The translations under genes and the position numbers were made by a program. The notes below the pieces were generated by a model. It searched no databases and was not told the origin of the DNA. It was given only the letters and a program-made list of their open reading frames with translations. From an uncultured Lachnoclostridium sp. (GTDB lineage: Bacteria; Bacillota; Clostridia; Lachnospirales; Lachnospiraceae), in NCBI GenBank assembly GCA_946499505.1, contig CAMMSL010000018.1:1-52003 (forward strand): a DNA stretch of 52,003 nucleotides, given 5' to 3'. Positions 1 through 52,003 of this stretch are shown one piece after another (the stretch's first letter is position 1; each line of letters begins with the position of its first letter).

Positions 1-376
1 TGTCAAGCCTGCGAAGCACCTGTTTACAGGCAAGGGCTTGACACGGGATGTTCTCTGCAGATATAAGACGAACAAGCGGAACCAGAAATCTCCATAACCG
101 GGAACGATTCCCGGCAAGATTTAGTTATTGATCTTTTGCTACAGTTCTTTTAAAGGATGATTTAGTTATCCTTTATATGACGCGGCTATTGGAAATTATG
201 TTCCGGCTTCTGCCAGTTTGTATGAGCTTTTATCGCTCCGGCTCAGAATTGGAAAAACAGGAAAAGCAAACAAATACGTCTGACCTGATGCACAATCTGC
301 GGGCAGAGGAAGATTGATAACGGCGACTGTGGAAGAGAATTAGGCAAAACTTAGAATCAGGAGAGCAGCGTTAAAC
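1..376. other. Left-edge region with no firm gene, rich in small inverted repeats
   Basis: No convincing long gene is visible here. The window opens with a 9-bp inverted repeat, TGTCAAGCC at 1-9 and GGCTTGACA at 35-43, enclosing a smaller palindrome at 19-30. A second palindrome (CCGGGAACGATTCCCGG) lies at 98-114 and a third pair, AAAGGAT / ATCCTTT, at 152-174. Such a run of small palindromes fits the end of a mobile element or a degraded transfer region, but nothing identifies a specific family. A 46-codon reading frame at 177-317 is listed separately. Confidence 0.4.
177..317 (+). CDS. Possible small protein or gene remnant, 46 aa
   Basis: ATG at 177 opens a 46-codon frame ending in TGA at 315-317. 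The product has a hydrophobic N-terminal part (residues 4-15) followed by a charged, Glu/Lys-rich tail ending NLRAEED. The only ribosome-binding-like sequence, AAAGGATGA at 152-160, is too far upstream to be convincing, and an internal ATG at 222 gives a 31-codon alternative. I do not recognise the protein. It may be the tail of a degraded mobile-element gene or a chance frame. Confidence 0.2.
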   Translation: MTRLLEIMFRLLPVCMSFYRSGSELEKQEKQTNTSDLMHNLRAEED

Positions 377-430
377 GGGCACGCGAAGTTGTCTGACGTA
401 AGGAGTTCTTCGCGTGCCCGTTTTGCTTTT
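377..430. terminator. Strong bidirectional stem-loop terminator
   Basis: A perfect 12-bp stem, GGGCACGCGAAG at 377-388 and CTTCGCGTGCCC at 408-419, encloses a 19-nt loop. On the plus strand it is followed by GTTTTGCTTTT, and on the minus strand by GTTTAACG. The U-tract is better for plus-strand transcription. It probably also stops carAB read-through coming from the right. Confidence 0.7.
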
Positions 431-512
431 AGCTGATATGCTGATTTATTAGTTTGCGTTATTCTCTGTAACCGGAGCCGGAATCAACCTTTCCTCTGCC
501 TGCAAATACGTG

Positions 513-585
513 AGTCAGTCATTCCGTATCTGCTCCCTTTTCAAAGGATTTTCCTTTCCTAAGCCGGTACGAAAAATCAAAATTT
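513..585 (-). repeat. 73-bp repeat, left copy, directly after the carB stop
   Basis: Read on the minus strand from 585 to 513, this matches 51931-52003 at 68 of 73 positions. Both copies begin at the stop codon of the gene upstream of them (carB here, the deacetylase at the other end). Read in that direction the repeat contains a small stem (AAAGGA / TCCTTT), then AAAAGGGAG about ten bases before an ATG. In this copy that ATG frame closes after 12 codons. The layout looks like the 5' end of a mobile-element gene or a multicopy intergenic element. Confidence 0.75.
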
Positions 586-3500
586 CTACACCGTCGCAAT
601 ATCTATAAGCGTCAGTCTCTTGATATCTGTATTCTCAAGACTTGTGATCAGCGCCTCCGCGGTATCAATGGCCGTCAGCACGTTCACACCTGTCTCAATG
701 GCATTTCTTCGGATGACGAATCCGTCTTTGGAGTGTTCTGCTCCCTGTGCCGGGATATCGATGACAAGGTCGATCTTATGTCCTAAGATCAGGTCGAGGA
801 GGTTCGGTGACTCCTGCTCGATCTTACGCACAGGCGTAGCCTTTACCCCTGCCTCGTTGAGTGCTCTCGCTGTTCCGCTTGTAGCGAAGATATGGTAGCC
901 GATATTTGCAAATCTGCGCCCGATCTCCACTGCGGCCGGATGCTCTTCATCACGGACCGTCATGATCATATTCTTGAACTTCGGCAGCTTGATTCCCGCG
1001 CCGAGGAATGCCTTGTAAAGAGCCTCGTCGAATGTCTTCGCGATTCCGAGACACTCTCCTGTGGACTTCATCTCAGGTCCGAGGCTGATATCTGCGCCTC
1101 TGATCTTCTCAAAGGAGAATACCGGCATCTTCACTGCCACGTAATCTGCCTCAGGCTGCAGTCCCGGTGTGTATCCAAGATCTTTTATTTTCTTTCCAAT
1201 GATCACCTGTGTCGCCAGCGGCACGATCGGAATGCCCGTCACCTTGCTGATGTACGGTACGGTACGGCTGGATCTCGGGTTAACCTCGATCACGTATACA
1301 TCGTCCTCGCCGCAGACGATGAACTGAATGTTGATCATACCGATGACATGAAGAGATTTTGCAAGTCTTCTCGTGTACTCGGCAATCTTTGCTTTTGCAC
1401 TGTCTGTCAGGCTCTGGGCCGGATATACGGAGATACTGTCTCCGGAGTGGATACCGGCACGCTCGATATGCTCCATGATACCCGGAATCAGGATATCTGT
1501 CCCGTCGCATACAGCGTCTACCTCGATCTCCTTACCCTGCAGGTATTTATCCACGAGGATCGGGTGATCCTGCGCGATCCGGTTGATAATGCCGATAAAC
1601 TGGTCGATATCATTGTCATTAATAGCAATCTGCATACCCTGTCCGCCAAGCACATAGGACGGACGTACAAGTACCGGATAGCCGAGTCGGTTTGCAACTT
1701 CTTTTGCCTCCTCCGCGGTAAATACGGTTCCTCCGGTCGGGCGCGGGATCTCGCACTCTTCAAGGATCTCGTCAAAGAGCTCCCTGTCCTCAGCCTTATC
1801 TACATTTTCCGCGGAAGTACCGAGGATCGGCACGCCCATCTTCATCAGGGATTCCGTCAGCTTGATGGCTGTCTGGCCGCCGAACTGGACGACAGCTCCG
1901 TCCGGTTTCTCGATATCAACGATGCTCTCCACATCTTCCGGTGTAAGCGGCTCGAAATACAGCTTGTCTGCGATGTCAAAGTCTGTACTTACCGTCTCCG
2001 GGTTGTTATTGACGATGATCGTCTCATAACCTTCCTTGGCAAATGCCCATGTACAGTGCACAGAACAGAAGTCGAACTCGATTCCCTGTCCGATACGGAT
2101 GGGGCCGGATCCGAGGACAAGAACTTTCTTCTTGCCTGTCGTCTCTTCCACTTCGTTCTCACTTCCGTATACAGAGTAGTAATACGGTGTCTCTGCCGCA
2201 AATTCCGCCGCACATGTATCAACAATTTTATAAGATGCTACGATGCCGTTTGCATGGCGCATGTCATGGATCTCACGCTCTGTCTTCCCTGTCAGGCGCG
2301 CGATCACATTGTCCGGGAACTCGATACGTTTTGCTTCTCTTAAAAGATCAACGGTCAGCTCCTGTGTCTTCAGCGCATTCTCCATCTCCACAATGATAGC
2401 GAATTTATCAATAAACCAGCGATCTACTTTTGTAATATTATAAATGGTATCGTAGTCGATGCCTCTGCGGATTGCCTCTGCGATCTTCCACATACGCATA
2501 TCGTCTACAACAGCAAGCTGCTCTAAAAGCTCATCCTCGGAAAGGCCCGTGAAGTCATAAGACATGAGGCTGTCCACATGCTGCTCAAGGGAGCGGATTG
2601 CTTTCATCAGCGCACCTTCGAAATTATTGCAGATGCTCATAACCTCGCCGGTCGCCTTCATCTGAGTGGTCAGCGTTCTCTTGGCGCTGATAAATTTATC
2701 AAACGGCAGACGCGGAAGCTTTACAACCACATAGTCCAGCATAGGTTCGAAGCTTGCGTATGTCTTCTGGGTGATAGCGTTCTTAATCTCATCCAGTGTA
2801 TACCCCAGAGCGATCTTTGCCGCCACCTTGGCGATCGGATATCCTGTAGCCTTGGAAGCAAGTGCGGAAGAACGGCTCACACGGGGATTAACTTCGATTA
2901 CACAGTACTCAAAGGAATCCGGGTTCAGTGCATACTGTACGTTACATCCTCCGGTAATATTCAGCTCGCTGATAATATTCAGGGCCGAAGTACGCAGCAT
3001 CTGGTATTCTTTATCTCCCAGAGTCTGGGACGGAGCCACAACGATGGAATCTCCTGTGTGCACGCCCACAGGGTCGATATTCTCCATATTACATACTGTA
3101 ATACAGTTGCCTTTACTGTCACGCATCACCTCATACTCGATCTCTTTCCATCCCGCGATACAGCGCTCTACAAGCACCTGTCCCACACGGGAAAGACGAA
3201 GTCCGTTCTCAAGGATTTCCACAAGCTGGTGGGAATCATGGGCAATACCGCCGCCGCTTCCTCCCAGCGTATAAGCCGGACGGAGTACCACCGGATAGCC
3301 GATCTTATTTGCAAACGCAAGACCGTCGTCCACATTTTCCACGACAAGGGAAGCTGCAACGGGTTCGCCGATCTTCTCCATAGTTGCCTTGAATTCCAGA
3401 CGATCCTCCGCTTTCTTAATTGTCTCGGAAGTCGTTCCGATCAGGCGCACGCCGTTTTCTTTTAAGAATCCTGCCTCTTCCAGCTCCATGGCAAGGTTCA

Positions 3501-3786
3501 GCCCGGCCTGTCCTCCAAGTGTCGGAAGTACGCTGTCCGGTTTTTCTTTCTTGATCAGCTGCTCTACTACTTCTACAGTAAGCGGCTCGATATATACGCG
3601 GTCCGCGATGTCTTTGTCTGTCATGATGGTAGCCGGGTTGGAGTTTAACAGGACAACTTCAATTCCCTCTTCCTTCAAGGAACGACACGCCTGTGTTCCC
3701 GCATAGTCAAATTCTGCTGCCTGTCCAATAACGATCGGACCGGAACCGATAACCAGTACTTTCTTTATGCTTAAATCTCTTGGCAT
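586..3786 (-). CDS. carB: Carbamoyl-phosphate synthase, large subunit
   Basis: CarB makes carbamoyl phosphate from bicarbonate, ammonia (channelled from CarA) and two ATP, for pyrimidines and arginine. At 1066 residues it has the normal full length. The two homologous halves are clear: an N-terminal carboxyphosphate half with GSGPIVIGQAAEFDYAG near residue 15, and a second half restarting around residue 555 with GSGPIRIGQGIEFDF. Each half carries an ATP-grasp domain ending in an IEVNPR motif, and the last ~130 residues form the MGS-like regulatory domain. Its ATG overlaps the carA stop by one base (TAATG), so the two are translationally coupled. A 73-bp repeat begins immediately after the stop. 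Confidence 0.98.
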   Translation of the reverse strand: MPRDLSIKKVLVIGSGPIVIGQAAEFDYAGTQACRSLKEEGIEVVLLNSNPATIMTDKDIADRVYIEPLTVEVVEQLIKKEKPDSVLPTLGGQAGLNLAMELEEAGFLKENGVRLIGTTSETIKKAEDRLEFKATMEKIGEPVAASLVVENVDDGLAFANKIGYPVVLRPAYTLGGSGGGIAHDSHQLVEILENGLRLSRVGQVLVERCIAGWKEIEYEVMRDSKGNCITVCNMENIDPVGVHTGDSIVVAPSQTLGDKEYQMLRTSALNIISELNITGGCNVQYALNPDSFEYCVIEVNPRVSRSSALASKATGYPIAKVAAKIALGYTLDEIKNAITQKTYASFEPMLDYVVVKLPRLPFDKFISAKRTLTTQMKATGEVMSICNNFEGALMKAIRSLEQHVDSLMSYDFTGLSEDELLEQLAVVDDMRMWKIAEAIRRGIDYDTIYNITKVDRWFIDKFAIIVEMENALKTQELTVDLLREAKRIEFPDNVIARLTGKTEREIHDMRHANGIVASYKIVDTCAAEFAAETPYYYSVYGSENEVEETTGKKKVLVLGSGPIRIGQGIEFDFCSVHCTWAFAKEGYETIIVNNNPETVSTDFDIADKLYFEPLTPEDVESIVDIEKPDGAVVQFGGQTAIKLTESLMKMGVPILGTSAENVDKAEDRELFDEILEECEIPRPTGGTVFTAEEAKEVANRLGYPVLVRPSYVLGGQGMQIAINDNDIDQFIGIINRIAQDHPILVDKYLQGKEIEVDAVCDGTDILIPGIMEHIERAGIHSGDSISVYPAQSLTDSAKAKIAEYTRRLAKSLHVIGMINIQFIVCGEDDVYVIEVNPRSSRTVPYISKVTGIPIVPLATQVIIGKKIKDLGYTPGLQPEADYVAVKMPVFSFEKIRGADISLGPEMKSTGECLGIAKTFDEALYKAFLGAGIKLPKFKNMIMTVRDEEHPAAVEIGRRFANIGYHIFATSGTARALNEAGVKATPVRKIEQESPNLLDLILGHKIDLVIDIPAQGAEHSKDGFVIRRNAIETGVNVLTAIDTAEALITSLENTDIKRLTLIDIATV

Positions 3787-4856
3787 TATTTCGCTCCTTT
3801 CATCATGTCAATAAATCTGTCAAAGAGGTAACCGGAATCCTGCGGTCCCGGACACGCCTCCGGATGGAACTGAACAGTGAAGATATTCTTTCCGATATAG
3901 GCAAGGCCTTCGTTTGTTCCGTCATTTACATTCCGGAACGCCGGAACCGCCACATTCGGGTCAATGGACTCTTCATCCACAACATAGCCGTGATTCTGGG
4001 AGGAGATATATACTCTTCCGGTCTCAAGGTCTTTCACCGGATGGTTGCCGCCGCGGTGTCCGTATTTCAGTTTATGGGTGGTCGCGCCTGTGGCAAGAGC
4101 CATAAGCTGGTGCCCAAGACAGATGGCAAAGATCGGGATATCTGTATTGTACAGCTTGCGGATCTCCTCAATAATGGAAGTACAGTCCGCCGGATCTCCG
4201 GGGCCGTTGGAGAGCATAATGCCGTCCGGCTTTGATGCGATGATCTCCTCTGCAGTGGTGTGTGCCGGATATACGGTCACCTCACATCCACGGTCATTCA
4301 AAGATTTCGCGATGTTGTTCTTAGCACCCAGATCCAGAAGCGCGACTTTAAGTCCGTCGCCTTTCAGGACATATTTTTCCTCACAGGTCACTTTCGATAC
4401 CACATCTCCGACTGTATAAGCTTTCAGTTTCGGGATGATCTCGTCCAGATCATAATTTTCATCCGTTGTGATCATACCGTTCATGGTGCCTTTTTCTCTC
4501 AGGATCTTTGTAAGAGCTCTGGTGTCGACCCCTGCAATACCCGGGATGTCCTGCTCTTTTAAGAAATCCTGAATTGTGCCCTCGCAGCGGAAATTGCTGG
4601 GCATGCGGGATAATTCCCTCACAATATATCCGTCCGGCCATGCCTTTTTAGACTCCATGTCCGGCGTAATTCCGTAATTTCCGATCAGAGGATATGTCAT
4701 AGTGACTGCCTGTCCTGCATAAGAAGGATCCGTCAGCACCTCAAGATACCCCGTCATAGAAGTATTAAAAACGATCTCGCTGATACATTCACGAGTGGAA
4801 CCAATGCTTGTTCCTGTAAATACTGTACCGTCTTCCAATATTAGAAACGCCTTCAT
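3786..4856 (-). CDS. carA: Carbamoyl-phosphate synthase, small (glutaminase) subunit
   Basis: CarA hydrolyses glutamine and passes ammonia to CarB. From the chosen ATG at 4856 it is 356 residues. The start is preceded by AAAGGGTGA; a further ATG ten codons upstream has no better site. The N-terminal CPSase domain is followed by a class I glutamine amidotransferase domain with Cys246 in AICLGHQ and the His331/Glu333 pair in FHPEACPG, so the catalytic triad is intact. It is first in a two-gene operon with carB and is preceded by a consensus promoter and a leader of about 150 nt. Confidence 0.97.
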   Translation of the reverse strand: MKAFLILEDGTVFTGTSIGSTRECISEIVFNTSMTGYLEVLTDPSYAGQAVTMTYPLIGNYGITPDMESKKAWPDGYIVRELSRMPSNFRCEGTIQDFLKEQDIPGIAGVDTRALTKILREKGTMNGMITTDENYDLDEIIPKLKAYTVGDVVSKVTCEEKYVLKGDGLKVALLDLGAKNNIAKSLNDRGCEVTVYPAHTTAEEIIASKPDGIMLSNGPGDPADCTSIIEEIRKLYNTDIPIFAICLGHQLMALATGATTHKLKYGHRGGNHPVKDLETGRVYISSQNHGYVVDEESIDPNVAVPAFRNVNDGTNEGLAYIGKNIFTVQFHPEACPGPQDSGYLFDRFIDMMKGAK

Positions 4857-5006
4857 CTGTTCACCCTTTCCCTTTGTATAATCCAATAATTAACTGTTGC
4901 TGTCTGCTATAGCAACTGCTCCTCTGAGAACTGATATGCCGTCACATAGCAAAGGCACTCTTGGAGTCTTTTGATCCCAGAGCGCCCTCTTTCTCAAATT
5001 GTAAAG

Positions 5007-5035
5007 ATTATACTACAACTGAGCTTATAATTCAA
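5007..5035 (-). promoter_or_regulatory. Sigma-A promoter of carAB
   Basis: On the minus strand TTGAAT (5030-5035) and a perfect TATAAT (5007-5012) are separated by exactly 17 nt. The transcript would have a leader of about 150 nt containing small hairpins, including GTTGCT / AGCAAC. I could not match the leader to a PyrR-binding loop, so control by attenuation is only a possibility. Confidence 0.75.
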
Positions 5036-5086
5036 CTGATAAATCCTGCAAAAATATTCAGAAATACTTCTAAATATTCAAAACTA

Positions 5087-6337
5087 TTACTGATAATTCC
5101 AGAAAACCATGATTTTATTATGAGTTTCATCCTCGATATATGTGTACTTTACCTGCTCCAGTCCATATACCGATCCAAGCGTCTGTGCCGCCTTCGGGAA
5201 CAACTCTTCGATCACGGCATCACGGGCATTCTGGTAGATTTCCGATGATGAAAACTTGCACACGAACATCTCCCGCCCTTCATAGATACTGTCGTTCATA
5301 TCTCCCAGAAGGATCTGGGGATCATACGAATCATAGTACATGCCGTTCATCCTGTAGTAGTTCAGATCATCCGATGTACACGCAGGGTATGCGACCTCGT
5401 CCGAGGGAATATGATCGACCAGGATCTCTGCATCCGTGCAGCACAGATAATCATAATAGATGATATTTCCCGGAAGATTTTCTCCGCTCTCCGAGGATAG
5501 GAAGACCGGATCGCCGAACGTCACATCCATCTGGTAATATTTCCCGCCGCAGTTCACAATATTCCATGCATGGGCCTCCTTGCCCTGAGCAGTCCCCACT
5601 ACATAGATGCACTCAATCCCCATATTGTTCAGGAGGTACTGTGCCGCCCTGGAATACCCTGCACACACGGAACTTTTCCCCACGAGCGCACTATAGATAT
5701 TCTGATTGTCAGGAGCGTTCTCGTCATAGTCAACAGTATTGACAAGATACTCGTATACATAACGGATCCTGTCATATTCTCCTGCTGAGGGATCGATTCC
5801 GGCTATACAGTCGGATACAGCCGTATCGATCTCAATCTGTCTCTGATCCCTTTCTTCCGATGTACATGAATATCCGGGATGGAACTCCGTATAATTTTCG
5901 TACACTGTCATCTGTGAACTTCCGGCACACCAGAAAAACTCCGGACGGTCATACAGGAGATACTCATATACTTTTTCAGGGCGGTCATCTCTTCCGGCAT
6001 GTATCGTAATGCTTTCTTCCATATCCTGTACTCCCTGCAGAAGTTCACGATATATGAGTTGTTCTTCACTGCTCAGCTGTTCGTAATAAAAACTGCCTTC
6101 TACTTCCTCCGCCGAAACCGTAAGTTCCTGAAAACCCGCCTGTTCCGCAGCAAGCGTATTCACTGCTTTCTCTACTGTCTCGCTGAAAGTCTCTTTTACC
6201 TGCCCTCCGAACCGATCCATGATCCAGGGTATCCCGTATGCAGCCCCGGCGCCCAGTATCACAAGTATTATAAGGGCAGCCGCACACCCTGTTCTGCGGT
6301 GTCGTCTTTCTCTTTGCTTTCTCCTTCTTCGTGCCAT
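5087..6337 (-). CDS. Membrane-anchored transglutaminase-like protein
   Basis: A 416-residue protein with a very basic N-terminus (RRRRKQRERRHRR) followed by one hydrophobic segment at about residues 18-37, so most of it is extracellular. The C-terminal half carries a transglutaminase-like cysteine protease fold: Cys in SSVCAGYSRAAQYLL, His in AHAWNIV, and Asp in YQMDVTFGDP, giving the expected Cys-His-Asp order. Bacterial members of this superfamily act as peptidases or cross-linkers at the cell surface; the substrate is unknown. The ATG has a good site (GAGGAGTTCT). It lies 32 bp downstream of the SpoIID-like gene on the same strand, so the two are probably co-transcribed. Confidence 0.8.
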   Translation of the reverse strand: MARRRRKQRERRHRRTGCAAALIILVILGAGAAYGIPWIMDRFGGQVKETFSETVEKAVNTLAAEQAGFQELTVSAEEVEGSFYYEQLSSEEQLIYRELLQGVQDMEESITIHAGRDDRPEKVYEYLLYDRPEFFWCAGSSQMTVYENYTEFHPGYSCTSEERDQRQIEIDTAVSDCIAGIDPSAGEYDRIRYVYEYLVNTVDYDENAPDNQNIYSALVGKSSVCAGYSRAAQYLLNNMGIECIYVVGTAQGKEAHAWNIVNCGGKYYQMDVTFGDPVFLSSESGENLPGNIIYYDYLCCTDAEILVDHIPSDEVAYPACTSDDLNYYRMNGMYYDSYDPQILLGDMNDSIYEGREMFVCKFSSSEIYQNARDAVIEELFPKAAQTLGSVYGLEQVKYTYIEDETHNKIMVFWNYQ

Positions 6338-6369
6338 AGAACTCCTCTCTGATATTCCTGCACAGCTTC

Positions 6370-7635
6370 TTATGTCAGCTCCGCGATCCTTGATACTCCC
6401 ACATAAATCTCCGATATTTTATACCATGTGGGATAGTCAACTTTTCCTGTCACCGGAAGTCCGAACACGGACTGGAATTCTCTCACTGCATTTTCTGTTG
6501 CCGGTCCGTATATCCCGTCTGCAGTGATCTTCGGCAGCGCCGGATAATCCCCTGCGATCACATTGAGCTGTTCCTGCATCTGACATACCTTTGCCCCGCT
6601 GGATCCCTCCTCCAGAGTATACCCCGGCCAGGATGCCGGTATTCCCGAGATTTCTTCAGCGGTATTGATGTACATATCATCCCCATAGAAATACCGGAGG
6701 ATCTCTATGGGCGAATAACCCTGGTCGCCCAGTTCCTTCGACCCCCATTGTGTCATCCAGTTTGGACAAGTCACACGTCTTCCGTCACAGTACTGAGTCA
6801 GGATCGGCTGTCTCACATTCGGCCGGGACAGATAAGCAGCAAACAGTTCATCCACGATCACGGATATGGTGTCATAATAATTCCGCTCCGGTATCCACTT
6901 ATGGTCAAACGCCGTGGACGATGTGATCGTAAAATCATACCCGCGGTTTCTATACCACTCCGTGTATACGCGGTTCAACGTAAAGGACATGATCGCCAGC
7001 ACATTCGCCCGGATCGTATCTGCGGGCCATGTGGCATATATCTCACTGGACGCCACATTTTTGATGTAGTCTTTATATTTTACATAATAGTTCGTCGCTG
7101 TGGTATCTCTTGGGGAACCGTCGTGAACGACAATATACTCCGGCACGACCACACGGCTTAAAACGATCTCCCCCGACTCGTTCGTGGGCTTGATCTCATC
7201 CTCCGCGATCTTCGGCGGATAATCCCCGTATAAAGTATGGGCGGGGATGACGAACACTTCCTCTTCTTCCCCGCCCGCGACGCTTGGCCGCATCCTGACA
7301 TTCTGGATGGCCTTTACGTTTGCAAGTATCTCTGTGCCGGCGATACTCACCGGCTCAAATCCCGGCGCACTGACATCCAGCGTGTACTCGGAATATGGCT
7401 GTCTCTCGTTATTCGGATCCAGGCTCCACTCTTCCGGTGGGGCATCCAGAGTGAGCACTTCGCTCTGTCCGGATGAATCCGTCGTCACCTGCTCCAGTGT
7501 CTGTTCCGGCACTCCTGTATAGGAGATGGATATCCGTGCCTCTGCAATAGGATGTGAATCCAGTGTTGATGTAACGTTAATCTGGAGTTCTCCTTTGCCG
7601 GAAGCTTCTTCCTGCATTGCTTTTATATACTGCAT
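6370..7635 (-). CDS. SpoIID-like protein with C-terminal peptidoglycan-binding domain
   Basis: The chosen ATG at 7635 follows GGGAGATATTT and gives 421 residues; an in-frame upstream start lacks such a site. The N-terminal part (about 10-110) looks like a carboxypeptidase-regulatory-type beta-sandwich. The middle resembles SpoIID/LytB amidase enhancers: an ANVLAIMSFTLNRVYTEWY helix and a WMTQWGSKELGDQGYSP stretch that parallels the family's SQWGA...G..Y.EIL motif. The last ~75 residues are a peptidoglycan-binding type 1 repeat (DGIYGPATENAVREFQ). There is no signal peptide. A role in spore or cell-wall remodelling is likely. The SpoIID relationship is inferred from motif spacing, not from overall identity. 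Confidence 0.7.
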   Translation of the reverse strand: MQYIKAMQEEASGKGELQINVTSTLDSHPIAEARISISYTGVPEQTLEQVTTDSSGQSEVLTLDAPPEEWSLDPNNERQPYSEYTLDVSAPGFEPVSIAGTEILANVKAIQNVRMRPSVAGGEEEEVFVIPAHTLYGDYPPKIAEDEIKPTNESGEIVLSRVVVPEYIVVHDGSPRDTTATNYYVKYKDYIKNVASSEIYATWPADTIRANVLAIMSFTLNRVYTEWYRNRGYDFTITSSTAFDHKWIPERNYYDTISVIVDELFAAYLSRPNVRQPILTQYCDGRRVTCPNWMTQWGSKELGDQGYSPIEILRYFYGDDMYINTAEEISGIPASWPGYTLEEGSSGAKVCQMQEQLNVIAGDYPALPKITADGIYGPATENAVREFQSVFGLPVTGKVDYPTWYKISEIYVGVSRIAELT

Positions 7636-7692
7636 AAATATCTCCCACATAAATAAAAATGATCTATTAATTATATATGCGGAAGACAATCT

Positions 7693-8724
7693 TTAGAACA
7701 ATTTCATAATATCATTGAACATGACCACTACCATGAGCACCATGAGAAGTGCAAATCCGGCGAAATGCACCATTCCCTCCTTCTCAGGCGGAATCCTCTT
7801 GCGGCGTACAGCTTCCACAGCCAGAAATACAAGTCTGCCGCCGTCCAGAGCCGGTATGGGCAACAGATTCATCACTCCCAGGTTTGCTGACAGAAAAGTA
7901 CCGAAATTCATCAGGCTCAAGACGATTGTCAGAAGTCCCGACGGGGCAGCCGACTCATAGACGTCATCGACAACTGTGACAATGCCTACCGGACCGGACA
8001 TGTCTTTTAAGCCCACCTGACCTGTCACCAGCATGCGCAGACTGTCCGCCGTATAATGCATCCAGTATTCCAGCCTGTAAAATCCGTACTGCATGGTTCC
8101 GAAAAGCCCCGGGCGCTCATAGTTTCCTCCGGATACGCCCAGCAAAGGAGATGCATCTCCCTCCAGCTGTCTCGGCTCAATCTGGGCTGTATACTCTTTC
8201 CCGTCACGCTCATATACAACTTCGTAAGGTGTATCATCCGGGTGTGTCAGAGTATACAGCTGCACATCTTCCCAAATATGAACGTTGCGTCCATTGATCT
8301 CTTTAAGCACATCTCCTGCCTGTAATCCCTGTTCCTGTGCGGAATAACCCTCAGATACGGCACTGATCTCAGTAGACATATAGCCGGTCGTTCCCACCAG
8401 GATCATGCAGAAGATCCATGCGAGGAGAAGATTAAAAAGCGGTCCCGCCGCAATGACAGATATCCTCGCCCACACGGATTTGCTGTTGAAGCTTCCCTCG
8501 GACATATCGTCCGCATCGTCTTCTCCCATCATACACGCTCCACCGAACGGCAGAAGCTTAATGCAGAAAAATGTCCCTCCGATTTTCTTTCCGATCAGCG
8601 TCGGTCCCAACCCGAGTGAAAACTCATCCACCCGGATGCCGTTTGCCTTTGCGAGAAGGAAATGCCCCAGCTCATGGAAGATGATTATAAAACTGAATAG
8701 TAGGATCGCTATGATTATACCCAT
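7693..8724 (-). CDS. rseP: RIP (site-2) membrane metalloprotease
   Basis: A 343-residue intramembrane zinc protease that cleaves membrane-bound substrates such as anti-sigma factors or leftover signal peptides. HELGH (His17, Glu18, His21) lies in the first membrane segment. A PDZ domain occupies about residues 115-195, and the second metal-ligand motif LDGGR follows in the C-terminal membrane region, so the enzyme looks complete. The ATG follows AGGTGGTAATAC. Only three bases separate it from the dxr stop, and the dxr-rseP order is typical of Firmicute genomes. Confidence 0.93.
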   Translation of the reverse strand: MGIIIAILLFSFIIIFHELGHFLLAKANGIRVDEFSLGLGPTLIGKKIGGTFFCIKLLPFGGACMMGEDDADDMSEGSFNSKSVWARISVIAAGPLFNLLLAWIFCMILVGTTGYMSTEISAVSEGYSAQEQGLQAGDVLKEINGRNVHIWEDVQLYTLTHPDDTPYEVVYERDGKEYTAQIEPRQLEGDASPLLGVSGGNYERPGLFGTMQYGFYRLEYWMHYTADSLRMLVTGQVGLKDMSGPVGIVTVVDDVYESAAPSGLLTIVLSLMNFGTFLSANLGVMNLLPIPALDGGRLVFLAVEAVRRKRIPPEKEGMVHFAGFALLMVLMVVVMFNDIMKLF

Positions 8725-8727
8725 GTA

Positions 8728-9870
8728 TTACCACCTGTTTTTAATAAATTCATATGTTTCCTGCTCTGTCTTTAGTATCTCTTCCACACTCGGGTCAGCA
8801 ATATTCTTATGGTTTTCCATACATTCCCGGATGATCTCGGGTATCTGGAGATACCGTATCTTCCGGTCAAGGAACAGCGCTACCGCTTTTTCATTGGCGG
8901 CGTTGAATACTGTCGGAAGAGAGCCTCCCTTTTTCCCCGCATCGATCGCCAGTTTCAGTCCGTAGAAAGTCTCCATATCCGGCTTCTCAAATGTGATCTG
9001 GGATAGCTGTCCGAAATCCAGACGGTCCCCCGGCAGATACCTCCTCTCAGGATAATACAGCGCATACTGGATCGGAAGCTTCATGTCCGGCGTCCCGAGC
9101 TGTGCGATAACAGCGCCGTCTTCATATTCCACCATAGAATGGATGATGCTCTGAGGCTGGACGACCACCTGGATCTGATCCACCGTGACGCCAAAAAGCC
9201 ATTTTGCCTCGATCACTTCCAGTCCTTTGTTTACCATGGTGGAGGAATCAATCGTAATCTTTCGCCCCATCTCCCAGTTCGGATGCTTCAGGGCGTCTTC
9301 CACCTGTATATCCTCCAGCTCTTCTCTCTTCTTTCCACGGAACGGACCACCAGATGCGGTCAGAAGTATCTTATGCAGTGCCTTTCTCTGTCCGCCCTGC
9401 AGTGACTGAAAAATAGCGCTGTGCTCGCTGTCTACCGGAAGGATGGACACATGATACTGCTCAGCCAGCGGCATAATGATATGTCCTGCCGTCACAAGTG
9501 TTTCCTTATTTGCCAGGGCAATATCTTTTCCTGCCTTGATCGCTTCGATGGTCGGCAGGATTCCGATCATACCGACAATAGCTGTCACAAGGATCTCCGA
9601 CTCCTGCTCGGCAGCCACTGCCAGTAGTCCGTCCATACCGGAACGGATCTCCACCTGCATATCCCGAACACGGTTCTTCAGTTCAGAAGCCCGTTTCTCA
9701 TCCCATACTGCTGCCAGCTTCGGCTCAAACTCTCGGATCTGTTTCTCCAGAAGTTCAATATTGCGTCCTGCTGCAAGAGCCGTTACTTTAATATCTTTAT
9801 TTGTCCTTACAATCTCAAGTGTCTGGGTACCGATGGAACCTGTGGAACCCAGAATTGCAATTTTCTTCAT
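8728..9870 (-). CDS. dxr: 1-deoxy-D-xylulose 5-phosphate reductoisomerase
   Basis: Catalyses the NADPH-dependent first committed step of the MEP isoprenoid pathway. The dinucleotide-binding loop GSTGSIG is at the N-terminus. The metal/substrate motif (VDSEHSAIFQSL) and TIDSSTMVNKGLEVIEA are both present. I place the start at the ATG at 9870, giving 380 residues close to the family norm; an ATG five codons earlier (9885) has no clear ribosome binding site. It sits between cdsA and rseP in the conserved lipid/isoprenoid cluster and feeds precursors to uppS. Confidence 0.96.
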   Translation of the reverse strand: MKKIAILGSTGSIGTQTLEIVRTNKDIKVTALAAGRNIELLEKQIREFEPKLAAVWDEKRASELKNRVRDMQVEIRSGMDGLLAVAAEQESEILVTAIVGMIGILPTIEAIKAGKDIALANKETLVTAGHIIMPLAEQYHVSILPVDSEHSAIFQSLQGGQRKALHKILLTASGGPFRGKKREELEDIQVEDALKHPNWEMGRKITIDSSTMVNKGLEVIEAKWLFGVTVDQIQVVVQPQSIIHSMVEYEDGAVIAQLGTPDMKLPIQYALYYPERRYLPGDRLDFGQLSQITFEKPDMETFYGLKLAIDAGKKGGSLPTVFNAANEKAVALFLDRKIRYLQIPEIIRECMENHKNIADPSVEEILKTEQETYEFIKNRW

Positions 9871-9917
9871 CTGTTTTAACCTCATTTTCGTAACAGTTCA
9901 GTCTATACCATTCTCAT

Positions 9918-10730
9918 TTACAGAAGGATGGCAAGATAGTATATGATCGGTGCCGTGAAAATGACACTGTCAAACCGGTCCAGGATCCCGCCGTGTCCGG
10001 GGATCAGCTTTCCATAGTCTTTGATATTGTGATAGCGTTTGATCGCGGACGCCGCCAGATCTCCTATCTGTGAGATTATTCCGCCGGCAGCTCCGATGAT
10101 CGCATAGGAGAAAACATCTGCCCCTGCATTTCCCCAGTGGTTGATTGCCAGCGCATAGAGCACACCGATGAGCGCAGCGCCCAGGATGCCGCCGATACCG
10201 CCTTCTACTGATTTCTTCGGGCTTAAGACAGGAGCCATCTTATGCTTTCCGATCAGCATTCCCACACAGTATGCGCAGGTATCGCATCCCCAGGAACATA
10301 CAAAGACAAGCCATACTGTAAAAATACCACCCTCCAGAAGCCTTGTCTGGTAAATGTAGGACAGCATCACCGTCACATAAAACAGACCGAAAAATGCCGC
10401 GAATATCTGCTGGGTATTATATTTCGGATAGGCAAATACAAGCGTTGCCATCTCGCAGATCAAAAATGCCATGAACAGCATCATAAACCATGTCATCTTA
10501 TCGCCAGGAAGCTGCTGCTCAAAATAGAGAAGCCCGTAGTATACGAGCGCGGCGATATAACCGACCGTTCCCGGCGGTTTCTTTTCAATCCCGAACACTT
10601 TATAAAGCTCTGTCATGCCGATCAGACTGATGATCAGCAGGACAAAGAAAAGAAGATCCCCGCCTCTGATCAGAGTCACAAGCGCAATGATCATCAAAAG
10701 GATTCCGCTTAACAGTCTTGTTCTGAACAT
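9918..10730 (-). CDS. cdsA: Phosphatidate cytidylyltransferase
   Basis: An integral membrane enzyme of 270 residues that makes CDP-diacylglycerol, the branch point for phospholipid synthesis. It has about seven hydrophobic segments. The C-terminal family signature is intact: SAIKRYHNIKDYGKLIPGHG followed by GILDRFDS. The start is 5 bp from the uppS stop, so the two are translationally linked. Its neighbours uppS and dxr supply the polyprenyl carrier and its precursors. Confidence 0.95.
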   Translation of the reverse strand: MFRTRLLSGILLMIIALVTLIRGGDLLFFVLLIISLIGMTELYKVFGIEKKPPGTVGYIAALVYYGLLYFEQQLPGDKMTWFMMLFMAFLICEMATLVFAYPKYNTQQIFAAFFGLFYVTVMLSYIYQTRLLEGGIFTVWLVFVCSWGCDTCAYCVGMLIGKHKMAPVLSPKKSVEGGIGGILGAALIGVLYALAINHWGNAGADVFSYAIIGAAGGIISQIGDLAASAIKRYHNIKDYGKLIPGHGGILDRFDSVIFTAPIIYYLAILL

Positions 10731-10735
10731 AAACT

Positions 10736-11443
10736 TTACGCCTCCTCTACTCCGCCGAATCTTCTGTGTCTGTGATTATATTCTTCAATGGCTTTCACCA
10801 GTTCTTCTTTCGTAAAATCCGGCCATGGAACATCTGTAAAATAGAACTCTGAATAAGCGAGCTGCCACAGCAGGTAATTAGACAGTCTCTGTTCCCCGCT
10901 GGTGCGGATCATCAGATCCGGATCCGGGATCCCATGCGTATCAAGATAAGACTCGAACACTGCTTCATCAATATCATCTGCCTTCAGCTTTCCGTCTGCA
11001 CAGTCCTGAGCCATCTTGCGCGCCGCTCTTGTAAGTTCATCTCTGCTGCCATAATTAAGCGCTATGGTAAAATTCAGCCCTCCGTTATTCACTGTCGCCG
11101 ACTCCAGTTCCCGGATCCTGTTCTTGATGTCGTCGTCCAGCGGCTCGATATCTCCGATGACGCGGATCTTCATATCGTTTTTAGCCGCTGTCTTCAAGCA
11201 GGTCTTCATATAATTGCGCAACAGAGTCATGAGCGCTGACACTTCGCTCGCCGGGCGGTTCCAATTTTCCGTGGAAAATGCGTAGACCGTCAGGTATTTG
11301 ATCCCCATTCGCCACGCCTCTTCACAGATGCGCTCTACATTCTTGCTTCCCTGGGCATGGCCGTAATTGCGGGGCATTCCCTTCGCCTTCGCCCAGCGTC
11401 CGTTTCCGTCTAATATGATCGCAATATGCTGCGGTACTTTCAT
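10736..11443 (-). CDS. uppS: Undecaprenyl diphosphate synthase (cis-prenyltransferase)
   Basis: Condenses isopentenyl diphosphate units onto farnesyl diphosphate to make the C55 lipid carrier for peptidoglycan. At 235 residues it is normal length. The N-terminal IILDGNGRWA carries the catalytic Asp. HAQGSKNV follows, and the C-terminal RTSGEQRLSNYLLWQ motif that binds the diphosphate is intact. A stem-loop and a possible weak promoter lie between frr and this gene, so expression may be partly independent of pyrH-frr. Confidence 0.96.
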   Translation of the reverse strand: MKVPQHIAIILDGNGRWAKAKGMPRNYGHAQGSKNVERICEEAWRMGIKYLTVYAFSTENWNRPASEVSALMTLLRNYMKTCLKTAAKNDMKIRVIGDIEPLDDDIKNRIRELESATVNNGGLNFTIALNYGSRDELTRAARKMAQDCADGKLKADDIDEAVFESYLDTHGIPDPDLMIRTSGEQRLSNYLLWQLAYSEFYFTDVPWPDFTKEELVKAIEEYNHRHRRFGGVEEA

Positions 11444-11481
11444 ATTCTCTTTCCTCTCACTTTACTATTATATACGCTGTA

Positions 11482-11509
11482 AAGGGGGCTTAAACTTCAA
11501 AGCCCCCTT
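11482..11509 (-). terminator. Stem-loop between frr and uppS
   Basis: AAGGGGGCTT (11482-11491) and AAGCCCCCTT (11500-11509) form a perfect 10-bp stem with an 8-nt loop just after the frr stop. The minus-strand tail is only TTTACAGCG, so it is probably a leaky terminator or processing site. A perfect TATAAT lies about 10 bases beyond it, suggesting that the uppS-cdsA-dxr-rseP part can also be transcribed separately. Confidence 0.5.
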
Positions 11510-11512
11510 TTC

Positions 11513-12064
11513 CTATACTGTCATGATTTCTTTTGATTTTGCATCAACCATCTTATCGATCTTTGTGATGTATTTGTCTGTGATCTTCTGAAGTTCATCC
11601 TCCAGATCCTTGATACCGTCCTCGGAGATCTCCGTTCCTTTGAGTTTCTTAAAAGCTACATTTCCGTCGCGGCGGATATTGCGGACAGCCACTTTTGCCG
11701 CCTCGCCTTTTTTCTTCACATCTTTTGCCAGTTCTTTTCTCCGCTCCTCTGTAAGCTCCGGAAATACAAGGCGGATGGATGCGCCGTCATTGGTCGGGTT
11801 AATGCCGATATCTGAAGTGAGGATTGCTTTCTCGATTGCCTTTAACATGCTCTTCTCCCATGGCTGGATCTGGATCATCCTCGCCTCAGGGACGGACACG
11901 TTTGCCACCTGCTGGATTGGTGTCGGTGCTCCGTAATAGTCGACAGTCAGCTTGTCCAGCACATGCGGATTGGCGCGTCCTGCACGGATCGTAGCCAGCT
12001 CGCTGTCAAGGTTGTTGATCGTTTTTGTCATCTTTGTGTCATACACAGCCACTTTCTCATTCAT
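11513..12064 (-). CDS. frr: Ribosome recycling factor
   Basis: Splits post-termination ribosomes together with EF-G. At 183 residues it has the normal length. The family features are plain: an N-terminal helix with the [20 protein letters not shown] motif, followed by [24 protein letters not shown] in two pieces and a long C-terminal helical hairpin. It starts 12 bp after the pyrH stop, the usual pyrH-frr pairing. The upstream partners rpsB and tsf, common in other Firmicutes, are not next door here. Confidence 0.98.
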
Positions 12065-12076
12065 AATGAAATCCTC

Positions 12077-12772
12077 CTACACTGTTACTTTTGTTCCGGT
12101 AAAATTACCGCTCATCGTTTCCACGATGCTGTTTTCTTCATTAAGCCCGAACACGAGCATCGGCATCTTATTTTCGAGACAGAGGATTGACGCCGTAAGA
12201 TCCACTGCTGCAAGTTTCTTGTCGATCACTTCCTGGATGGATACCTCATCGTACTTGACAGCATTTGGATTCACTTTCGGATCGCTGTCATAAATTCCGT
12301 CGATTGCTTTTGCAAGGAGCATTGCGTCCGCTTCGATCTCGATCGCACGTAAAACCGCCCCCGTGTCTGTTGAAAAGTACGGATGTCCGGTACCGCCTGC
12401 GAAGAAGATCACCTTGCCTTCATTCAGAGCTTCCACTGCCGCATCTTTTGAGAACAGGGATGTGAAGGAACCGCACACAAACGGTGTAAACACTTCTGTC
12501 TTCATACCCACATGTCTGAAAATATCTGACACATAGATACAGTTCATCACCGTTGCGAGCATCCCGATCTGATCCGCCTTTGTACGATCGATCGTCTCAC
12601 TTGTGCGTCCTCTCCAGAAATTGCCGCCGCCTGTCACGATCGCCACCTGTATTCCATCGTCAACAAGCTTCTTTACCTGATCAGCAACACCAATGCAGGT
12701 TTCCTCGTCAAAACCTGTCTTTTTATCTCCTGCGAGGGCCTCCCCGCTCAGCTTAAGTAATACTCTTTTCAT
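12077..12772 (-). CDS. pyrH: UMP kinase
   Basis: Phosphorylates UMP to UDP in pyrimidine nucleotide synthesis. It belongs to the bacterial amino-acid-kinase type. The ATG at 12772 follows AAGGAG and gives 231 residues beginning MKRVLLKLSGEAL; an earlier in-frame start would add 15 residues unlike the family. The phosphate-binding KLSGE and GGGNFWRGR motifs and the C-terminal TDP-type loop (AIDGIYDSDPK) are present. It heads the pyrH-frr pair. Confidence 0.97.
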   Translation of the reverse strand: MKRVLLKLSGEALAGDKKTGFDEETCIGVADQVKKLVDDGIQVAIVTGGGNFWRGRTSETIDRTKADQIGMLATVMNCIYVSDIFRHVGMKTEVFTPFVCGSFTSLFSKDAAVEALNEGKVIFFAGGTGHPYFSTDTGAVLRAIEIEADAMLLAKAIDGIYDSDPKVNPNAVKYDEVSIQEVIDKKLAAVDLTASILCLENKMPMLVFGLNEENSIVETMSGNFTGTKVTV

Positions 12773-12798
12773 TATAGTAAGCTCCTTTGTTTTGTCTG

Positions 12799-14388
12799 CT
12801 AAAATGAAGTATAACATAAGTTTTCCAATTTGTCATGTATATATCCTGCATCCCTCTCATCTGTCATCACCGTCAGACGGTCGCCTGCCATAAGCCTGGT
12901 CTTGCCGCGGGGAATCATCTCTTTTCCATCCCGTTCAAGAGCCACGAGAAGACAGTTGTTCGGCCAGTGGATTTCCATGACTGTACGGTCTTCAAGAACC
13001 GAACCGCTCATGATGACAAACTCGCTCAACACTTTCTGTCTGCCCGCTCCAGTCCCCTGTTTTCTGCTGCCGCCTGACTCATTTTCCTTTTTCTGCCCGT
13101 CCAGAAGACGGTTCAGCAGGCTCTCATAAATCGGTTCTGACTTTAACAGAGTCGCTGTAATATAGGCGACGACCGAAACGATCGCAAGGGAAAGCATCTG
13201 GCTCACAGAGCCTGACATTTCAAATAACAGGATGATCCCGGTGATCGGCGCTCTGACGATCGCGGTAAAAAAGCCCGCCATGGCAAGCAGTACAAAATTA
13301 TTGATATATGCCGGATCCAGCCCGAACACCTCCACTCCGGTCATTGCAAAAGCGCCTCCGACCAGCGCGCCGAGGATGAGAAGCGGGAAAAAGATTCCTC
13401 CCGGAGCACCGGAACCGAAACTGACAGCAGAAAACAAAAATTTCACCACAAATGTCAGGATAACGAGCTGCAGCATCATCTCTCCGTCTGTGAGCGATAC
13501 GATCAGATTTCCGCCGCTTCCCAGCACGGAAGGCATCAAAAGTCCCAGTACGCCTGCCGCCAGAAAGGCGATCACAAGCCGCGTGGTCTCATTCAGGCAT
13601 TTCGGTTTCTTATAAAGTTCCTGTGCCTTTAACATAACCTTATTATAGAATGCACCTAAGAGTCCGAGAATCACTCCAAGGATGAGCAGCATCCAGTAAT
13701 AATTCTGAGGCAGCACATGATCCAGTTCAAACTGAAAGACCGGGTCGATCCCCATGATATGGGAACAGATATAATCTGCCGTTACAGAAGCCGTCATCAC
13801 GGAGATAAGCAGACTGACGGAAAACCCTTTGTGTATCTCCTCAAGCGCAAACATCACGCCCGCCAGGGGCGCATGGAACGCTGCCGCCAGTCCCGCACTC
13901 GCCCCGCAGGTCATAAGATACCGTTCTTCCGTTTTTCCCCGGTCAAAAAGCCTGGAAATCCCCTGGCCGCCCATAGCTCCCAGCTGGATGGACGGGCCTT
14001 CCCGTCCAAGTGAGAGACCGCCCAGCAGGCAGAGGAATCCGCCGGCAAACTTGGCGGGAAGAACCCGTTTCCAGTTCTGATTGAGTTTTCCCAGCACTTC
14101 GCCCTCTACCTGGGGGATACCGCTGCCCGAGATCATAGGCTCCCATTTTACCAGCCAGCCGACCAGCACCGCCAGCAGGAGCAGCACGACAAACCATCCC
14201 AGAATCCGAAGCGGATGGCCGTTTATGTATCCCAGTATCTTATTGAGCCATTGTCCCGCGAAAGTAAGGGCAATCCGATAGAGCATCACGATCAACCCTG
14301 AGACAGCACCTACCAGCAGTCCCTCTCCGATCAGGATAACCGGAAATCTCTGCGCCCGCTTCAGCGTGTGCGATGTATCTTTTTTCAT
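12799..14388 (-). CDS. ClC-family chloride/proton antiporter with RCK-C domain
   Basis: A membrane transporter of 529 residues from the ATG at 14388, preceded by GGAGTGGGAGAAAA. The three ClC anion-path motifs are present: GSGIPQVEGE, GREGPSIQLGA and GSGAPGGIFFP. The glutamate in GREGP that gates exchangers is kept, which favours a proton-coupled antiporter over a channel. After about 10-12 membrane helices, the last ~75 residues form a TrkA-C/RCK-C type cytoplasmic ligand domain. It ends 27 bp upstream of pyrH on the same strand but is functionally unrelated. Confidence 0.92.
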   Translation of the reverse strand: MKKDTSHTLKRAQRFPVILIGEGLLVGAVSGLIVMLYRIALTFAGQWLNKILGYINGHPLRILGWFVVLLLLAVLVGWLVKWEPMISGSGIPQVEGEVLGKLNQNWKRVLPAKFAGGFLCLLGGLSLGREGPSIQLGAMGGQGISRLFDRGKTEERYLMTCGASAGLAAAFHAPLAGVMFALEEIHKGFSVSLLISVMTASVTADYICSHIMGIDPVFQFELDHVLPQNYYWMLLILGVILGLLGAFYNKVMLKAQELYKKPKCLNETTRLVIAFLAAGVLGLLMPSVLGSGGNLIVSLTDGEMMLQLVILTFVVKFLFSAVSFGSGAPGGIFFPLLILGALVGGAFAMTGVEVFGLDPAYINNFVLLAMAGFFTAIVRAPITGIILLFEMSGSVSQMLSLAIVSVVAYITATLLKSEPIYESLLNRLLDGQKKENESGGSRKQGTGAGRQKVLSEFVIMSGSVLEDRTVMEIHWPNNCLLVALERDGKEMIPRGKTRLMAGDRLTVMTDERDAGYIHDKLENLCYTSF

Positions 14389-14465
14389 TTTTCTCCCACT
14401 CCTTATACCAAATCCGCTCAAAGCACTCTGTAATGAATTCTACCATGGCACTGCAATAACTTCTG

Positions 14466-15146
14466 TCATAGTACCAGCATTGAAAACAATACTGTAATGA
14501 TTCCGCAGATACCGATGGCAAGGCCGCTCATCGCGCCCTCTATCTCACCCAGTTCAATCGCCTTGGAAGTCCCCACTGCGTGACTCGACGCCCCGATGGC
14601 AAGGCCTGCCGCGACCGGATCCGATACGCGGAACAGCCGGATGAGAAGCGGCGCGAAGATTCCTCCCAGGATTCCTGTAAATATTACTGCAACGACCGTG
14701 ATCGGCACCATGCCGCCCGCCGGTTCTGCGATACTGACTGCAATCGGTGTAGTCACAGATTTCGGCAGCAGGGACACCGTCAGACTTTTCTCTACTCCGA
14801 AGAGCCGGCACAGTAAATACACACTGCCCATGGATGCAGCGGAACCGGCAGCACATCCGACAAGGATCGGAAACCAGTATTGTTTCAAGATCTGAAGTTT
14901 TGTATAAACTGCAACTGCCAGACATGCGGTGGCAGGTGCGAGGAACATATTGATGATCTCGCCGCCTTTATTATAATCCTCATAAGGTATCTTGAAAATA
15001 AGCAATACAGCGGATACCAGCACAATAGCAATGATCAGAGGATTGCAGAACGGTGTTTTAAACTTCTGATTCAACTTTACGCCAATGCCGAAAGCGATCA
15101 CGCTCAGGGCGACTCCGAAATAAGGGGATGCAAACATTTCACTCAT
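14466..15146 (-). CDS. lrgB: LrgB/CidB-family membrane protein
   Basis: A 226-residue integral membrane protein with about six to seven hydrophobic segments. It has the family's PKSVTTPIAVSIAEPAGG stretch and a C-terminal GASSHAVGTSKA motif followed by EGAMSGLAIG. LrgB works with LrgA in holin-like control of murein hydrolases, overflow metabolism and pyruvate transport in other Firmicutes. Its start overlaps the lrgA stop by 8 bp, showing tight coupling. No LytSR regulator is adjacent. Confidence 0.9.
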   Translation of the reverse strand: MSEMFASPYFGVALSVIAFGIGVKLNQKFKTPFCNPLIIAIVLVSAVLLIFKIPYEDYNKGGEIINMFLAPATACLAVAVYTKLQILKQYWFPILVGCAAGSAASMGSVYLLCRLFGVEKSLTVSLLPKSVTTPIAVSIAEPAGGMVPITVVAVIFTGILGGIFAPLLIRLFRVSDPVAAGLAIGASSHAVGTSKAIELGEIEGAMSGLAIGICGIITVLFSMLVL

Positions 15147-15504
15147 TGTTCTTTCTCCTCTCCATCCATCGGATTGTCAGCCTGACGCTCCAGGCCGTCA
15201 CAACAAATGTAACCACCGTAGAGGTAACACAGATAATGACTAGCTGGATCCATGTACTCTTAAGCACGTCAAAATAGTTAATGATACTCACTCCCGCAGG
15301 CACAAAGAAAAACGCCATATTCTCCAGGAGAAAATCTGCCTTTTCCTGAATGTGTTCAATTTTTAGAACTCCTGCAAGCAGGCAGATAAACAAAAGGATC
15401 ATACCGATCACACTGGCGGGAAAAGCAAACGGCAGTATCTTTTCCACCAGAATACTCAGCCAGCACACAGTAAAAATGATCCCGATCTGTCTTATGATCT
15501 TCAT
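15139..15504 (-). CDS. lrgA: LrgA/CidA-family holin-like protein
   Basis: A 121-residue protein with four hydrophobic segments, the normal size for CidA/LrgA. The segment LPFAFPASVIGMILLFICL is characteristic of the family, and the C-terminus is short and basic (WMERRKNNE). It is first in a two-gene unit with lrgB. The ribosome binding site (AGAAGGGAATAAATTTAT) is mediocre. One copy of a dispersed GTAACAGTTC motif lies within 40-60 bp upstream of its start. Confidence 0.88.
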   Translation of the reverse strand: MKIIRQIGIIFTVCWLSILVEKILPFAFPASVIGMILLFICLLAGVLKIEHIQEKADFLLENMAFFFVPAGVSIINYFDVLKSTWIQLVIICVTSTVVTFVVTAWSVRLTIRWMERRKNNE

Positions 15505-15540
15505 ATAAATTTATTCCCTTCTTAAATTTATTTCTATAAT

Positions 15541-15688
15541 GTAACAGTTCAGCCCGCGCCATTCGGAAAACTGTTGACATTCCTATTTTAATGATTTATG
15601 ATACTATTGTTTTCGTGCTTTAAACAACTAAAATTTTACAGTACGAAGTTATACCGAAAATATAACAGTTCGGCCCGCGCCATTCGAA
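15541..15688. repeat. Two copies of a GTAACAGTTC...CCATTCG motif before aroF
   Basis: A motif of about 25 bp, TAACAGTTC(A/G)GCCCGCGCC followed by ATTCG, occurs at 15542-15565 and again at 15662-15685, 120 bp apart. The first copy closes into an AACAGTT ... AACTGTT inverted repeat whose right arm overlaps the aroF -35 element. The second lies in the aroF leader. Degenerate relatives occur at about 9891, 21608 and 29811. Confidence 0.7.
15574..15602 (+). promoter_or_regulatory. Sigma-A promoter of aroF
   Basis: TTGACA (15574-15579) and TATGAT (15597-15602) are separated by 17 nt. The predicted leader is about 140 nt and contains the second copy of the AACAGTTC motif. No riboswitch was recognised in it. 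Confidence 0.8.
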
Positions 15689-15749
15689 AAGCCGCATTGT
15701 TTATCAAAAATACTTTTCTATTATATAGGAAACTGGAGGAAAAGCAAGG

Positions 15750-16763
15750 ATGATTATTGTATTAAAACCACATACGTCAGAAGAAAATATTACACGGGTT
15801 GAAAATCTGGTAAAAAACAGAGGCCTTGACACCCACGTAGTGCGTGGTACTGAGATGACGATCATCGGATGTATCGGTGACACTACACTCATCGATCCCC
15901 GACTCTTTGAAGTAGACAGTTCTGTTGATAAAGTTATGCATGTACAGGAGCCGTACAAACTGGCAAACCGTGCATTCCATCCGGAGGATTCTGTGATCGA
16001 CGTCTCAGGAGTCAAATTCGGAGGCGGACACCTCGGCCTGATCGCAGGGCCATGCTCTGTAGAATCTTTTGATCAGGTTCTGGAGGTTGCCAAAGCAGTC
16101 AAAGCCTCCGGCGCCAATATGCTCCGCGGAGGCGCTTTTAAACCGCGGACCAGCCCATACTCCTTCCAGGGACTGGGCCTTGAAGGTCTCGATATTCTCT
16201 GTGCGGTCAGAGACGAGGTGGGGCTTCCGATCGTTACCGAACTGATGTCTCCCCAGTATCTGGATGTCTTCAATGAGAAAGTAGATCTCATCCAGATCGG
16301 AGCCCGCAATATGCAGAACTTCGACCTGCTCAAACAGCTCGGCCAGGTTGACCGTCCGATCCTCTTAAAGCGCGGACTGAACGCGACTTATGAAGAGTGG
16401 ATCATGTCCGCCGAGTATATCATGGCTTCCGGAAACGAGAATGTCATACTCTGCGAGAGAGGTATCCGTACGTTCGAGACATATACACGCAACACCCTCG
16501 ATCTCCAGAGCATTCCTGTGCTCCACAAGAAGACCCATCTTCCAGTTGTCGTAGATCCAAGCCACGCCGGCGGAAAATGGTGGCTCGTCGAGCCGATGGC
16601 AAAGGCAGCTGTGGCCGCCGGAGCTGACGGACTCATGATCGAGGTCCACAACAATCCGGAGTGCGCACTCTGCGACGGAGCACAGTCACTGAAACCGGAG
16701 AAATACGACGGACTGCTGCAGCAGGTGAAACAGATCGCGGAAGTTGTCGGAAAAGTTCTTTAA
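15750..16763 (+). CDS. aroF: 3-deoxy-7-phosphoheptulonate synthase (DAHP synthase, type I-beta)
   Basis: Condenses phosphoenolpyruvate and erythrose 4-phosphate, the first step of aromatic amino acid synthesis. The 337-residue protein has an N-terminal ferredoxin-like regulatory domain (about 1-70). In related enzymes this domain gives feedback inhibition by aromatic amino acids. It is followed by the KDO8P-like TIM barrel with IAGPCSVES, KPRTSPYSFQG and the C-terminal DPSHAGG motif. The start follows GGAGGAAAAGCAAGG. It is followed by aroB 99 bp downstream, with a perfect palindrome between them. Confidence 0.95.
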   Translation: MIIVLKPHTSEENITRVENLVKNRGLDTHVVRGTEMTIIGCIGDTTLIDPRLFEVDSSVDKVMHVQEPYKLANRAFHPEDSVIDVSGVKFGGGHLGLIAGPCSVESFDQVLEVAKAVKASGANMLRGGAFKPRTSPYSFQGLGLEGLDILCAVRDEVGLPIVTELMSPQYLDVFNEKVDLIQIGARNMQNFDLLKQLGQVDRPILLKRGLNATYEEWIMSAEYIMASGNENVILCERGIRTFETYTRNTLDLQSIPVLHKKTHLPVVVDPSHAGGKWWLVEPMAKAAVAAGADGLMIEVHNNPECALCDGAQSLKPEKYDGLLQQVKQIAEVVGKVL

Positions 16764-16833
16764 TTGATTCGGGGACGTAGTCAAACTGAGTTTGACTACG
16801 TCCCCGAATCAAAACCGACCTGTCCCCGAATCA
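16764..16833. repeat. REP-like palindrome between aroF and aroB
   Basis: Starting at the base after the aroF stop, 23-bp arms (16764-16786 and 16790-16812) form a perfect stem around a 3-nt loop. The core is GGGGACGTAGTC. A third partial copy of the arm, CCTGTCCCCGAATCAAAC, follows at 16819-16836. There is no U-tract after the stem on the plus strand. A diverged sister element follows dapA at 23031. The GGGGAC...GTCCCC / CCTGTCCC pattern is like the palindromes mobilised by REP-associated transposases, although no such transposase is in this window. Confidence 0.75.
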
Positions 16834-16862
16834 AACAATTGTATCTACAGGAGAAACATTTT

Positions 16863-17902
<1,040 letters not shown>

Positions 17903-17918
<16 letters not shown>

Positions 17919-17937
17919 TCATCGCCCCATCTTTTCT
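17903..17937. terminator. Bidirectional terminator between aroB and the molybdenum hydroxylase operon
   Basis: AGATGGGGCGAT (17903-17914) and ATCGCCCCATCT (17921-17932) form a perfect 12-bp stem with a 6-nt loop that contains the aroB TGA. The plus strand continues with TTTTCTAT and the minus strand with TTTATTG. It serves both convergent units. Confidence 0.85.
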
Positions 17938-17945
17938 ATAACTTT

Positions 17946-20261
17946 TTATCTATTTTCAGCTTTATCTCTCATGCCTTTATATACTTTTTCTGCAGTGATC
18001 GGGAGCTCTCTTACGATTACTCCCACTGCGTTCTGGACCGCATTGGATATTGCCGGAGACGGTGTATTGATAACAATCTCACCGATAGATTTGGCGCCAA
18101 ACGGACCTGTCGGCTCGTAACTGCTCTCGAATTCCACCCGGATGTTTCCCACATCAAGCCGGCTGGGGATCTTGTACTGCATAAAGGAATTGCTGTAATT
18201 CTTTCCTTTCGGACTATAGACTACATCTTCAAAGAGTGCCATGCCGATTCCCTGAGCTATACCGCCCTCGGTCTGTACGCGGGCAAGGCTTGGGTTTACT
18301 ACAGTTCCGCAGTCCACTACTGCCGCATAATCTACCATCTCGACCACGCCTGTCTCCTTATCGATCTCCACCTCGGCAATGCCTGCCATAAACGGCGGCG
18401 GAGATGTCGGGGACGAAAACGCTTCACTTGCAGAGAGAGCCTCATTGTTAAAGCACATCACGCGGTTTCCTATTTCTTTTCTTGTGATCGATTCGCCTGT
18501 CTTTAAATTAACCACTTCTGCCCCGTTAAACTCAACCTCGTCAACCGAACATCCGAGATACACTGCACCTCTCTCACAGATTTTAGCGATCAACGCCTCA
18601 CATGTCCTTACAACCGCCATACCGGTCACATAGGTTGTACTGGACGCATAGGAGCCGCAGTCGTAAGGCGAGGTATCTGTATCAACACCGTGGACAATAA
18701 TATCCTTCATATCACAGTCCAGACATTCTGCCGCCATCTGTGAGAGAATCGTATCGCAGCCTGTTCCCATATCGGTCGCCCCGATCATCAGGCTGTAGAA
18801 ACCGTCGTCATTTACCTTGATCGCAACAGAACCTGTATCTACGCTGGAAATTCCGGAGCCCTGCATTGCCATGGCCACTCCTACTCCGCGCACTTTTCCG
18901 TTTCCCATATCACGGCACGGATATTTTTCATCCCATCCGATCATTTCTTTCGCACGGGCAAGGCACCGGTCAAGGGCGCAGCTCTCAGCCGTCTCTCCAT
19001 AATAAGCCGGCATCACGTCTCCTTCGCGCACCATATTCATCTCTCTTAAAACGGTCGGATCCATGTCCAGTATCTGAGCCAGCTCGTTGACCGCAGATTC
19101 TACAGCGAAGATTCCCTGTGTTGCGCCATAGCCTCTGTATGCGCCGGCAGACATAACGTTCGTATACACTACATCATAAGTAAAACGGAATGCCTCCGCT
19201 TTCCCGTAAAGCGGGATCGATTTATGTCCGGAAAGCCCCACTGTCGTCGGACCGTGCTCTCCGAATGCACCTGTATTGGATAACGTATAGAGATCAATTC
19301 CCCTGATATGTCCTTCTTTATCTGCCCCGAGACGTACATGCATTTCCATCTCGTGACGGGGTGAAGATGCAGTCAGGGATTCTTCTCTTGTGAAAATGAT
19401 TTTTGCGGGTTTTCCCGTCTTCCATGTGACCAGCGCCGGATATACTTCTGATACCGCTGTCTGCTTTGCCCCAAAACCTCCGCCGATACGCGGTTTGATG
19501 ACACGGACTTTGCTCTTCGGGATATCCAGAGCGTTTGCCAGAATACGACGAACATGGAACGGAACCTGAGTCGAGGACACCACGTTCAGTCTGCCATATG
19601 CATCCAGATAAGTGTATGTACGGAATGTCTCCATCATTGCCTGCTGGTTGGCCTTTGTATGGTAAACTCTGTCAATGACATAGTCGCAGTCTGCAAGCAC
19701 AGCCTCAATATCTCCGCTCTCGCTCACATCATGGGCACAGAGATTTCTCTTATTATCGGCCCCCACCGGGCAGAGGCTTTTCCAGTTGTCTTCCGGATGC
19801 ACAAGAATAGGATTGTCCTTTGCTGTTCTGAAATCCAGCACCGGTTCCAGTACCTCATATTTTATCTTGACCAGCTTCACGGCCTTTTTAACCGCTTCCT
19901 CTGAAGTACCGGCCACGATGGCAGCCGCATCTCCTACAAAACGCATCCTCTGGTCAAGGATCAGCCGGTCATACGGGCTTGCCTCCGGATATGTCTGGCC
20001 TGCCAGTGTAAATCTTTTGTCCGGGCAGTCTTTATATGTAAGGATACATTCAATCCCCGGCACTGCCTCGGCTCTTGCCGTATTGATGTCTTTGATCAGG
20101 GCATGGGCATGAGGGCTCCTTATGATCTTTACGATCAGGCAGTCAGACGGCGCAAGGTCATTTGTGTAGACTGCCTTTCCGGTCACAAGCGCTTCCGCAT
20201 CCACTTTCGGAACGGCCTGGTTCACCACCCGCATGTCTTTTGTTTCCTCTGTCATGTTCAT
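17946..20261 (-). CDS. Molybdenum hydroxylase (xanthine dehydrogenase family), molybdopterin subunit
   Basis: The catalytic large subunit of a three-part molybdenum hydroxylase, 771 residues from the ATG at 20261. That start follows AAAGGAGG and overlaps the previous stop (ATGA). The aldehyde oxidase/xanthine dehydrogenase a/b hammerhead domain lies at about 20-130. It is followed by the molybdopterin-binding domain with IKPRIGGGFGAKQTAV, RGYGATQ and the C-terminal GAKSIGE motif carrying the catalytic glutamate. Substrate specificity (purine, aldehyde or another heterocycle) cannot be set from the motifs. No cofactor insertion or sulfuration genes are adjacent. Confidence 0.9.
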   Translation of the reverse strand: MNMTEETKDMRVVNQAVPKVDAEALVTGKAVYTNDLAPSDCLIVKIIRSPHAHALIKDINTARAEAVPGIECILTYKDCPDKRFTLAGQTYPEASPYDRLILDQRMRFVGDAAAIVAGTSEEAVKKAVKLVKIKYEVLEPVLDFRTAKDNPILVHPEDNWKSLCPVGADNKRNLCAHDVSESGDIEAVLADCDYVIDRVYHTKANQQAMMETFRTYTYLDAYGRLNVVSSTQVPFHVRRILANALDIPKSKVRVIKPRIGGGFGAKQTAVSEVYPALVTWKTGKPAKIIFTREESLTASSPRHEMEMHVRLGADKEGHIRGIDLYTLSNTGAFGEHGPTTVGLSGHKSIPLYGKAEAFRFTYDVVYTNVMSAGAYRGYGATQGIFAVESAVNELAQILDMDPTVLREMNMVREGDVMPAYYGETAESCALDRCLARAKEMIGWDEKYPCRDMGNGKVRGVGVAMAMQGSGISSVDTGSVAIKVNDDGFYSLMIGATDMGTGCDTILSQMAAECLDCDMKDIIVHGVDTDTSPYDCGSYASSTTYVTGMAVVRTCEALIAKICERGAVYLGCSVDEVEFNGAEVVNLKTGESITRKEIGNRVMCFNNEALSASEAFSSPTSPPPFMAGIAEVEIDKETGVVEMVDYAAVVDCGTVVNPSLARVQTEGGIAQGIGMALFEDVVYSPKGKNYSNSFMQYKIPSRLDVGNIRVEFESSYEPTGPFGAKSIGEIVINTPSPAISNAVQNAVGVIVRELPITAEKVYKGMRDKAENR

Positions 20262-20737
20262 ACCTGCGCCTCCTTTCCGGAATTTTCGTTCTGCAAAGTC
20301 ATATATTTCTGAATAGCGCGGAGCTGGCTCATATAGCCGGTACACCGGCAGAGATTTCCTGCAAGATACTCCTTGATTTCTTCCAGATCCGGATCATCAA
20401 GCTCTCTCTTCATCGCCAGTACATTCATAATAAATCCGGGAGAGCAGAATCCGCACTGCTCGCCGCCTTCAGCCGCAAGGAATCTGCCGAACTCGGCAGC
20501 CTCTTCCTCCACGCCTTCCAGCGTAGTGACTTCGTGTCCGTCTATGCCCGCTGCAAGTACAGAGCAGGACAATCTTGATTTTCCATCGATCCAAACGGTG
20601 CAAAGGCCGCAGTTCGTCGTCTCGCATCCACATTTCACGCTCTTGCACCCGAGATCTCTCAGCACGCCAAGGAGCACGGTGTCTGCTCCCACTTCCGCAG
20701 TTACCTGTTTCTTATTTAGTGTAAACTGTATCTCCAT
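20258..20737 (-). CDS. Molybdenum hydroxylase, [2Fe-2S] subunit
   Basis: The electron-transfer subunit, 159 residues. The plant-type ferredoxin cluster ligands are in the N-terminal half (Cys38, Cys43, Cys46, Cys58), with one additional Cys at 36. The second cluster is bound by the C-terminal helical domain (QCGFCSPGF and CRCTGY). Both clusters are therefore complete. The ATG is preceded by GGAGGGAAGATAAGG, 2 bp after the stop of the FAD subunit, and the stop overlaps the start of the catalytic subunit, so the genes are co-translated. Confidence 0.93.
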   Translation of the reverse strand: MEIQFTLNKKQVTAEVGADTVLLGVLRDLGCKSVKCGCETTNCGLCTVWIDGKSRLSCSVLAAGIDGHEVTTLEGVEEEAAEFGRFLAAEGGEQCGFCSPGFIMNVLAMKRELDDPDLEEIKEYLAGNLCRCTGYMSQLRAIQKYMTLQNENSGKEAQV

Positions 20738-20739
20738 CC

Positions 20740-21543
20740 TTATCTTCCCTCCGCCAGAATCGAAGTCATCTCACGCCGGATCAGCACCTCTGCCAGATGC
20801 TGTCTGTACTCGGCGCTGCCGCGCATATTGGATCCGTATGTAAATTCCGACGCCGCCTGTCTGGCATAATCGGCGATCATTTCTTCAGAGGCATCCGCCG
20901 GAATCTCCCACTGCTTTTCGAGGAGCGCCGCTTTCATCGGTCTTGCCCCCACGGAAAAATACCATGTCTCCTTGCCGTGTACCATTCCGGTCACGACAGA
21001 ACAGGCGATCACCGGAAAGTCTGTCTTTGTCTGACGGATAGAGTCATAGCGGAACTTTCTCTTGCTTTTCCTGACAATGATCGACAAGAGGATGTCCTTA
21101 TCCGGTTTCCGGTTCACGAACTCTGACAGACGGATCGTACCCCCGTCATAAAGCTCCACAAAAGTATCCAGCGCAAGAAATGCTGTCAGTACATCAGAAA
21201 AGCCGAACCTGCCATAAATACTTCCGCCGATCGTCGCCTGATTGCGGAACTGTACTCCGACAATATGGCGGACACACTCGGCAATTCCATCTCCGCACAG
21301 ATCCTTCAGCGCCTCACACTGTTCTATCTGTCTTAACGTACACATGGCACCGATTTTGATCACATTTCCTTCATCTTCGATCTGGTCAAGTCCCAGACCT
21401 GATAGATCAATGACTGTCTTAACCCGGGCATTTCCCAGACGCATCCACATCATGCCTCCCATCACCCGGCTGCTGCGCGCCTGATTCAGCTCATACGCCT
21501 CCTCCAGCGACTTAGGTTTCACATAATTACCGATCGTAATCAC
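20740..21543 (-). CDS. Molybdenum hydroxylase, FAD-binding subunit
   Basis: The flavin subunit that passes electrons from the iron-sulfur clusters to an acceptor. I choose the GTG at 21543, which follows AAAGGAG with 7-nt spacing; it gives 267 residues starting with the usual N-terminal strand (ITIGNYVKPKSLEEAYEL). The FAD/PCMH domain occupies about 1-170, with the pyrophosphate-binding TIGGSIYGRFGFSD region, and the CO-dehydrogenase-flavoprotein C-terminal domain follows. It is the first gene of the operon. Confidence 0.88.
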   Translation of the reverse strand: MITIGNYVKPKSLEEAYELNQARSSRVMGGMMWMRLGNARVKTVIDLSGLGLDQIEDEGNVIKIGAMCTLRQIEQCEALKDLCGDGIAECVRHIVGVQFRNQATIGGSIYGRFGFSDVLTAFLALDTFVELYDGGTIRLSEFVNRKPDKDILLSIIVRKSKRKFRYDSIRQTKTDFPVIACSVVTGMVHGKETWYFSVGARPMKAALLEKQWEIPADASEEMIADYARQAASEFTYGSNMRGSAEYRQHLAEVLIRREMTSILAEGR

Positions 21544-21608
21544 AACGGCTCTCCTTTCCCTTTCTGACATCTGCGAATAAATCACTCTACATATAAACGC
21601 GAAAAAGT

Positions 21609-21631
21609 AACAGTTCCATGGCTGAACTGTT
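21609..21631. repeat. AACAGTTC / GAACTGTT inverted repeat
   Basis: A perfect 8-bp inverted repeat with a 7-nt spacer, 66 bp upstream of the FAD-subunit start. It is a member of the dispersed GTAACAGTTC family seen before aroF. It could be an operator or a mobile short repeat. Confidence 0.5.
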
Positions 21632-21684
21632 GCGTAAAAAAAAGTGCAAATGAAAATTTTGTCATTTACACCTGAAGCCTATAT

Positions 21685-21713
21685 AGTTTATCATGAATAT
21701 TCCCACTTGTCAA
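21685..21713 (-). promoter_or_regulatory. Promoter of the molybdenum hydroxylase operon
   Basis: On the minus strand TTGACA (21708-21713) and TAAACT (21685-21690) are spaced by 17 nt. The leader of about 135 nt contains the AACAGTTC/GAACTGTT inverted repeat. Confidence 0.6.
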
Positions 21714-21806
21714 AGGATAAGCGTACTCTATTATAGGATTATATTCTCTATTATAAAATTGTCATAAACATTCAGAAAACGTCACGATCTGCCTGATTCA
21801 AAACAG

Positions 21807-21835
21807 TTGACACATCATCACATGGGTGTTATGAT
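21807..21835 (+). promoter_or_regulatory. Promoter of the lysine riboswitch-dapA unit
   Basis: TTGACA (21807-21812) and TATGAT (21830-21835) with a 17-nt spacer, ending about 20 nt upstream of the riboswitch P1 stem. It is divergent from the molybdenum hydroxylase promoter. Confidence 0.8.
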
Positions 21836-21856
21836 TTCTTTAAATACAGAAACGTA

Positions 21857-22018
21857 AGATAGAGGTTGCATTTTTCATGAGTATGATGGCGGATGTATCA
21901 GGAACAGAAGAAATCATCAGAAAGGGGAAGATGCCGAAAGGATAAGGAGCCTGAGGCCTTATTCTTGGGCATGCCGCTAAGAACGGCATGACTGTCATCG
22001 CAGGATGGAGAGCTATCT
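21857..22018 (+). promoter_or_regulatory. Lysine riboswitch (L box)
   Basis: The aptamer is bounded by the P1 pair AGATAG (21857-21862) and CTATCT (22013-22018). Conserved lysine-riboswitch segments occur in order: GAGGTTGCA after P1, AAAGGGGAAGATGCCGAAAG, TTCTTGGGCATGCC, GACTGTCATCGCAGG and GGAGAGCTATCT. It should sense free lysine and repress the downstream dapA, which makes the lysine/diaminopimelate precursor. The match in order and spacing is clear. Confidence 0.93.
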
Positions 22019-22040
22019 GATATACAAAATGTATATTTTG

Positions 22041-22067
22041 AGACGGCGCATCTTGCCGTTTCTTTTA
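22041..22067 (+). terminator. Riboswitch-controlled terminator before dapA
   Basis: AGACGGC (22041-22047) pairs with GCCGTTT (22055-22061), followed by CTTTTACTG. This is the expression platform of the lysine riboswitch. A competing small stem CAAAAT / ATTTTG lies just upstream at 22025-22040 and may take part in antitermination. Confidence 0.7.
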
Positions 22068-22125
22068 CTGTACAGCACATTTTGTACATACAAACATTCC
22101 ACATTATTAAAAGGAGGAAAAAAGA

Positions 22126-23010
22126 ATGGCAATTTTCAAAGGTGCAGGTGTAGCGATCGTTACTCCGATGAAAGAGAATCTGGAGATTAACTATGATAAA
22201 CTGGATGAGATCATCGAGGAGCAGATTGCCGGCGGCACAGACGCCATCATTATCTGCGGTACTACAGGTGAATCCGCAACAATGACAGAAGCAGAACACA
22301 GCGAAGCGATCCGCTTTACGATCGAGAGAGTAAATCACAGGATACCGGTCATTGCCGGAACCGGTTCAAACTGTACAAGAACAGCGATCGAACTCTCCAG
22401 AGCAGCAGAGAAAGACGGCGCTGACGGGCTTCTTCTCGTAACTCCGTACTATAATAAGGCGACACAGAACGGACTGATCGCACACTATACACAAATCTGT
22501 AATGAAGTTGAGATCCCGGCAATCCTCTACAATGTACCGAGCCGTACCGGATGTTCTATCCAGCCGCAGACTCTGGCGACACTTGTAAAGAACGTAGACA
22601 ACATCGTCGGCGTGAAAGAAGCTTCCGGAAATATCGGAACTGTAGCTGAGATCATGCATCTGTGCGACGGAAACATCGACCTGTACTCCGGAAACGACGA
22701 TCAGGTCGTACCGCTCCTCTCACTTGGGGGAATCGGCGTAATCTCCGTACTCTCCAACGTAGCTCCGACTTATGTACATGATATGGTTTATAAATTCCTG
22801 TCCGGCGATGTTTCAGGCAGCGCAAAGATGCAGCTTGACGCGCTTCCGCTGATCAACGCACTCTTCTGCGAGGTCAACCCGATCCCGGTAAAAGCCGCAA
22901 TGAACATGATGGGGAAGGAAGTAGGCTCTCTGAGAGCACCGCTGACAGAGATGGAAGACGCACACAAAGAAGTATTAAGAAAAGCAATGGCAGATTTCGG
23001 ACTGCTGTAA
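22126..23010 (+). CDS. dapA: 4-hydroxy-tetrahydrodipicolinate synthase
   Basis: Condenses pyruvate and aspartate semialdehyde, the committed step to diaminopimelate and lysine. At 294 residues it has the normal TIM-barrel length. The Schiff-base lysine is Lys164 in VGVKEASGN. The catalytic Tyr135 (AILYNVPSRTG) and the GTTGES loop near residue 45 are also present. The start has an excellent site (AAAAGGAGG). A lysine riboswitch upstream fits its role. A REP-like palindrome follows the stop. Confidence 0.97.
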   Translation: MAIFKGAGVAIVTPMKENLEINYDKLDEIIEEQIAGGTDAIIICGTTGESATMTEAEHSEAIRFTIERVNHRIPVIAGTGSNCTRTAIELSRAAEKDGADGLLLVTPYYNKATQNGLIAHYTQICNEVEIPAILYNVPSRTGCSIQPQTLATLVKNVDNIVGVKEASGNIGTVAEIMHLCDGNIDLYSGNDDQVVPLLSLGGIGVISVLSNVAPTYVHDMVYKFLSGDVSGSAKMQLDALPLINALFCEVNPIPVKAAMNMMGKEVGSLRAPLTEMEDAHKEVLRKAMADFGLL

Positions 23011-23030
23011 AATGTGAAAAAAATGTGAAC

Positions 23031-23087
23031 GGGGACGTAGTAAATTCAGCTTTTACTACGTCCCCAATCGCGTTTTGGCCTGTCCCT
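23031..23087. repeat. REP-like palindrome after dapA
   Basis: Arms GGGGACGTAGTAAA (23031-23044) and TTTACTACGTCCCC (23052-23065) with a 7-nt loop, followed by a partial CCTGTCCC at 23079-23087. It shares the GGGGACGTAGT core and the CCTGTCCC tail with the element after aroF. It separates convergent dapA and degV. Confidence 0.75.
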
Positions 23088-23093
23088 TTTCGA

Positions 23094-23966
23094 CTATTTC
23101 CGCTTTTTCCCGTAATTAATCAGTCCCACGACTCCCGGACCTGCATGGGTTCCGATGCTGGGGCTCACATCATTGATCACAACATTTGTAAATCCCAGAT
23201 CTTTTACCATATCAGCTACAGCTTTGGCTTCATCGATACAGTCGCCGTGAAGGACTGCCACCATCCTGTCTTTTCCGTAGGAATCCAGATCCAGCGACTC
23301 CTCCAGTCTTGACACCAGTGTCTTGAGGGATTTCTTGCGGCCTCTTACCGTTCCGTCCGACTTCAGCTCGCCGGTGGATGTCACTGTCAGAATCGGCTTG
23401 ATGTTCACAAGGCTCCCCACAACTGCCGTCGTCTTGGACACACGTCCTCCTCTCTGCAGGTGATACAGATCGTTTACTGTAAAAGACACATTCACGTGAT
23501 CCCGCTCTTCCATCAGGACGTCATAGACTTCCTCCATGCTTTTTCCTTCTTTCCAGAGCTCCACCGCACGGTAAACGGATACCCCTTCCCCGAGAGATGC
23601 GTTCAGTGAATCAAACACCATGATCTTCCGGTCCGGATAATCCTCCAGAAGCTCGTTCGCTGTCATGACAACATTGTTGCAGCTTCCGCTCAATGCACTG
23701 GAAAATGCAATATGAAGTATATTTTTTCCTTCTTTTAGAATCTTCTCAAACTTCTCCCTGATCACCGCAGGATTATTTGCCTGAGACTTTGGCAGTTCAC
23801 CTTTTCTCATCGTCTCGTAGAATTCGTGGGGCGGCATATTCAGTTCATCACCATATACCGTGTCCCCGAATGAATAATACTGCGGGATGATCGTAAGATT
23901 ATTTTCTTTAATAAATTCCGGAAGCACGTCGGAATTTGAATCTGTTGTGATCACATAATCAGCCAT
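23094..23966 (-). CDS. DegV family fatty-acid-binding protein
   Basis: A 290-residue DegV protein. The family binds a fatty acid between two domains and can act as FakB, presenting fatty acids to the FakA kinase for phosphorylation. The N-terminal TTDSNSDVLPE motif, the FSSALSGSCNN loop, the INDVSPSIGTHAGPGVVGL C-terminal motif and the R-G-x-R-x-K type segment (VRGRKKSLKTL) are all visible. The start follows AAGGAGGATAAGT. No FakA partner is in the window. Confidence 0.92.
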   Translation of the reverse strand: MADYVITTDSNSDVLPEFIKENNLTIIPQYYSFGDTVYGDELNMPPHEFYETMRKGELPKSQANNPAVIREKFEKILKEGKNILHIAFSSALSGSCNNVVMTANELLEDYPDRKIMVFDSLNASLGEGVSVYRAVELWKEGKSMEEVYDVLMEERDHVNVSFTVNDLYHLQRGGRVSKTTAVVGSLVNIKPILTVTSTGELKSDGTVRGRKKSLKTLVSRLEESLDLDSYGKDRMVAVLHGDCIDEAKAVADMVKDLGFTNVVINDVSPSIGTHAGPGVVGLINYGKKRK

Positions 23967-24120
23967 ACTTATCCTCCTTAAACTTGTCCTTGTTTTCCTA
24001 TCGTAATCTTTTTCAGATTCAGAGGATCACAATCCTCGAATGTAGCTATTTTAACACCATTTTCGTATTTTTTAAAGCAGGTCAGCTTATCATTTTACGG
24101 AGAATGGCCGGATTGAAAGA

Positions 24121-24149
24121 TTGACCACGCACCAGAGCCACTGTATAAT
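24121..24149 (+). promoter_or_regulatory. Promoter of the small zinc-site gene
   Basis: TTGACC (24121-24126) and a perfect TATAAT (24144-24149) with a 17-nt spacer. This supports the 75-aa frame at 24223 as a real, independently transcribed gene. Confidence 0.8.
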
Positions 24150-24222
24150 GAAGAATGCCGGGATACGGCAAAGGATTATCCCGCTGCCGCCCCTTTAAAA
24201 CAATTGAAAAGGAGTTGATCTT

Positions 24223-24450
24223 ATGCGCCGCAATGATGCGCCGTTTAACGGAAAACAGTTCATATTAAATAAAAACACAGGGGAAATCCACGATCTGGAC
24301 CGCGAATCTCCTCTGTGCTGTATTGACAAAATAGAGGCCGATAATATCTTTGCCTGTGACACCTATGCAGAAGCCGTGCTGTTCGCATCTGTACTGGGAA
24401 TCACGAGAAACGGATGCGCTCACTGCTTGCCGGAGCATCACAGAGATTAA
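24223..24450 (+). CDS. Small protein with a probable His/Cys zinc site (75 aa)
   Basis: The 75-residue frame has a strong site (AAAGGAGTTGATCTT) and its own consensus promoter. The product reads FILNKNTGEIHDLD, then a Cys pair, then ends with CAHCLPEHHRD. This pattern, an N-x-N-T-x3-HD start with a terminal CxxC-x-P, parallels the last ~50 residues of the nuclease at 37266 (YIINENTEKFHDPD ... PCGICKP). I infer a free-standing version of the same Ada-like zinc-binding module; the function is unknown. Its stop overlaps the stop of the convergent carboxypeptidase gene by two bases. Confidence 0.7.
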   Translation: MRRNDAPFNGKQFILNKNTGEIHDLDRESPLCCIDKIEADNIFACDTYAEAVLFASVLGITRNGCAHCLPEHHRD

Positions 24451-25292
24451 TTTATCCCCAGATATTCCTCCAGACAGAGTTTATTCTCATACATTTCTGC
24501 CGCCGCTTCTTTTCCTACATAACGATAATGCCACGGTTCATAGATAATACCGGTGATATCGCTCTTATCAGTAGGATAACGGAGGACAAATCCGTACTTC
24601 CAGCTGTTCTTCATCAGCCATTGCTGGACCGGTGTATTTTCCTGCTCTGTGTCCAGCTGCTGATAGCTGACATCTACAATGTCCAGAGCCAGTCCCAGCT
24701 GATGTTCGCTTGTCCCCGGGTATGCAACCACCTTTGCAGCTTCAGCCTCAACCTCATTTTCCGGGCATCCTTCGCGGATCAGACGTGCTTCTTTGTCATC
24801 AAACAGAGCTTCCTGCTTCTCCATAGTCCGGTACGACGCACAGATTAGGGGATCAAATCCTGCCGCCCGGCAGTCGTCCATCATCTGCTGGAGCTCCGGA
24901 TAGCATCTGGAGTCCACCGCCTGTCCGTTTCTCAGATAAGTCAGTTCCGGTTCATAGTTCTCCGGAACCGGATTCCACGGATTGACAAGAACCAGGTTCC
25001 ACACCTGTTCCTGCGCATTTTTCTGCTGATGTGACCGGGCCGCCCGGCTGTCCTGCTGCCCCGATGACGTATCTGACGAAGCTGCAGTTTCAACCGCCTG
25101 ACTTTCAGTTGCCTGTCCTGTTATCCCTCCGATTCCGTCGGTAAAGATCACCCTTCCGCACAAAATCAGGATCAATACGGTCCCAATGATAACTGCCGAC
25201 AGTCTGACGCCGGTCTTTCGGAATCTTCTCCTTCTCTGACCGCACCTTCCCCTGCATGTCCTGTAGTATCTCTGCTGTTTTCTGTATGACAT
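24447..25292 (-). CDS. D-alanyl-D-alanine carboxypeptidase, VanY/M15B family
   Basis: A 281-residue membrane-anchored zinc peptidase that trims the terminal D-Ala from peptidoglycan stems. A very basic N-terminus precedes one hydrophobic segment at about residues 29-50, then a low-complexity Ser/Gln linker and the catalytic domain. The metal ligands are in GTSEHQLGLALDIVD (His, Asp) and EPWHYRYVG (His). The start follows GAGGTGAGTATTT. An 18-bp direct-repeat site about 70-90 bp upstream is shared with the response regulator promoter at 28373. This suggests control by that two-component system, as vanY genes often are. Confidence 0.9.
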   Translation of the reverse strand: MSYRKQQRYYRTCRGRCGQRRRRFRKTGVRLSAVIIGTVLILILCGRVIFTDGIGGITGQATESQAVETAASSDTSSGQQDSRAARSHQQKNAQEQVWNLVLVNPWNPVPENYEPELTYLRNGQAVDSRCYPELQQMMDDCRAAGFDPLICASYRTMEKQEALFDDKEARLIREGCPENEVEAEAAKVVAYPGTSEHQLGLALDIVDVSYQQLDTEQENTPVQQWLMKNSWKYGFVLRYPTDKSDITGIIYEPWHYRYVGKEAAAEMYENKLCLEEYLGIN

Positions 25293-25363
25293 AAATACTC
25301 ACCTCATTGGTTTTTATTATGTCATAATCTTAAAGTACCATTCCTTCAGGAAAGCATAATGCC

Positions 25364-25381
25364 GGCATCAAAATGGCATCA
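25364..25381 (-). promoter_or_regulatory. Predicted response-regulator operator upstream of the VanY-like gene
   Basis: Read on the minus strand: TGATGCCATTTTGATGCC, two TGATGCC half-sites with an 11-nt period, the usual geometry for OmpR/PhoB-type dimers. The same arrangement with one mismatch lies upstream of the response regulator gene. A TATGCT hexamer follows five bases after the second half-site and could be the -10. Confidence 0.6.
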
Positions 25382-25395
25382 TTTATCTCATCTTT

Positions 25396-26250
25396 CTAGA
25401 AAGTCCGGTTCCATGTATACACGGTTCCGTACCGATCCCGTTCCAGATCGAGCGTGATATTTTCCCCATTCTCATCCTCAAAAAAGAGCCGGGCAAAACA
25501 GGACTCATCCTTTACGTGGTACTCTCTATCTGTATACCGGAATCCGTAATATTCTTCACAGAAAGTCTGCATCCCGTCGCTTTTTTCCCGAAGATCTTCC
25601 TGTATCTCTTTGTTTATTTCTTCTTCATTTCGATATCCCTCTTCTGTATCCGTATCTGCCCCATACCGGGTAAGGCTGAAAGAAAGCATTTTCCCGCTCC
25701 GGTCGTCAATCAGAATTTCAAGATCAATGCCCGCCTGAGGATCGGATACATAACATTTCCATATAATTCCCATCTGCACGCCATCGCCGGAACCGTTTTG
25801 TTCTGAAGTATCCGCCGTGTTTTCTTCTATATCGCCTGTTGATGCAATATCATCTGCATCGTCATATCCGTAAGCGTCATCAGAAAGCATTTTCCCTTTT
25901 ACAGCTATAAACGGAGACAGCGAAAAATCCTCGCATTCGATTTTGTCCAGCACTCCGTGCTCTGACAGACGGTTTATTATGTCTTCGGCGCTTATTCTTA
26001 TATCTCTCTCATCACTTACGGCGCCATGGTCCAGATATAGTTCATTCTCATAGGCATCTGCCAGTTTCAGCATATCTTCCAGTCTCGCGTCTGCTGCCGA
26101 CGGCACTTTTCCTATGGCAAATGTCTCTGCCCGTACGCTCAGCTTTTGATCTGCGGCTCTCCCCGCAAGATCCGGCAGGAAATAGCCGACGGCCAATGCA
26201 GCTGCGGCTAAAAAGGTTGCTGCAACGGCCATTCCCCTTCTATTTTTCAT
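25396..26250 (-). CDS. Membrane-anchored extracytoplasmic protein of unknown function in the two-component operon
   Basis: I do not recognise this 284-residue protein. It has an N-terminal hydrophobic segment (residues 8-25) after a short basic start, and the rest is acidic and should lie outside the membrane. A low-complexity, Asp/Glu/Thr-rich stretch at about 125-155 separates two folded parts. The C-terminal part contains a string of beta-strand-like segments. Its ATG follows GGAGGCCGTT and overlaps the kinase stop by 11 bp, so it is made with the sensor. A role as an accessory or feedback protein for the kinase is inference from position only. Confidence 0.7.
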   Translation of the reverse strand: MKNRRGMAVAATFLAAAALAVGYFLPDLAGRAADQKLSVRAETFAIGKVPSAADARLEDMLKLADAYENELYLDHGAVSDERDIRISAEDIINRLSEHGVLDKIECEDFSLSPFIAVKGKMLSDDAYGYDDADDIASTGDIEENTADTSEQNGSGDGVQMGIIWKCYVSDPQAGIDLEILIDDRSGKMLSFSLTRYGADTDTEEGYRNEEEINKEIQEDLREKSDGMQTFCEEYYGFRYTDREYHVKDESCFARLFFEDENGENITLDLERDRYGTVYTWNRTF

Positions 26251-27646
26251 AACGGCCTCCTCTCAGTTCGGCAATCACTCTTGTTCCTCCGCCTCTGCGT
26301 CTTTTAAAAACAAGAGTCCCGCCATGCAGTTTTACAATCTCTGCGCACAGAGTCAGCCCCAGTCCGGCTCCCCCCTGCTTTCTCGACCTCGACTTATCGA
26401 CCCGGTAAAACGCTTCGGTCAGATGTTCTCTTGCTTCTTCCGGGATTCCCGGTCCGTCGTCTTCCACACAGAGTAGACAGCCCTCATCGGTCATTCTGAC
26501 CGTCACCCATATATGTCCGCCTTCCCCGGCAGCCTTGGACGCGTTATCTATCAGATTGACAGTCAGAGAACGAAACAGATCCGGTTCAAGCAGACATCTT
26601 CCTTTTTCATACTTCCCTTTCAGAGTGATCTTTTTCTTTTTAAAGACCGGTCTTAAATGATCTGTCATATTTTCTGCGATACGGCCCGGGCTATGGATAG
26701 ACAGCCGGACGTCTGTCTTCTCTGCCACATAGATATCCAGAAGTTTCATAGACAGGCGCTCCAGCCGTCTTCCTTCAGAGAAAATGTAATCAGCCGCATC
26801 TCTTCTCTCCTCTTCAGTAAGTTCCTGACTGCGGAGAAGATCCGCATATCCGATTACTGCTGTCATAGGTGTTTTCATCTCATGGGTAAAGCTCCCCACA
26901 AATCTCTCCTGCCGTTCTACAGCCTGTTCAAGTTTGCGGACATTGGCCTCTATCTGCTCCGCCATCCGGTCAAAATCCTCTGACAGACTCCCGATTTCAT
27001 CACCGGAACGAATATTTGTCCGGAATGAAAGATTGCCTCCCGAGATTTCTCTGGCTCCCGTTGCCAGTACAGACAGCGGACGGGTCAGTAAATATGCCGT
27101 CCCATATGAAAACAGCGCGCATATGATCATTGCTGCCACAAAAATAATCCTGTAAATTCTCTGCTGGTATTCTCTCTTTTCATACAGAGATGAAATATCA
27201 TGTCCGGCATCCAGGTACATCGTCTGATCTCCGGATAAAAATCCGCCTGAAACCCTGATGTATGTGTCCCCGTCATCTGTACGGAAAGAAGTGACCACAC
27301 ACACATCTTCATTGCCTCTTTCTTCTGTCCGGGTCAGATATTCCGCCGCTTTCCCTTGACTGTACAGCACTCCGTCATCTCCGGAAAGGGCAATCAAATC
27401 CCAGTAACTTCCTCTCTGTCCGGCTATCTGCCGGAGCGTAACCTGCATGTCCTCCTCAGAATATGTCTCTGTTTCTCCTGACATCTGCAGAGTGTATATC
27501 AGCAGCCTGTATGAATTCTCCGCAGTATCCCTTTCCTGTTCCAGACCATTTTGAAATGAAATAAGAATCAGGGCACTGCTCCCCACTCCAAACAAAATAC
27601 TTACAAGGCACAGCATACAGACCATAATCTTGATCCTGAACTTCAT
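26240..27646 (-). CDS. Sensor histidine kinase (EnvZ/VanS-like)
   Basis: A 468-residue kinase with two membrane segments (about 8-31 and 163-187), which gives an extracellular sensor of about 130 residues. A HAMP region (188-245) is followed by the dimerisation/phosphorylation helix with His255 in SFTHEMKTPMTAVIGY. The N box (LTVNLIDNASKA), G1 (VEDDGPGIP) and G2 (GAGLGLTLC) of the ATPase domain are complete. The start follows GGAGGTGGACAG and overlaps the regulator stop (ATGA). The operon order is regulator, kinase, secreted protein. Confidence 0.93.
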   Translation of the reverse strand: MKFRIKIMVCMLCLVSILFGVGSSALILISFQNGLEQERDTAENSYRLLIYTLQMSGETETYSEEDMQVTLRQIAGQRGSYWDLIALSGDDGVLYSQGKAAEYLTRTEERGNEDVCVVTSFRTDDGDTYIRVSGGFLSGDQTMYLDAGHDISSLYEKREYQQRIYRIIFVAAMIICALFSYGTAYLLTRPLSVLATGAREISGGNLSFRTNIRSGDEIGSLSEDFDRMAEQIEANVRKLEQAVERQERFVGSFTHEMKTPMTAVIGYADLLRSQELTEEERRDAADYIFSEGRRLERLSMKLLDIYVAEKTDVRLSIHSPGRIAENMTDHLRPVFKKKKITLKGKYEKGRCLLEPDLFRSLTVNLIDNASKAAGEGGHIWVTVRMTDEGCLLCVEDDGPGIPEEAREHLTEAFYRVDKSRSRKQGGAGLGLTLCAEIVKLHGGTLVFKRRRGGGTRVIAELRGGRYEK

Positions 27647-28302
27647 CTGTCCACCTCCAGCCTGTATCCCACCTTATTTACAGCCTTCAGTTCCCGACTC
27701 CACTCCACCTTCTTCCGCAACCGCTGGACCAGCAGATCCACCGCTTTGCTTCCATACTCAAATTCTCCGCCCCACACTCTTTCATAGATAGTTTCTCTGT
27801 AAAGTGCAGTGTTTGGATTTCTAGCAAATAGAAGAAGCAAATCATATTCTTTTTTCGTCAGAGGAATCTCTCTCCCGTTTCTCGTCACCTGCATGGATTT
27901 CAGATCTATGTGGAGCCCGCATATATCCATCGTCTCATCTGTAAGTCTGAAACGGCGCAGCACTACGTCTACCCGGGCCAGAAGTTCTATGATCGCAAAA
28001 GGTTTCACGATATAGTCCTCGGCTCCCATACGCAGTCCTTTTACCCTGTCTTTTACAGAATCCTTTGCCGTAATAAAAATCACCGGTATCTCCTTCGGCC
28101 GGATATACTCCATTAATTCGAATCCGTCTATTTTCGGAAGCATTACATCAAGCAGGATCAGATCATATATATTACTGCCGATTTTCTCCACAGCTTCTTC
28201 CCCATCATATGCACATTCACATTGATACCCCGATCTTTTCAGACTCATCTCCATCATTTTCGATATAGAGATCTCGTCTTCAACGATCAATATTTTTATC
28301 AT
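27643..28302 (-). CDS. OmpR-family response regulator
   Basis: A 219-residue DNA-binding regulator. I choose the ATG at 28302, six codons inside the longest frame, since it follows AGAGGGAAAAGGT and gives the standard MIKILIVEDE start. The receiver domain has the phospho-acceptor Asp52 (LILLDVMLP) and the conserved Lys in FITAKDS. The C-terminal winged helix has GREIPLTKKEYDLLLLFARN and the recognition region VDLLVQRLRKKVE. A direct-repeat operator just upstream of its -10 points to autoregulation, and the same site is found before the VanY-like gene. Confidence 0.94.
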   Translation of the reverse strand: MIKILIVEDEISISKMMEMSLKRSGYQCECAYDGEEAVEKIGSNIYDLILLDVMLPKIDGFELMEYIRPKEIPVIFITAKDSVKDRVKGLRMGAEDYIVKPFAIIELLARVDVVLRRFRLTDETMDICGLHIDLKSMQVTRNGREIPLTKKEYDLLLLFARNPNTALYRETIYERVWGGEFEYGSKAVDLLVQRLRKKVEWSRELKAVNKVGYRLEVDR

Positions 28303-28326
28303 ACCTTTTCCCTCTCGCATAAAATA

Positions 28327-28357
28327 ATCCCTGCTTTCTCACAACAAAAGCAGGGAT
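28327..28357 (-). promoter_or_regulatory. Stem-loop in the response-regulator leader
   Basis: On the minus strand ATCCCTGCTT pairs with AAGCAGGGAT, followed by TATTTT and then the start region. It lies between the -10 element and the gene, so it would be at the 5' end of the mRNA. It could be an attenuator or an mRNA-stabilising hairpin. Confidence 0.5.
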
Positions 28358-28390
28358 ATTATACCTCAATCCGGCATCAAAATGGCAACA
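28358..28390 (-). promoter_or_regulatory. Promoter and operator of the response-regulator operon
   Basis: A perfect TATAAT (28358-28363) is preceded, 9 nt upstream, by TGTTGCCATTTTGATGCC (28373-28390 on the plus-strand map). The two half-sites have an 11-nt period and take the place of a -35 box, the layout of an activator-dependent promoter. It nearly matches the site at 25364-25381. Confidence 0.65.
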
Positions 28391-28420
28391 AAAAAGCACC
28401 GCAAATATACGGTGCTTTCA
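28391..28420 (-). terminator. Terminator after tRNA-Trp
   Basis: On the minus strand AAAGCACCG and CGGTGCTTT form a 9-bp stem with an 8-nt loop followed by a run of T. It lies 3 bp beyond the tRNA 3' end and insulates it from the response-regulator operon. Confidence 0.9.
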
Positions 28421-28422
28421 AG

Positions 28423-28493
28423 CAGGGGATGAGAGAATCGAACTCCCACCAAAGGTTTTGGAGACCCCTATCATACCATTTGACCAATCCCCT
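28423..28493 (-). tRNA. tRNA-Trp (anticodon CCA)
   Basis: A 71-nt cloverleaf: acceptor AGGGGAT / ATCCCCT with discriminator G, D arm GTCA / TGAT, anticodon stem GGGGT / ACCTT (with two G-U pairs) around loop CTCCAAA, and T arm GGGAG / CTCTC with loop TTCGATT. The CCA tail is not encoded. It is preceded by a consensus promoter and followed by a terminator, so it is a single-gene unit. Confidence 0.96.
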
Positions 28494-28527
28494 GTATCGT
28501 GGCCTGCCTTTCGCAAGCCACTTGTAT

Positions 28528-28556
28528 AGTATACTGTGAGAAATATTATTTGTCAA
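28528..28556 (-). promoter_or_regulatory. Promoter of tRNA-Trp
   Basis: On the minus strand TTGACA (28551-28556) and TATACT (28528-28533) with a 17-nt spacer. The short leader holds a GTGGC / GCCAC hairpin, which may be a 5' processing signal. Confidence 0.85.
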
Positions 28557-28587
28557 GAATTTTTCTTTCTTTTTGGGTATAAAAAAA

Positions 28588-29778
28588 TTACAGCAGTTTC
28601 TCCATCAGTGATTCCCCGATTGTTCCCTCCGGCATCTTCACACCGAAGTTATCCGCGGCTGTCGCGCCGATCACAGCAAATGTATCCGTCTCCGGAAGTT
28701 CACCATTTCCGTTCATGGACGGAGAATATGCAAGGAACGGCACTTTTTCTCTTGTATGGTCTGTGCCTGTATATGTCGGATCATTCCCGTGGTCCGCCGT
28801 GATGATCAGCAGATCATCGTCTTTCAGAAGCGGCAGGAGTTTCCCGAGATTTACATCGAACTTCTCAATTTCTTCCGCATAGCCCTGAGGATTTCTTCTG
28901 TGTCCCCACAGTGCGTCAAAATCTACCAGATTGACAAAACACAGACCGTGGAAGTCTTTCTGCGCCAGCTCGATCGTCTGCTCCATGCCGTGGACAGAAC
29001 TTTTGGATTTATACGCCTCGGTGATGCCCTCGCCGTCGAAGATATCACGGATCTTTCCTACAGAGATCACATCCAGTCCAGCGTCCTGCAGAGCATTGAG
29101 AGCGGTCTTCCCGAACGGTTGCAGTGCATAGTCGTGACGGTTGCTTGTGCGCTTGAACTCGCCTTTTTTCTTGCCCACATAAGGGCGGGCGATGACGCGC
29201 CCTACGCGCCACTCGTCTTTCATAGTGATCTCTCTTGCGATCTCACAGCAGCGGTACAGTTCATCCAGACCGAATGTCTCTTCATTCCCGCAGATCTGCA
29301 GGACAGAATCCGCAGACGTATAAACGATCATATGCCCTGTAGCAATCTCCTCTTCTCCGAGCTCGTCTAAGATCTCCGTTCCGCTGGCGCTCTTGTTTCC
29401 GATCACTTTATGCCCCGTCCGCTTCTCCAGCTCCGCGATCAGCTCCGGCGGAAATCCGTGCTCTGTAAATGTCTTGAACGGCTTTGTGACTTCAAGCCCC
29501 ATCATCTCCCAGTGGCCTGTCATCGTATCCTTGCCCCTGCTCTTCTCGTTCAGCTTTCCGTAATACCCAATACTCTTTTCCACCGGCTCCACCTGTTTTA
29601 AAGGCGTCAGGTTCGCCATGCCCATTTTCTGAAGATTGGGCATACAGAAGCTGTCCACTGACTGTGAAATATGCCCCAGTGTATTAACGCCCACGTCCCC
29701 GAATTCCGGGGAGTCATCCATAGCTCCCACACCGAGGGAATCCATGACAATGACAAATATTCTCTTATATTTCTCCAT
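28588..29778 (-). CDS. deoB: Phosphopentomutase
   Basis: Interconverts (deoxy)ribose 1-phosphate and 5-phosphate, linking nucleoside cleavage to the pentose phosphate route. At 396 residues it is full length for the alkaline-phosphatase-superfamily enzyme. Metal-binding signatures include the N-terminal [35 protein letters not shown] and [18 protein letters not shown]. The start follows AAGGAAGGGCTGAAGT. It is the last gene of the gntR-deoD-nucleoside hydrolase-deoB unit. Confidence 0.96.
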
Positions 29779-29825
29779 ACTTCAGCCCTTCCTTTCCGGA
29801 ATCTTTTTGTAACAGCTCAACCGCC

Positions 29826-30770
29826 TTATTCTTCCCAGAATGCAGACAGGAATTCTCTTATGGCTCTGTCTGCATCCGCCTCCACGGCAAAATGGATATC
29901 ACCTCCGGGAATGGGATGTTCCCTCAGATCGGTAACGATCATCCCTCTTGTGTAGGTTCCGTCACACTCCACTCTCGCTCTTCTTGTCTCTGTGCGCAGG
30001 ATTCCCGTTGTCCCGGCGTATATCGCAGCCAGAGGATCGTGAAGCGGGCAGTCGTCTATGCAGTAATTCTGCATCTGGTTGCCGTACCAGTAATATTCCA
30101 GCGCCCGGTTTAAGAAGTTTACCGCCTTTGCGGCCCAGGCGCTCCTGCGCCGATTCAGCCACTCTATATGCTGCCTCCTCAGGCGGACCTTCATCGTGAC
30201 GTCCAGTCCCACTGCCGTAATGTCCATCCCCGACAGGAATACCTGATCGCAGGCCTCCGGGTCTCCGGTCACATTTGCCTCGCCCATGGGTGACACATTT
30301 CCCCGCATGGCGACCGTGCCGCCCATCATGACCATGCGTCTGATCTTCCGGGCAAATTCGGGATATTTTTTCAGAGTCCGGGCCACATTTGTGAGCGGGC
30401 CTAAAGTGATCAGTGTCAGTTCTCCCGCATATTTATCCGCCAGTCTCATATAGAAATCTTCGATTTCTTCTTCTGCCGGACTGCGCCCGGTTGGGGGAAG
30501 CTCTGTGTTTCCCAGCCCGTTATCTCCGTGGATCTCCCGCACCCTTCCGGGCCATGTACCGCATACAGGCTTCTCCGCGCCTGCCACAACCGGTATGTCA
30601 GGGGCGTCAGCCAGATCCAGCACTTTCAGCGTGTTCTCCGCTGCAAGCCGCGCCTCCACATTTCCGCACACTGTGCCGATCCCGACAATATCATACTGCG
30701 GCTTAAAAAGCATATAGAGCAGAGCCGCCGCGTCATCTACTCCGGTATCTACATCCAAGAGTACCTTCAT
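29826..30770 (-). CDS. Inosine-uridine preferring nucleoside hydrolase
   Basis: Hydrolyses ribonucleosides to base and ribose. The 314-residue protein starts with the calcium-binding DVDTGVDDAAAL signature near residue 6 and contains TLGPLTNVA, the MMGG segment and the GNVSPMGEANVTGDPEA motif, so the active site looks complete. Its ATG overlaps the deoD stop (ATGA). Alongside a phosphorylase (deoD) it gives a second, phosphate-independent route. Substrate range cannot be read from sequence. Confidence 0.92.
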   Translation of the reverse strand: MKVLLDVDTGVDDAAALLYMLFKPQYDIVGIGTVCGNVEARLAAENTLKVLDLADAPDIPVVAGAEKPVCGTWPGRVREIHGDNGLGNTELPPTGRSPAEEEIEDFYMRLADKYAGELTLITLGPLTNVARTLKKYPEFARKIRRMVMMGGTVAMRGNVSPMGEANVTGDPEACDQVFLSGMDITAVGLDVTMKVRLRRQHIEWLNRRRSAWAAKAVNFLNRALEYYWYGNQMQNYCIDDCPLHDPLAAIYAGTTGILRTETRRARVECDGTYTRGMIVTDLREHPIPGGDIHFAVEADADRAIREFLSAFWEE

Positions 30771-31492
30771 ACATTTTTCTCCATTGAATCTGCCGCCAGT
30801 TCCAGCGCGCAGCGTATCATCATATCCAGACTCTGTTCCCTTTCCTCGTTCGTCAGAGCCCTGCTGCTGTGCAGGCTGCTGCCCGCAGTCAGCATGCTCA
30901 GCGCCCTTTTGCCTGCCCGCGCCGCGGTACAGTACAGGGAATATGTCTCCATCTCCTGAACAAGCACGCCCATTTTCGCCCAGACGCCTTTCTCGCCTTT
31001 CTGATCCTCGTAAAATACATCCGAACTGAATATATTTCCCACGTGGAATCTGACCTGATCTCTTCTGGCTTTTTCCACAGCGCTCTCAAGCAGTCCGAAA
31101 TCCGCGATCGGGGCAAATGTACCGGGGAGATGGTACTGTGCCGCGAAATTGGAATTGGAACAGCACCCCATAGCGAACACAAGATCTCCGACCTGTACAT
31201 TCTCGCTTACGGCTCCGGCCGTTCCGATGCGTATGATATTGTCCACGTCATACTCGTGATACAGCTCGTAACAGTAAATCCCCATAGACGGGATTCCCAT
31301 GCCGCTGCCCTGTACAGACACGGCCGTTCCTTTGTAATATCCCGTGTAACCGTTCATACCTCTGACACGGTTGTAGCAGATCACATTCTCAAGATAATTC
31401 TCCGCAATATATTTTGCCCGGAGCGGATCGCCCGGCATAAGGACAGTCTTTGCAATCTGGCCGGGCTCCGCCTCGTTGTGAAATGTCTTCAT
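30767..31492 (-). CDS. deoD: Purine-nucleoside phosphorylase, DeoD type
   Basis: Phosphorolyses purine (deoxy)nucleosides to base and (deoxy)ribose 1-phosphate, which DeoB then uses. At 241 residues it is the usual size of the hexameric bacterial type. The phosphate-binding LMPGDPLRAKYIA, GMGIPSMGIY and RIGTAGA motifs and the nucleoside-binding VQEMETYSLY segment are present. The start has GGAG with a 10-nt spacing, 42 bp after the gntR stop, consistent with one transcript. Confidence 0.95.
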   Translation of the reverse strand: MKTFHNEAEPGQIAKTVLMPGDPLRAKYIAENYLENVICYNRVRGMNGYTGYYKGTAVSVQGSGMGIPSMGIYCYELYHEYDVDNIIRIGTAGAVSENVQVGDLVFAMGCCSNSNFAAQYHLPGTFAPIADFGLLESAVEKARRDQVRFHVGNIFSSDVFYEDQKGEKGVWAKMGVLVQEMETYSLYCTAARAGKRALSMLTAGSSLHSSRALTNEEREQSLDMMIRCALELAADSMEKNV

Positions 31493-31534
31493 ATTCTGTA
31501 TACTCCAATCCAGGTACAGTTATTCGCACCTTTC

Positions 31535-32275
31535 TCATTTATTTTTCCTCCTCAGACTTAATTCATAGAGATCTGCCGTCATATATATTTTCTGTGACAA
31601 TACTGGCGTATCATACTGGGTGTAAAGTTCCTCCTCCAGAATCAGGATTGCTTCTTCCTCCGGTATCTCCAGAATGTTTGCAAGCCTTTCCCTCGCCTTT
31701 CTCATACGCAGCTTTGTGTCGCTGTAGATTCCCGATGATGTGAGGAGCTTCATATAATATTCATATACACTGTCCGTATTCTCCAGATCCACATTACTTT
31801 TCTCCAGAATAGAATACGGCATATAGACCATTGCAAATCCCACCGGCATCTTCTGGCTGTAATAGGTGATGTCGATAACCGCCACAATGCTGGAAGGTCT
31901 GAGTTTTAATACTTCCTGATGTTTGTGCGTCGCCGGCTGAAAGCCGATCGTCAGCACTTTTTCATCGACAGGCTGGAGACAGAAATCGATGATCGGATTG
32001 CCGATTTTCTCCAGTCCGCCGGCTTTTACGTCATGATTTGAAAGGACAATATTACCTTTTCCCTGATGGTTGCTGATCAGCCCGTCCTCCTGAAGCAGAA
32101 GCATCGCCTGACGCAGCGTCCCCCGGCTCACCTTGAACTGCTCTGCCAGAATATTCTCTCCCGGGAGTTTGTCCCCGGGTTTATATTTTCCGTCCTTGAG
32201 CCACTGGGTGATCGTCTCGTAAACGGATACATATAAAGGAATTTTTACGTTTTTCTCTTTGATAATATTGTCCAT
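31535..32275 (-). CDS. GntR-family regulator with UTRA domain (HutC type)
   Basis: A 246-residue repressor or activator from the ATG at 32275, preceded by AAGGAG; a GTG seven codons earlier is an alternative. The N-terminal winged helix spans about 10-80 and has PGDKLPGENILAEQFKVSRG followed by TLRQAMLLLQEDGLI. The C-terminal UTRA ligand domain follows. It leads the nucleoside catabolic genes. A 27-bp palindrome in its promoter, with a related half-site at the importer promoter, suggests autoregulation and control of nucleoside uptake. The ligand is probably a nucleoside or sugar phosphate (inference). Confidence 0.9.
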   Translation of the reverse strand: MDNIIKEKNVKIPLYVSVYETITQWLKDGKYKPGDKLPGENILAEQFKVSRGTLRQAMLLLQEDGLISNHQGKGNIVLSNHDVKAGGLEKIGNPIIDFCLQPVDEKVLTIGFQPATHKHQEVLKLRPSSIVAVIDITYYSQKMPVGFAMVYMPYSILEKSNVDLENTDSVYEYYMKLLTSSGIYSDTKLRMRKARERLANILEIPEEEAILILEEELYTQYDTPVLSQKIYMTADLYELSLRRKNK

Positions 32276-32362
32276 GCAGGTATCTTCTCCTTCCACTAAT
32301 CACAGGGTACGGCAGTTCACACCCGGCTGTATTGGAGCCCATATAAACCGCAGTGTTTTCAT

Positions 32363-32389
32363 ATGTACAAGTAATCTCTACTTGTACAT
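32363..32389 (-). promoter_or_regulatory. Palindromic operator in the gntR promoter
   Basis: ATGTACAAGTA (32363-32373) and TACTTGTACAT (32379-32389) form a perfect 11-bp inverted repeat with a 5-nt spacer, the geometry of GntR-family operators. It overlaps the likely promoter: TTGTAC within the right half is 17 nt from TTTATA on the minus strand. The half-site recurs before the importer operon at 36956-36970. Confidence 0.75.
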
Positions 32390-32411
32390 CAACCTTATGT
32401 TTAGTATAAGG

Positions 32412-33317
32412 CTAATCTACCAGTTTGCCAAGTGCTTCCGGCCCTTTTACCCGCTTTCCGACGAACAGCAGGATCAGCAGTGTGACCACGTACGGGAGCA
32501 TCTGTACGATCTGTGACGGGATCTCGAAATCCGTCAGATAGAACCTTGCCGCCTGTGCTACGGCGAACACCATGCCCGCTCCCAGAGAGCCGATCGGATT
32601 CCAGCCGCCGAAGATATTTGCCGCAAGGCCCATGAAACCACGTCCGGATACCATATCCGTGACGAAGAGGTTGTTCTGTGCCAGCGACAGGTAAGAGCCT
32701 GCAAGCCCTGCGATCGCTCCTGCCGCCATCATGGCGATGTAACGGTAACGGTTGACCGGTACGCCGCAAGTCTGCACGGCGTAAGGCTGATCGCCGATGG
32801 CGCGGTAACGGAGACCGTATTTTGTGCGATAGAACAGGATCCATGTAGCTGCTACGATCAGGATCATCAGATACAGGTACGGCGACTGCTCATAAAACAA
32901 GGCCCCGATCACTGGGATCTTCGACAGACCGGGTACAGTAAAACTTGAAAACGCCTCCACAGAATCGGACATTCCTTCTGTGTGCCAGATGACTTTTAAC
33001 ATGACCGCCGTAATCCCGCTGGCAAAGAGGTTGATCCCGACTCCGACTACAGACTGCTGTGCTTTCCATTTCAGACAGAACAGTGCATAAAGCCAGCCGA
33101 CGAAAGCTCCGGCAAGGACAGAGATCACTGCGCCGGCAAATGCGGAGCCTGTGAAGAAAGAACCTGCTACGCCGGCAAACGCGCCGATCAGCATAAGGCC
33201 CTCCACACCCAGCAGGATGATACCGCCGCGCTCCGCGATCGTTCCACAGAGTGCGCCAAGAACGATAGGTACCGACAACTGCAGCATAAGTGCCAGAAAA
33301 TTATTAATATCTGCCAT
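32412..33317 (-). CDS. nupQ: Nucleoside ABC transporter permease, NupQ type
   Basis: One of two membrane subunits of a BMP-dependent nucleoside importer. It has 301 residues from the ATG at 33317, preceded by GAGAGGGTG, and about eight to ten hydrophobic segments. The family segment IAERGGIILLGVEGLMLIGA is near the N-terminus and SGRGFMGLAANIFGGWNP toward the C-terminus. It starts 6 bp from the nupP stop. It is the last gene of the importer operon; gntR begins about 140 bp further on. Confidence 0.88.
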   Translation of the reverse strand: MADINNFLALMLQLSVPIVLGALCGTIAERGGIILLGVEGLMLIGAFAGVAGSFFTGSAFAGAVISVLAGAFVGWLYALFCLKWKAQQSVVGVGINLFASGITAVMLKVIWHTEGMSDSVEAFSSFTVPGLSKIPVIGALFYEQSPYLYLMILIVAATWILFYRTKYGLRYRAIGDQPYAVQTCGVPVNRYRYIAMMAAGAIAGLAGSYLSLAQNNLFVTDMVSGRGFMGLAANIFGGWNPIGSLGAGMVFAVAQAARFYLTDFEIPSQIVQMLPYVVTLLILLFVGKRVKGPEALGKLVD

Positions 33318-33322
33318 GAAGA

Positions 33323-34354
33323 TCACCCTCTCTTTCTCTTCTTATTCCATTTGATCAGTTCCGGAGCCGCCACCAGAAGGATGACAAGACTCTGAACCAC
33401 TGTTACCATGTTCGTAGATACATCGGTCACACGGCTCATACGCAGTGCGCCCATGTCCATAATACCGAACAGAAGTGCTGTGAGCAGTACGCCTGCCGGA
33501 TGGTTGCGGCCGAGTATTGCCACCGCGATCCCCGTAAATCCGAATGACGGGGAGAAGCCCTCGATAAATCTGTGGTACTTGCCGAACACTTCCGTGATTC
33601 CCGCAAGGGCTGCCAGACCGCCGCTTAAAACCATTGCCATAACCATGTACAGCTTCACCCGGATGCCTGCCGTTCCTGCGGCCGACGGGTTCGCGCCTAC
33701 TGCCCGGAGCTGGTATCCCACAGAAGTTTTCCACAAAAATATGTACATAAGAACCGCAGCAGCGATCAGGATGAAAAGTGCTGTCGTAAGCTGTGTCTGG
33801 GGGATCAGTCTCCCCAGCCATACGCCCTCCGGGAGCACTTCTGTCTGTGCAGTGGAGCCGTCCGACTTGACCGGTCCGTTTACCAGCCATGAGGTAAACA
33901 ACGTACAGATATAGTTCAGCATGATCGCCACGATCACTTCATTCGTATTGAGTCTTGCCTTAAAGAATCCCGGGATACCGCCGACGATCATACCTGCAAG
34001 GATACCTGCAATGATACTGACGATCAGCACAATAGGCGCCGGGAAAGAATCCAGGCTCAGAGCGGTCAGCACTGCGGCCATAGCGCCTGCGTGGAGCTGT
34101 CCTTCTGCTCCGATATTGAGCATACCGCAGCGGGAGCCAAGTGCCACCGCCAGTCCGGTAAATGCCAGCGGAATACTTTTACTGATGGTATTTGCTATGG
34201 ATTTCGGGCTCCCCAGCGCTCCCTTTAACAGGGCTCCGTACGCTTCGATCGGAGACTCGCCTGACAGCAGGATAAACAGAGCGCCGACCAGAATGGCGAT
34301 CCCGATGGCTGCCAGAGATTTCTTCAGTTCACTCATCTGTTCCCATTTCTTCAT
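33323..34354 (-). CDS. nupP: Nucleoside ABC transporter permease, NupP type
   Basis: The other membrane subunit, 343 residues with about nine to ten hydrophobic segments. The family motif CGMLNIGAEGQLHAGA is near residue 75, and a cytoplasmic coupling-loop region follows the WKTSVGYQLRAVGANPSAAG segment. Its ATG overlaps the ATPase stop (ATGA), and it is followed at once by nupQ. The pair belongs to the YufP/YufQ group associated with guanosine or general nucleoside uptake. Confidence 0.88.
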   Translation of the reverse strand: MKKWEQMSELKKSLAAIGIAILVGALFILLSGESPIEAYGALLKGALGSPKSIANTISKSIPLAFTGLAVALGSRCGMLNIGAEGQLHAGAMAAVLTALSLDSFPAPIVLIVSIIAGILAGMIVGGIPGFFKARLNTNEVIVAIMLNYICTLFTSWLVNGPVKSDGSTAQTEVLPEGVWLGRLIPQTQLTTALFILIAAAVLMYIFLWKTSVGYQLRAVGANPSAAGTAGIRVKLYMVMAMVLSGGLAALAGITEVFGKYHRFIEGFSPSFGFTGIAVAILGRNHPAGVLLTALLFGIMDMGALRMSRVTDVSTNMVTVVQSLVILLVAAPELIKWNKKRKRG

Positions 34355-35856
34355 GAGTTCTTACCTCCCGCACTTTTTCCTGTCATAAACAGTCCGATTT
34401 CTTCTTTTGTATATTCTCCGTTTTCAAACAGGGCGCTCACCCTTCCCTCATAGAGAACCGCGATCCGGTCGCTTAGGTTCATGATATCCGAGAGTTCCGC
34501 AGATATGAGCAGGATGGCTTTCCCCTGTTCTTTGAGCTCCAGCAATGTACGGTGCACCTTCTCGATAGCTCCGATATCCAGACCTCTCACCGGCTGTGCC
34601 ACGAGCATGAACGACGGGTCATGGCTTGTCTCTCTGCCGAGGATGATCTTCTGCTGGTTTCCGCCCGAGAGCTGTCCGATGGGCTGATCCAGTCCCGCCA
34701 GCTTTGTCTCGAACCGGTCAACCTGTTCCTGCGCGTCTTTCCGCAGATTTGCATAATTGATAAAACCGTGACTGTTATACTGCGGTTTGTCCTGATATCC
34801 GAGGAGGAAATTCTCTGCAATGGAAAAGTCCGCTATCATGGCGTTCTTATGACGATCCGACGGGATATATCCGATTCCCAGTTTCTTTCTCTCTTTTACT
34901 GACATCTTCCGGGCTTCTGTCCCGTTGATGAGCAGTGAGCCCTCTTTCATCCTTTTATTTCCGATGATCAGCGCTTCCAGCTCCTGCTGCCCGTTTCCGT
35001 CTACACCCGCGATTCCCAGTATCTCACCGGCATGAACTGTCAGGCTTACTGTCTCCTGTGCTTTCTTTAGCAGACGGACATTTTTCAGTTCCATGACCAC
35101 ATCGCCCCGGATCTGCCCTTTCTTTGTCATGACCGTCTCCACCGACCTGCCCACCATCTTTGCGGCAAGCTCTTTCTCATCTGTCTCTGATGTATTGCAC
35201 CGGTAGACAACCTTTCCTTTTCTCAGCACGGTGATCCTGTCTGAAAGCGCCATGGTTTCATTGAGCTTATGTGTAATAAACACGATCGTCTTTCCGTCTT
35301 TTTTAAGCTGTCTCAATATCTTGAACAGCTCGTCTACCTCCTGAGGGGTAAGTACTGCAGTCGGCTCGTCCAGTATCACGATATCAGCCCCGCGGTACAA
35401 TGTTTTTAAGATTTCTACTCTCTGGCGCATTCCTACGGAGAGATTTTCGACTTTTTCCTGCAGATCGATTTTAAAACCGAACTTATCTACAAGTCCGGAT
35501 ACCTGTTCTTCACATTTTTTCTTGTCAAGAAAAAGCCCGCCCGGCTCTTTTCCCATGATAATGTTCTCCAGAACCGTAAGCTGATTCACAAGCATAAAAT
35601 GCTGATGCACCATACCGATTCCCAGCTCATATGCATCATTCGGATTGGAGATCGCCGCTTTCTTTCCGTGAATAAATATCTCGCCTTCGTCCTGATGGTA
35701 CAACCCGAAAAGAATATTCATAAGCGTGCTTTTTCCCGTTCCGTTCTCCCCAAGCAGACAATGGATCTCCTGTTCATTGACAGTAAAATCAATTCCGTCG
35801 TTTGCCCGGACACGTCCGAAACATTTTACGATTCCTGTCATTTTAATTGCTTCCAT
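34351..35856 (-). CDS. nupO: Nucleoside ABC transporter ATPase, NupO type (double ABC domain)
   Basis: A 501-residue ATPase with two ABC domains in tandem, as in the sugar/nucleoside importers. The first domain has Walker A GENGTGKSTLMN, signature VGMRQRVEIL and Walker B VILDEPTAVL. The second has a degenerate Walker A (GVDGNGQQELEAL) but a good signature (LSGGNQQKIIL), which is normal for the family. I prefer the ATG at 35856, after GAGAGGTGACAGAT, over a GTG three codons earlier. It lies between the binding protein and the permeases. Confidence 0.93.
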   Translation of the reverse strand: MEAIKMTGIVKCFGRVRANDGIDFTVNEQEIHCLLGENGTGKSTLMNILFGLYHQDEGEIFIHGKKAAISNPNDAYELGIGMVHQHFMLVNQLTVLENIIMGKEPGGLFLDKKKCEEQVSGLVDKFGFKIDLQEKVENLSVGMRQRVEILKTLYRGADIVILDEPTAVLTPQEVDELFKILRQLKKDGKTIVFITHKLNETMALSDRITVLRKGKVVYRCNTSETDEKELAAKMVGRSVETVMTKKGQIRGDVVMELKNVRLLKKAQETVSLTVHAGEILGIAGVDGNGQQELEALIIGNKRMKEGSLLINGTEARKMSVKERKKLGIGYIPSDRHKNAMIADFSIAENFLLGYQDKPQYNSHGFINYANLRKDAQEQVDRFETKLAGLDQPIGQLSGGNQQKIILGRETSHDPSFMLVAQPVRGLDIGAIEKVHRTLLELKEQGKAILLISAELSDIMNLSDRIAVLYEGRVSALFENGEYTKEEIGLFMTGKSAGGKNS

Positions 35857-35880
35857 ATCTGTCACCTCTCTTCCTTTGTA

Positions 35881-36915
35881 TCAGTCCAGTTCGTTCGGTA
35901 CTTCGATCTCTCCCGAAATGATTCCTTCGCGGATCTCATCCAAACGGGAGATAATGTCGTCCGGCACCTTGATATTGCTCTCTTCCACCGTGTAGTCCAC
36001 ACCGCCATCGCTTAAGCCGAGAAGCTGATTCTCTCCCGTATAAGTATCGTCCACCACACTCTCGATTGCTTCATATGCGCAGGTGTCCAGCTTCTTGAGC
36101 ATACTTGCCATAATATAATCCGGTGCGATATTGTTCTGGTTTAAATTCACGCCGATGGCGACAAATCCCTTCTCCTCTGCTGCCTGGAACACACCCATTC
36201 CTGATGCGCCTGCCGCATGGAAAATCACGTCCGCGCCCTTCTCATTAAAGGTATTGGCAATGGTCTTGGCTGTGGTCGGATCATTGAAGCTTCCGGCATA
36301 ATCAATCAGTACATTGATATCCGGATCCACGTATTCGGCTCCTGCCTTGTATCCTGCCGCGAACTCATTGATCAGCGGATTGTCTACACCGCCGACGAAA
36401 CCGATGGTATCGCCGTCTGAGAGTTTGCCGTCAATCTTCTCCTGCTTCGCAAGTACTGCCAGTGCCCCCACCATGAAGCTCCCTTCCTGAGCTTTACAGG
36501 AGTAGGACGCTACATTTGGAAGATCGGAAGTCGCGTCGAGAAGTGCAAATTTCTGGTCTGTATAGACAGACGCAACATTTTCCAGTGCATCCACCTGTTC
36601 GTCACCCACGCAGATGATCAGGTCATACTCTTCCGAGGACGCCATCTCATCCTGAATGATCTCCTCGTCGGCCACAGATTTGGGCTCTACCTGATCATAT
36701 GTAATGCCGAAATCCTCCGCGGCCTGCTGCACACCCTCAAGCGCAAGGTCATTGAATGAATTTCCGCCAAGCCCTGCCTGCGTGAAGATGATCCCGATGT
36801 GGGGCGCCCCGGGCTTACCCTCTTCTTCGTCGCTGCCCGGGGCACAGCCTACCATGGACGCCGTCAGACAGACCGCCATAGAAACAGCCGCGATCCGCTT
36901 CATTTGTTTCTTCAT
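35881..36915 (-). CDS. nupN: BMP-family substrate-binding lipoprotein (nucleoside importer)
   Basis: The extracellular binding protein of the importer. The ATG at 36915, after AAAAGGAGGAGAAAA, gives 344 residues; an upstream in-frame start lacks such a site. A basic start and hydrophobic segment lead to lipobox MVGC at about residues 21-24, so the mature protein is a lipoprotein. The PnrA/BMP domain follows, with GIIFTQAGLGGNSFNDLALEG in two pieces, a DGDTIGFVGGVDNPLINEF segment and VIFHAAGASGMGVFQA. It is first in the nupN-O-P-Q operon. Confidence 0.93.
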   Translation of the reverse strand: MKKQMKRIAAVSMAVCLTASMVGCAPGSDEEEGKPGAPHIGIIFTQAGLGGNSFNDLALEGVQQAAEDFGITYDQVEPKSVADEEIIQDEMASSEEYDLIICVGDEQVDALENVASVYTDQKFALLDATSDLPNVASYSCKAQEGSFMVGALAVLAKQEKIDGKLSDGDTIGFVGGVDNPLINEFAAGYKAGAEYVDPDINVLIDYAGSFNDPTTAKTIANTFNEKGADVIFHAAGASGMGVFQAAEEKGFVAIGVNLNQNNIAPDYIMASMLKKLDTCAYEAIESVVDDTYTGENQLLGLSDGGVDYTVEESNIKVPDDIISRLDEIREGIISGEIEVPNELD

Positions 36916-36955
36916 TTTTCTCCTCCTTTTCGGTTTTGTTGTACCATTTATTATT

Positions 36956-37006
36956 ACTTGTTGTACAAGTTGATTTATATATAACACAAGTTTTTAAATA
37001 TGTAAA
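36956..37006 (-). promoter_or_regulatory. Promoter and probable GntR operator of the nup importer operon
   Basis: On the minus strand TTTACA (37001-37006) and TATATA (36978-36983) are 17 nt apart. Just downstream, ACTTGT and ACAAGT (36956-36970 on the plus-strand map) flank 3 nt, giving the half-site ACTTGTACA that also forms the palindrome before gntR. The site covers the predicted transcription start, which suits repression. Confidence 0.6.
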
Positions 37007-37050
37007 CCATTCTGGATGTATTCAAATCATTTTCATAAAATATGCATAAA

Positions 37051-37074
37051 ACCGTACATACTGTTTTGTACGGT
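37051..37074 (-). terminator. Terminator-like stem upstream of the nup promoter
   Basis: ACCGTACA (37051-37058) and TGTACGGT (37067-37074) form a perfect 8-bp stem. On the minus strand it is followed by TTTATGCATATTTT, so it would stop a transcript coming from the structured element at 37090-37180. Confidence 0.6.
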
Positions 37075-37089
37075 ATCACTAAGCACCGA

Positions 37090-37180
37090 AACTTTCCAAA
37101 GGCACACACCCATCGATCGGATAAGCGGGACCGTCAAATGTCCGATCGTACCCCCGGCAGACGCTTGCCGGGCTTATCGC
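37090..37180. ncRNA. Unidentified structured intergenic element
   Basis: This 90-bp stretch holds CGATCGGA (37114-37121) pairing with TCCGATCG (37141-37148), and a second stem, CCCGGCA / TGCCGGG, at about 37152-37172. A third pair, GATAAGC (37120-37126) and GCTTATC (37172-37178), overlaps the first stem so that the two cannot form together. Mutually exclusive stems are a mark of regulatory RNA. It is bounded by terminator-like stems at 37051 and 37188. I cannot match it to a known riboswitch, and the strand is uncertain. Confidence 0.4.
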
Positions 37181-37187
37181 GTAAAAA

Positions 37188-37214
37188 AGGAAAGAGCATG
37201 GTTTACTCTTTCCT
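37188..37214 (-). terminator. Terminator of the nuclease gene
   Basis: AGGAAAGAG (37188-37196) and CTCTTTCCT (37206-37214) form a 9-bp stem followed on the minus strand by TTTTTACGCG. It lies about 50 bp past the nuclease stop. Confidence 0.8.
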
Positions 37215-37265
37215 CTGATTCGATTTTTCTCTTAAGTTTTTACTATTTGCAGACTTTTCACATTG

Positions 37266-38186
37266 TCACGGCTTACAGATTCCGCACGGTTCGTACCCTT
37301 CTTCAATCAGTTCGTCCCGCGTGCCCGTGAATTCTCTTTTATTTTTCTCTTTGATATCCTCCACGCTGGAGCAGTCCGGATCATGGAACTTCTCTGTATT
37401 TTCATTAATTATATAAGTCTGTTCCTCTGTCTCTTCATTATCTGACTCTGAGCTCTCCCAGTTTTCTCCAGTGGCATAATTGATCGTTATCTGCGGCTGT
37501 ACATTATATACATATACATTGAAACAGATTCCGGCCCCGTCATCTTCTACAGACTCTGCCTCCATCTGTACACCGGAAGCCACCAGATCCTCTCCCTCGA
37601 AAATGGGCGTCACCCGGTACAACACATGATTGTCCGTATCATGGATATAATCGGCCACCATATTTTCAAAGGGAAGCATACCTTCCGTGTTCATATAGCG
37701 GGTTCCGGTAATAAGATTTTCCTCATTTGCATTCTCCCCGGTAAGCTGAAATCCGATCAGATGGCAGCGGTTATACACATATCCGCCGTCCACAATGTCG
37801 TACTTCTCATTTTCCCAGCCGGTGGGCTCCACGCTGCTGATACTCTCCCGGTCTTCGGTCGGCATAGTCTCTTCTCCCACACATGCCTCTGCTTCCCCGC
37901 ATCGGCCCAATTCGTCCAATTCACTATAGTTTTCAAAGGGAACTGTAGTCAGTTCATACTCCTCAAACTCCGGCTGATTGTCATTGATCTCCACATAGGG
38001 CTCTCCGCTGTACTCCGGTACATCCTCAACTGTATCGACAGTCTGTACTGCGGAACTGCTGTCTGCACTATCAGCAGCAGTATTACCACTGTACGCTGTG
38101 CCCCCACCCGTGCTGTTGCAGGCTGCAAGCGAAAAAGCAAGCAGCAGAGAGCACCATATTACCCTTATCTTTTTCCTGTTTTTCAT
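37266..38186 (-). CDS. Secreted DNA/RNA non-specific nuclease lipoprotein with zinc-site tail
   Basis: A 306-residue exported nuclease. The ATG at 38186 follows GGGGAGG; an ATG two codons earlier sits too close to it. A signal segment ends in lipobox LAAC at about residue 23. After an acidic Ser/Thr-rich linker, the EndA/NucA-like domain shows NRCHLIGFQLTGENANEENL, where the His is the expected general base and the Asn residues bind metal. The last ~50 residues (YIINENTEKFHDPD ... EPCGICKP) form an Ada-like His/Cys metal site also seen in the 75-aa protein at 24223. Likely roles are extracellular DNA degradation or DNA scavenging. Confidence 0.85.
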   Translation of the reverse strand: MKNRKKIRVIWCSLLLAFSLAACNSTGGGTAYSGNTAADSADSSSAVQTVDTVEDVPEYSGEPYVEINDNQPEFEEYELTTVPFENYSELDELGRCGEAEACVGEETMPTEDRESISSVEPTGWENEKYDIVDGGYVYNRCHLIGFQLTGENANEENLITGTRYMNTEGMLPFENMVADYIHDTDNHVLYRVTPIFEGEDLVASGVQMEAESVEDDGAGICFNVYVYNVQPQITINYATGENWESSESDNEETEEQTYIINENTEKFHDPDCSSVEDIKEKNKREFTGTRDELIEEGYEPCGICKP

Positions 38187-38290
38187 CTTCATCCTCCCCG
38201 TAAAAGTTTAGACCGCATTATTTGCTAAGTCGTACTAATGTTCTGATATTTGTTACTCTAGCATGAATTTTGAAGCAACACAAGACAAAA

Positions 38291-38323
38291 GCCGCATCAG
38301 GCAATATTCTCACCTGATGCGGC
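38291..38323 (-). terminator. Terminator of the 54-aa protein gene
   Basis: GCCGCATCAGG (38291-38301) and CCTGATGCGGC (38313-38323) form a perfect 11-bp stem. The minus strand continues TTTTGTCTTG and the plus strand ACTGCTTTTT, so it can act in both directions. Confidence 0.8.
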
Positions 38324-38365
38324 ACTGCTTTTTATTGTTTATTCATATTCACTTATTCTTATTCA

Positions 38366-38530
38366 TTACCTGCCATTCCGGAAATCCCCGGGTCTTCTCT
38401 CCGGCTGTCTCACCGGTACTCTTACCGGCACCGGCTCCGGGATCAGTCCGGGAATCAGCCCGTTTAAGACCTCTTTTACTTTCTTACCGATACCACTGTT
38501 TACTAATCTATAATAATATTCTAAAGACAT
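38366..38530 (-). CDS. Small basic proline-rich protein, 54 aa
   Basis: A short gene with every expression signal in place: a promoter at 38592-38620, a near-perfect site (AGGAGGAACGGATT) before the ATG at 38530, and a strong terminator 43 bp after the stop. The N-terminal half (MSLEYYYRLVNSGIGKKVKE) looks helical. The C-terminal half is a run of Pro-Val-Arg units (PEPVPVRVPVRQPERRP) that should be extended. It has no signal peptide and I do not recognise the family. The polar, repetitive tail suggests a binding or scaffolding peptide, but that is a guess. Confidence 0.7.
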   Translation of the reverse strand: MSLEYYYRLVNSGIGKKVKEVLNGLIPGLIPEPVPVRVPVRQPERRPGDFRNGR

Positions 38531-38591
38531 AATCCGTTCCTCCTGTGAATGAATCTCCAAATTCAAAATGTCTGTTTCACGCTACGTTTGC

Positions 38592-38620
38592 ATTTTAACA
38601 GAAGAATACGGTTTTGTCAG
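38592..38620 (-). promoter_or_regulatory. Promoter of the 54-aa protein gene
   Basis: On the minus strand CTGACA (38615-38620) and TAAAAT (38592-38597) with a 17-nt spacer, giving a leader of about 55 nt. Confidence 0.65.
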
Positions 38621-38729
38621 TGACTTTATCACTTATTTTAGAATTGTTTATACTTCTTTAATTTTAGTGAATATTCTGTGTATTCCTTATTTTCACAACA
38701 GTCCGGCCATATGATCGGATAAATTGTCA

Positions 38730-39515
38730 CTATTCTTTCTCCCGTTCATAAAGAAATTTTACATGATCGTACACTTCCGCGAAGTCGATCTCCAGATCTC
38801 CGTTCCAGATCCCGACCGGAATCTTCCCATCAAAACCGTAGACCACCGGATATTCATCATGATCAAAATCATATACGATGACTTTCTTTTTCATAGGATC
38901 GATCATCCAGTATTCCCGCACGCCTGCGTTCAGATATTTATTCAGCTTGATCACGGAATCTTTCTTCTTCGTCGATTTTGACAGTATCTCAATGATAAAA
39001 TCCGGGGCACCGTACACACACCGGTTAATAATCTTATCCCTGTCGCACACGATGAGCACATCCGGCTCAACCATCGTCTTTTCATCACAGTCAAGCTGTA
39101 CATCCATTGGCGCGATCATCGGCAGACATTGCCCGCCATTATTCAGCACGTGCTGAAGCAGTCTGCTGTATATATAGCCGCCGATGAGCTGATGGGCAGA
39201 CGTCGGTGAGGACATGTAGTAGATCACGCCGTCGATCAGCTCCAGACGCACATCGTCCGGGAATTGATAGTAATCCTCCAGTGTGTATTCTCCCTGCTCC
39301 TTTACATTATATGGTATGGCTGACTCTTTCACTGCCATAGGCTGCTCCTCACCCAGCACACTCTCCAGAGCCATGATCGTATCATATCTGGGCGTCAGCG
39401 TGATCCCGCCAAGCACTTTCTGAACCGTTCCCACCGGCAGGCCTGACCGCTCCGCTATCTGTGCATAAGTAAGACCGAGCTCCTTCTTTCTCTCCTGCAT
39501 CTCCTTGATCGTCAT
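38730..39515 (-). CDS. HTH-Uma2 fusion: XRE-type DNA-binding domain with Uma2 nuclease-fold domain
   Basis: From the ATG at 39515, after GGAAGGAG, the protein is 261 residues. Residues 1-60 form a lambda-repressor-like helix-turn-helix (LTYAQIAERSGLPVGTVQKVLGG). After a linker, residues ~85-255 are a Uma2/DUF820 domain of the PD-(D/E)xK fold: SSPTSAHQLIGGYIYSRL, VEPDVLIVCD, and APDFIIEILSKSTKKKD carrying the acidic and lysine active-site positions. Uma2 proteins are abundant in Lachnospiraceae and their role is unsettled. The HTH fusion suggests a DNA-linked function. Four 11-bp phased repeats sit just upstream of its promoter. Confidence 0.85.
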   Translation of the reverse strand: MTIKEMQERKKELGLTYAQIAERSGLPVGTVQKVLGGITLTPRYDTIMALESVLGEEQPMAVKESAIPYNVKEQGEYTLEDYYQFPDDVRLELIDGVIYYMSSPTSAHQLIGGYIYSRLLQHVLNNGGQCLPMIAPMDVQLDCDEKTMVEPDVLIVCDRDKIINRCVYGAPDFIIEILSKSTKKKDSVIKLNKYLNAGVREYWMIDPMKKKVIVYDFDHDEYPVVYGFDGKIPVGIWNGDLEIDFAEVYDHVKFLYEREKE

Positions 39516-39602
39516 AAGCACACTTCTCCTTCCCGAGTCTGTAGAAATCCTCCCGAAGCCTCCCGAGTCCCGATCCACACCGCAAAATCTTTTCGTGTCC
39601 TT

Positions 39603-39631
39603 ATTATACTATGCGCGCATTCGCAAATCAA
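39603..39631 (-). promoter_or_regulatory. Promoter of the HTH-Uma2 gene
   Basis: On the minus strand TTGATT (39626-39631) and a perfect TATAAT (39603-39608) with 17-nt spacing. The leader of about 80 nt carries three near copies of CTCGGGAGG before the start. Confidence 0.75.
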
Positions 39632-39638
39632 CCGGATT

Positions 39639-39682
39639 TTATCCGCAATTTATCCACAATATATCCGCAATTCATCCATTTA
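39639..39682. repeat. Four 11-bp phased repeats resembling DnaA boxes
   Basis: TTATCCGCAAT, TTATCCACAAT, ATATCCGCAAT and TCATCCATTTA follow each other at an exact 11-bp period starting at 39639, 39650, 39661 and 39672. The second contains TTATCCACA, a perfect DnaA box. The array lies just upstream of the -35 box of the HTH-Uma2 gene, so one DNA face carries one site per helical turn. Confidence 0.75.
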
Positions 39683-39768
39683 TATATTTTTATCTTTTTT
39701 GGATAAATCCTAAAAACTGTTTTTCGATAAAACACCGGATACATAACATTTTCTCTTTTGCTTCTTTC

Positions 39769-39797
39769 TTGAATTTTCTACTCTTTCTGTCTAAAAT
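39769..39797 (+). promoter_or_regulatory. Promoter of the RR-ABC-HK module
   Basis: TTGAAT (39769-39774) and TAAAAT (39792-39797) with a 17-nt spacer, giving a short leader of about 30 nt before the regulator start. Confidence 0.7.
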
Positions 39798-39832
39798 AAA
39801 CCATGACTACACATTACACGGAGGTAATCATC

Positions 39833-40501
39833 TTGAAAACAATATTGATCGTAGATGATGATGTATATATCGGCGATATGCTGGAAGAACTTCTCACAAA
39901 AGAAAACTATGCTGTGGGACGCGCCTACTCCGGTACGGAAGCGCTCCTGTATCTCTCCTCCCGCCATCCGGATCTCATCCTGTTGGACCTGATGCTTCCG
40001 GGCTTAAGCGGTGAGGAACTTCTTCCGCTCATCAAAGATATTCCTGTGATCGTCGTGAGCGCTAAAGCCGAAGTCTCCGATAAAGTAGATCTTCTTCTGG
40101 GCGGAGCGGCGGATTATATTACTAAGCCCTTTGATACTTCCGAACTTCTGGCACGCATCACTGTACAGCTCCGCAAAAGCACAGGACGGAAATCATCCGG
40201 GATTCTCTCTTTCGATGCGATCCGTATGAATACAGACGCCCATGCCGTAACAGTTGCAGACACGCCGGTCAGGCTGACGCAGACCGAATACGCCATACTC
40301 AAACTGCTTATGGCAAATCCGTCACAGGTCATTACGAAATCCGTAATGCTGGACCGGATCAGCGAAGATACGCCCGACTGTACAGAGAGTTCCCTGAAAG
40401 TCCATATCAGCAATCTCAGGAAAAAGCTGAAAGCTGTCGAAGGAAAAGATTATATCGAGGCTGTCTGGGGAATCGGCTTTAAGCTGAACGAAGAACTGTA
40501 A
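39833..40501 (+). CDS. OmpR-family response regulator of the ABC resistance-type module
   Basis: A 222-residue regulator. I choose the TTG at 39833, which follows ACGGAGGTAATCATC and gives the standard KTILIVDDD start; the ATG ten codons earlier has no site and adds a non-family stretch. The receiver domain has Asp52 (LILLDLMLPGLSG) and the conserved Lys in VVSAKAE. The C-terminal winged helix contains RLTQTEYAILKLLMANPSQV and SSLKVHISNLRKKLK. It heads a regulator-ATPase-permease-kinase set on one strand. Confidence 0.93.
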   Translation: MKTILIVDDDVYIGDMLEELLTKENYAVGRAYSGTEALLYLSSRHPDLILLDLMLPGLSGEELLPLIKDIPVIVVSAKAEVSDKVDLLLGGAADYITKPFDTSELLARITVQLRKSTGRKSSGILSFDAIRMNTDAHAVTVADTPVRLTQTEYAILKLLMANPSQVITKSVMLDRISEDTPDCTESSLKVHISNLRKKLKAVEGKDYIEAVWGIGFKLNEEL

Positions 40502-40603
40502 TCTTAACTGTTTCTTTACTGTTTCCTTAACCGCTTTCTTAACCACTGCACGATAGAATGCACAGTGTCAGATAAAGATAGTAACACTAAGGAGGCTGAA
40601 ATT

Positions 40604-41521
40604 ATGGATTATATTCTGACAGCCCGGTCACTGGGCAAACGCTATAAGAACTTCAAAGCGCTGAACGACTTCTCCATCCATGTTCCCAAGGGAGCCATCT
40701 ATGGATTTGTAGGAAAAAACGGCGCAGGAAAAACTACATTTATCCGCCTCGTATGCGGACTTCAGGAGCCTTCCGCCGGAAGCTATGCCATCTACGGAAC
40801 CGAAAACAACGATCCCGGCATCAGCAGATGCCGCCGGAGGATGGGCGCGGTAGTAGAAACTCCGTCTATCTATCAGGATATGACAGCCGAGGATAATTTG
40901 AAGGAACAATACCGTATCATCGGTCTTCCGTCCTTTGACAGCATTCCGGAACTACTCCGGCTTGTCGGGCTTGAAAATACCGGGAAGAAGAAAGCGAAGC
41001 ACTTCTCTCTCGGCATGAAGCAGCGGCTCGGTATCGCCATCGCACTGGCAGGGAATCCAGACTTTCTCATCCTCGATGAACCTGTCAACGGACTGGATCC
41101 GCAGGGCATCATCGAAATAAGGGAACTGATCCTGAAGCTGAACCGTGAAAAAGGGATCACCTTTCTTATTTCCAGTCATATCTTAGATGAGCTCTCCCGC
41201 CTCGCTACCCACTACGGTTTCATCGACAGCGGACACATGGTAAAAGAAATGAGCGCCGCCGAACTGGACACTGCCTGTCGCAAATGTATCCGCGTACAGG
41301 TATCCGACGTCCGTGCCCTCTCACGGGTGCTCGATGAAATGGATCTGGAATACAGTATTCTCTCCGACACAATGGCGGACATCTTCGCCAAGATAAACGT
41401 ATCACAGCTTGCACTCGCTCTGGCAGATCAGGGATGTGACATCATCTCCCTAGATGAACGCGAGGAGAGCCTCGAGAGCTATTATGTCAATCTGATCGGA
41501 GGAGGAAATCGAAATGAGTAG
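40604..41521 (+). CDS. ABC transporter ATPase (bacitracin/lantibiotic-type)
   Basis: A 305-residue ATPase from the ATG at 40604, preceded by AAGGAGGCTGAAATT. Walker A is GKNGAGKTTF, the signature is FSLGMKQRLGIA, Walker B is FLILDEPVNGLDP and the switch His is in LISSHIL. The C-terminal ~90 residues are the extra domain seen in the BcrA/NatA group. The stop overlaps the permease start by 8 bp. This group exports, or clears from the membrane, antimicrobial peptides such as bacitracin or lantibiotics; the substrate here is not known. Confidence 0.93.
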   Translation: MDYILTARSLGKRYKNFKALNDFSIHVPKGAIYGFVGKNGAGKTTFIRLVCGLQEPSAGSYAIYGTENNDPGISRCRRRMGAVVETPSIYQDMTAEDNLKEQYRIIGLPSFDSIPELLRLVGLENTGKKKAKHFSLGMKQRLGIAIALAGNPDFLILDEPVNGLDPQGIIEIRELILKLNREKGITFLISSHILDELSRLATHYGFIDSGHMVKEMSAAELDTACRKCIRVQVSDVRALSRVLDEMDLEYSILSDTMADIFAKINVSQLALALADQGCDIISLDEREESLESYYVNLIGGGNRNE

Positions 41522-42356
41522 ACTGTTATCCGCGGACTTCGCAAAATTAAAGAAGAATAAATTTTTCTGGATCTGCATGATCGGGATGTTTTTATTTGGA
41601 ATATTCATGGCGGTAATGAATTACATTTCCACTCGTCAGTACGGAGATTATGAAGCACAGATCACAAATGTACTCTTTATCTATGCCCTTACAGTTGCCA
41701 TCCTTATCCCTGCGTTTGTCAGCCTTTTTGTAGGAACAGAATACAGTGATGGCACCATACGCAACAAAATGATCATCGGACACACAAGGACTTGCATCTA
41801 TTTGTCTAACCTTATCGTCAGCTCAACCGCCGGGCTTGGGTTCTGCATCAGCTATATTGCAGGTGTAATTGTCGCCGGACTGCCTCTCTATACAATCGAT
41901 ACAGGCATTCTGGAAGGCACCGTGATACTGGTTTTATGCAGTTTTGTTATGTCTATCGCTTTCACCGCTCTTTGCGTCCTTACTGCGATGTTATGTCAGA
42001 ATAAAGCGCTGACGGTCGTTATCAATATCCTGACTGCCTTCTGTCTGCTCGTTATTTCACTTTATATCACGAGCAGGCTGAGCCAGCCTGAAGTTTATCC
42101 CGGTTTTGGATTAAATACAGAAACCGGAAAGGTTGAGATGGCTGAAGACGTACCGAATCCCTCCTATCTGCGTGGAACAGAGAGGGAAGTATATCAGTTT
42201 TTCAACGATTTCATCCCCACAGGTCAGGCAGTCAATATCACACAGGCCGGCGGAACGGCGCAGTCTCCCGGACTGCTCGCCGCTTATTCCGCGAGCATCA
42301 TTATCGTATCTACCGGAGTCGGAATGTTTGCATTCAAGAAGAAAGATATAAAATAG
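41514..42356 (+). CDS. ABC-2 type permease (partner of the BcrA-like ATPase)
   Basis: A 280-residue membrane protein with six hydrophobic segments, the typical BcrB/ABC-2 layout. The start follows GGAGGAGGAAATCGAA inside the end of the ATPase gene. A cytoplasmic segment EYSDGTIRNKMIIGHTR near residues 76-92 resembles the coupling region of this family. The larger extracellular loop before the last helix (residues ~195-250) contains several charged residues and could face the peptide substrate. Confidence 0.88.
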   Translation: MSRLLSADFAKLKKNKFFWICMIGMFLFGIFMAVMNYISTRQYGDYEAQITNVLFIYALTVAILIPAFVSLFVGTEYSDGTIRNKMIIGHTRTCIYLSNLIVSSTAGLGFCISYIAGVIVAGLPLYTIDTGILEGTVILVLCSFVMSIAFTALCVLTAMLCQNKALTVVINILTAFCLLVISLYITSRLSQPEVYPGFGLNTETGKVEMAEDVPNPSYLRGTEREVYQFFNDFIPTGQAVNITQAGGTAQSPGLLAAYSASIIIVSTGVGMFAFKKKDIK

Positions 42357-42410
42357 ACAGTTTACACGTAACAGTAAAGGCTGCGGACTGTCTGTAACGG
42401 AGGACTTAAC

Positions 42411-43316
42411 ATGGTATTCTGGCTTTGCTACCTGATCGGCATACTGACACTCATCATTCTTATACTGATCATCAAGATCTGTCTGCTGAAAAAATCAGCA
42501 GACGAAATTGCTGACGCCTTTGCCGACCGGGTAAGGTCAGATACCAACACCCTGATCGATATTTCCAGCCGCGACCGGCATATGAGAAAACTGGCCGACA
42601 GCATCAACAGGGAACTTCTGCTGCTTCAGGATGACCGTCGCCGCTGTCAGCAGGGTGATAAGGATCTGAAAATTGCAGTCACCAATATTTCCCATGATCT
42701 GCGCACACCTCTGACTGCCATCTGCGGTTATCTGGATCTTCTCGACCGGGAAGAAACGTCCGAAGCAGTCAGCCGTTATCTGAAGATTATCCGGGGACGC
42801 ACAGAAAATATGCGCCAGCTCACGGAAGAACTGTTCCGCTATTCGGTATTTACTACTGTATCAGGCGGAACCCCTGATGAGCCGGTAATCCTCAACCGTT
42901 GTCTGGAGGACAGCATCTCGGCCCTTTATGCCTCTCTGAAACAGAAGCATATCACGCCTGAAATAACCATGCCGGAGCAGAAAATAAACCGGATGCTTAA
43001 CCGCAGTGCCCTCTCCCGTGTCTTCGAAAATATTATCAATAATGCGGTCAAATACAGTGACGGAGATCTTGTCATTACACTGAGTGAAGATGGCGAAATT
43101 ATATTCGCCAATCATGCATCTCAGCTTGACGAAATCAAGGCAGGCCGTCTCTTTGACCGTTTCTACACTGTGGAGACTGCCTCAGCAGAATCGACCGGAC
43201 TCGGGCTCTCTATCGCAAAAGTGCTGACCGAGCAGATGGGCGGGGAAATTTCGGCTGAGTATGAAGACGGAATGATACGGGTGAGAATAAACTTTCCGAA
43301 AGCCTGTTTTGTATGA
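42411..43316 (+). CDS. Histidine kinase with a minimal one-helix sensor
   Basis: A 301-residue kinase starting after GGAGGACTTAAC. It has one clear membrane segment (about 4-25) and no extracellular domain, followed by a helical linker and the phosphorylation helix with His95 in NISHDLRTPLTAICGYLDLL. The ATPase domain has the N box (FENIINNAVKY) and G2 (STGLGLSIAK); the G1 region is short. Kinases of this build usually sense through their membrane helix or through the associated transporter, so the ABC pair upstream may be the true sensor. Confidence 0.9.
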   Translation: MVFWLCYLIGILTLIILILIIKICLLKKSADEIADAFADRVRSDTNTLIDISSRDRHMRKLADSINRELLLLQDDRRRCQQGDKDLKIAVTNISHDLRTPLTAICGYLDLLDREETSEAVSRYLKIIRGRTENMRQLTEELFRYSVFTTVSGGTPDEPVILNRCLEDSISALYASLKQKHITPEITMPEQKINRMLNRSALSRVFENIINNAVKYSDGDLVITLSEDGEIIFANHASQLDEIKAGRLFDRFYTVETASAESTGLGLSIAKVLTEQMGGEISAEYEDGMIRVRINFPKACFV

Positions 43317-43395
43317 AATGTCAATAGACATTCTCCCGGTTAAATGCTAAAGTAATTCCACCGGCGAGGATCAAGGGGAGGAAGGAGTTGACAGT

Positions 43396-44127
43396 ATGAC
43401 AGAAGACAACAACCAAATGCTATCGGCTATATCTGAATTATTAGACAGAAAATTAAGTTCAGAATTACAGCCGATAAAGCACGACTTAGCTGGACTCAAA
43501 CAGGAATTCGGCGGCATGAAACAGGACATGGCCGAACTCAAACAGGAATTCGGCGTTATGAAACAGGATATGGCCGGGCTTAAGCAGGAATTCGGCGGCA
43601 TGAAACAGGACATGGCCGGACTCAAACAGGAATTCGGCGTTATGAAACAGGATATAGCCGGGCTTAAGCAGGAATTCGGCGGCATGAAACAGGACATGGC
43701 TGGACTTAAGCAGGAATTCGGCGGCATGAAACAGGACATGGCCGAACTCAAACAGGAATTCGGCGGCATGAAACAGGATATGGCCGGGCTTAAGCAGGAA
43801 TTCGGCAGCATGAAGCAGGATATGACTGGACTCAAGCAGGAATTCGGCAGCATGAAGCAGGATATGACTGGACTCAAGCAAGAGCTCCGCGATACGAAAC
43901 AGGAATTGCGCGACGAGATCCGCTCAGTAGAAAATTCTGTCCTTGAGGAGATAGACCGGGTTCAGGAAATGGTAGAAAACCGACTGGACAAACAGGACAA
44001 GAGGATTGACGTCCTGGAACAGTATTACAGGATCAAAAAAGCAGACGACGAAAATATGTCTGTTGTACTGAAACTTGTACTCGATTTGAAAGAAGATGTC
44101 GATGTCTTAAAGACAAAGATCCCCTAA
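43396..44127 (+). CDS. Coiled-coil protein built of 14-residue repeats
   Basis: A 243-residue protein after AAGGAGTTGACAGT. A short N-terminal helix (1-32) leads into nine full copies of a 14-residue unit (GLKQEFGGMKQDMA and variants) plus a partial tenth. A non-repetitive coiled coil then runs to the C-terminus, with DEIRSVENSVLEEIDRVQEM and later DVLKTKIP. Fourteen residues equal two heptads, so the array should be one long coiled coil. There is no signal peptide or membrane segment. The family is not recognised; a cytoplasmic scaffold is possible. It is 80 bp after the kinase and ends at its own terminator. Confidence 0.85.
   Translation: MTEDNNQMLSAISELLDRKLSSELQPIKHDLAGLKQEFGGMKQDMAELKQEFGVMKQDMAGLKQEFGGMKQDMAGLKQEFGVMKQDIAGLKQEFGGMKQDMAGLKQEFGGMKQDMAELKQEFGGMKQDMAGLKQEFGSMKQDMTGLKQEFGSMKQDMTGLKQELRDTKQELRDEIRSVENSVLEEIDRVQEMVENRLDKQDKRIDVLEQYYRIKKADDENMSVVLKLVLDLKEDVDVLKTKIP
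43492..43890 (+). repeat. 42-bp in-frame tandem repeat array
   Basis: Nine complete 42-bp units (43492-43869) and a partial tenth encode the 14-residue coiled-coil unit. Copies differ mainly at the Gly/Glu, Gly/Val/Ser and Ala/Thr positions, and neighbouring units are nearly identical in DNA. Blocks of two or more units recur in the same order, which points to recent unequal exchange. Confidence 0.9.
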
Positions 44128-44170
44128 AGTCTTCCCAGAAGCATAAAACAGTACTCCAGCAAAAGGACTC

Positions 44171-44209
44171 CCCCGCAGGTTTAACTGAACCTGCAGGGGA
44201 TATTTTTTA
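44171..44209 (+). terminator. Terminator after the coiled-coil gene
   Basis: CCCCGCAGGTT (44171-44181) and AACCTGCAGGGG (44188-44199) form a stem followed by ATATTTTTTAA. It lies about 45 bp past the stop, between the convergent genes. Confidence 0.85.
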
Positions 44210-44238
44210 ATACTCCTTGACAACGCTGTCATATCTAT

Positions 44239-44991
44239 TTATTTTTCAGCATTGTCCTCTGTGTTTGCATCCTCACCAGTCTGCTCCTGTCCTTCTGCCG
44301 GCTCTTCCTCCCCGTTATCCACACTCTCGATCAGCATGGAATCCAGCTTATCCATATCCTCCTGATCGATCGTAAATTCCCTGCTAGCTTCCTTTGTGAC
44401 ATGCAGTGCCGCATTTCTTGCTCCGCCGTACAGCATCCCGGAGTCCACGCGTTCTTTGAGCACATCGTAATAGATCTGATAGATCTGACTCTGCATTTCT
44501 TCATCTGTCGGCATCTCGCCTCCGTTCATCACACTGTCAGTCACTTCCTGCGCATACTCCTGAGCCCGTGTCTGGAACGTCTCATATGTGTCAGTAAAAA
44601 GCGTGATCGGTTTGATAATGACCGGCACAGTATATGTGCCATCCTCCTGTTTTTCAGGCTCCCCGATCGTATAGCTGACCTTTCCGGCAATCTCTGCGAA
44701 GAGTTCCCGGTACTTGGGCAGCATCTCCTCCGGCATCTCAGAACTTTCAAAGCCCGCCATTGTAGCGTCCAGATTGTCCTCAAATATCTTTTCCGCTTTC
44801 TCCTTGGAAATTCCGGTAATCTCCACGTACTGATCTGTTTTATTTTTGTAGGATGTATCCAGAACCGCCTGTACATATTCCCCCGCATCAAACCTGTTGA
44901 TATACAGATAAATACCGGCAGAAGCCCCTGCTGCAATGATAACAGCCAATATAACTGTGATAAGAATGATCTTTTTCTTCTTTGTCATCAT
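44239..44991 (-). CDS. Membrane-anchored extracytoplasmic protein, DUF5105-like
   Basis: A 250-residue protein starting MMTKKKK, with a membrane segment at about 8-29 and the rest outside. The domain (about 35-215) alternates helices and strands and contains a KVSYTIGEPEKQEDGTYTV stretch followed by PVIIKPITLF, as seen in DUF5105-type Firmicute proteins. The C-terminal ~30 residues are very acidic and low in complexity (GEEEPAEGQEQTGED). The function is not known. It is transcribed alone from upstream of 44991, next to the Ytr-like ABC genes but separated from them by a terminator. Confidence 0.65.
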   Translation of the reverse strand: MMTKKKKIILITVILAVIIAAGASAGIYLYINRFDAGEYVQAVLDTSYKNKTDQYVEITGISKEKAEKIFEDNLDATMAGFESSEMPEEMLPKYRELFAEIAGKVSYTIGEPEKQEDGTYTVPVIIKPITLFTDTYETFQTRAQEYAQEVTDSVMNGGEMPTDEEMQSQIYQIYYDVLKERVDSGMLYGGARNAALHVTKEASREFTIDQEDMDKLDSMLIESVDNGEEEPAEGQEQTGEDANTEDNAEK

Positions 44992-45067
44992 GTTCCTCCT
45001 TTTTCATAAGTTTGCCACAGTATACCACTGTAACAGCAAGAAAAAGGAAGAATCCTGTCGCCAATAG

Positions 45068-45093
45068 AAAAAGAGCAGCCGCCTGCTCTTTTT
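45068..45093. terminator. Terminator after the Ytr-like ABC operon
   Basis: AAAAAGAGCAG (45068-45078) and CTGCTCTTTTT (45083-45093) form an 11-bp stem with a 4-nt loop and T-runs in both directions. It ends the minus-strand ABC operon 28 bp past its stop. Confidence 0.9.
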
Positions 45094-45120
45094 CCTGAAA
45101 TAATCCTGTCTCGTTGTACG

Positions 45121-47136
45121 TTATATGTCTTCACGCTGCACACAGCTTACATGGATGATCGAATTTGTCTCATCATCGACCACGGAAACGTCGATATCTG
45201 ACGAATGATCCAGAGGATAAAGCAGCGGCTGTATATCCAGTTCATCCGGTATCAGTTTCTTCTTAAATGCCTCAACTTCATCCGCCTGTTCGTAATAATT
45301 CATGCTCGTACCACCTGAAGATAATCCGCCGGTGTCAGTTGTCGGGTAACTCTCCAGTTCCTGTATAGAGTCCACCTCATAGTCCTCAAGTGTCTTCTCT
45401 GTATCGATACCGTATTCTCCGAGGAGCTTGCACGTACGTTCAAAGAACGGATAGACAAACATATCCGTAATTTCTCCGTCTGTTGAAGATTTTATCCTTG
45501 CATAGCCGCAGGGGAGTGCTTCTTCCAACTGTTCCATCCGCAACTCGGAGACATCCTCCCGGTATGCAGCAAGGAGCTCTTCTTTCTGATCGCCTGTAAT
45601 CTGAAGGGCAGTATCTTTTACTCCGTCCTCCCATGCCAGCCGGTCGCCCGACACATCCTCAAGTGTCACAGCCGGATAGGCGATCTGTCTGTACTCATCT
45701 GTCTCATAAACGCCGGCAAACATTTCGACCTGCTCCCGGCTTAAAGGATAAGAGCGGTAACGTGTACTGCCGTCAGGCATATAATAACAGACTTTCGCAC
45801 GTGTATAAGGGGCGCAGTCTGCGCCTTCATTCCCGTCCGGATCATTACGGATGATCTCCTGAAGCCATCCGAGCACTGCCGTCCGTCCTTCATCTTTTAA
45901 CCGGTACTCACTTAACTGTGCGTTTGTCTCATATGTTTCCCTGTTTCCCGACACTTCTTCATACGTCCAGTAATCCATTCCGATCCCGTCTATGCTGACC
46001 CCGACGCTCTCGGCATTTTCAGGGAAGATAGAATCGTAAGCGGACGCTCCTGCAGGAAATGCCAGTCCGGCGGCAAGCACTGCTGCGGCTGATACTGCAA
46101 GCTGCCACTTTCTTCGCAAAAGCTTTGCTCCCGTGCCCTGCACCGCATACTCCAGCAGACAGTGTATCACAAGAGCAGCGCACACGCCGCCTGCGGCACA
46201 GCCGATCAGACTGCCTATGCCGGCAGCCGGATCTTTTGAGAAATCAGAAAGGAAGCTGAAGATCCACAATCCTGCCAGAAATGATACCAATATCTGTACC
46301 ACACGCTCCGCCGGTGCAAATGCGAAAATCCATCCTGTACGCTCCGTCTTTCTCCTTTTCTGTGCAAATGCAGACAGTACAAAAGGGATACCGATCCACA
46401 GGACTGCAGCTGCTATAGAAGACAGTTCCGGTGTAAAGGAAAGCACGAAAGGCTTTTCGAACACACTCATCCCTGTCAGGTCTGCTGTCAGCCGCTCCGG
46501 TGACAGGACAGTGTAAAGCCGTTCAAGAAGCGGATTCTTATAGTATGAAGTAAAATAATTTTCCGAAAGCGTAATACAGATATTCCCTGTCAATATCGGA
46601 AAGTAAAGTATTCCGGCCGCACAGACCGCAAAGGCAGATATGATATTCCCGCAGATTACGATGCACAGGATTCCCAAATGATAAAAGATCAGATACGATG
46701 CCCCATAGGCAAGAATGCTCTTCAGTGTATAACTCCCGGCATAAGGCCCGAACTGAGGATCTATGGCTGCCTGATAAAGCCCGCATACTGCCATAACAAG
46801 GATCAGCGGCACAAGCATATGAAAAAGGCCGTGCACGTAACGGCTCCAGAATACAGTCTCCCGGCTGACCGGAAGGCTGTAGTAAAAGTCCTGCTGTCTC
46901 TGCCTGAACAGATAAAAGTACTCGATAAACGCTGTAAGGATTCCCAGTCCCATGCAGATCCACCGGAGTTCCAGAACAGTGCCCCCGATCCCGAAATATG
47001 TATTTTGTGTATCAAAGCTCAGCCTCGTCACGGCAAGGATGCCGTAAAGGATAAACATCCCCCATCCCAGCGCCGCCACAAGGTGTCCTCTGCCCGCTTC
47101 TTTCATCCAGTTAATGAAGCACTTTGCGGATGTCAT
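45121..47136 (-). CDS. ABC transporter permease with large extracellular domain (YtrC-like, DUF6449-type)
   Basis: A 671-residue permease. The first half has about ten hydrophobic segments, beginning with WMKEAGRGHLVAALGWGMFI. The motif QQDFYYSLPVSRETVFWSRYVHG near residue 80-102 is typical of this exporter group. From about residue 355, after a last membrane segment, there is a soluble domain of roughly 310 residues. Its start lies 26 bp inside the end of the ATPase gene. Relatives respond to lipid-II-binding antibiotics in Bacillus; the substrate here is inference only. Confidence 0.8.
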   Translation of the reverse strand: MTSAKCFINWMKEAGRGHLVAALGWGMFILYGILAVTRLSFDTQNTYFGIGGTVLELRWICMGLGILTAFIEYFYLFRQRQQDFYYSLPVSRETVFWSRYVHGLFHMLVPLILVMAVCGLYQAAIDPQFGPYAGSYTLKSILAYGASYLIFYHLGILCIVICGNIISAFAVCAAGILYFPILTGNICITLSENYFTSYYKNPLLERLYTVLSPERLTADLTGMSVFEKPFVLSFTPELSSIAAAVLWIGIPFVLSAFAQKRRKTERTGWIFAFAPAERVVQILVSFLAGLWIFSFLSDFSKDPAAGIGSLIGCAAGGVCAALVIHCLLEYAVQGTGAKLLRRKWQLAVSAAAVLAAGLAFPAGASAYDSIFPENAESVGVSIDGIGMDYWTYEEVSGNRETYETNAQLSEYRLKDEGRTAVLGWLQEIIRNDPDGNEGADCAPYTRAKVCYYMPDGSTRYRSYPLSREQVEMFAGVYETDEYRQIAYPAVTLEDVSGDRLAWEDGVKDTALQITGDQKEELLAAYREDVSELRMEQLEEALPCGYARIKSSTDGEITDMFVYPFFERTCKLLGEYGIDTEKTLEDYEVDSIQELESYPTTDTGGLSSGGTSMNYYEQADEVEAFKKKLIPDELDIQPLLYPLDHSSDIDVSVVDDETNSIIHVSCVQREDI

Positions 47137-48046
47137 ATCCTTTCACCTCCATTTCCGCGATAAAGATTTCTTCAAGACTCATAGGAATTTCATTTAATAC
47201 GCACGGATGCTCCTCATTCAGCTTTGCCAGAATTTTCTCTTTCTCTCCCCTTGCAGTCAGTGTAAGAAAAGTGCCTTCTGAACTGACGCGTACAATATCA
47301 AGTTCCCGCGTCAGCCTGTCCGTAATCTCCTCCATCTTCTCTCCGGCATCCGTACGGTTATCGTCTGCATCGTCCGGCCGAAACGCGCATTGATATTTCC
47401 ACATATCTCCTGCCTGTATGCGCATATCTCCGGCAGTCACCAGCCCTCCTTTATGCAGGATCGCGATGTTTCCACAGATATCCTCCAGCTCATACAGTTT
47501 GTGGGAAGCCACGACCACTGTAAATCTGCGCTCTTTCATCTCCTGCCGGAAGAGATTCTTCATTACATCCGCGGCGATCGGATCCAGTCCGTCAAACACC
47601 TCGTCGCACAGCAGATATTTCGTCCCTGCACAGAGCGCGAGAATCAGAAAAGCCTGTCTCTTCATCCCCTTGGAAAATGTCCGCAGAGGCTGCCTCATAT
47701 CCAGATTCAGAGATTCTGCCATATAGCTTACTCCCTCTGTATCCATTTTGGGATACTGGCTCTGATAGAACTTCGTCATCTGCTCCATTGAAGCATTCGG
47801 AAAATAATACGGCGTATCCGGAAGATAAAATATCTTCTCTGCCGCAGCGCTTAAAGGTTTGTCATCTACAAGGATTTCCCCTGAATCCGGCTCCAGTATC
47901 CCTGAGAGAAGCCGGAGGAGCGTCGTCTTTCCCGCGCCGTTTGTCCCAAGCAGGCCAAACATCATCCCCTCCGGAATATCAAGTGAGATCCGATCCACTG
48001 CCCGGTTTGTACCGAATATCTTTGTAAGCTCTTTCACGCTTATCAT
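47111..48046 (-). CDS. ABC transporter ATPase (YtrB-like)
   Basis: A 311-residue ATPase from the ATG at 48046, after AAGGAGATATTAC. Walker A is GTNGAGKTTLL, the signature is FSKGMKRQAFL, Walker B is LLCDEVFDGLDP and the switch His is in VASHKL. A C-terminal extension of about 90 residues follows. It forms a two-gene operon with the large permease. In Bacillus such pairs are usually led by a GntR repressor (YtrA), which is missing here; the gene instead follows a terminator. Confidence 0.9.
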   Translation of the reverse strand: MISVKELTKIFGTNRAVDRISLDIPEGMMFGLLGTNGAGKTTLLRLLSGILEPDSGEILVDDKPLSAAAEKIFYLPDTPYYFPNASMEQMTKFYQSQYPKMDTEGVSYMAESLNLDMRQPLRTFSKGMKRQAFLILALCAGTKYLLCDEVFDGLDPIAADVMKNLFRQEMKERRFTVVVASHKLYELEDICGNIAILHKGGLVTAGDMRIQAGDMWKYQCAFRPDDADDNRTDAGEKMEEITDRLTRELDIVRVSSEGTFLTLTARGEKEKILAKLNEEHPCVLNEIPMSLEEIFIAEMEVKGYDIRKVLH

Positions 48047-48142
48047 GTAATATCTCCTTAATTTATTTAACATTTTCGTAATAATTATAATATATATTGA
48101 TGCTCATGTAAAGTATATAGTAATATATCCGGCAAAAGATAA

Positions 48143-48212
48143 AAGGCTCCGGAATGCGTATCAGCTATGCATATCTCTCTGCATGGCTGATACCGCGTTA
48201 TTCCGGAGCCTT
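48143..48212 (-). terminator. Long stem terminator of the D-lactate-type dehydrogenase gene
   Basis: AAGGCTCCGGAAT (48143-48155) and ATTCCGGAGCCTT (48200-48212) form a 13-bp outer stem, extended inward by ATCAGC / GCTGAT and an AT-rich tip with GCAT repeats. The minus strand continues TTATCTTTTGCC. Confidence 0.85.
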
Positions 48213-48234
48213 AAAACTCAAATGAAACCGACGG

Positions 48235-49218
48235 TCAGACTACCGCCCACGGGTCTTCTTTTCCCTCTGCATGGTAAATACAGCTGAGCATAGAATTCTT
48301 CACCATATCGCTTACCGCCTGATCCGTGTAAAACGCCATATGCGGTGTGACGATCACATTCGGAAATCCCCGTAAAATGTACAGGTCCCTCTTGCTCAGT
48401 ATGTCAGACTTTCTGTCATAATAATACATACCGAACTCATCCTCGATCACGTCCAGGCCGGCAGCGCTGATCTTCCCTGACTCAATTCCTTCGATCAGAG
48501 CTTTCGTATCGATCAGTCCGCCCCTCGCCGTATTGACGATCACAACGCCGTCTTTCATCTTCGCTATGGCATCACCGTCGATCAGATGGAAGTTATCATC
48601 GAGCAGCGGCATATGCAGCGTAATAAGGTCACACTCTCTGTAAATTGTATCCAGATCCGCATACTGCGCATACTCTTTCACCGAATCGTTTTCATATTTG
48701 TCATAAGCATAGATCTTACAGCCGAATCCTGAAAGATCACGGATCACTGCACGTCCGATCCTTCCTGTTCCAAGAACGCCTACCGTAAAGTTCGGCAGTT
48801 CTCTGCCCTGAATGCCCGGAAGAGAGAAATCATTGATTTCCTCCCTCTGCATGATCCTCTTCATCTTACGGATTGACATGAGCATCAGCATAACCGTATA
48901 GTCCGCCACACATTCCGGTGAATACGATACATTGCTCACATGCATGCCAAGACGCTTTGCCGCTGCAATATCCACATGATCATAGCCGATGGTGCGGGTA
49001 GAGATCATCTTCACGCCCAGCTCATGAAATCGCTCCATCAGTTCTGCGTCGATCTTCGTTGTAATAATGCTCACATACTCATACCCTTCCGCGAGATATG
49101 CATTTTCCATCGTCGGATCATCTGTGGAAATACCGAGTTCCACGCCATACTCCTCTGAAAACTTCTGAAAATACTCTGCTTCGTCAAATTCCCTGTAACT
49201 GTACACAAAAATCTTCAT
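48235..49218 (-). CDS. D-2-hydroxyacid dehydrogenase (D-lactate dehydrogenase type)
   Basis: A 327-residue NAD-dependent enzyme of the LdhA group, reducing pyruvate or a related 2-oxoacid. The dinucleotide site is GVLGTGRIGRAV near residue 148. The catalytic Arg lies in VIVNTARGGLIDTKAL, the Glu in AGLDVIEDEFG, and the His in VTPHMAFYTDQAV. The substrate loop contains the SYSPECVADYTVMLML segment. The start follows GGAGAGGCGGAAAAGACG. D-lactate formation is likely, but other 2-hydroxyacids are possible. Confidence 0.9.
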   Translation of the reverse strand: MKIFVYSYREFDEAEYFQKFSEEYGVELGISTDDPTMENAYLAEGYEYVSIITTKIDAELMERFHELGVKMISTRTIGYDHVDIAAAKRLGMHVSNVSYSPECVADYTVMLMLMSIRKMKRIMQREEINDFSLPGIQGRELPNFTVGVLGTGRIGRAVIRDLSGFGCKIYAYDKYENDSVKEYAQYADLDTIYRECDLITLHMPLLDDNFHLIDGDAIAKMKDGVVIVNTARGGLIDTKALIEGIESGKISAAGLDVIEDEFGMYYYDRKSDILSKRDLYILRGFPNVIVTPHMAFYTDQAVSDMVKNSMLSCIYHAEGKEDPWAVV

Positions 49219-49285
49219 CGTCTTTTCCGCCTCTCCTGTTTTTGCTTTATAATGCCGTCATCGAATCTGTCTGCGTATTCCCCTC

Positions 49286-50077
49286 TTATATCAATCCGTA
49301 ATGCTCCAGAGCAAATGCGATTCCGTCCTCTTCCACTGCTTTTGTCACAAACTCTGTATAAGGATCAAGTACCTTATCATGTTCTCCCATTGCCACGGCA
49401 TGAACAGCGAATTCAAACATCGCCAGATCATTGCTGCTGTCGCCAAACACATAAGCCTGATCTTTCGTCATATTAAGTCTGTCCAGCATAAATTCACACG
49501 CTGTCCCCTTAGAGTAACCTTTCTGGACTACTTCATACGCATTGCCGCCCCGGTCCAGAGCTTCCATATCTTCATCTATAAAATCCAGAAAGCTCTTCAG
49601 GTCACTCTGTGCATCAGCATAAATAAAGAGCTTATCATATATAAAATCATCCTTCTCAATAGGACATTCAATCCCCATGCCCTTCTCCCGGAAATATCTT
49701 CGGGAGGACTCCAGCTTGTCGAATCTGGAAATACGACTCGGGAAATATACATCTTCCGGTCCCTCCGCAATACCACCGAGATTGCACTCAAATACTTTTT
49801 CAATGATTGCCCTGCCCCGTTCCCGCGTCAGTGACTTTGCCAGCAGTTCCTCGTCATGGAAAAAAAGATGCGTACCGCATCCGCACAGGAAACCGTCAAA
49901 AGGCATTCTCCGGATCTCTGCCGGTATGCTGCAGATCGTCCTTCCAGTATTAATAAAAAGCAGATGTCCGGCCTTTTTCGCCAGTTGCAGCGCTGTCACA
50001 GCACTTTCCGGTATCTTTCTTGTCTTCTCACTTAAGATCGTACCGTCAATATCGAAAAATAAAATCGCTTTTTCCAT
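49286..50077 (-). CDS. HAD-superfamily hydrolase, Cof type
   Basis: A 263-residue phosphatase from the ATG at 50077, after GGAGATTACC; an ATG four codons earlier lacks spacing for a site. Motif I is FFDIDGTILS with the nucleophile Asp near residue 10, motif II is LLFINTGR, and motifs III/IV include YSKGTACEFML and VFGDSSNDLAMFEFA. The C2-type cap lies between motifs II and III. Members dephosphorylate sugar phosphates or flavin precursors; the substrate cannot be predicted. Confidence 0.88.
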   Translation of the reverse strand: MEKAILFFDIDGTILSEKTRKIPESAVTALQLAKKAGHLLFINTGRTICSIPAEIRRMPFDGFLCGCGTHLFFHDEELLAKSLTRERGRAIIEKVFECNLGGIAEGPEDVYFPSRISRFDKLESSRRYFREKGMGIECPIEKDDFIYDKLFIYADAQSDLKSFLDFIDEDMEALDRGGNAYEVVQKGYSKGTACEFMLDRLNMTKDQAYVFGDSSNDLAMFEFAVHAVAMGEHDKVLDPYTEFVTKAVEEDGIAFALEHYGLI

Positions 50078-50171
50078 GGTAATCTCCATTCCATTGTCAA
50101 AATTCCAGATATCATTCTACTATCCTTTTTCACAAAAGTCTACCACGGGCGCAAAAAAACAAAAAGCTAAA

Positions 50172-50213
50172 AGAGCTGTGTTCCCGGTAAAAATCCCCCA
50201 TGAACACAGCTCT
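50172..50213 (-). terminator. Terminator of the shell-protein pair
   Basis: AGAGCTGTGTTC (50172-50183) and GAACACAGCTCT (50202-50213) form a perfect 12-bp stem. The minus strand continues TTTAGCTTTTTGTTTTTTTG, a good U-tract. Confidence 0.92.
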
Positions 50214-50242
50214 GTCATAACATATATACTGACTGCCAAACG

Positions 50243-50527
50243 TTATTTTCTTCTGCTCTTAAACAGTTCGACTATATCATTCATTTCCTGTGACGGATTC
50301 GATATCACCGCCGACTCAATCACCTCGCACGGCGGATCTTCTTTCACACTTTCCACTGCCGCCGTAACAGCAGCCACATCTCCGCCCACAAATACGAGTG
50401 CATGGCCTCCGCATTTTGTGTCCTGCGTTACATATTCTACTTCAGAAGTCTTAAGCATACGATCTGTTACAAGAATAGCATTCGCCTCTCCCACGACCTC
50501 TACAAGTCCATAAGCTCCATATGTCAT
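50243..50527 (-). CDS. Bacterial microcompartment shell protein (BMC domain), second of pair
   Basis: A 94-residue single-domain BMC protein, the size of a hexamer-forming shell tile. The fold signature is GAYGLVEVVGEANAILVTDRML at the start and HALVFVGGDVAAVTAAVE in the middle. A short Lys/Arg-rich tail (FKSRRK) ends the protein. It lies 62 bp after the first shell gene, with a weak ribosome site. No enzymes, other shell types or signature-enzyme encapsulation peptides are nearby, so the compartment it serves is unknown. Confidence 0.88.
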   Translation of the reverse strand: MTYGAYGLVEVVGEANAILVTDRMLKTSEVEYVTQDTKCGGHALVFVGGDVAAVTAAVESVKEDPPCEVIESAVISNPSQEMNDIVELFKSRRK

Positions 50528-50589
50528 ATCTGTATACCAGTCCTTTCCTGCGCTTTTTCAAACATCTTTTTCATTTTCTTCTGCCACAG

Positions 50590-50889
50590 TTACTTTCCGA
50601 TCGTCATTGCAATCGCCGTTTCTGTGTCTTCTGACGGGGCCGCTATCACGGTATGTGATACAACTTTACTGCGTCCCTCTGCCGCTTTCAAAGCAGCTTC
50701 CATAGCCGCTTTCACATCCGACACACTTCCGCGCATTTTTACGCAGGCGCCTGACTTCAGTCGGTTTCTCTCCACCGCCTGTATCCTTACATCTGCTGCT
50801 TTTGCCGCTGCATCGAGAGCCACAAAACAGATACATTCACTCTCCAGTTCAAATATACCAATCGCCATTCCTGTATAATCTTCCGCCAT
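50590..50889 (-). CDS. Bacterial microcompartment shell protein (BMC domain), first of pair
   Basis: A 99-residue BMC protein. It shows the usual alternation GMAIGIFELESECICFVALDAAAKAADV, then VKMRGSVSDVKAAMEAALKAAE, and a C-terminal SHTVIAAPSEDTE segment matching the hexamer-forming class. The sequence GSVSDVKAAMEA in the usual pore-proximal stretch differs from the partner's GGDVAAVTAAVE, so the pair may make distinct pores. It has a promoter at 50930-50958 and a strong site (TAGGAGGACGTT). Confidence 0.85.
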   Translation of the reverse strand: MAEDYTGMAIGIFELESECICFVALDAAAKAADVRIQAVERNRLKSGACVKMRGSVSDVKAAMEAALKAAEGRSKVVSHTVIAAPSEDTETAIAMTIGK

Positions 50890-50929
50890 AACGTCCTCCT
50901 AAGATTTATCCTCGACTTAATCTATAGCT

Positions 50930-50958
50930 ATGATACCAGAAAAAACGTTTATTTTCAA
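50930..50958 (-). promoter_or_regulatory. Promoter of the shell-protein pair
   Basis: On the minus strand TTGAAA (50953-50958) and TATCAT (50930-50935) with a 17-nt spacer; the leader is about 35 nt. Confidence 0.65.
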
Positions 50959-51046
50959 TGTTGCTTGCCTGTGGTTTTTTCAATTTCCGATCAATTTTAC
51001 ACTGTTCTATATTGCCGATATCAGTCTTAAATACATTTCTTATTTC

Positions 51047-51067
51047 ATATGATTATAAAAATCATAT
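51047..51067 (+). promoter_or_regulatory. Palindrome just before the deacetylase start
   Basis: ATATGATT (51047-51054) and AATCATAT (51060-51067) are perfect inverted repeats with a 5-nt spacer, 13 bp upstream of the chosen start. It may be an operator or a weak hairpin in the mRNA leader. Confidence 0.4.
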
Positions 51068-51080
51068 TTGTGTGGTGATT

Positions 51081-51932
51081 ATGAAAAAGCAAATACTGAT
51101 CCGCATTTTTTCTTTCTTTCTCCTTTTTACAGCCGCATATCTTGCCGGAACCGGAGCTGCCGTCTGGAGAGATCAGGCAAAAACCATAAAACAGCATAAT
51201 GATTTTTCCGACCCAGCCGTCAGCACCAAAGAGGTTTCCGCCGGTGCGGAAGGTAATTGGGGACTGAGCTTTCAGGAAAACGGACAGCTGCCAATAGGCA
51301 ACGCCACCATAGAAGAGCTTGCAAGATACGATGCATATTACGCACAAGATACTGACGACAAAGTCCTCTATCTCACTTTCGATGCAGGATATGAAAACGG
51401 AAATACTGCACCTATATTGGACGCACTGAAAAAGCATAATGTATCGGCCACATTTTTCGTCGTAGGCACATACATCGAATCCGACCCCGATCTTATCAGA
51501 AGAATGGTTGAAGAGGGACACACTGTCGGAAATCATACATGGCATCACCCTGATATGTCGCAGATTGCAGACATGGATTCTTTCAAAAAGGAAATAACAG
51601 CTGTAGAGGACGCTTTTCTCGATGTAACCGGTCAGGAAATGACCAGATACTATCGTCCTCCTCAGGGGAAATATAATGAAGCAAATCTTCAGATGGCTAA
51701 AGAACTGGGATATAAAACTTTCTTCTGGAGCCTTGCGTATGTAGACTGGTATCAGGACGATCAGCCCGCAAAAGAAGAGGCCTTCGACAAACTCCTCGGA
51801 CGTATCCATCCCGGAGCCATCGTACTGCTCCACAGCACATCATCCACCAATGCAGAGATAATGGATGATTTGCTGACAAAATGGGAGGAGATGGGATATC
51901 AGATAAGACCGCTGTCGGAACTTGTGGAATAA
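51081..51932 (+). CDS. Polysaccharide deacetylase, PdaA-like
   Basis: A 283-residue exported enzyme from the ATG at 51081, with a weak GTGGTG site; a longer frame starting at 50958 reaches into the opposite promoter and is not favoured. A signal-anchor segment occupies about 6-28. The NodB domain has motif 1 YLTFDAGYENG, motif 2 HTVGNHTWHHPDMS, motif 3 RYYRPPQGKYN and motif 5 GAIVLLHSTSS. FDAGYENG and the overall order match the PdaA group, which deacetylates muramic acid to make muramic lactam in spore cortex. A vegetative wall role cannot be excluded. Confidence 0.87.
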   Translation: MKKQILIRIFSFFLLFTAAYLAGTGAAVWRDQAKTIKQHNDFSDPAVSTKEVSAGAEGNWGLSFQENGQLPIGNATIEELARYDAYYAQDTDDKVLYLTFDAGYENGNTAPILDALKKHNVSATFFVVGTYIESDPDLIRRMVEEGHTVGNHTWHHPDMSQIADMDSFKKEITAVEDAFLDVTGQEMTRYYRPPQGKYNEANLQMAKELGYKTFFWSLAYVDWYQDDQPAKEEAFDKLLGRIHPGAIVLLHSTSSTNAEIMDDLLTKWEEMGYQIRPLSELVE

Positions 51933-52003
51933 ATTTCGATTTTTCGTTCCGACTCAGGAAAGGAAAATCGTTTGAAAAGGGAGCAGATACGGAATGACTG
52001 ACT
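51931..52003 (+). repeat. 73-bp repeat, right copy, cut by the window edge
   Basis: Starts within the stop codon of the deacetylase gene and runs to the last base. It matches 513-585 (read on the minus strand) with five mismatches, including the shared GGGAGCAGATACGGAATGAC segment. It is cut off at the window end, so its full length and any gene beyond the shared ATG cannot be seen. Confidence 0.75.

Follow-up and report, generated by a model that had tools for sequence, protein, structure and literature searches.

A shared direct-repeat operator precedes a two-component operon and a separate vanY-type gene in an uncultured Lachnoclostridium: a probable self-amplifying circuit

In class II activation by PhoB- and OmpR-type regulators, 11-bp direct repeats abut the −10 element and the promoter has no −35 element. 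Circuits that join a two-component system to a D,D-carboxypeptidase are already known as VanRS, DdcRS-DdcY and DacRS-DacJ. In the vanA system, VanR is described as having a single 12-bp site at the regulator promoter PR but two at the effector promoter PH (available text of PMC4405338). For Enterococcus faecium, the accessible part of PMC12729407 reports that ddcSR mutations act through a metallo-D,D-carboxypeptidase to yield tetrapeptide donors for an L,D-transpeptidase, and that of PMC11326576 reports that DacRS of Clostridioides difficile activates a D,D-carboxypeptidase promoter and likely its own. The locus compared here lies in a contig of an uncultured Lachnoclostridium sp., of which 52,003 nucleotides (the window, meaning the whole stretch of DNA analysed) contain the following genes.

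27643..28302, minus strand: OmpR/PhoB-type response regulator, 219 amino acids, alternative start at 28320 (Response_reg and Trans_reg_C, both above cut-off)
26240..27646, minus strand: sensor histidine kinase (HAMP, HisKA and HATPase domain hits)
25396..26250, minus strand: third gene, encoding a protein that is membrane-anchored in the predicted model and has no Pfam family (profile search and model)
24447..25292, minus strand: VanY-type D,D-carboxypeptidase by family (PF02557), 281 amino acids, with an N-terminal hydrophobic stretch
24282..24311, minus strand: candidate terminator after vanY (pattern match only)

The VanY assignment is firm at the family level (PF02557, 134.8 bits against a cut-off of 25), and the protein carries SEHQLGLALD and EPWH, which we take to be the catalytic motifs of this D,D-carboxypeptidase family; its closest solved chain is 5zhf. 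It scores 215 bits with the VanY-B/VanY-G model NF000473, below the cut-off of 400, and the regulator and kinase fall under every cut-off of the VanR and VanS NCBIfam models (NF033117, 157.5 against 350; NF033120, 165 against 460; NF000402, 137.2 against 480; NF033091, 125.8 against 400). PADLOC returned nothing beyond weak domain-level matches. The kinase is predicted to have two long helices around an extracytoplasmic region (AlphaFold model, pTM 0.42). The third protein had been called secreted in a preliminary description of this DNA, a label that the membrane anchor in the predicted model contradicts. Its model resembles the C-terminal, tandem PepSY-like fold of YpeB, while the other rows of the fold search stayed at the level of common arrangements. 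The Pfam PepSY domain is absent from the 17 families matched by any of 42 third-gene members at E ≤ 0.1, and a protein search gave 70 proteins at E ≤ 0.001; no Pfam domain was present in any of them, and the sole name shown was 'hypothetical protein'.

Two promoters serve these genes, with the elements listed below in the order in which the minus strand is read.

28422-28493: tRNA-Trp gene
28390..28419, minus strand: hairpin with a T-run, resembling a terminator, behind the tRNA-Trp gene that lies upstream (seen by eye, absent from the hairpin scan)
28373..28390, minus strand: regulator-operon operator, composed of half-sites R1 (TGTTGCC) and R2 (TGATGCC) with an 11-bp period (sequence read)
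28364..28368, minus strand: degenerate third half-site abutting the −10, TGAGG here and mostly TGATG in relatives (logo positions 22-26)
28358..28363, minus strand: −10 element TATAAT, offset +27 from R1 (sequence read)
28327..28357, minus strand: predicted hairpin with a 12-bp stem at the 5' end of the regulator transcript, kept in close relatives only
25364..25381, minus strand: operator of vanY, strong half-sites R1 and R2 (TGATGCC-ATTT-TGATGCC; sequence read)
25342..25359, minus strand: R3 (TTATGCT) and R4 (TGAAGGA), two weaker half-sites that continue the 11-bp register (VanY logo columns 22-40 partly conserved)
25327..25332, minus strand: vanY −10 element TAAGAT, offset +49 from R1 (sequence read)

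The preliminary description had reported the two operators at these positions, and both are found there on the minus strand, in a form that it understated: the claimed agreement of 17 in 18 bases is confirmed with a single difference, and becomes 19 in 20 once the following GG is counted. The promoters, given as about 3 kb apart, have sites separated by 3,009 bases, and the vanY operator ends 14 bp from the stop of the third gene. The placement in lieu of a −35 box is likewise borne out, as the hexamer 17 bp upstream of TATAAT is GCCATT, within the first half-site and the spacer, and neither promoter has a −35 consensus in sequence or logos. The −10 of vanY lies 22 bp beyond that of the regulator promoter relative to R1, which equals two 11-bp periods; the VanY promoter accordingly contains four half-sites, of which R3 and R4 had been missed in the preliminary description. 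The last base of the terminator-like element behind tRNA-Trp is also the first base of the regulator operator. The window was also searched for an att-like copy of the 3' end of tRNA-Trp, which would be a sign of an island; this was rejected, as only the gene itself turned up.

The genome-wide search that had been proposed as a check returned the exact pattern TGNTGCC-N4-TGATGCC twice in 3.08 Mb, both times at these promoters. Allowing one mismatch added two places, each within an open reading frame of at least 200 amino acids, and the 20-mer with up to three mismatches added one place in the genome. Of 299 genomes sampled across the family, only the source genome contained the exact 18-mer TGATGCCRTTTTGATGCC. 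Within the window, the pattern with up to three mismatches gave 9 matches against 5.99 expected, which is not above chance; the strength of the observation thus rests on the near-exact pair.

Both sites are conserved in a comparative set of 80 related loci plus the window (81 regulator rows, 46 VanY rows). With up to two mismatches the site lies upstream of the regulator in 48/81 rows and upstream of VanY in 27/46, against 0/81 and 0/46 in shuffles; of the 19 VanY rows (of 46) with at least three mismatches, 10 have the site with TAnnnT at +49. Of 32 non-redundant regulator promoters, 29 have a TAnnnT element starting at +27, and all 23 non-redundant VanY promoters have one starting at +49. 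Among 20 regulator promoters with at least four mismatches, 10 retain the geometry with changed half-sites (score of at least 12 of 15, reached by 6 of 1000 shuffles), and a geometry scan did not find the repeat array in 10. A matrix built from 47 regulator promoters reached at least 8 bits in 24 of 45 VanY upstream regions vs 5 of 382 other upstream regions, these five lying ahead of FemAB (two), L,D-transpeptidase (two) and a second regulator gene (one). The site accompanies the regulator gene in many Clostridia and one Enteroscipio locus. In loci L094, L098 and L103 the second site is exact, and the site was not found at the regulator promoter (5-6 mismatches, geometry absent).

Gene content is conserved as well, with a third-gene homologue at the corresponding position in 74 of 80 loci. 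A profile search detected that gene in 24 of the 299 family genomes sampled (1 of 299 with the single sequence), and it was found in 14 of 58 genomes of the genus, where all 13 other carriers have VanY adjacent and a VanY-side stretch with the site (up to four mismatches) and TAnnnT at +49.

Some relatives have the same promoter type upstream of L,D-transpeptidases, FemAB or a FemAB-VanY fusion. In L046, a FemAB locus, the best site does not fit +49 (TCGATG there) and has TACCAT at +27, and in L058 the target is a truncated open reading frame without a Pfam match. In the source genome, two YkuD (L,D-transpeptidase) genes and two other VanY-family genes, scanned on the stretches returned, had no good site; the best matrix score was 7.7, inside the YkuD frame of L124, with at most 4.2 elsewhere, so no further target was accepted and the cross-link reading rests on relatives. 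Since the promoter type precedes L,D-transpeptidase, FemAB and FemAB-VanY genes there, we read it as marking a stem-peptide and cross-link regulon, the relatives' L,D-transpeptidase and FemAB targets pointing to general control of stem peptides and cross-links.

Sequence and its conservation establish the operator, its geometry, the gene order and the enzyme family. Comparative sequence also backs the earlier proposals of a shared operator with an 11-bp period for the adjoining OmpR-type regulator, and of a compact regulon in which regulator and kinase are joined by the third gene and VanY, with autoregulation implied. We therefore consider it likely that the OmpR/PhoB-type regulator activates both its own operon and the separate VanY promoter, forming a self-amplifying two-component circuit; we infer that the adjacent regulator is the binder, that it activates rather than represses, and that it occupies the sites as dimers. 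The regulator would be phosphorylated by the membrane kinase, whose activity the membrane-anchored third protein probably modulates, and would bind head-to-tail TGATGCC half-sites at 11-bp spacing. At its own operon a single dimer site (R1-R2) would stand immediately upstream of the −10 without a −35. The vanY promoter would have a pair of dimer sites in tandem, with R3-R4 the weak one and R1-R2 the strong one, the latter lying exactly two periods farther upstream than at the regulator operon. As output, a D,D-carboxypeptidase at the cell surface would cleave the terminal D-Ala from pentapeptide stems, leaving less D-Ala-D-Ala and a supply of tetrapeptides, the usual donor for L,D-transpeptidases. 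Presumably this would allow the cell to adapt its stem peptides and its mode of cross-linking to envelope stress.

The preliminary description had likened the locus to glycopeptide-response systems, with a kinase that detects vancomycin-like compounds and a VanY that strips D-Ala for protection. The VanY protein does score best against the VanY-B/G model and has 5zhf as its closest PDB chain, and in the available part of PMC11326576 excess DacJ of C. difficile removes vancomycin binding sites and DacS of the 630 laboratory strain is reported as vancomycin-responsive; DacRS of strain R20291, however, is reported there as unresponsive. Our data do not support the analogy as proposed: regulator, kinase and VanY miss the Van cut-offs, and the VanR-type box (T/C)CGTANGAAA(T/A)T, with up to two mismatches, is absent from 25293-25395 and 28321-28421 and was rejected as the operator (58 matches in the whole window against 48 expected). 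Moreover, the same promoter type in some relatives lies upstream of wall genes other than VanY (L,D-transpeptidases, FemAB). The added remark 'without vanHAX' is supported by the search for a VanX-type gene (PF01427, 0 matches in the genome), and this absence also argues against dedicated glycopeptide resistance, which we consider unlikely. Somewhat less unlikely is that the third protein, instead of being a sensor partner, acts on VanY as a chaperone or inhibitor, a part that PepSY-like proteins can play towards peptidases. In its favour, the predicted fold is similar to that of the YpeB C-terminal domain, and PepSY domains are linked to protease inhibition (available text of PMC12714742). 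Yet the third gene adjoins the kinase gene where the locus shows no VanY (L097, L106, L107, L094, L098, L103), which favours a DbfQ-like kinase partner.

The repeats could also be the operator of a different regulator, such as a repressor encoded elsewhere, with the adjacent two-component system as just one target. Adjacency by itself does not identify the binder, and recognition helices are alike in nearly all relatives, those with changed half-sites included, so co-variation with the half-sites gives no proof that the adjacent regulator is the one that binds. Direct repeats replacing a −35 are nevertheless the pattern of OmpR/PhoB activators, VanR-type repeats are comparable, and the site travels with the regulator gene in many Clostridia and the Enteroscipio locus, the exact 18-mer being rare elsewhere; we regard a foreign regulator as very improbable. 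A recent local duplication or chance similarity without function, for which the presence of just two copies in the source genome might speak, was rejected: the flanks are unlike, the two −10 offsets are exactly 22 bp apart, and the conservation of both sites over species and genera contradicts it, leaving a negligible probability.

The locus supplies a ready rule, covering operator and promoter, for a circuit of wall remodelling that occurs in scattered gut Clostridia and in a single Eggerthellaceae isolate; to our knowledge, little regulatory data exists for these groups. The 22-bp, two-period shift is a natural experiment in how an OmpR-type activator tunes its own gene versus a target. Effector swapping hints at the purpose of the system, and also at the reason why a lone VanY could be relevant to β-lactam and glycopeptide tolerance in commensals without a VanX-type gene. 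We tentatively suggest a 'cross-link mode' switch, patchy but widespread in gut Clostridia, with a tandem PepSY-like co-sensor and undescribed in the literature searched. Its operator grammar might then be one dimer at +27 for itself and two at +49 for effectors, a rule we propose with some reserve, and its effectors might, equally tentatively, be interchangeable (VanY, L,D-transpeptidase, FemAB and the natural FemAB-VanY fusion). If true, the switch would allow these bacteria, under envelope stress, to move from D,D- towards L,D-cross-linking and at the same time reduce D-Ala-D-Ala. Among titles and abstract openings of open-access literature, no description of the operator or cassette was recognised.

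Compared with PhoB/OmpR class II promoters, a receiver plus winged-helix regulator and 11-bp direct repeats at a −10 without a −35 are consistent with the same class; the repeat layout is the same, with the half-site TGATGCC instead of the pho-box sequence. DbfQRS of Vibrio cholerae likewise has an extracytoplasmic PepSY protein encoded beside a two-component system, binding the kinase sensor domain (available text of PMC12714742), whereas the third protein here has no Pfam PepSY match and is predicted to be membrane-anchored and two-domain, the resemblance being one of predicted fold only. VanRS systems with VanY (vanA, vanB, vanG) share an OmpR/PhoB-type regulator, directly repeated boxes and a VanY family enzyme, accessory there (available text of PMC4405338 and PMC8541618), but their 12-bp consensus is not in the present promoters, and here there is no VanX-type gene and the proteins score below the Van cut-offs. 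DdcRS-DdcY also pairs a two-component locus with a D,D-carboxypeptidase, a likeness at the level of description, but is described as cryptic in E. faecium in the accessible part of PMC12729407. DacJRS of C. difficile, alike at the level of description, has a two-component system and a putative D,D-carboxypeptidase with a separate promoter; here, too, regulator operon and carboxypeptidase gene have separate promoters, both carrying the same site, through which the regulator would control them. The available part of PMC11326576 mentions no third gene, and 'direct repeat' is absent from its main text. The locus is a new variant of the two-component/D,D-carboxypeptidase circuits already known, with a patchy distribution.

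Both copies of the shared operator that the preliminary description had placed before a response-regulator operon and a VanY-type carboxypeptidase gene were present ahead of these genes, each in the orientation of its gene. The minus strand carries, in order, tRNA-Trp, the response regulator, its sensor kinase, a third gene (its product predicted to be membrane-anchored), the VanY-type carboxypeptidase gene and a terminator-like hairpin, with these regulatory features:

28371-28390, minus strand, regulator-side operator TGTTGCCATTTTGATGCCGG
28327-28357, minus strand, hairpin directly after the regulator -10
25362-25381, minus strand, vanY-side operator TGATGCCATTTTGATGCCGG

In the 3.08-Mb genome holding the window (contig C18), TGNTGCCNNNNTGATGCC had two exact matches, the two window sites; allowing one mismatch added two places, each within an ORF of at least 200 aa, and the 20-mer with three mismatches added one. 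The hairpin at 28327-28357 might serve to stabilise the 5' end or act as an attenuator; it shows stem-keeping changes in close relatives (loci L029-L032, L034 and L117), and its counterpart is lost in L033. Named records closest to the window's regulator were mostly Mediterraneibacter, one title naming chicken.

Related loci were the best 80 of 408 relatives, gathered by a regulator-protein scan that takes the regulator as its starting point; many are metagenome assemblies and the loci are akin to one another, so that counts are not independent events. The order regulator-kinase-third gene recurred, an iterated profile finding a third-gene homologue in its slot at 74 of these 80 loci, with E-values that refer to a set of only 75 proteins. 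Run against all 3,417 mechanical ORFs of the loci, the profile gave 82 matches, these 74 and eight others, seven of which (two pieces in L034, and L050, L076, L085, L086 and L089) lie across or just after the kinase end, the eighth being an extra copy after a second kinase in L107. Extra family copies lie beside the first one or a second kinase in L089 (3637-4431), L086 (4919-5692) and L107 (1064-1744); in Mediterraneibacter catenae (L034, 5983-7905) regulator and kinase matches share a single ORF and the third gene is split in two. A VanY-like ORF was found at 45 of the 80 loci, nine of the 35 remaining contigs (L042, L043, L053, L060, L063, L066, L077, L083 and L095) ending within 200 bases past the third gene or before it. 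With the window included, an operator with at most two mismatches preceded the regulator in 48 of 81 rows and VanY in 27 of 46 (shuffles, 0/81 with one per row, and 0/46).

With the third gene as marker, prevalence across the family is patchy: single-sequence search found it in 1 of 299 family genomes and the profile in 24, several at marginal E-values. It occurred in 14 of 58 genus genomes, a set overlapping the 80 loci. The 13 genus stretches besides the window (L009-L021) all carry VanY and all have a site with at most four mismatches and TAnnnT at +49 (counted from the R1 half-site start to the -10 start), in a scan that demanded TAnnnT and is hence weaker than the open-offset scan.

That scan covered all offsets from 18 to 69 in promoters with at most two mismatches and at least 60 bases past the site start, near-identical rows removed. 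TAnnnT stood at +27 in 29 of 32 non-redundant regulator promoters (runner-up offset, 5/25) and at +49 in 23 of 23 VanY promoters (runner-up, 2/23), or 29 of 32 with three mismatches permitted. Anchored logos agreed: the regulator logo had TA at positions 27-28 and T at 32 (T 42, A 44 and T 43 of 45 sequences, out of 48), and the VanY logo TA at 49-50 and T at 54 (T 23 and A 23 of 24, T 23 of 23, out of 27); a -35 was seen in neither logo. The 22-bp difference is two repeat periods, and therefore the VanY promoter reads R1-R2-R3-R4-(9 bp)-(-10), R4 occupying the place of R2 in the regulator promoter, with a start 16 bp before the -10 in both. By analogy with VanR, for which one dimer is described at PR and two at PH (PMC4405338), a single dimer would occupy the regulator promoter and a pair of dimers the vanY promoter. 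Among 20 regulator promoters with at least four mismatches, ten retain three half-sites, with variants such as AGATGGT or TGATGTT, and a -10 at +27, by a score of at least 12 of 15 that 6 of 1,000 shuffles attain; by the same score this geometry was absent from the other ten.

A matrix trained on 47 regulator sites, window excluded, matched 24 of 45 VanY upstream regions at 8 bits, compared with 5 of 382 other upstream regions. The five control matches precede YkuD L,D-transpeptidases with PG_binding_4 occupying the VanY position (L097, L106), FemAB genes divergent from the regulator (L046, L087) and, divergently, a second response regulator gene (L049, Enteroscipio rubneri, Eggerthellaceae); all except L046 have TAnnnT at +49. 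L049 holds an entire cassette in an actinobacterial isolate (4748-5518 and 5995-9688), and the operator before its second, different response regulator gene is exact.

Of 299 genomes sampled evenly across the family, one, the window's own, carries the exact 18-mer TGATGCCRTTTTGATGCC. The looser TGNNGCCRTTYTGATGCC gave 16 sites in 10 of 58 genus genomes. Ten of the 16 sites were inspected in their surroundings (the other six being L111, L112 and L119-L122): two are the window sites, three precede VanY (L109, L110, L113), three precede a regulator gene (L115, L117, L118), L116 lies near a contig end with the regulator-promoter layout, and L114 precedes an L,D-transpeptidase gene. The target lists, compiled after the matrix test, are post hoc. 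In L114 (genome G340, contig C10) the exact operator lies at 16654-16671 with its -10 at +49, on a different contig from that genome's VanY locus; L059 joins FemAB and VanY domains in one 621-aa ORF (3137-5002, minus strand), divergent from the regulator behind imperfect half-sites and a -10 at +49; in L107 an L,D-transpeptidase overlaps the third gene; and L094 (8866-9099), L098 (8884-9120) and L103 (8872-9111) encode a 77-79-aa protein with one hydrophobic stretch behind a second operator, its +49 hexamer being NATAAT and the L098 protein having no Pfam match. Record titles for these three name Saccharofermentans twice and Ruminococcaceae once. In L058 (8952-9650) an operator with TAAGAT at +49 precedes a truncated ORF with no Pfam match that, by eye, looks like an Asp/Glu-racemase family protein.

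The window VanY scored 134.8 bits against PF02557, carries SEHQLGLALD and EPWH, and did not reach the VanY-B/G cut-off; its closest PDB chains are named D-alanyl-D-alanine carboxypeptidase (5zhf, E 1.9e-54). Three VanY-family and two YkuD genes are present in the genome, with no VanX-type gene. Because effectors are swapped in relatives, control of stem peptides and cross-links is the more general reading, and glycopeptide defence may be one use of the system. Parallels for a two-component system paired with such an enzyme are known: DacRS is described as activating the separate promoter of the carboxypeptidase DacJ and likely its own, DacJ in excess removing vancomycin sites (PMC11326576), and in DdcRS-DdcY the carboxypeptidase yields tetrapeptides for an L,D-transpeptidase (PMC12729407).
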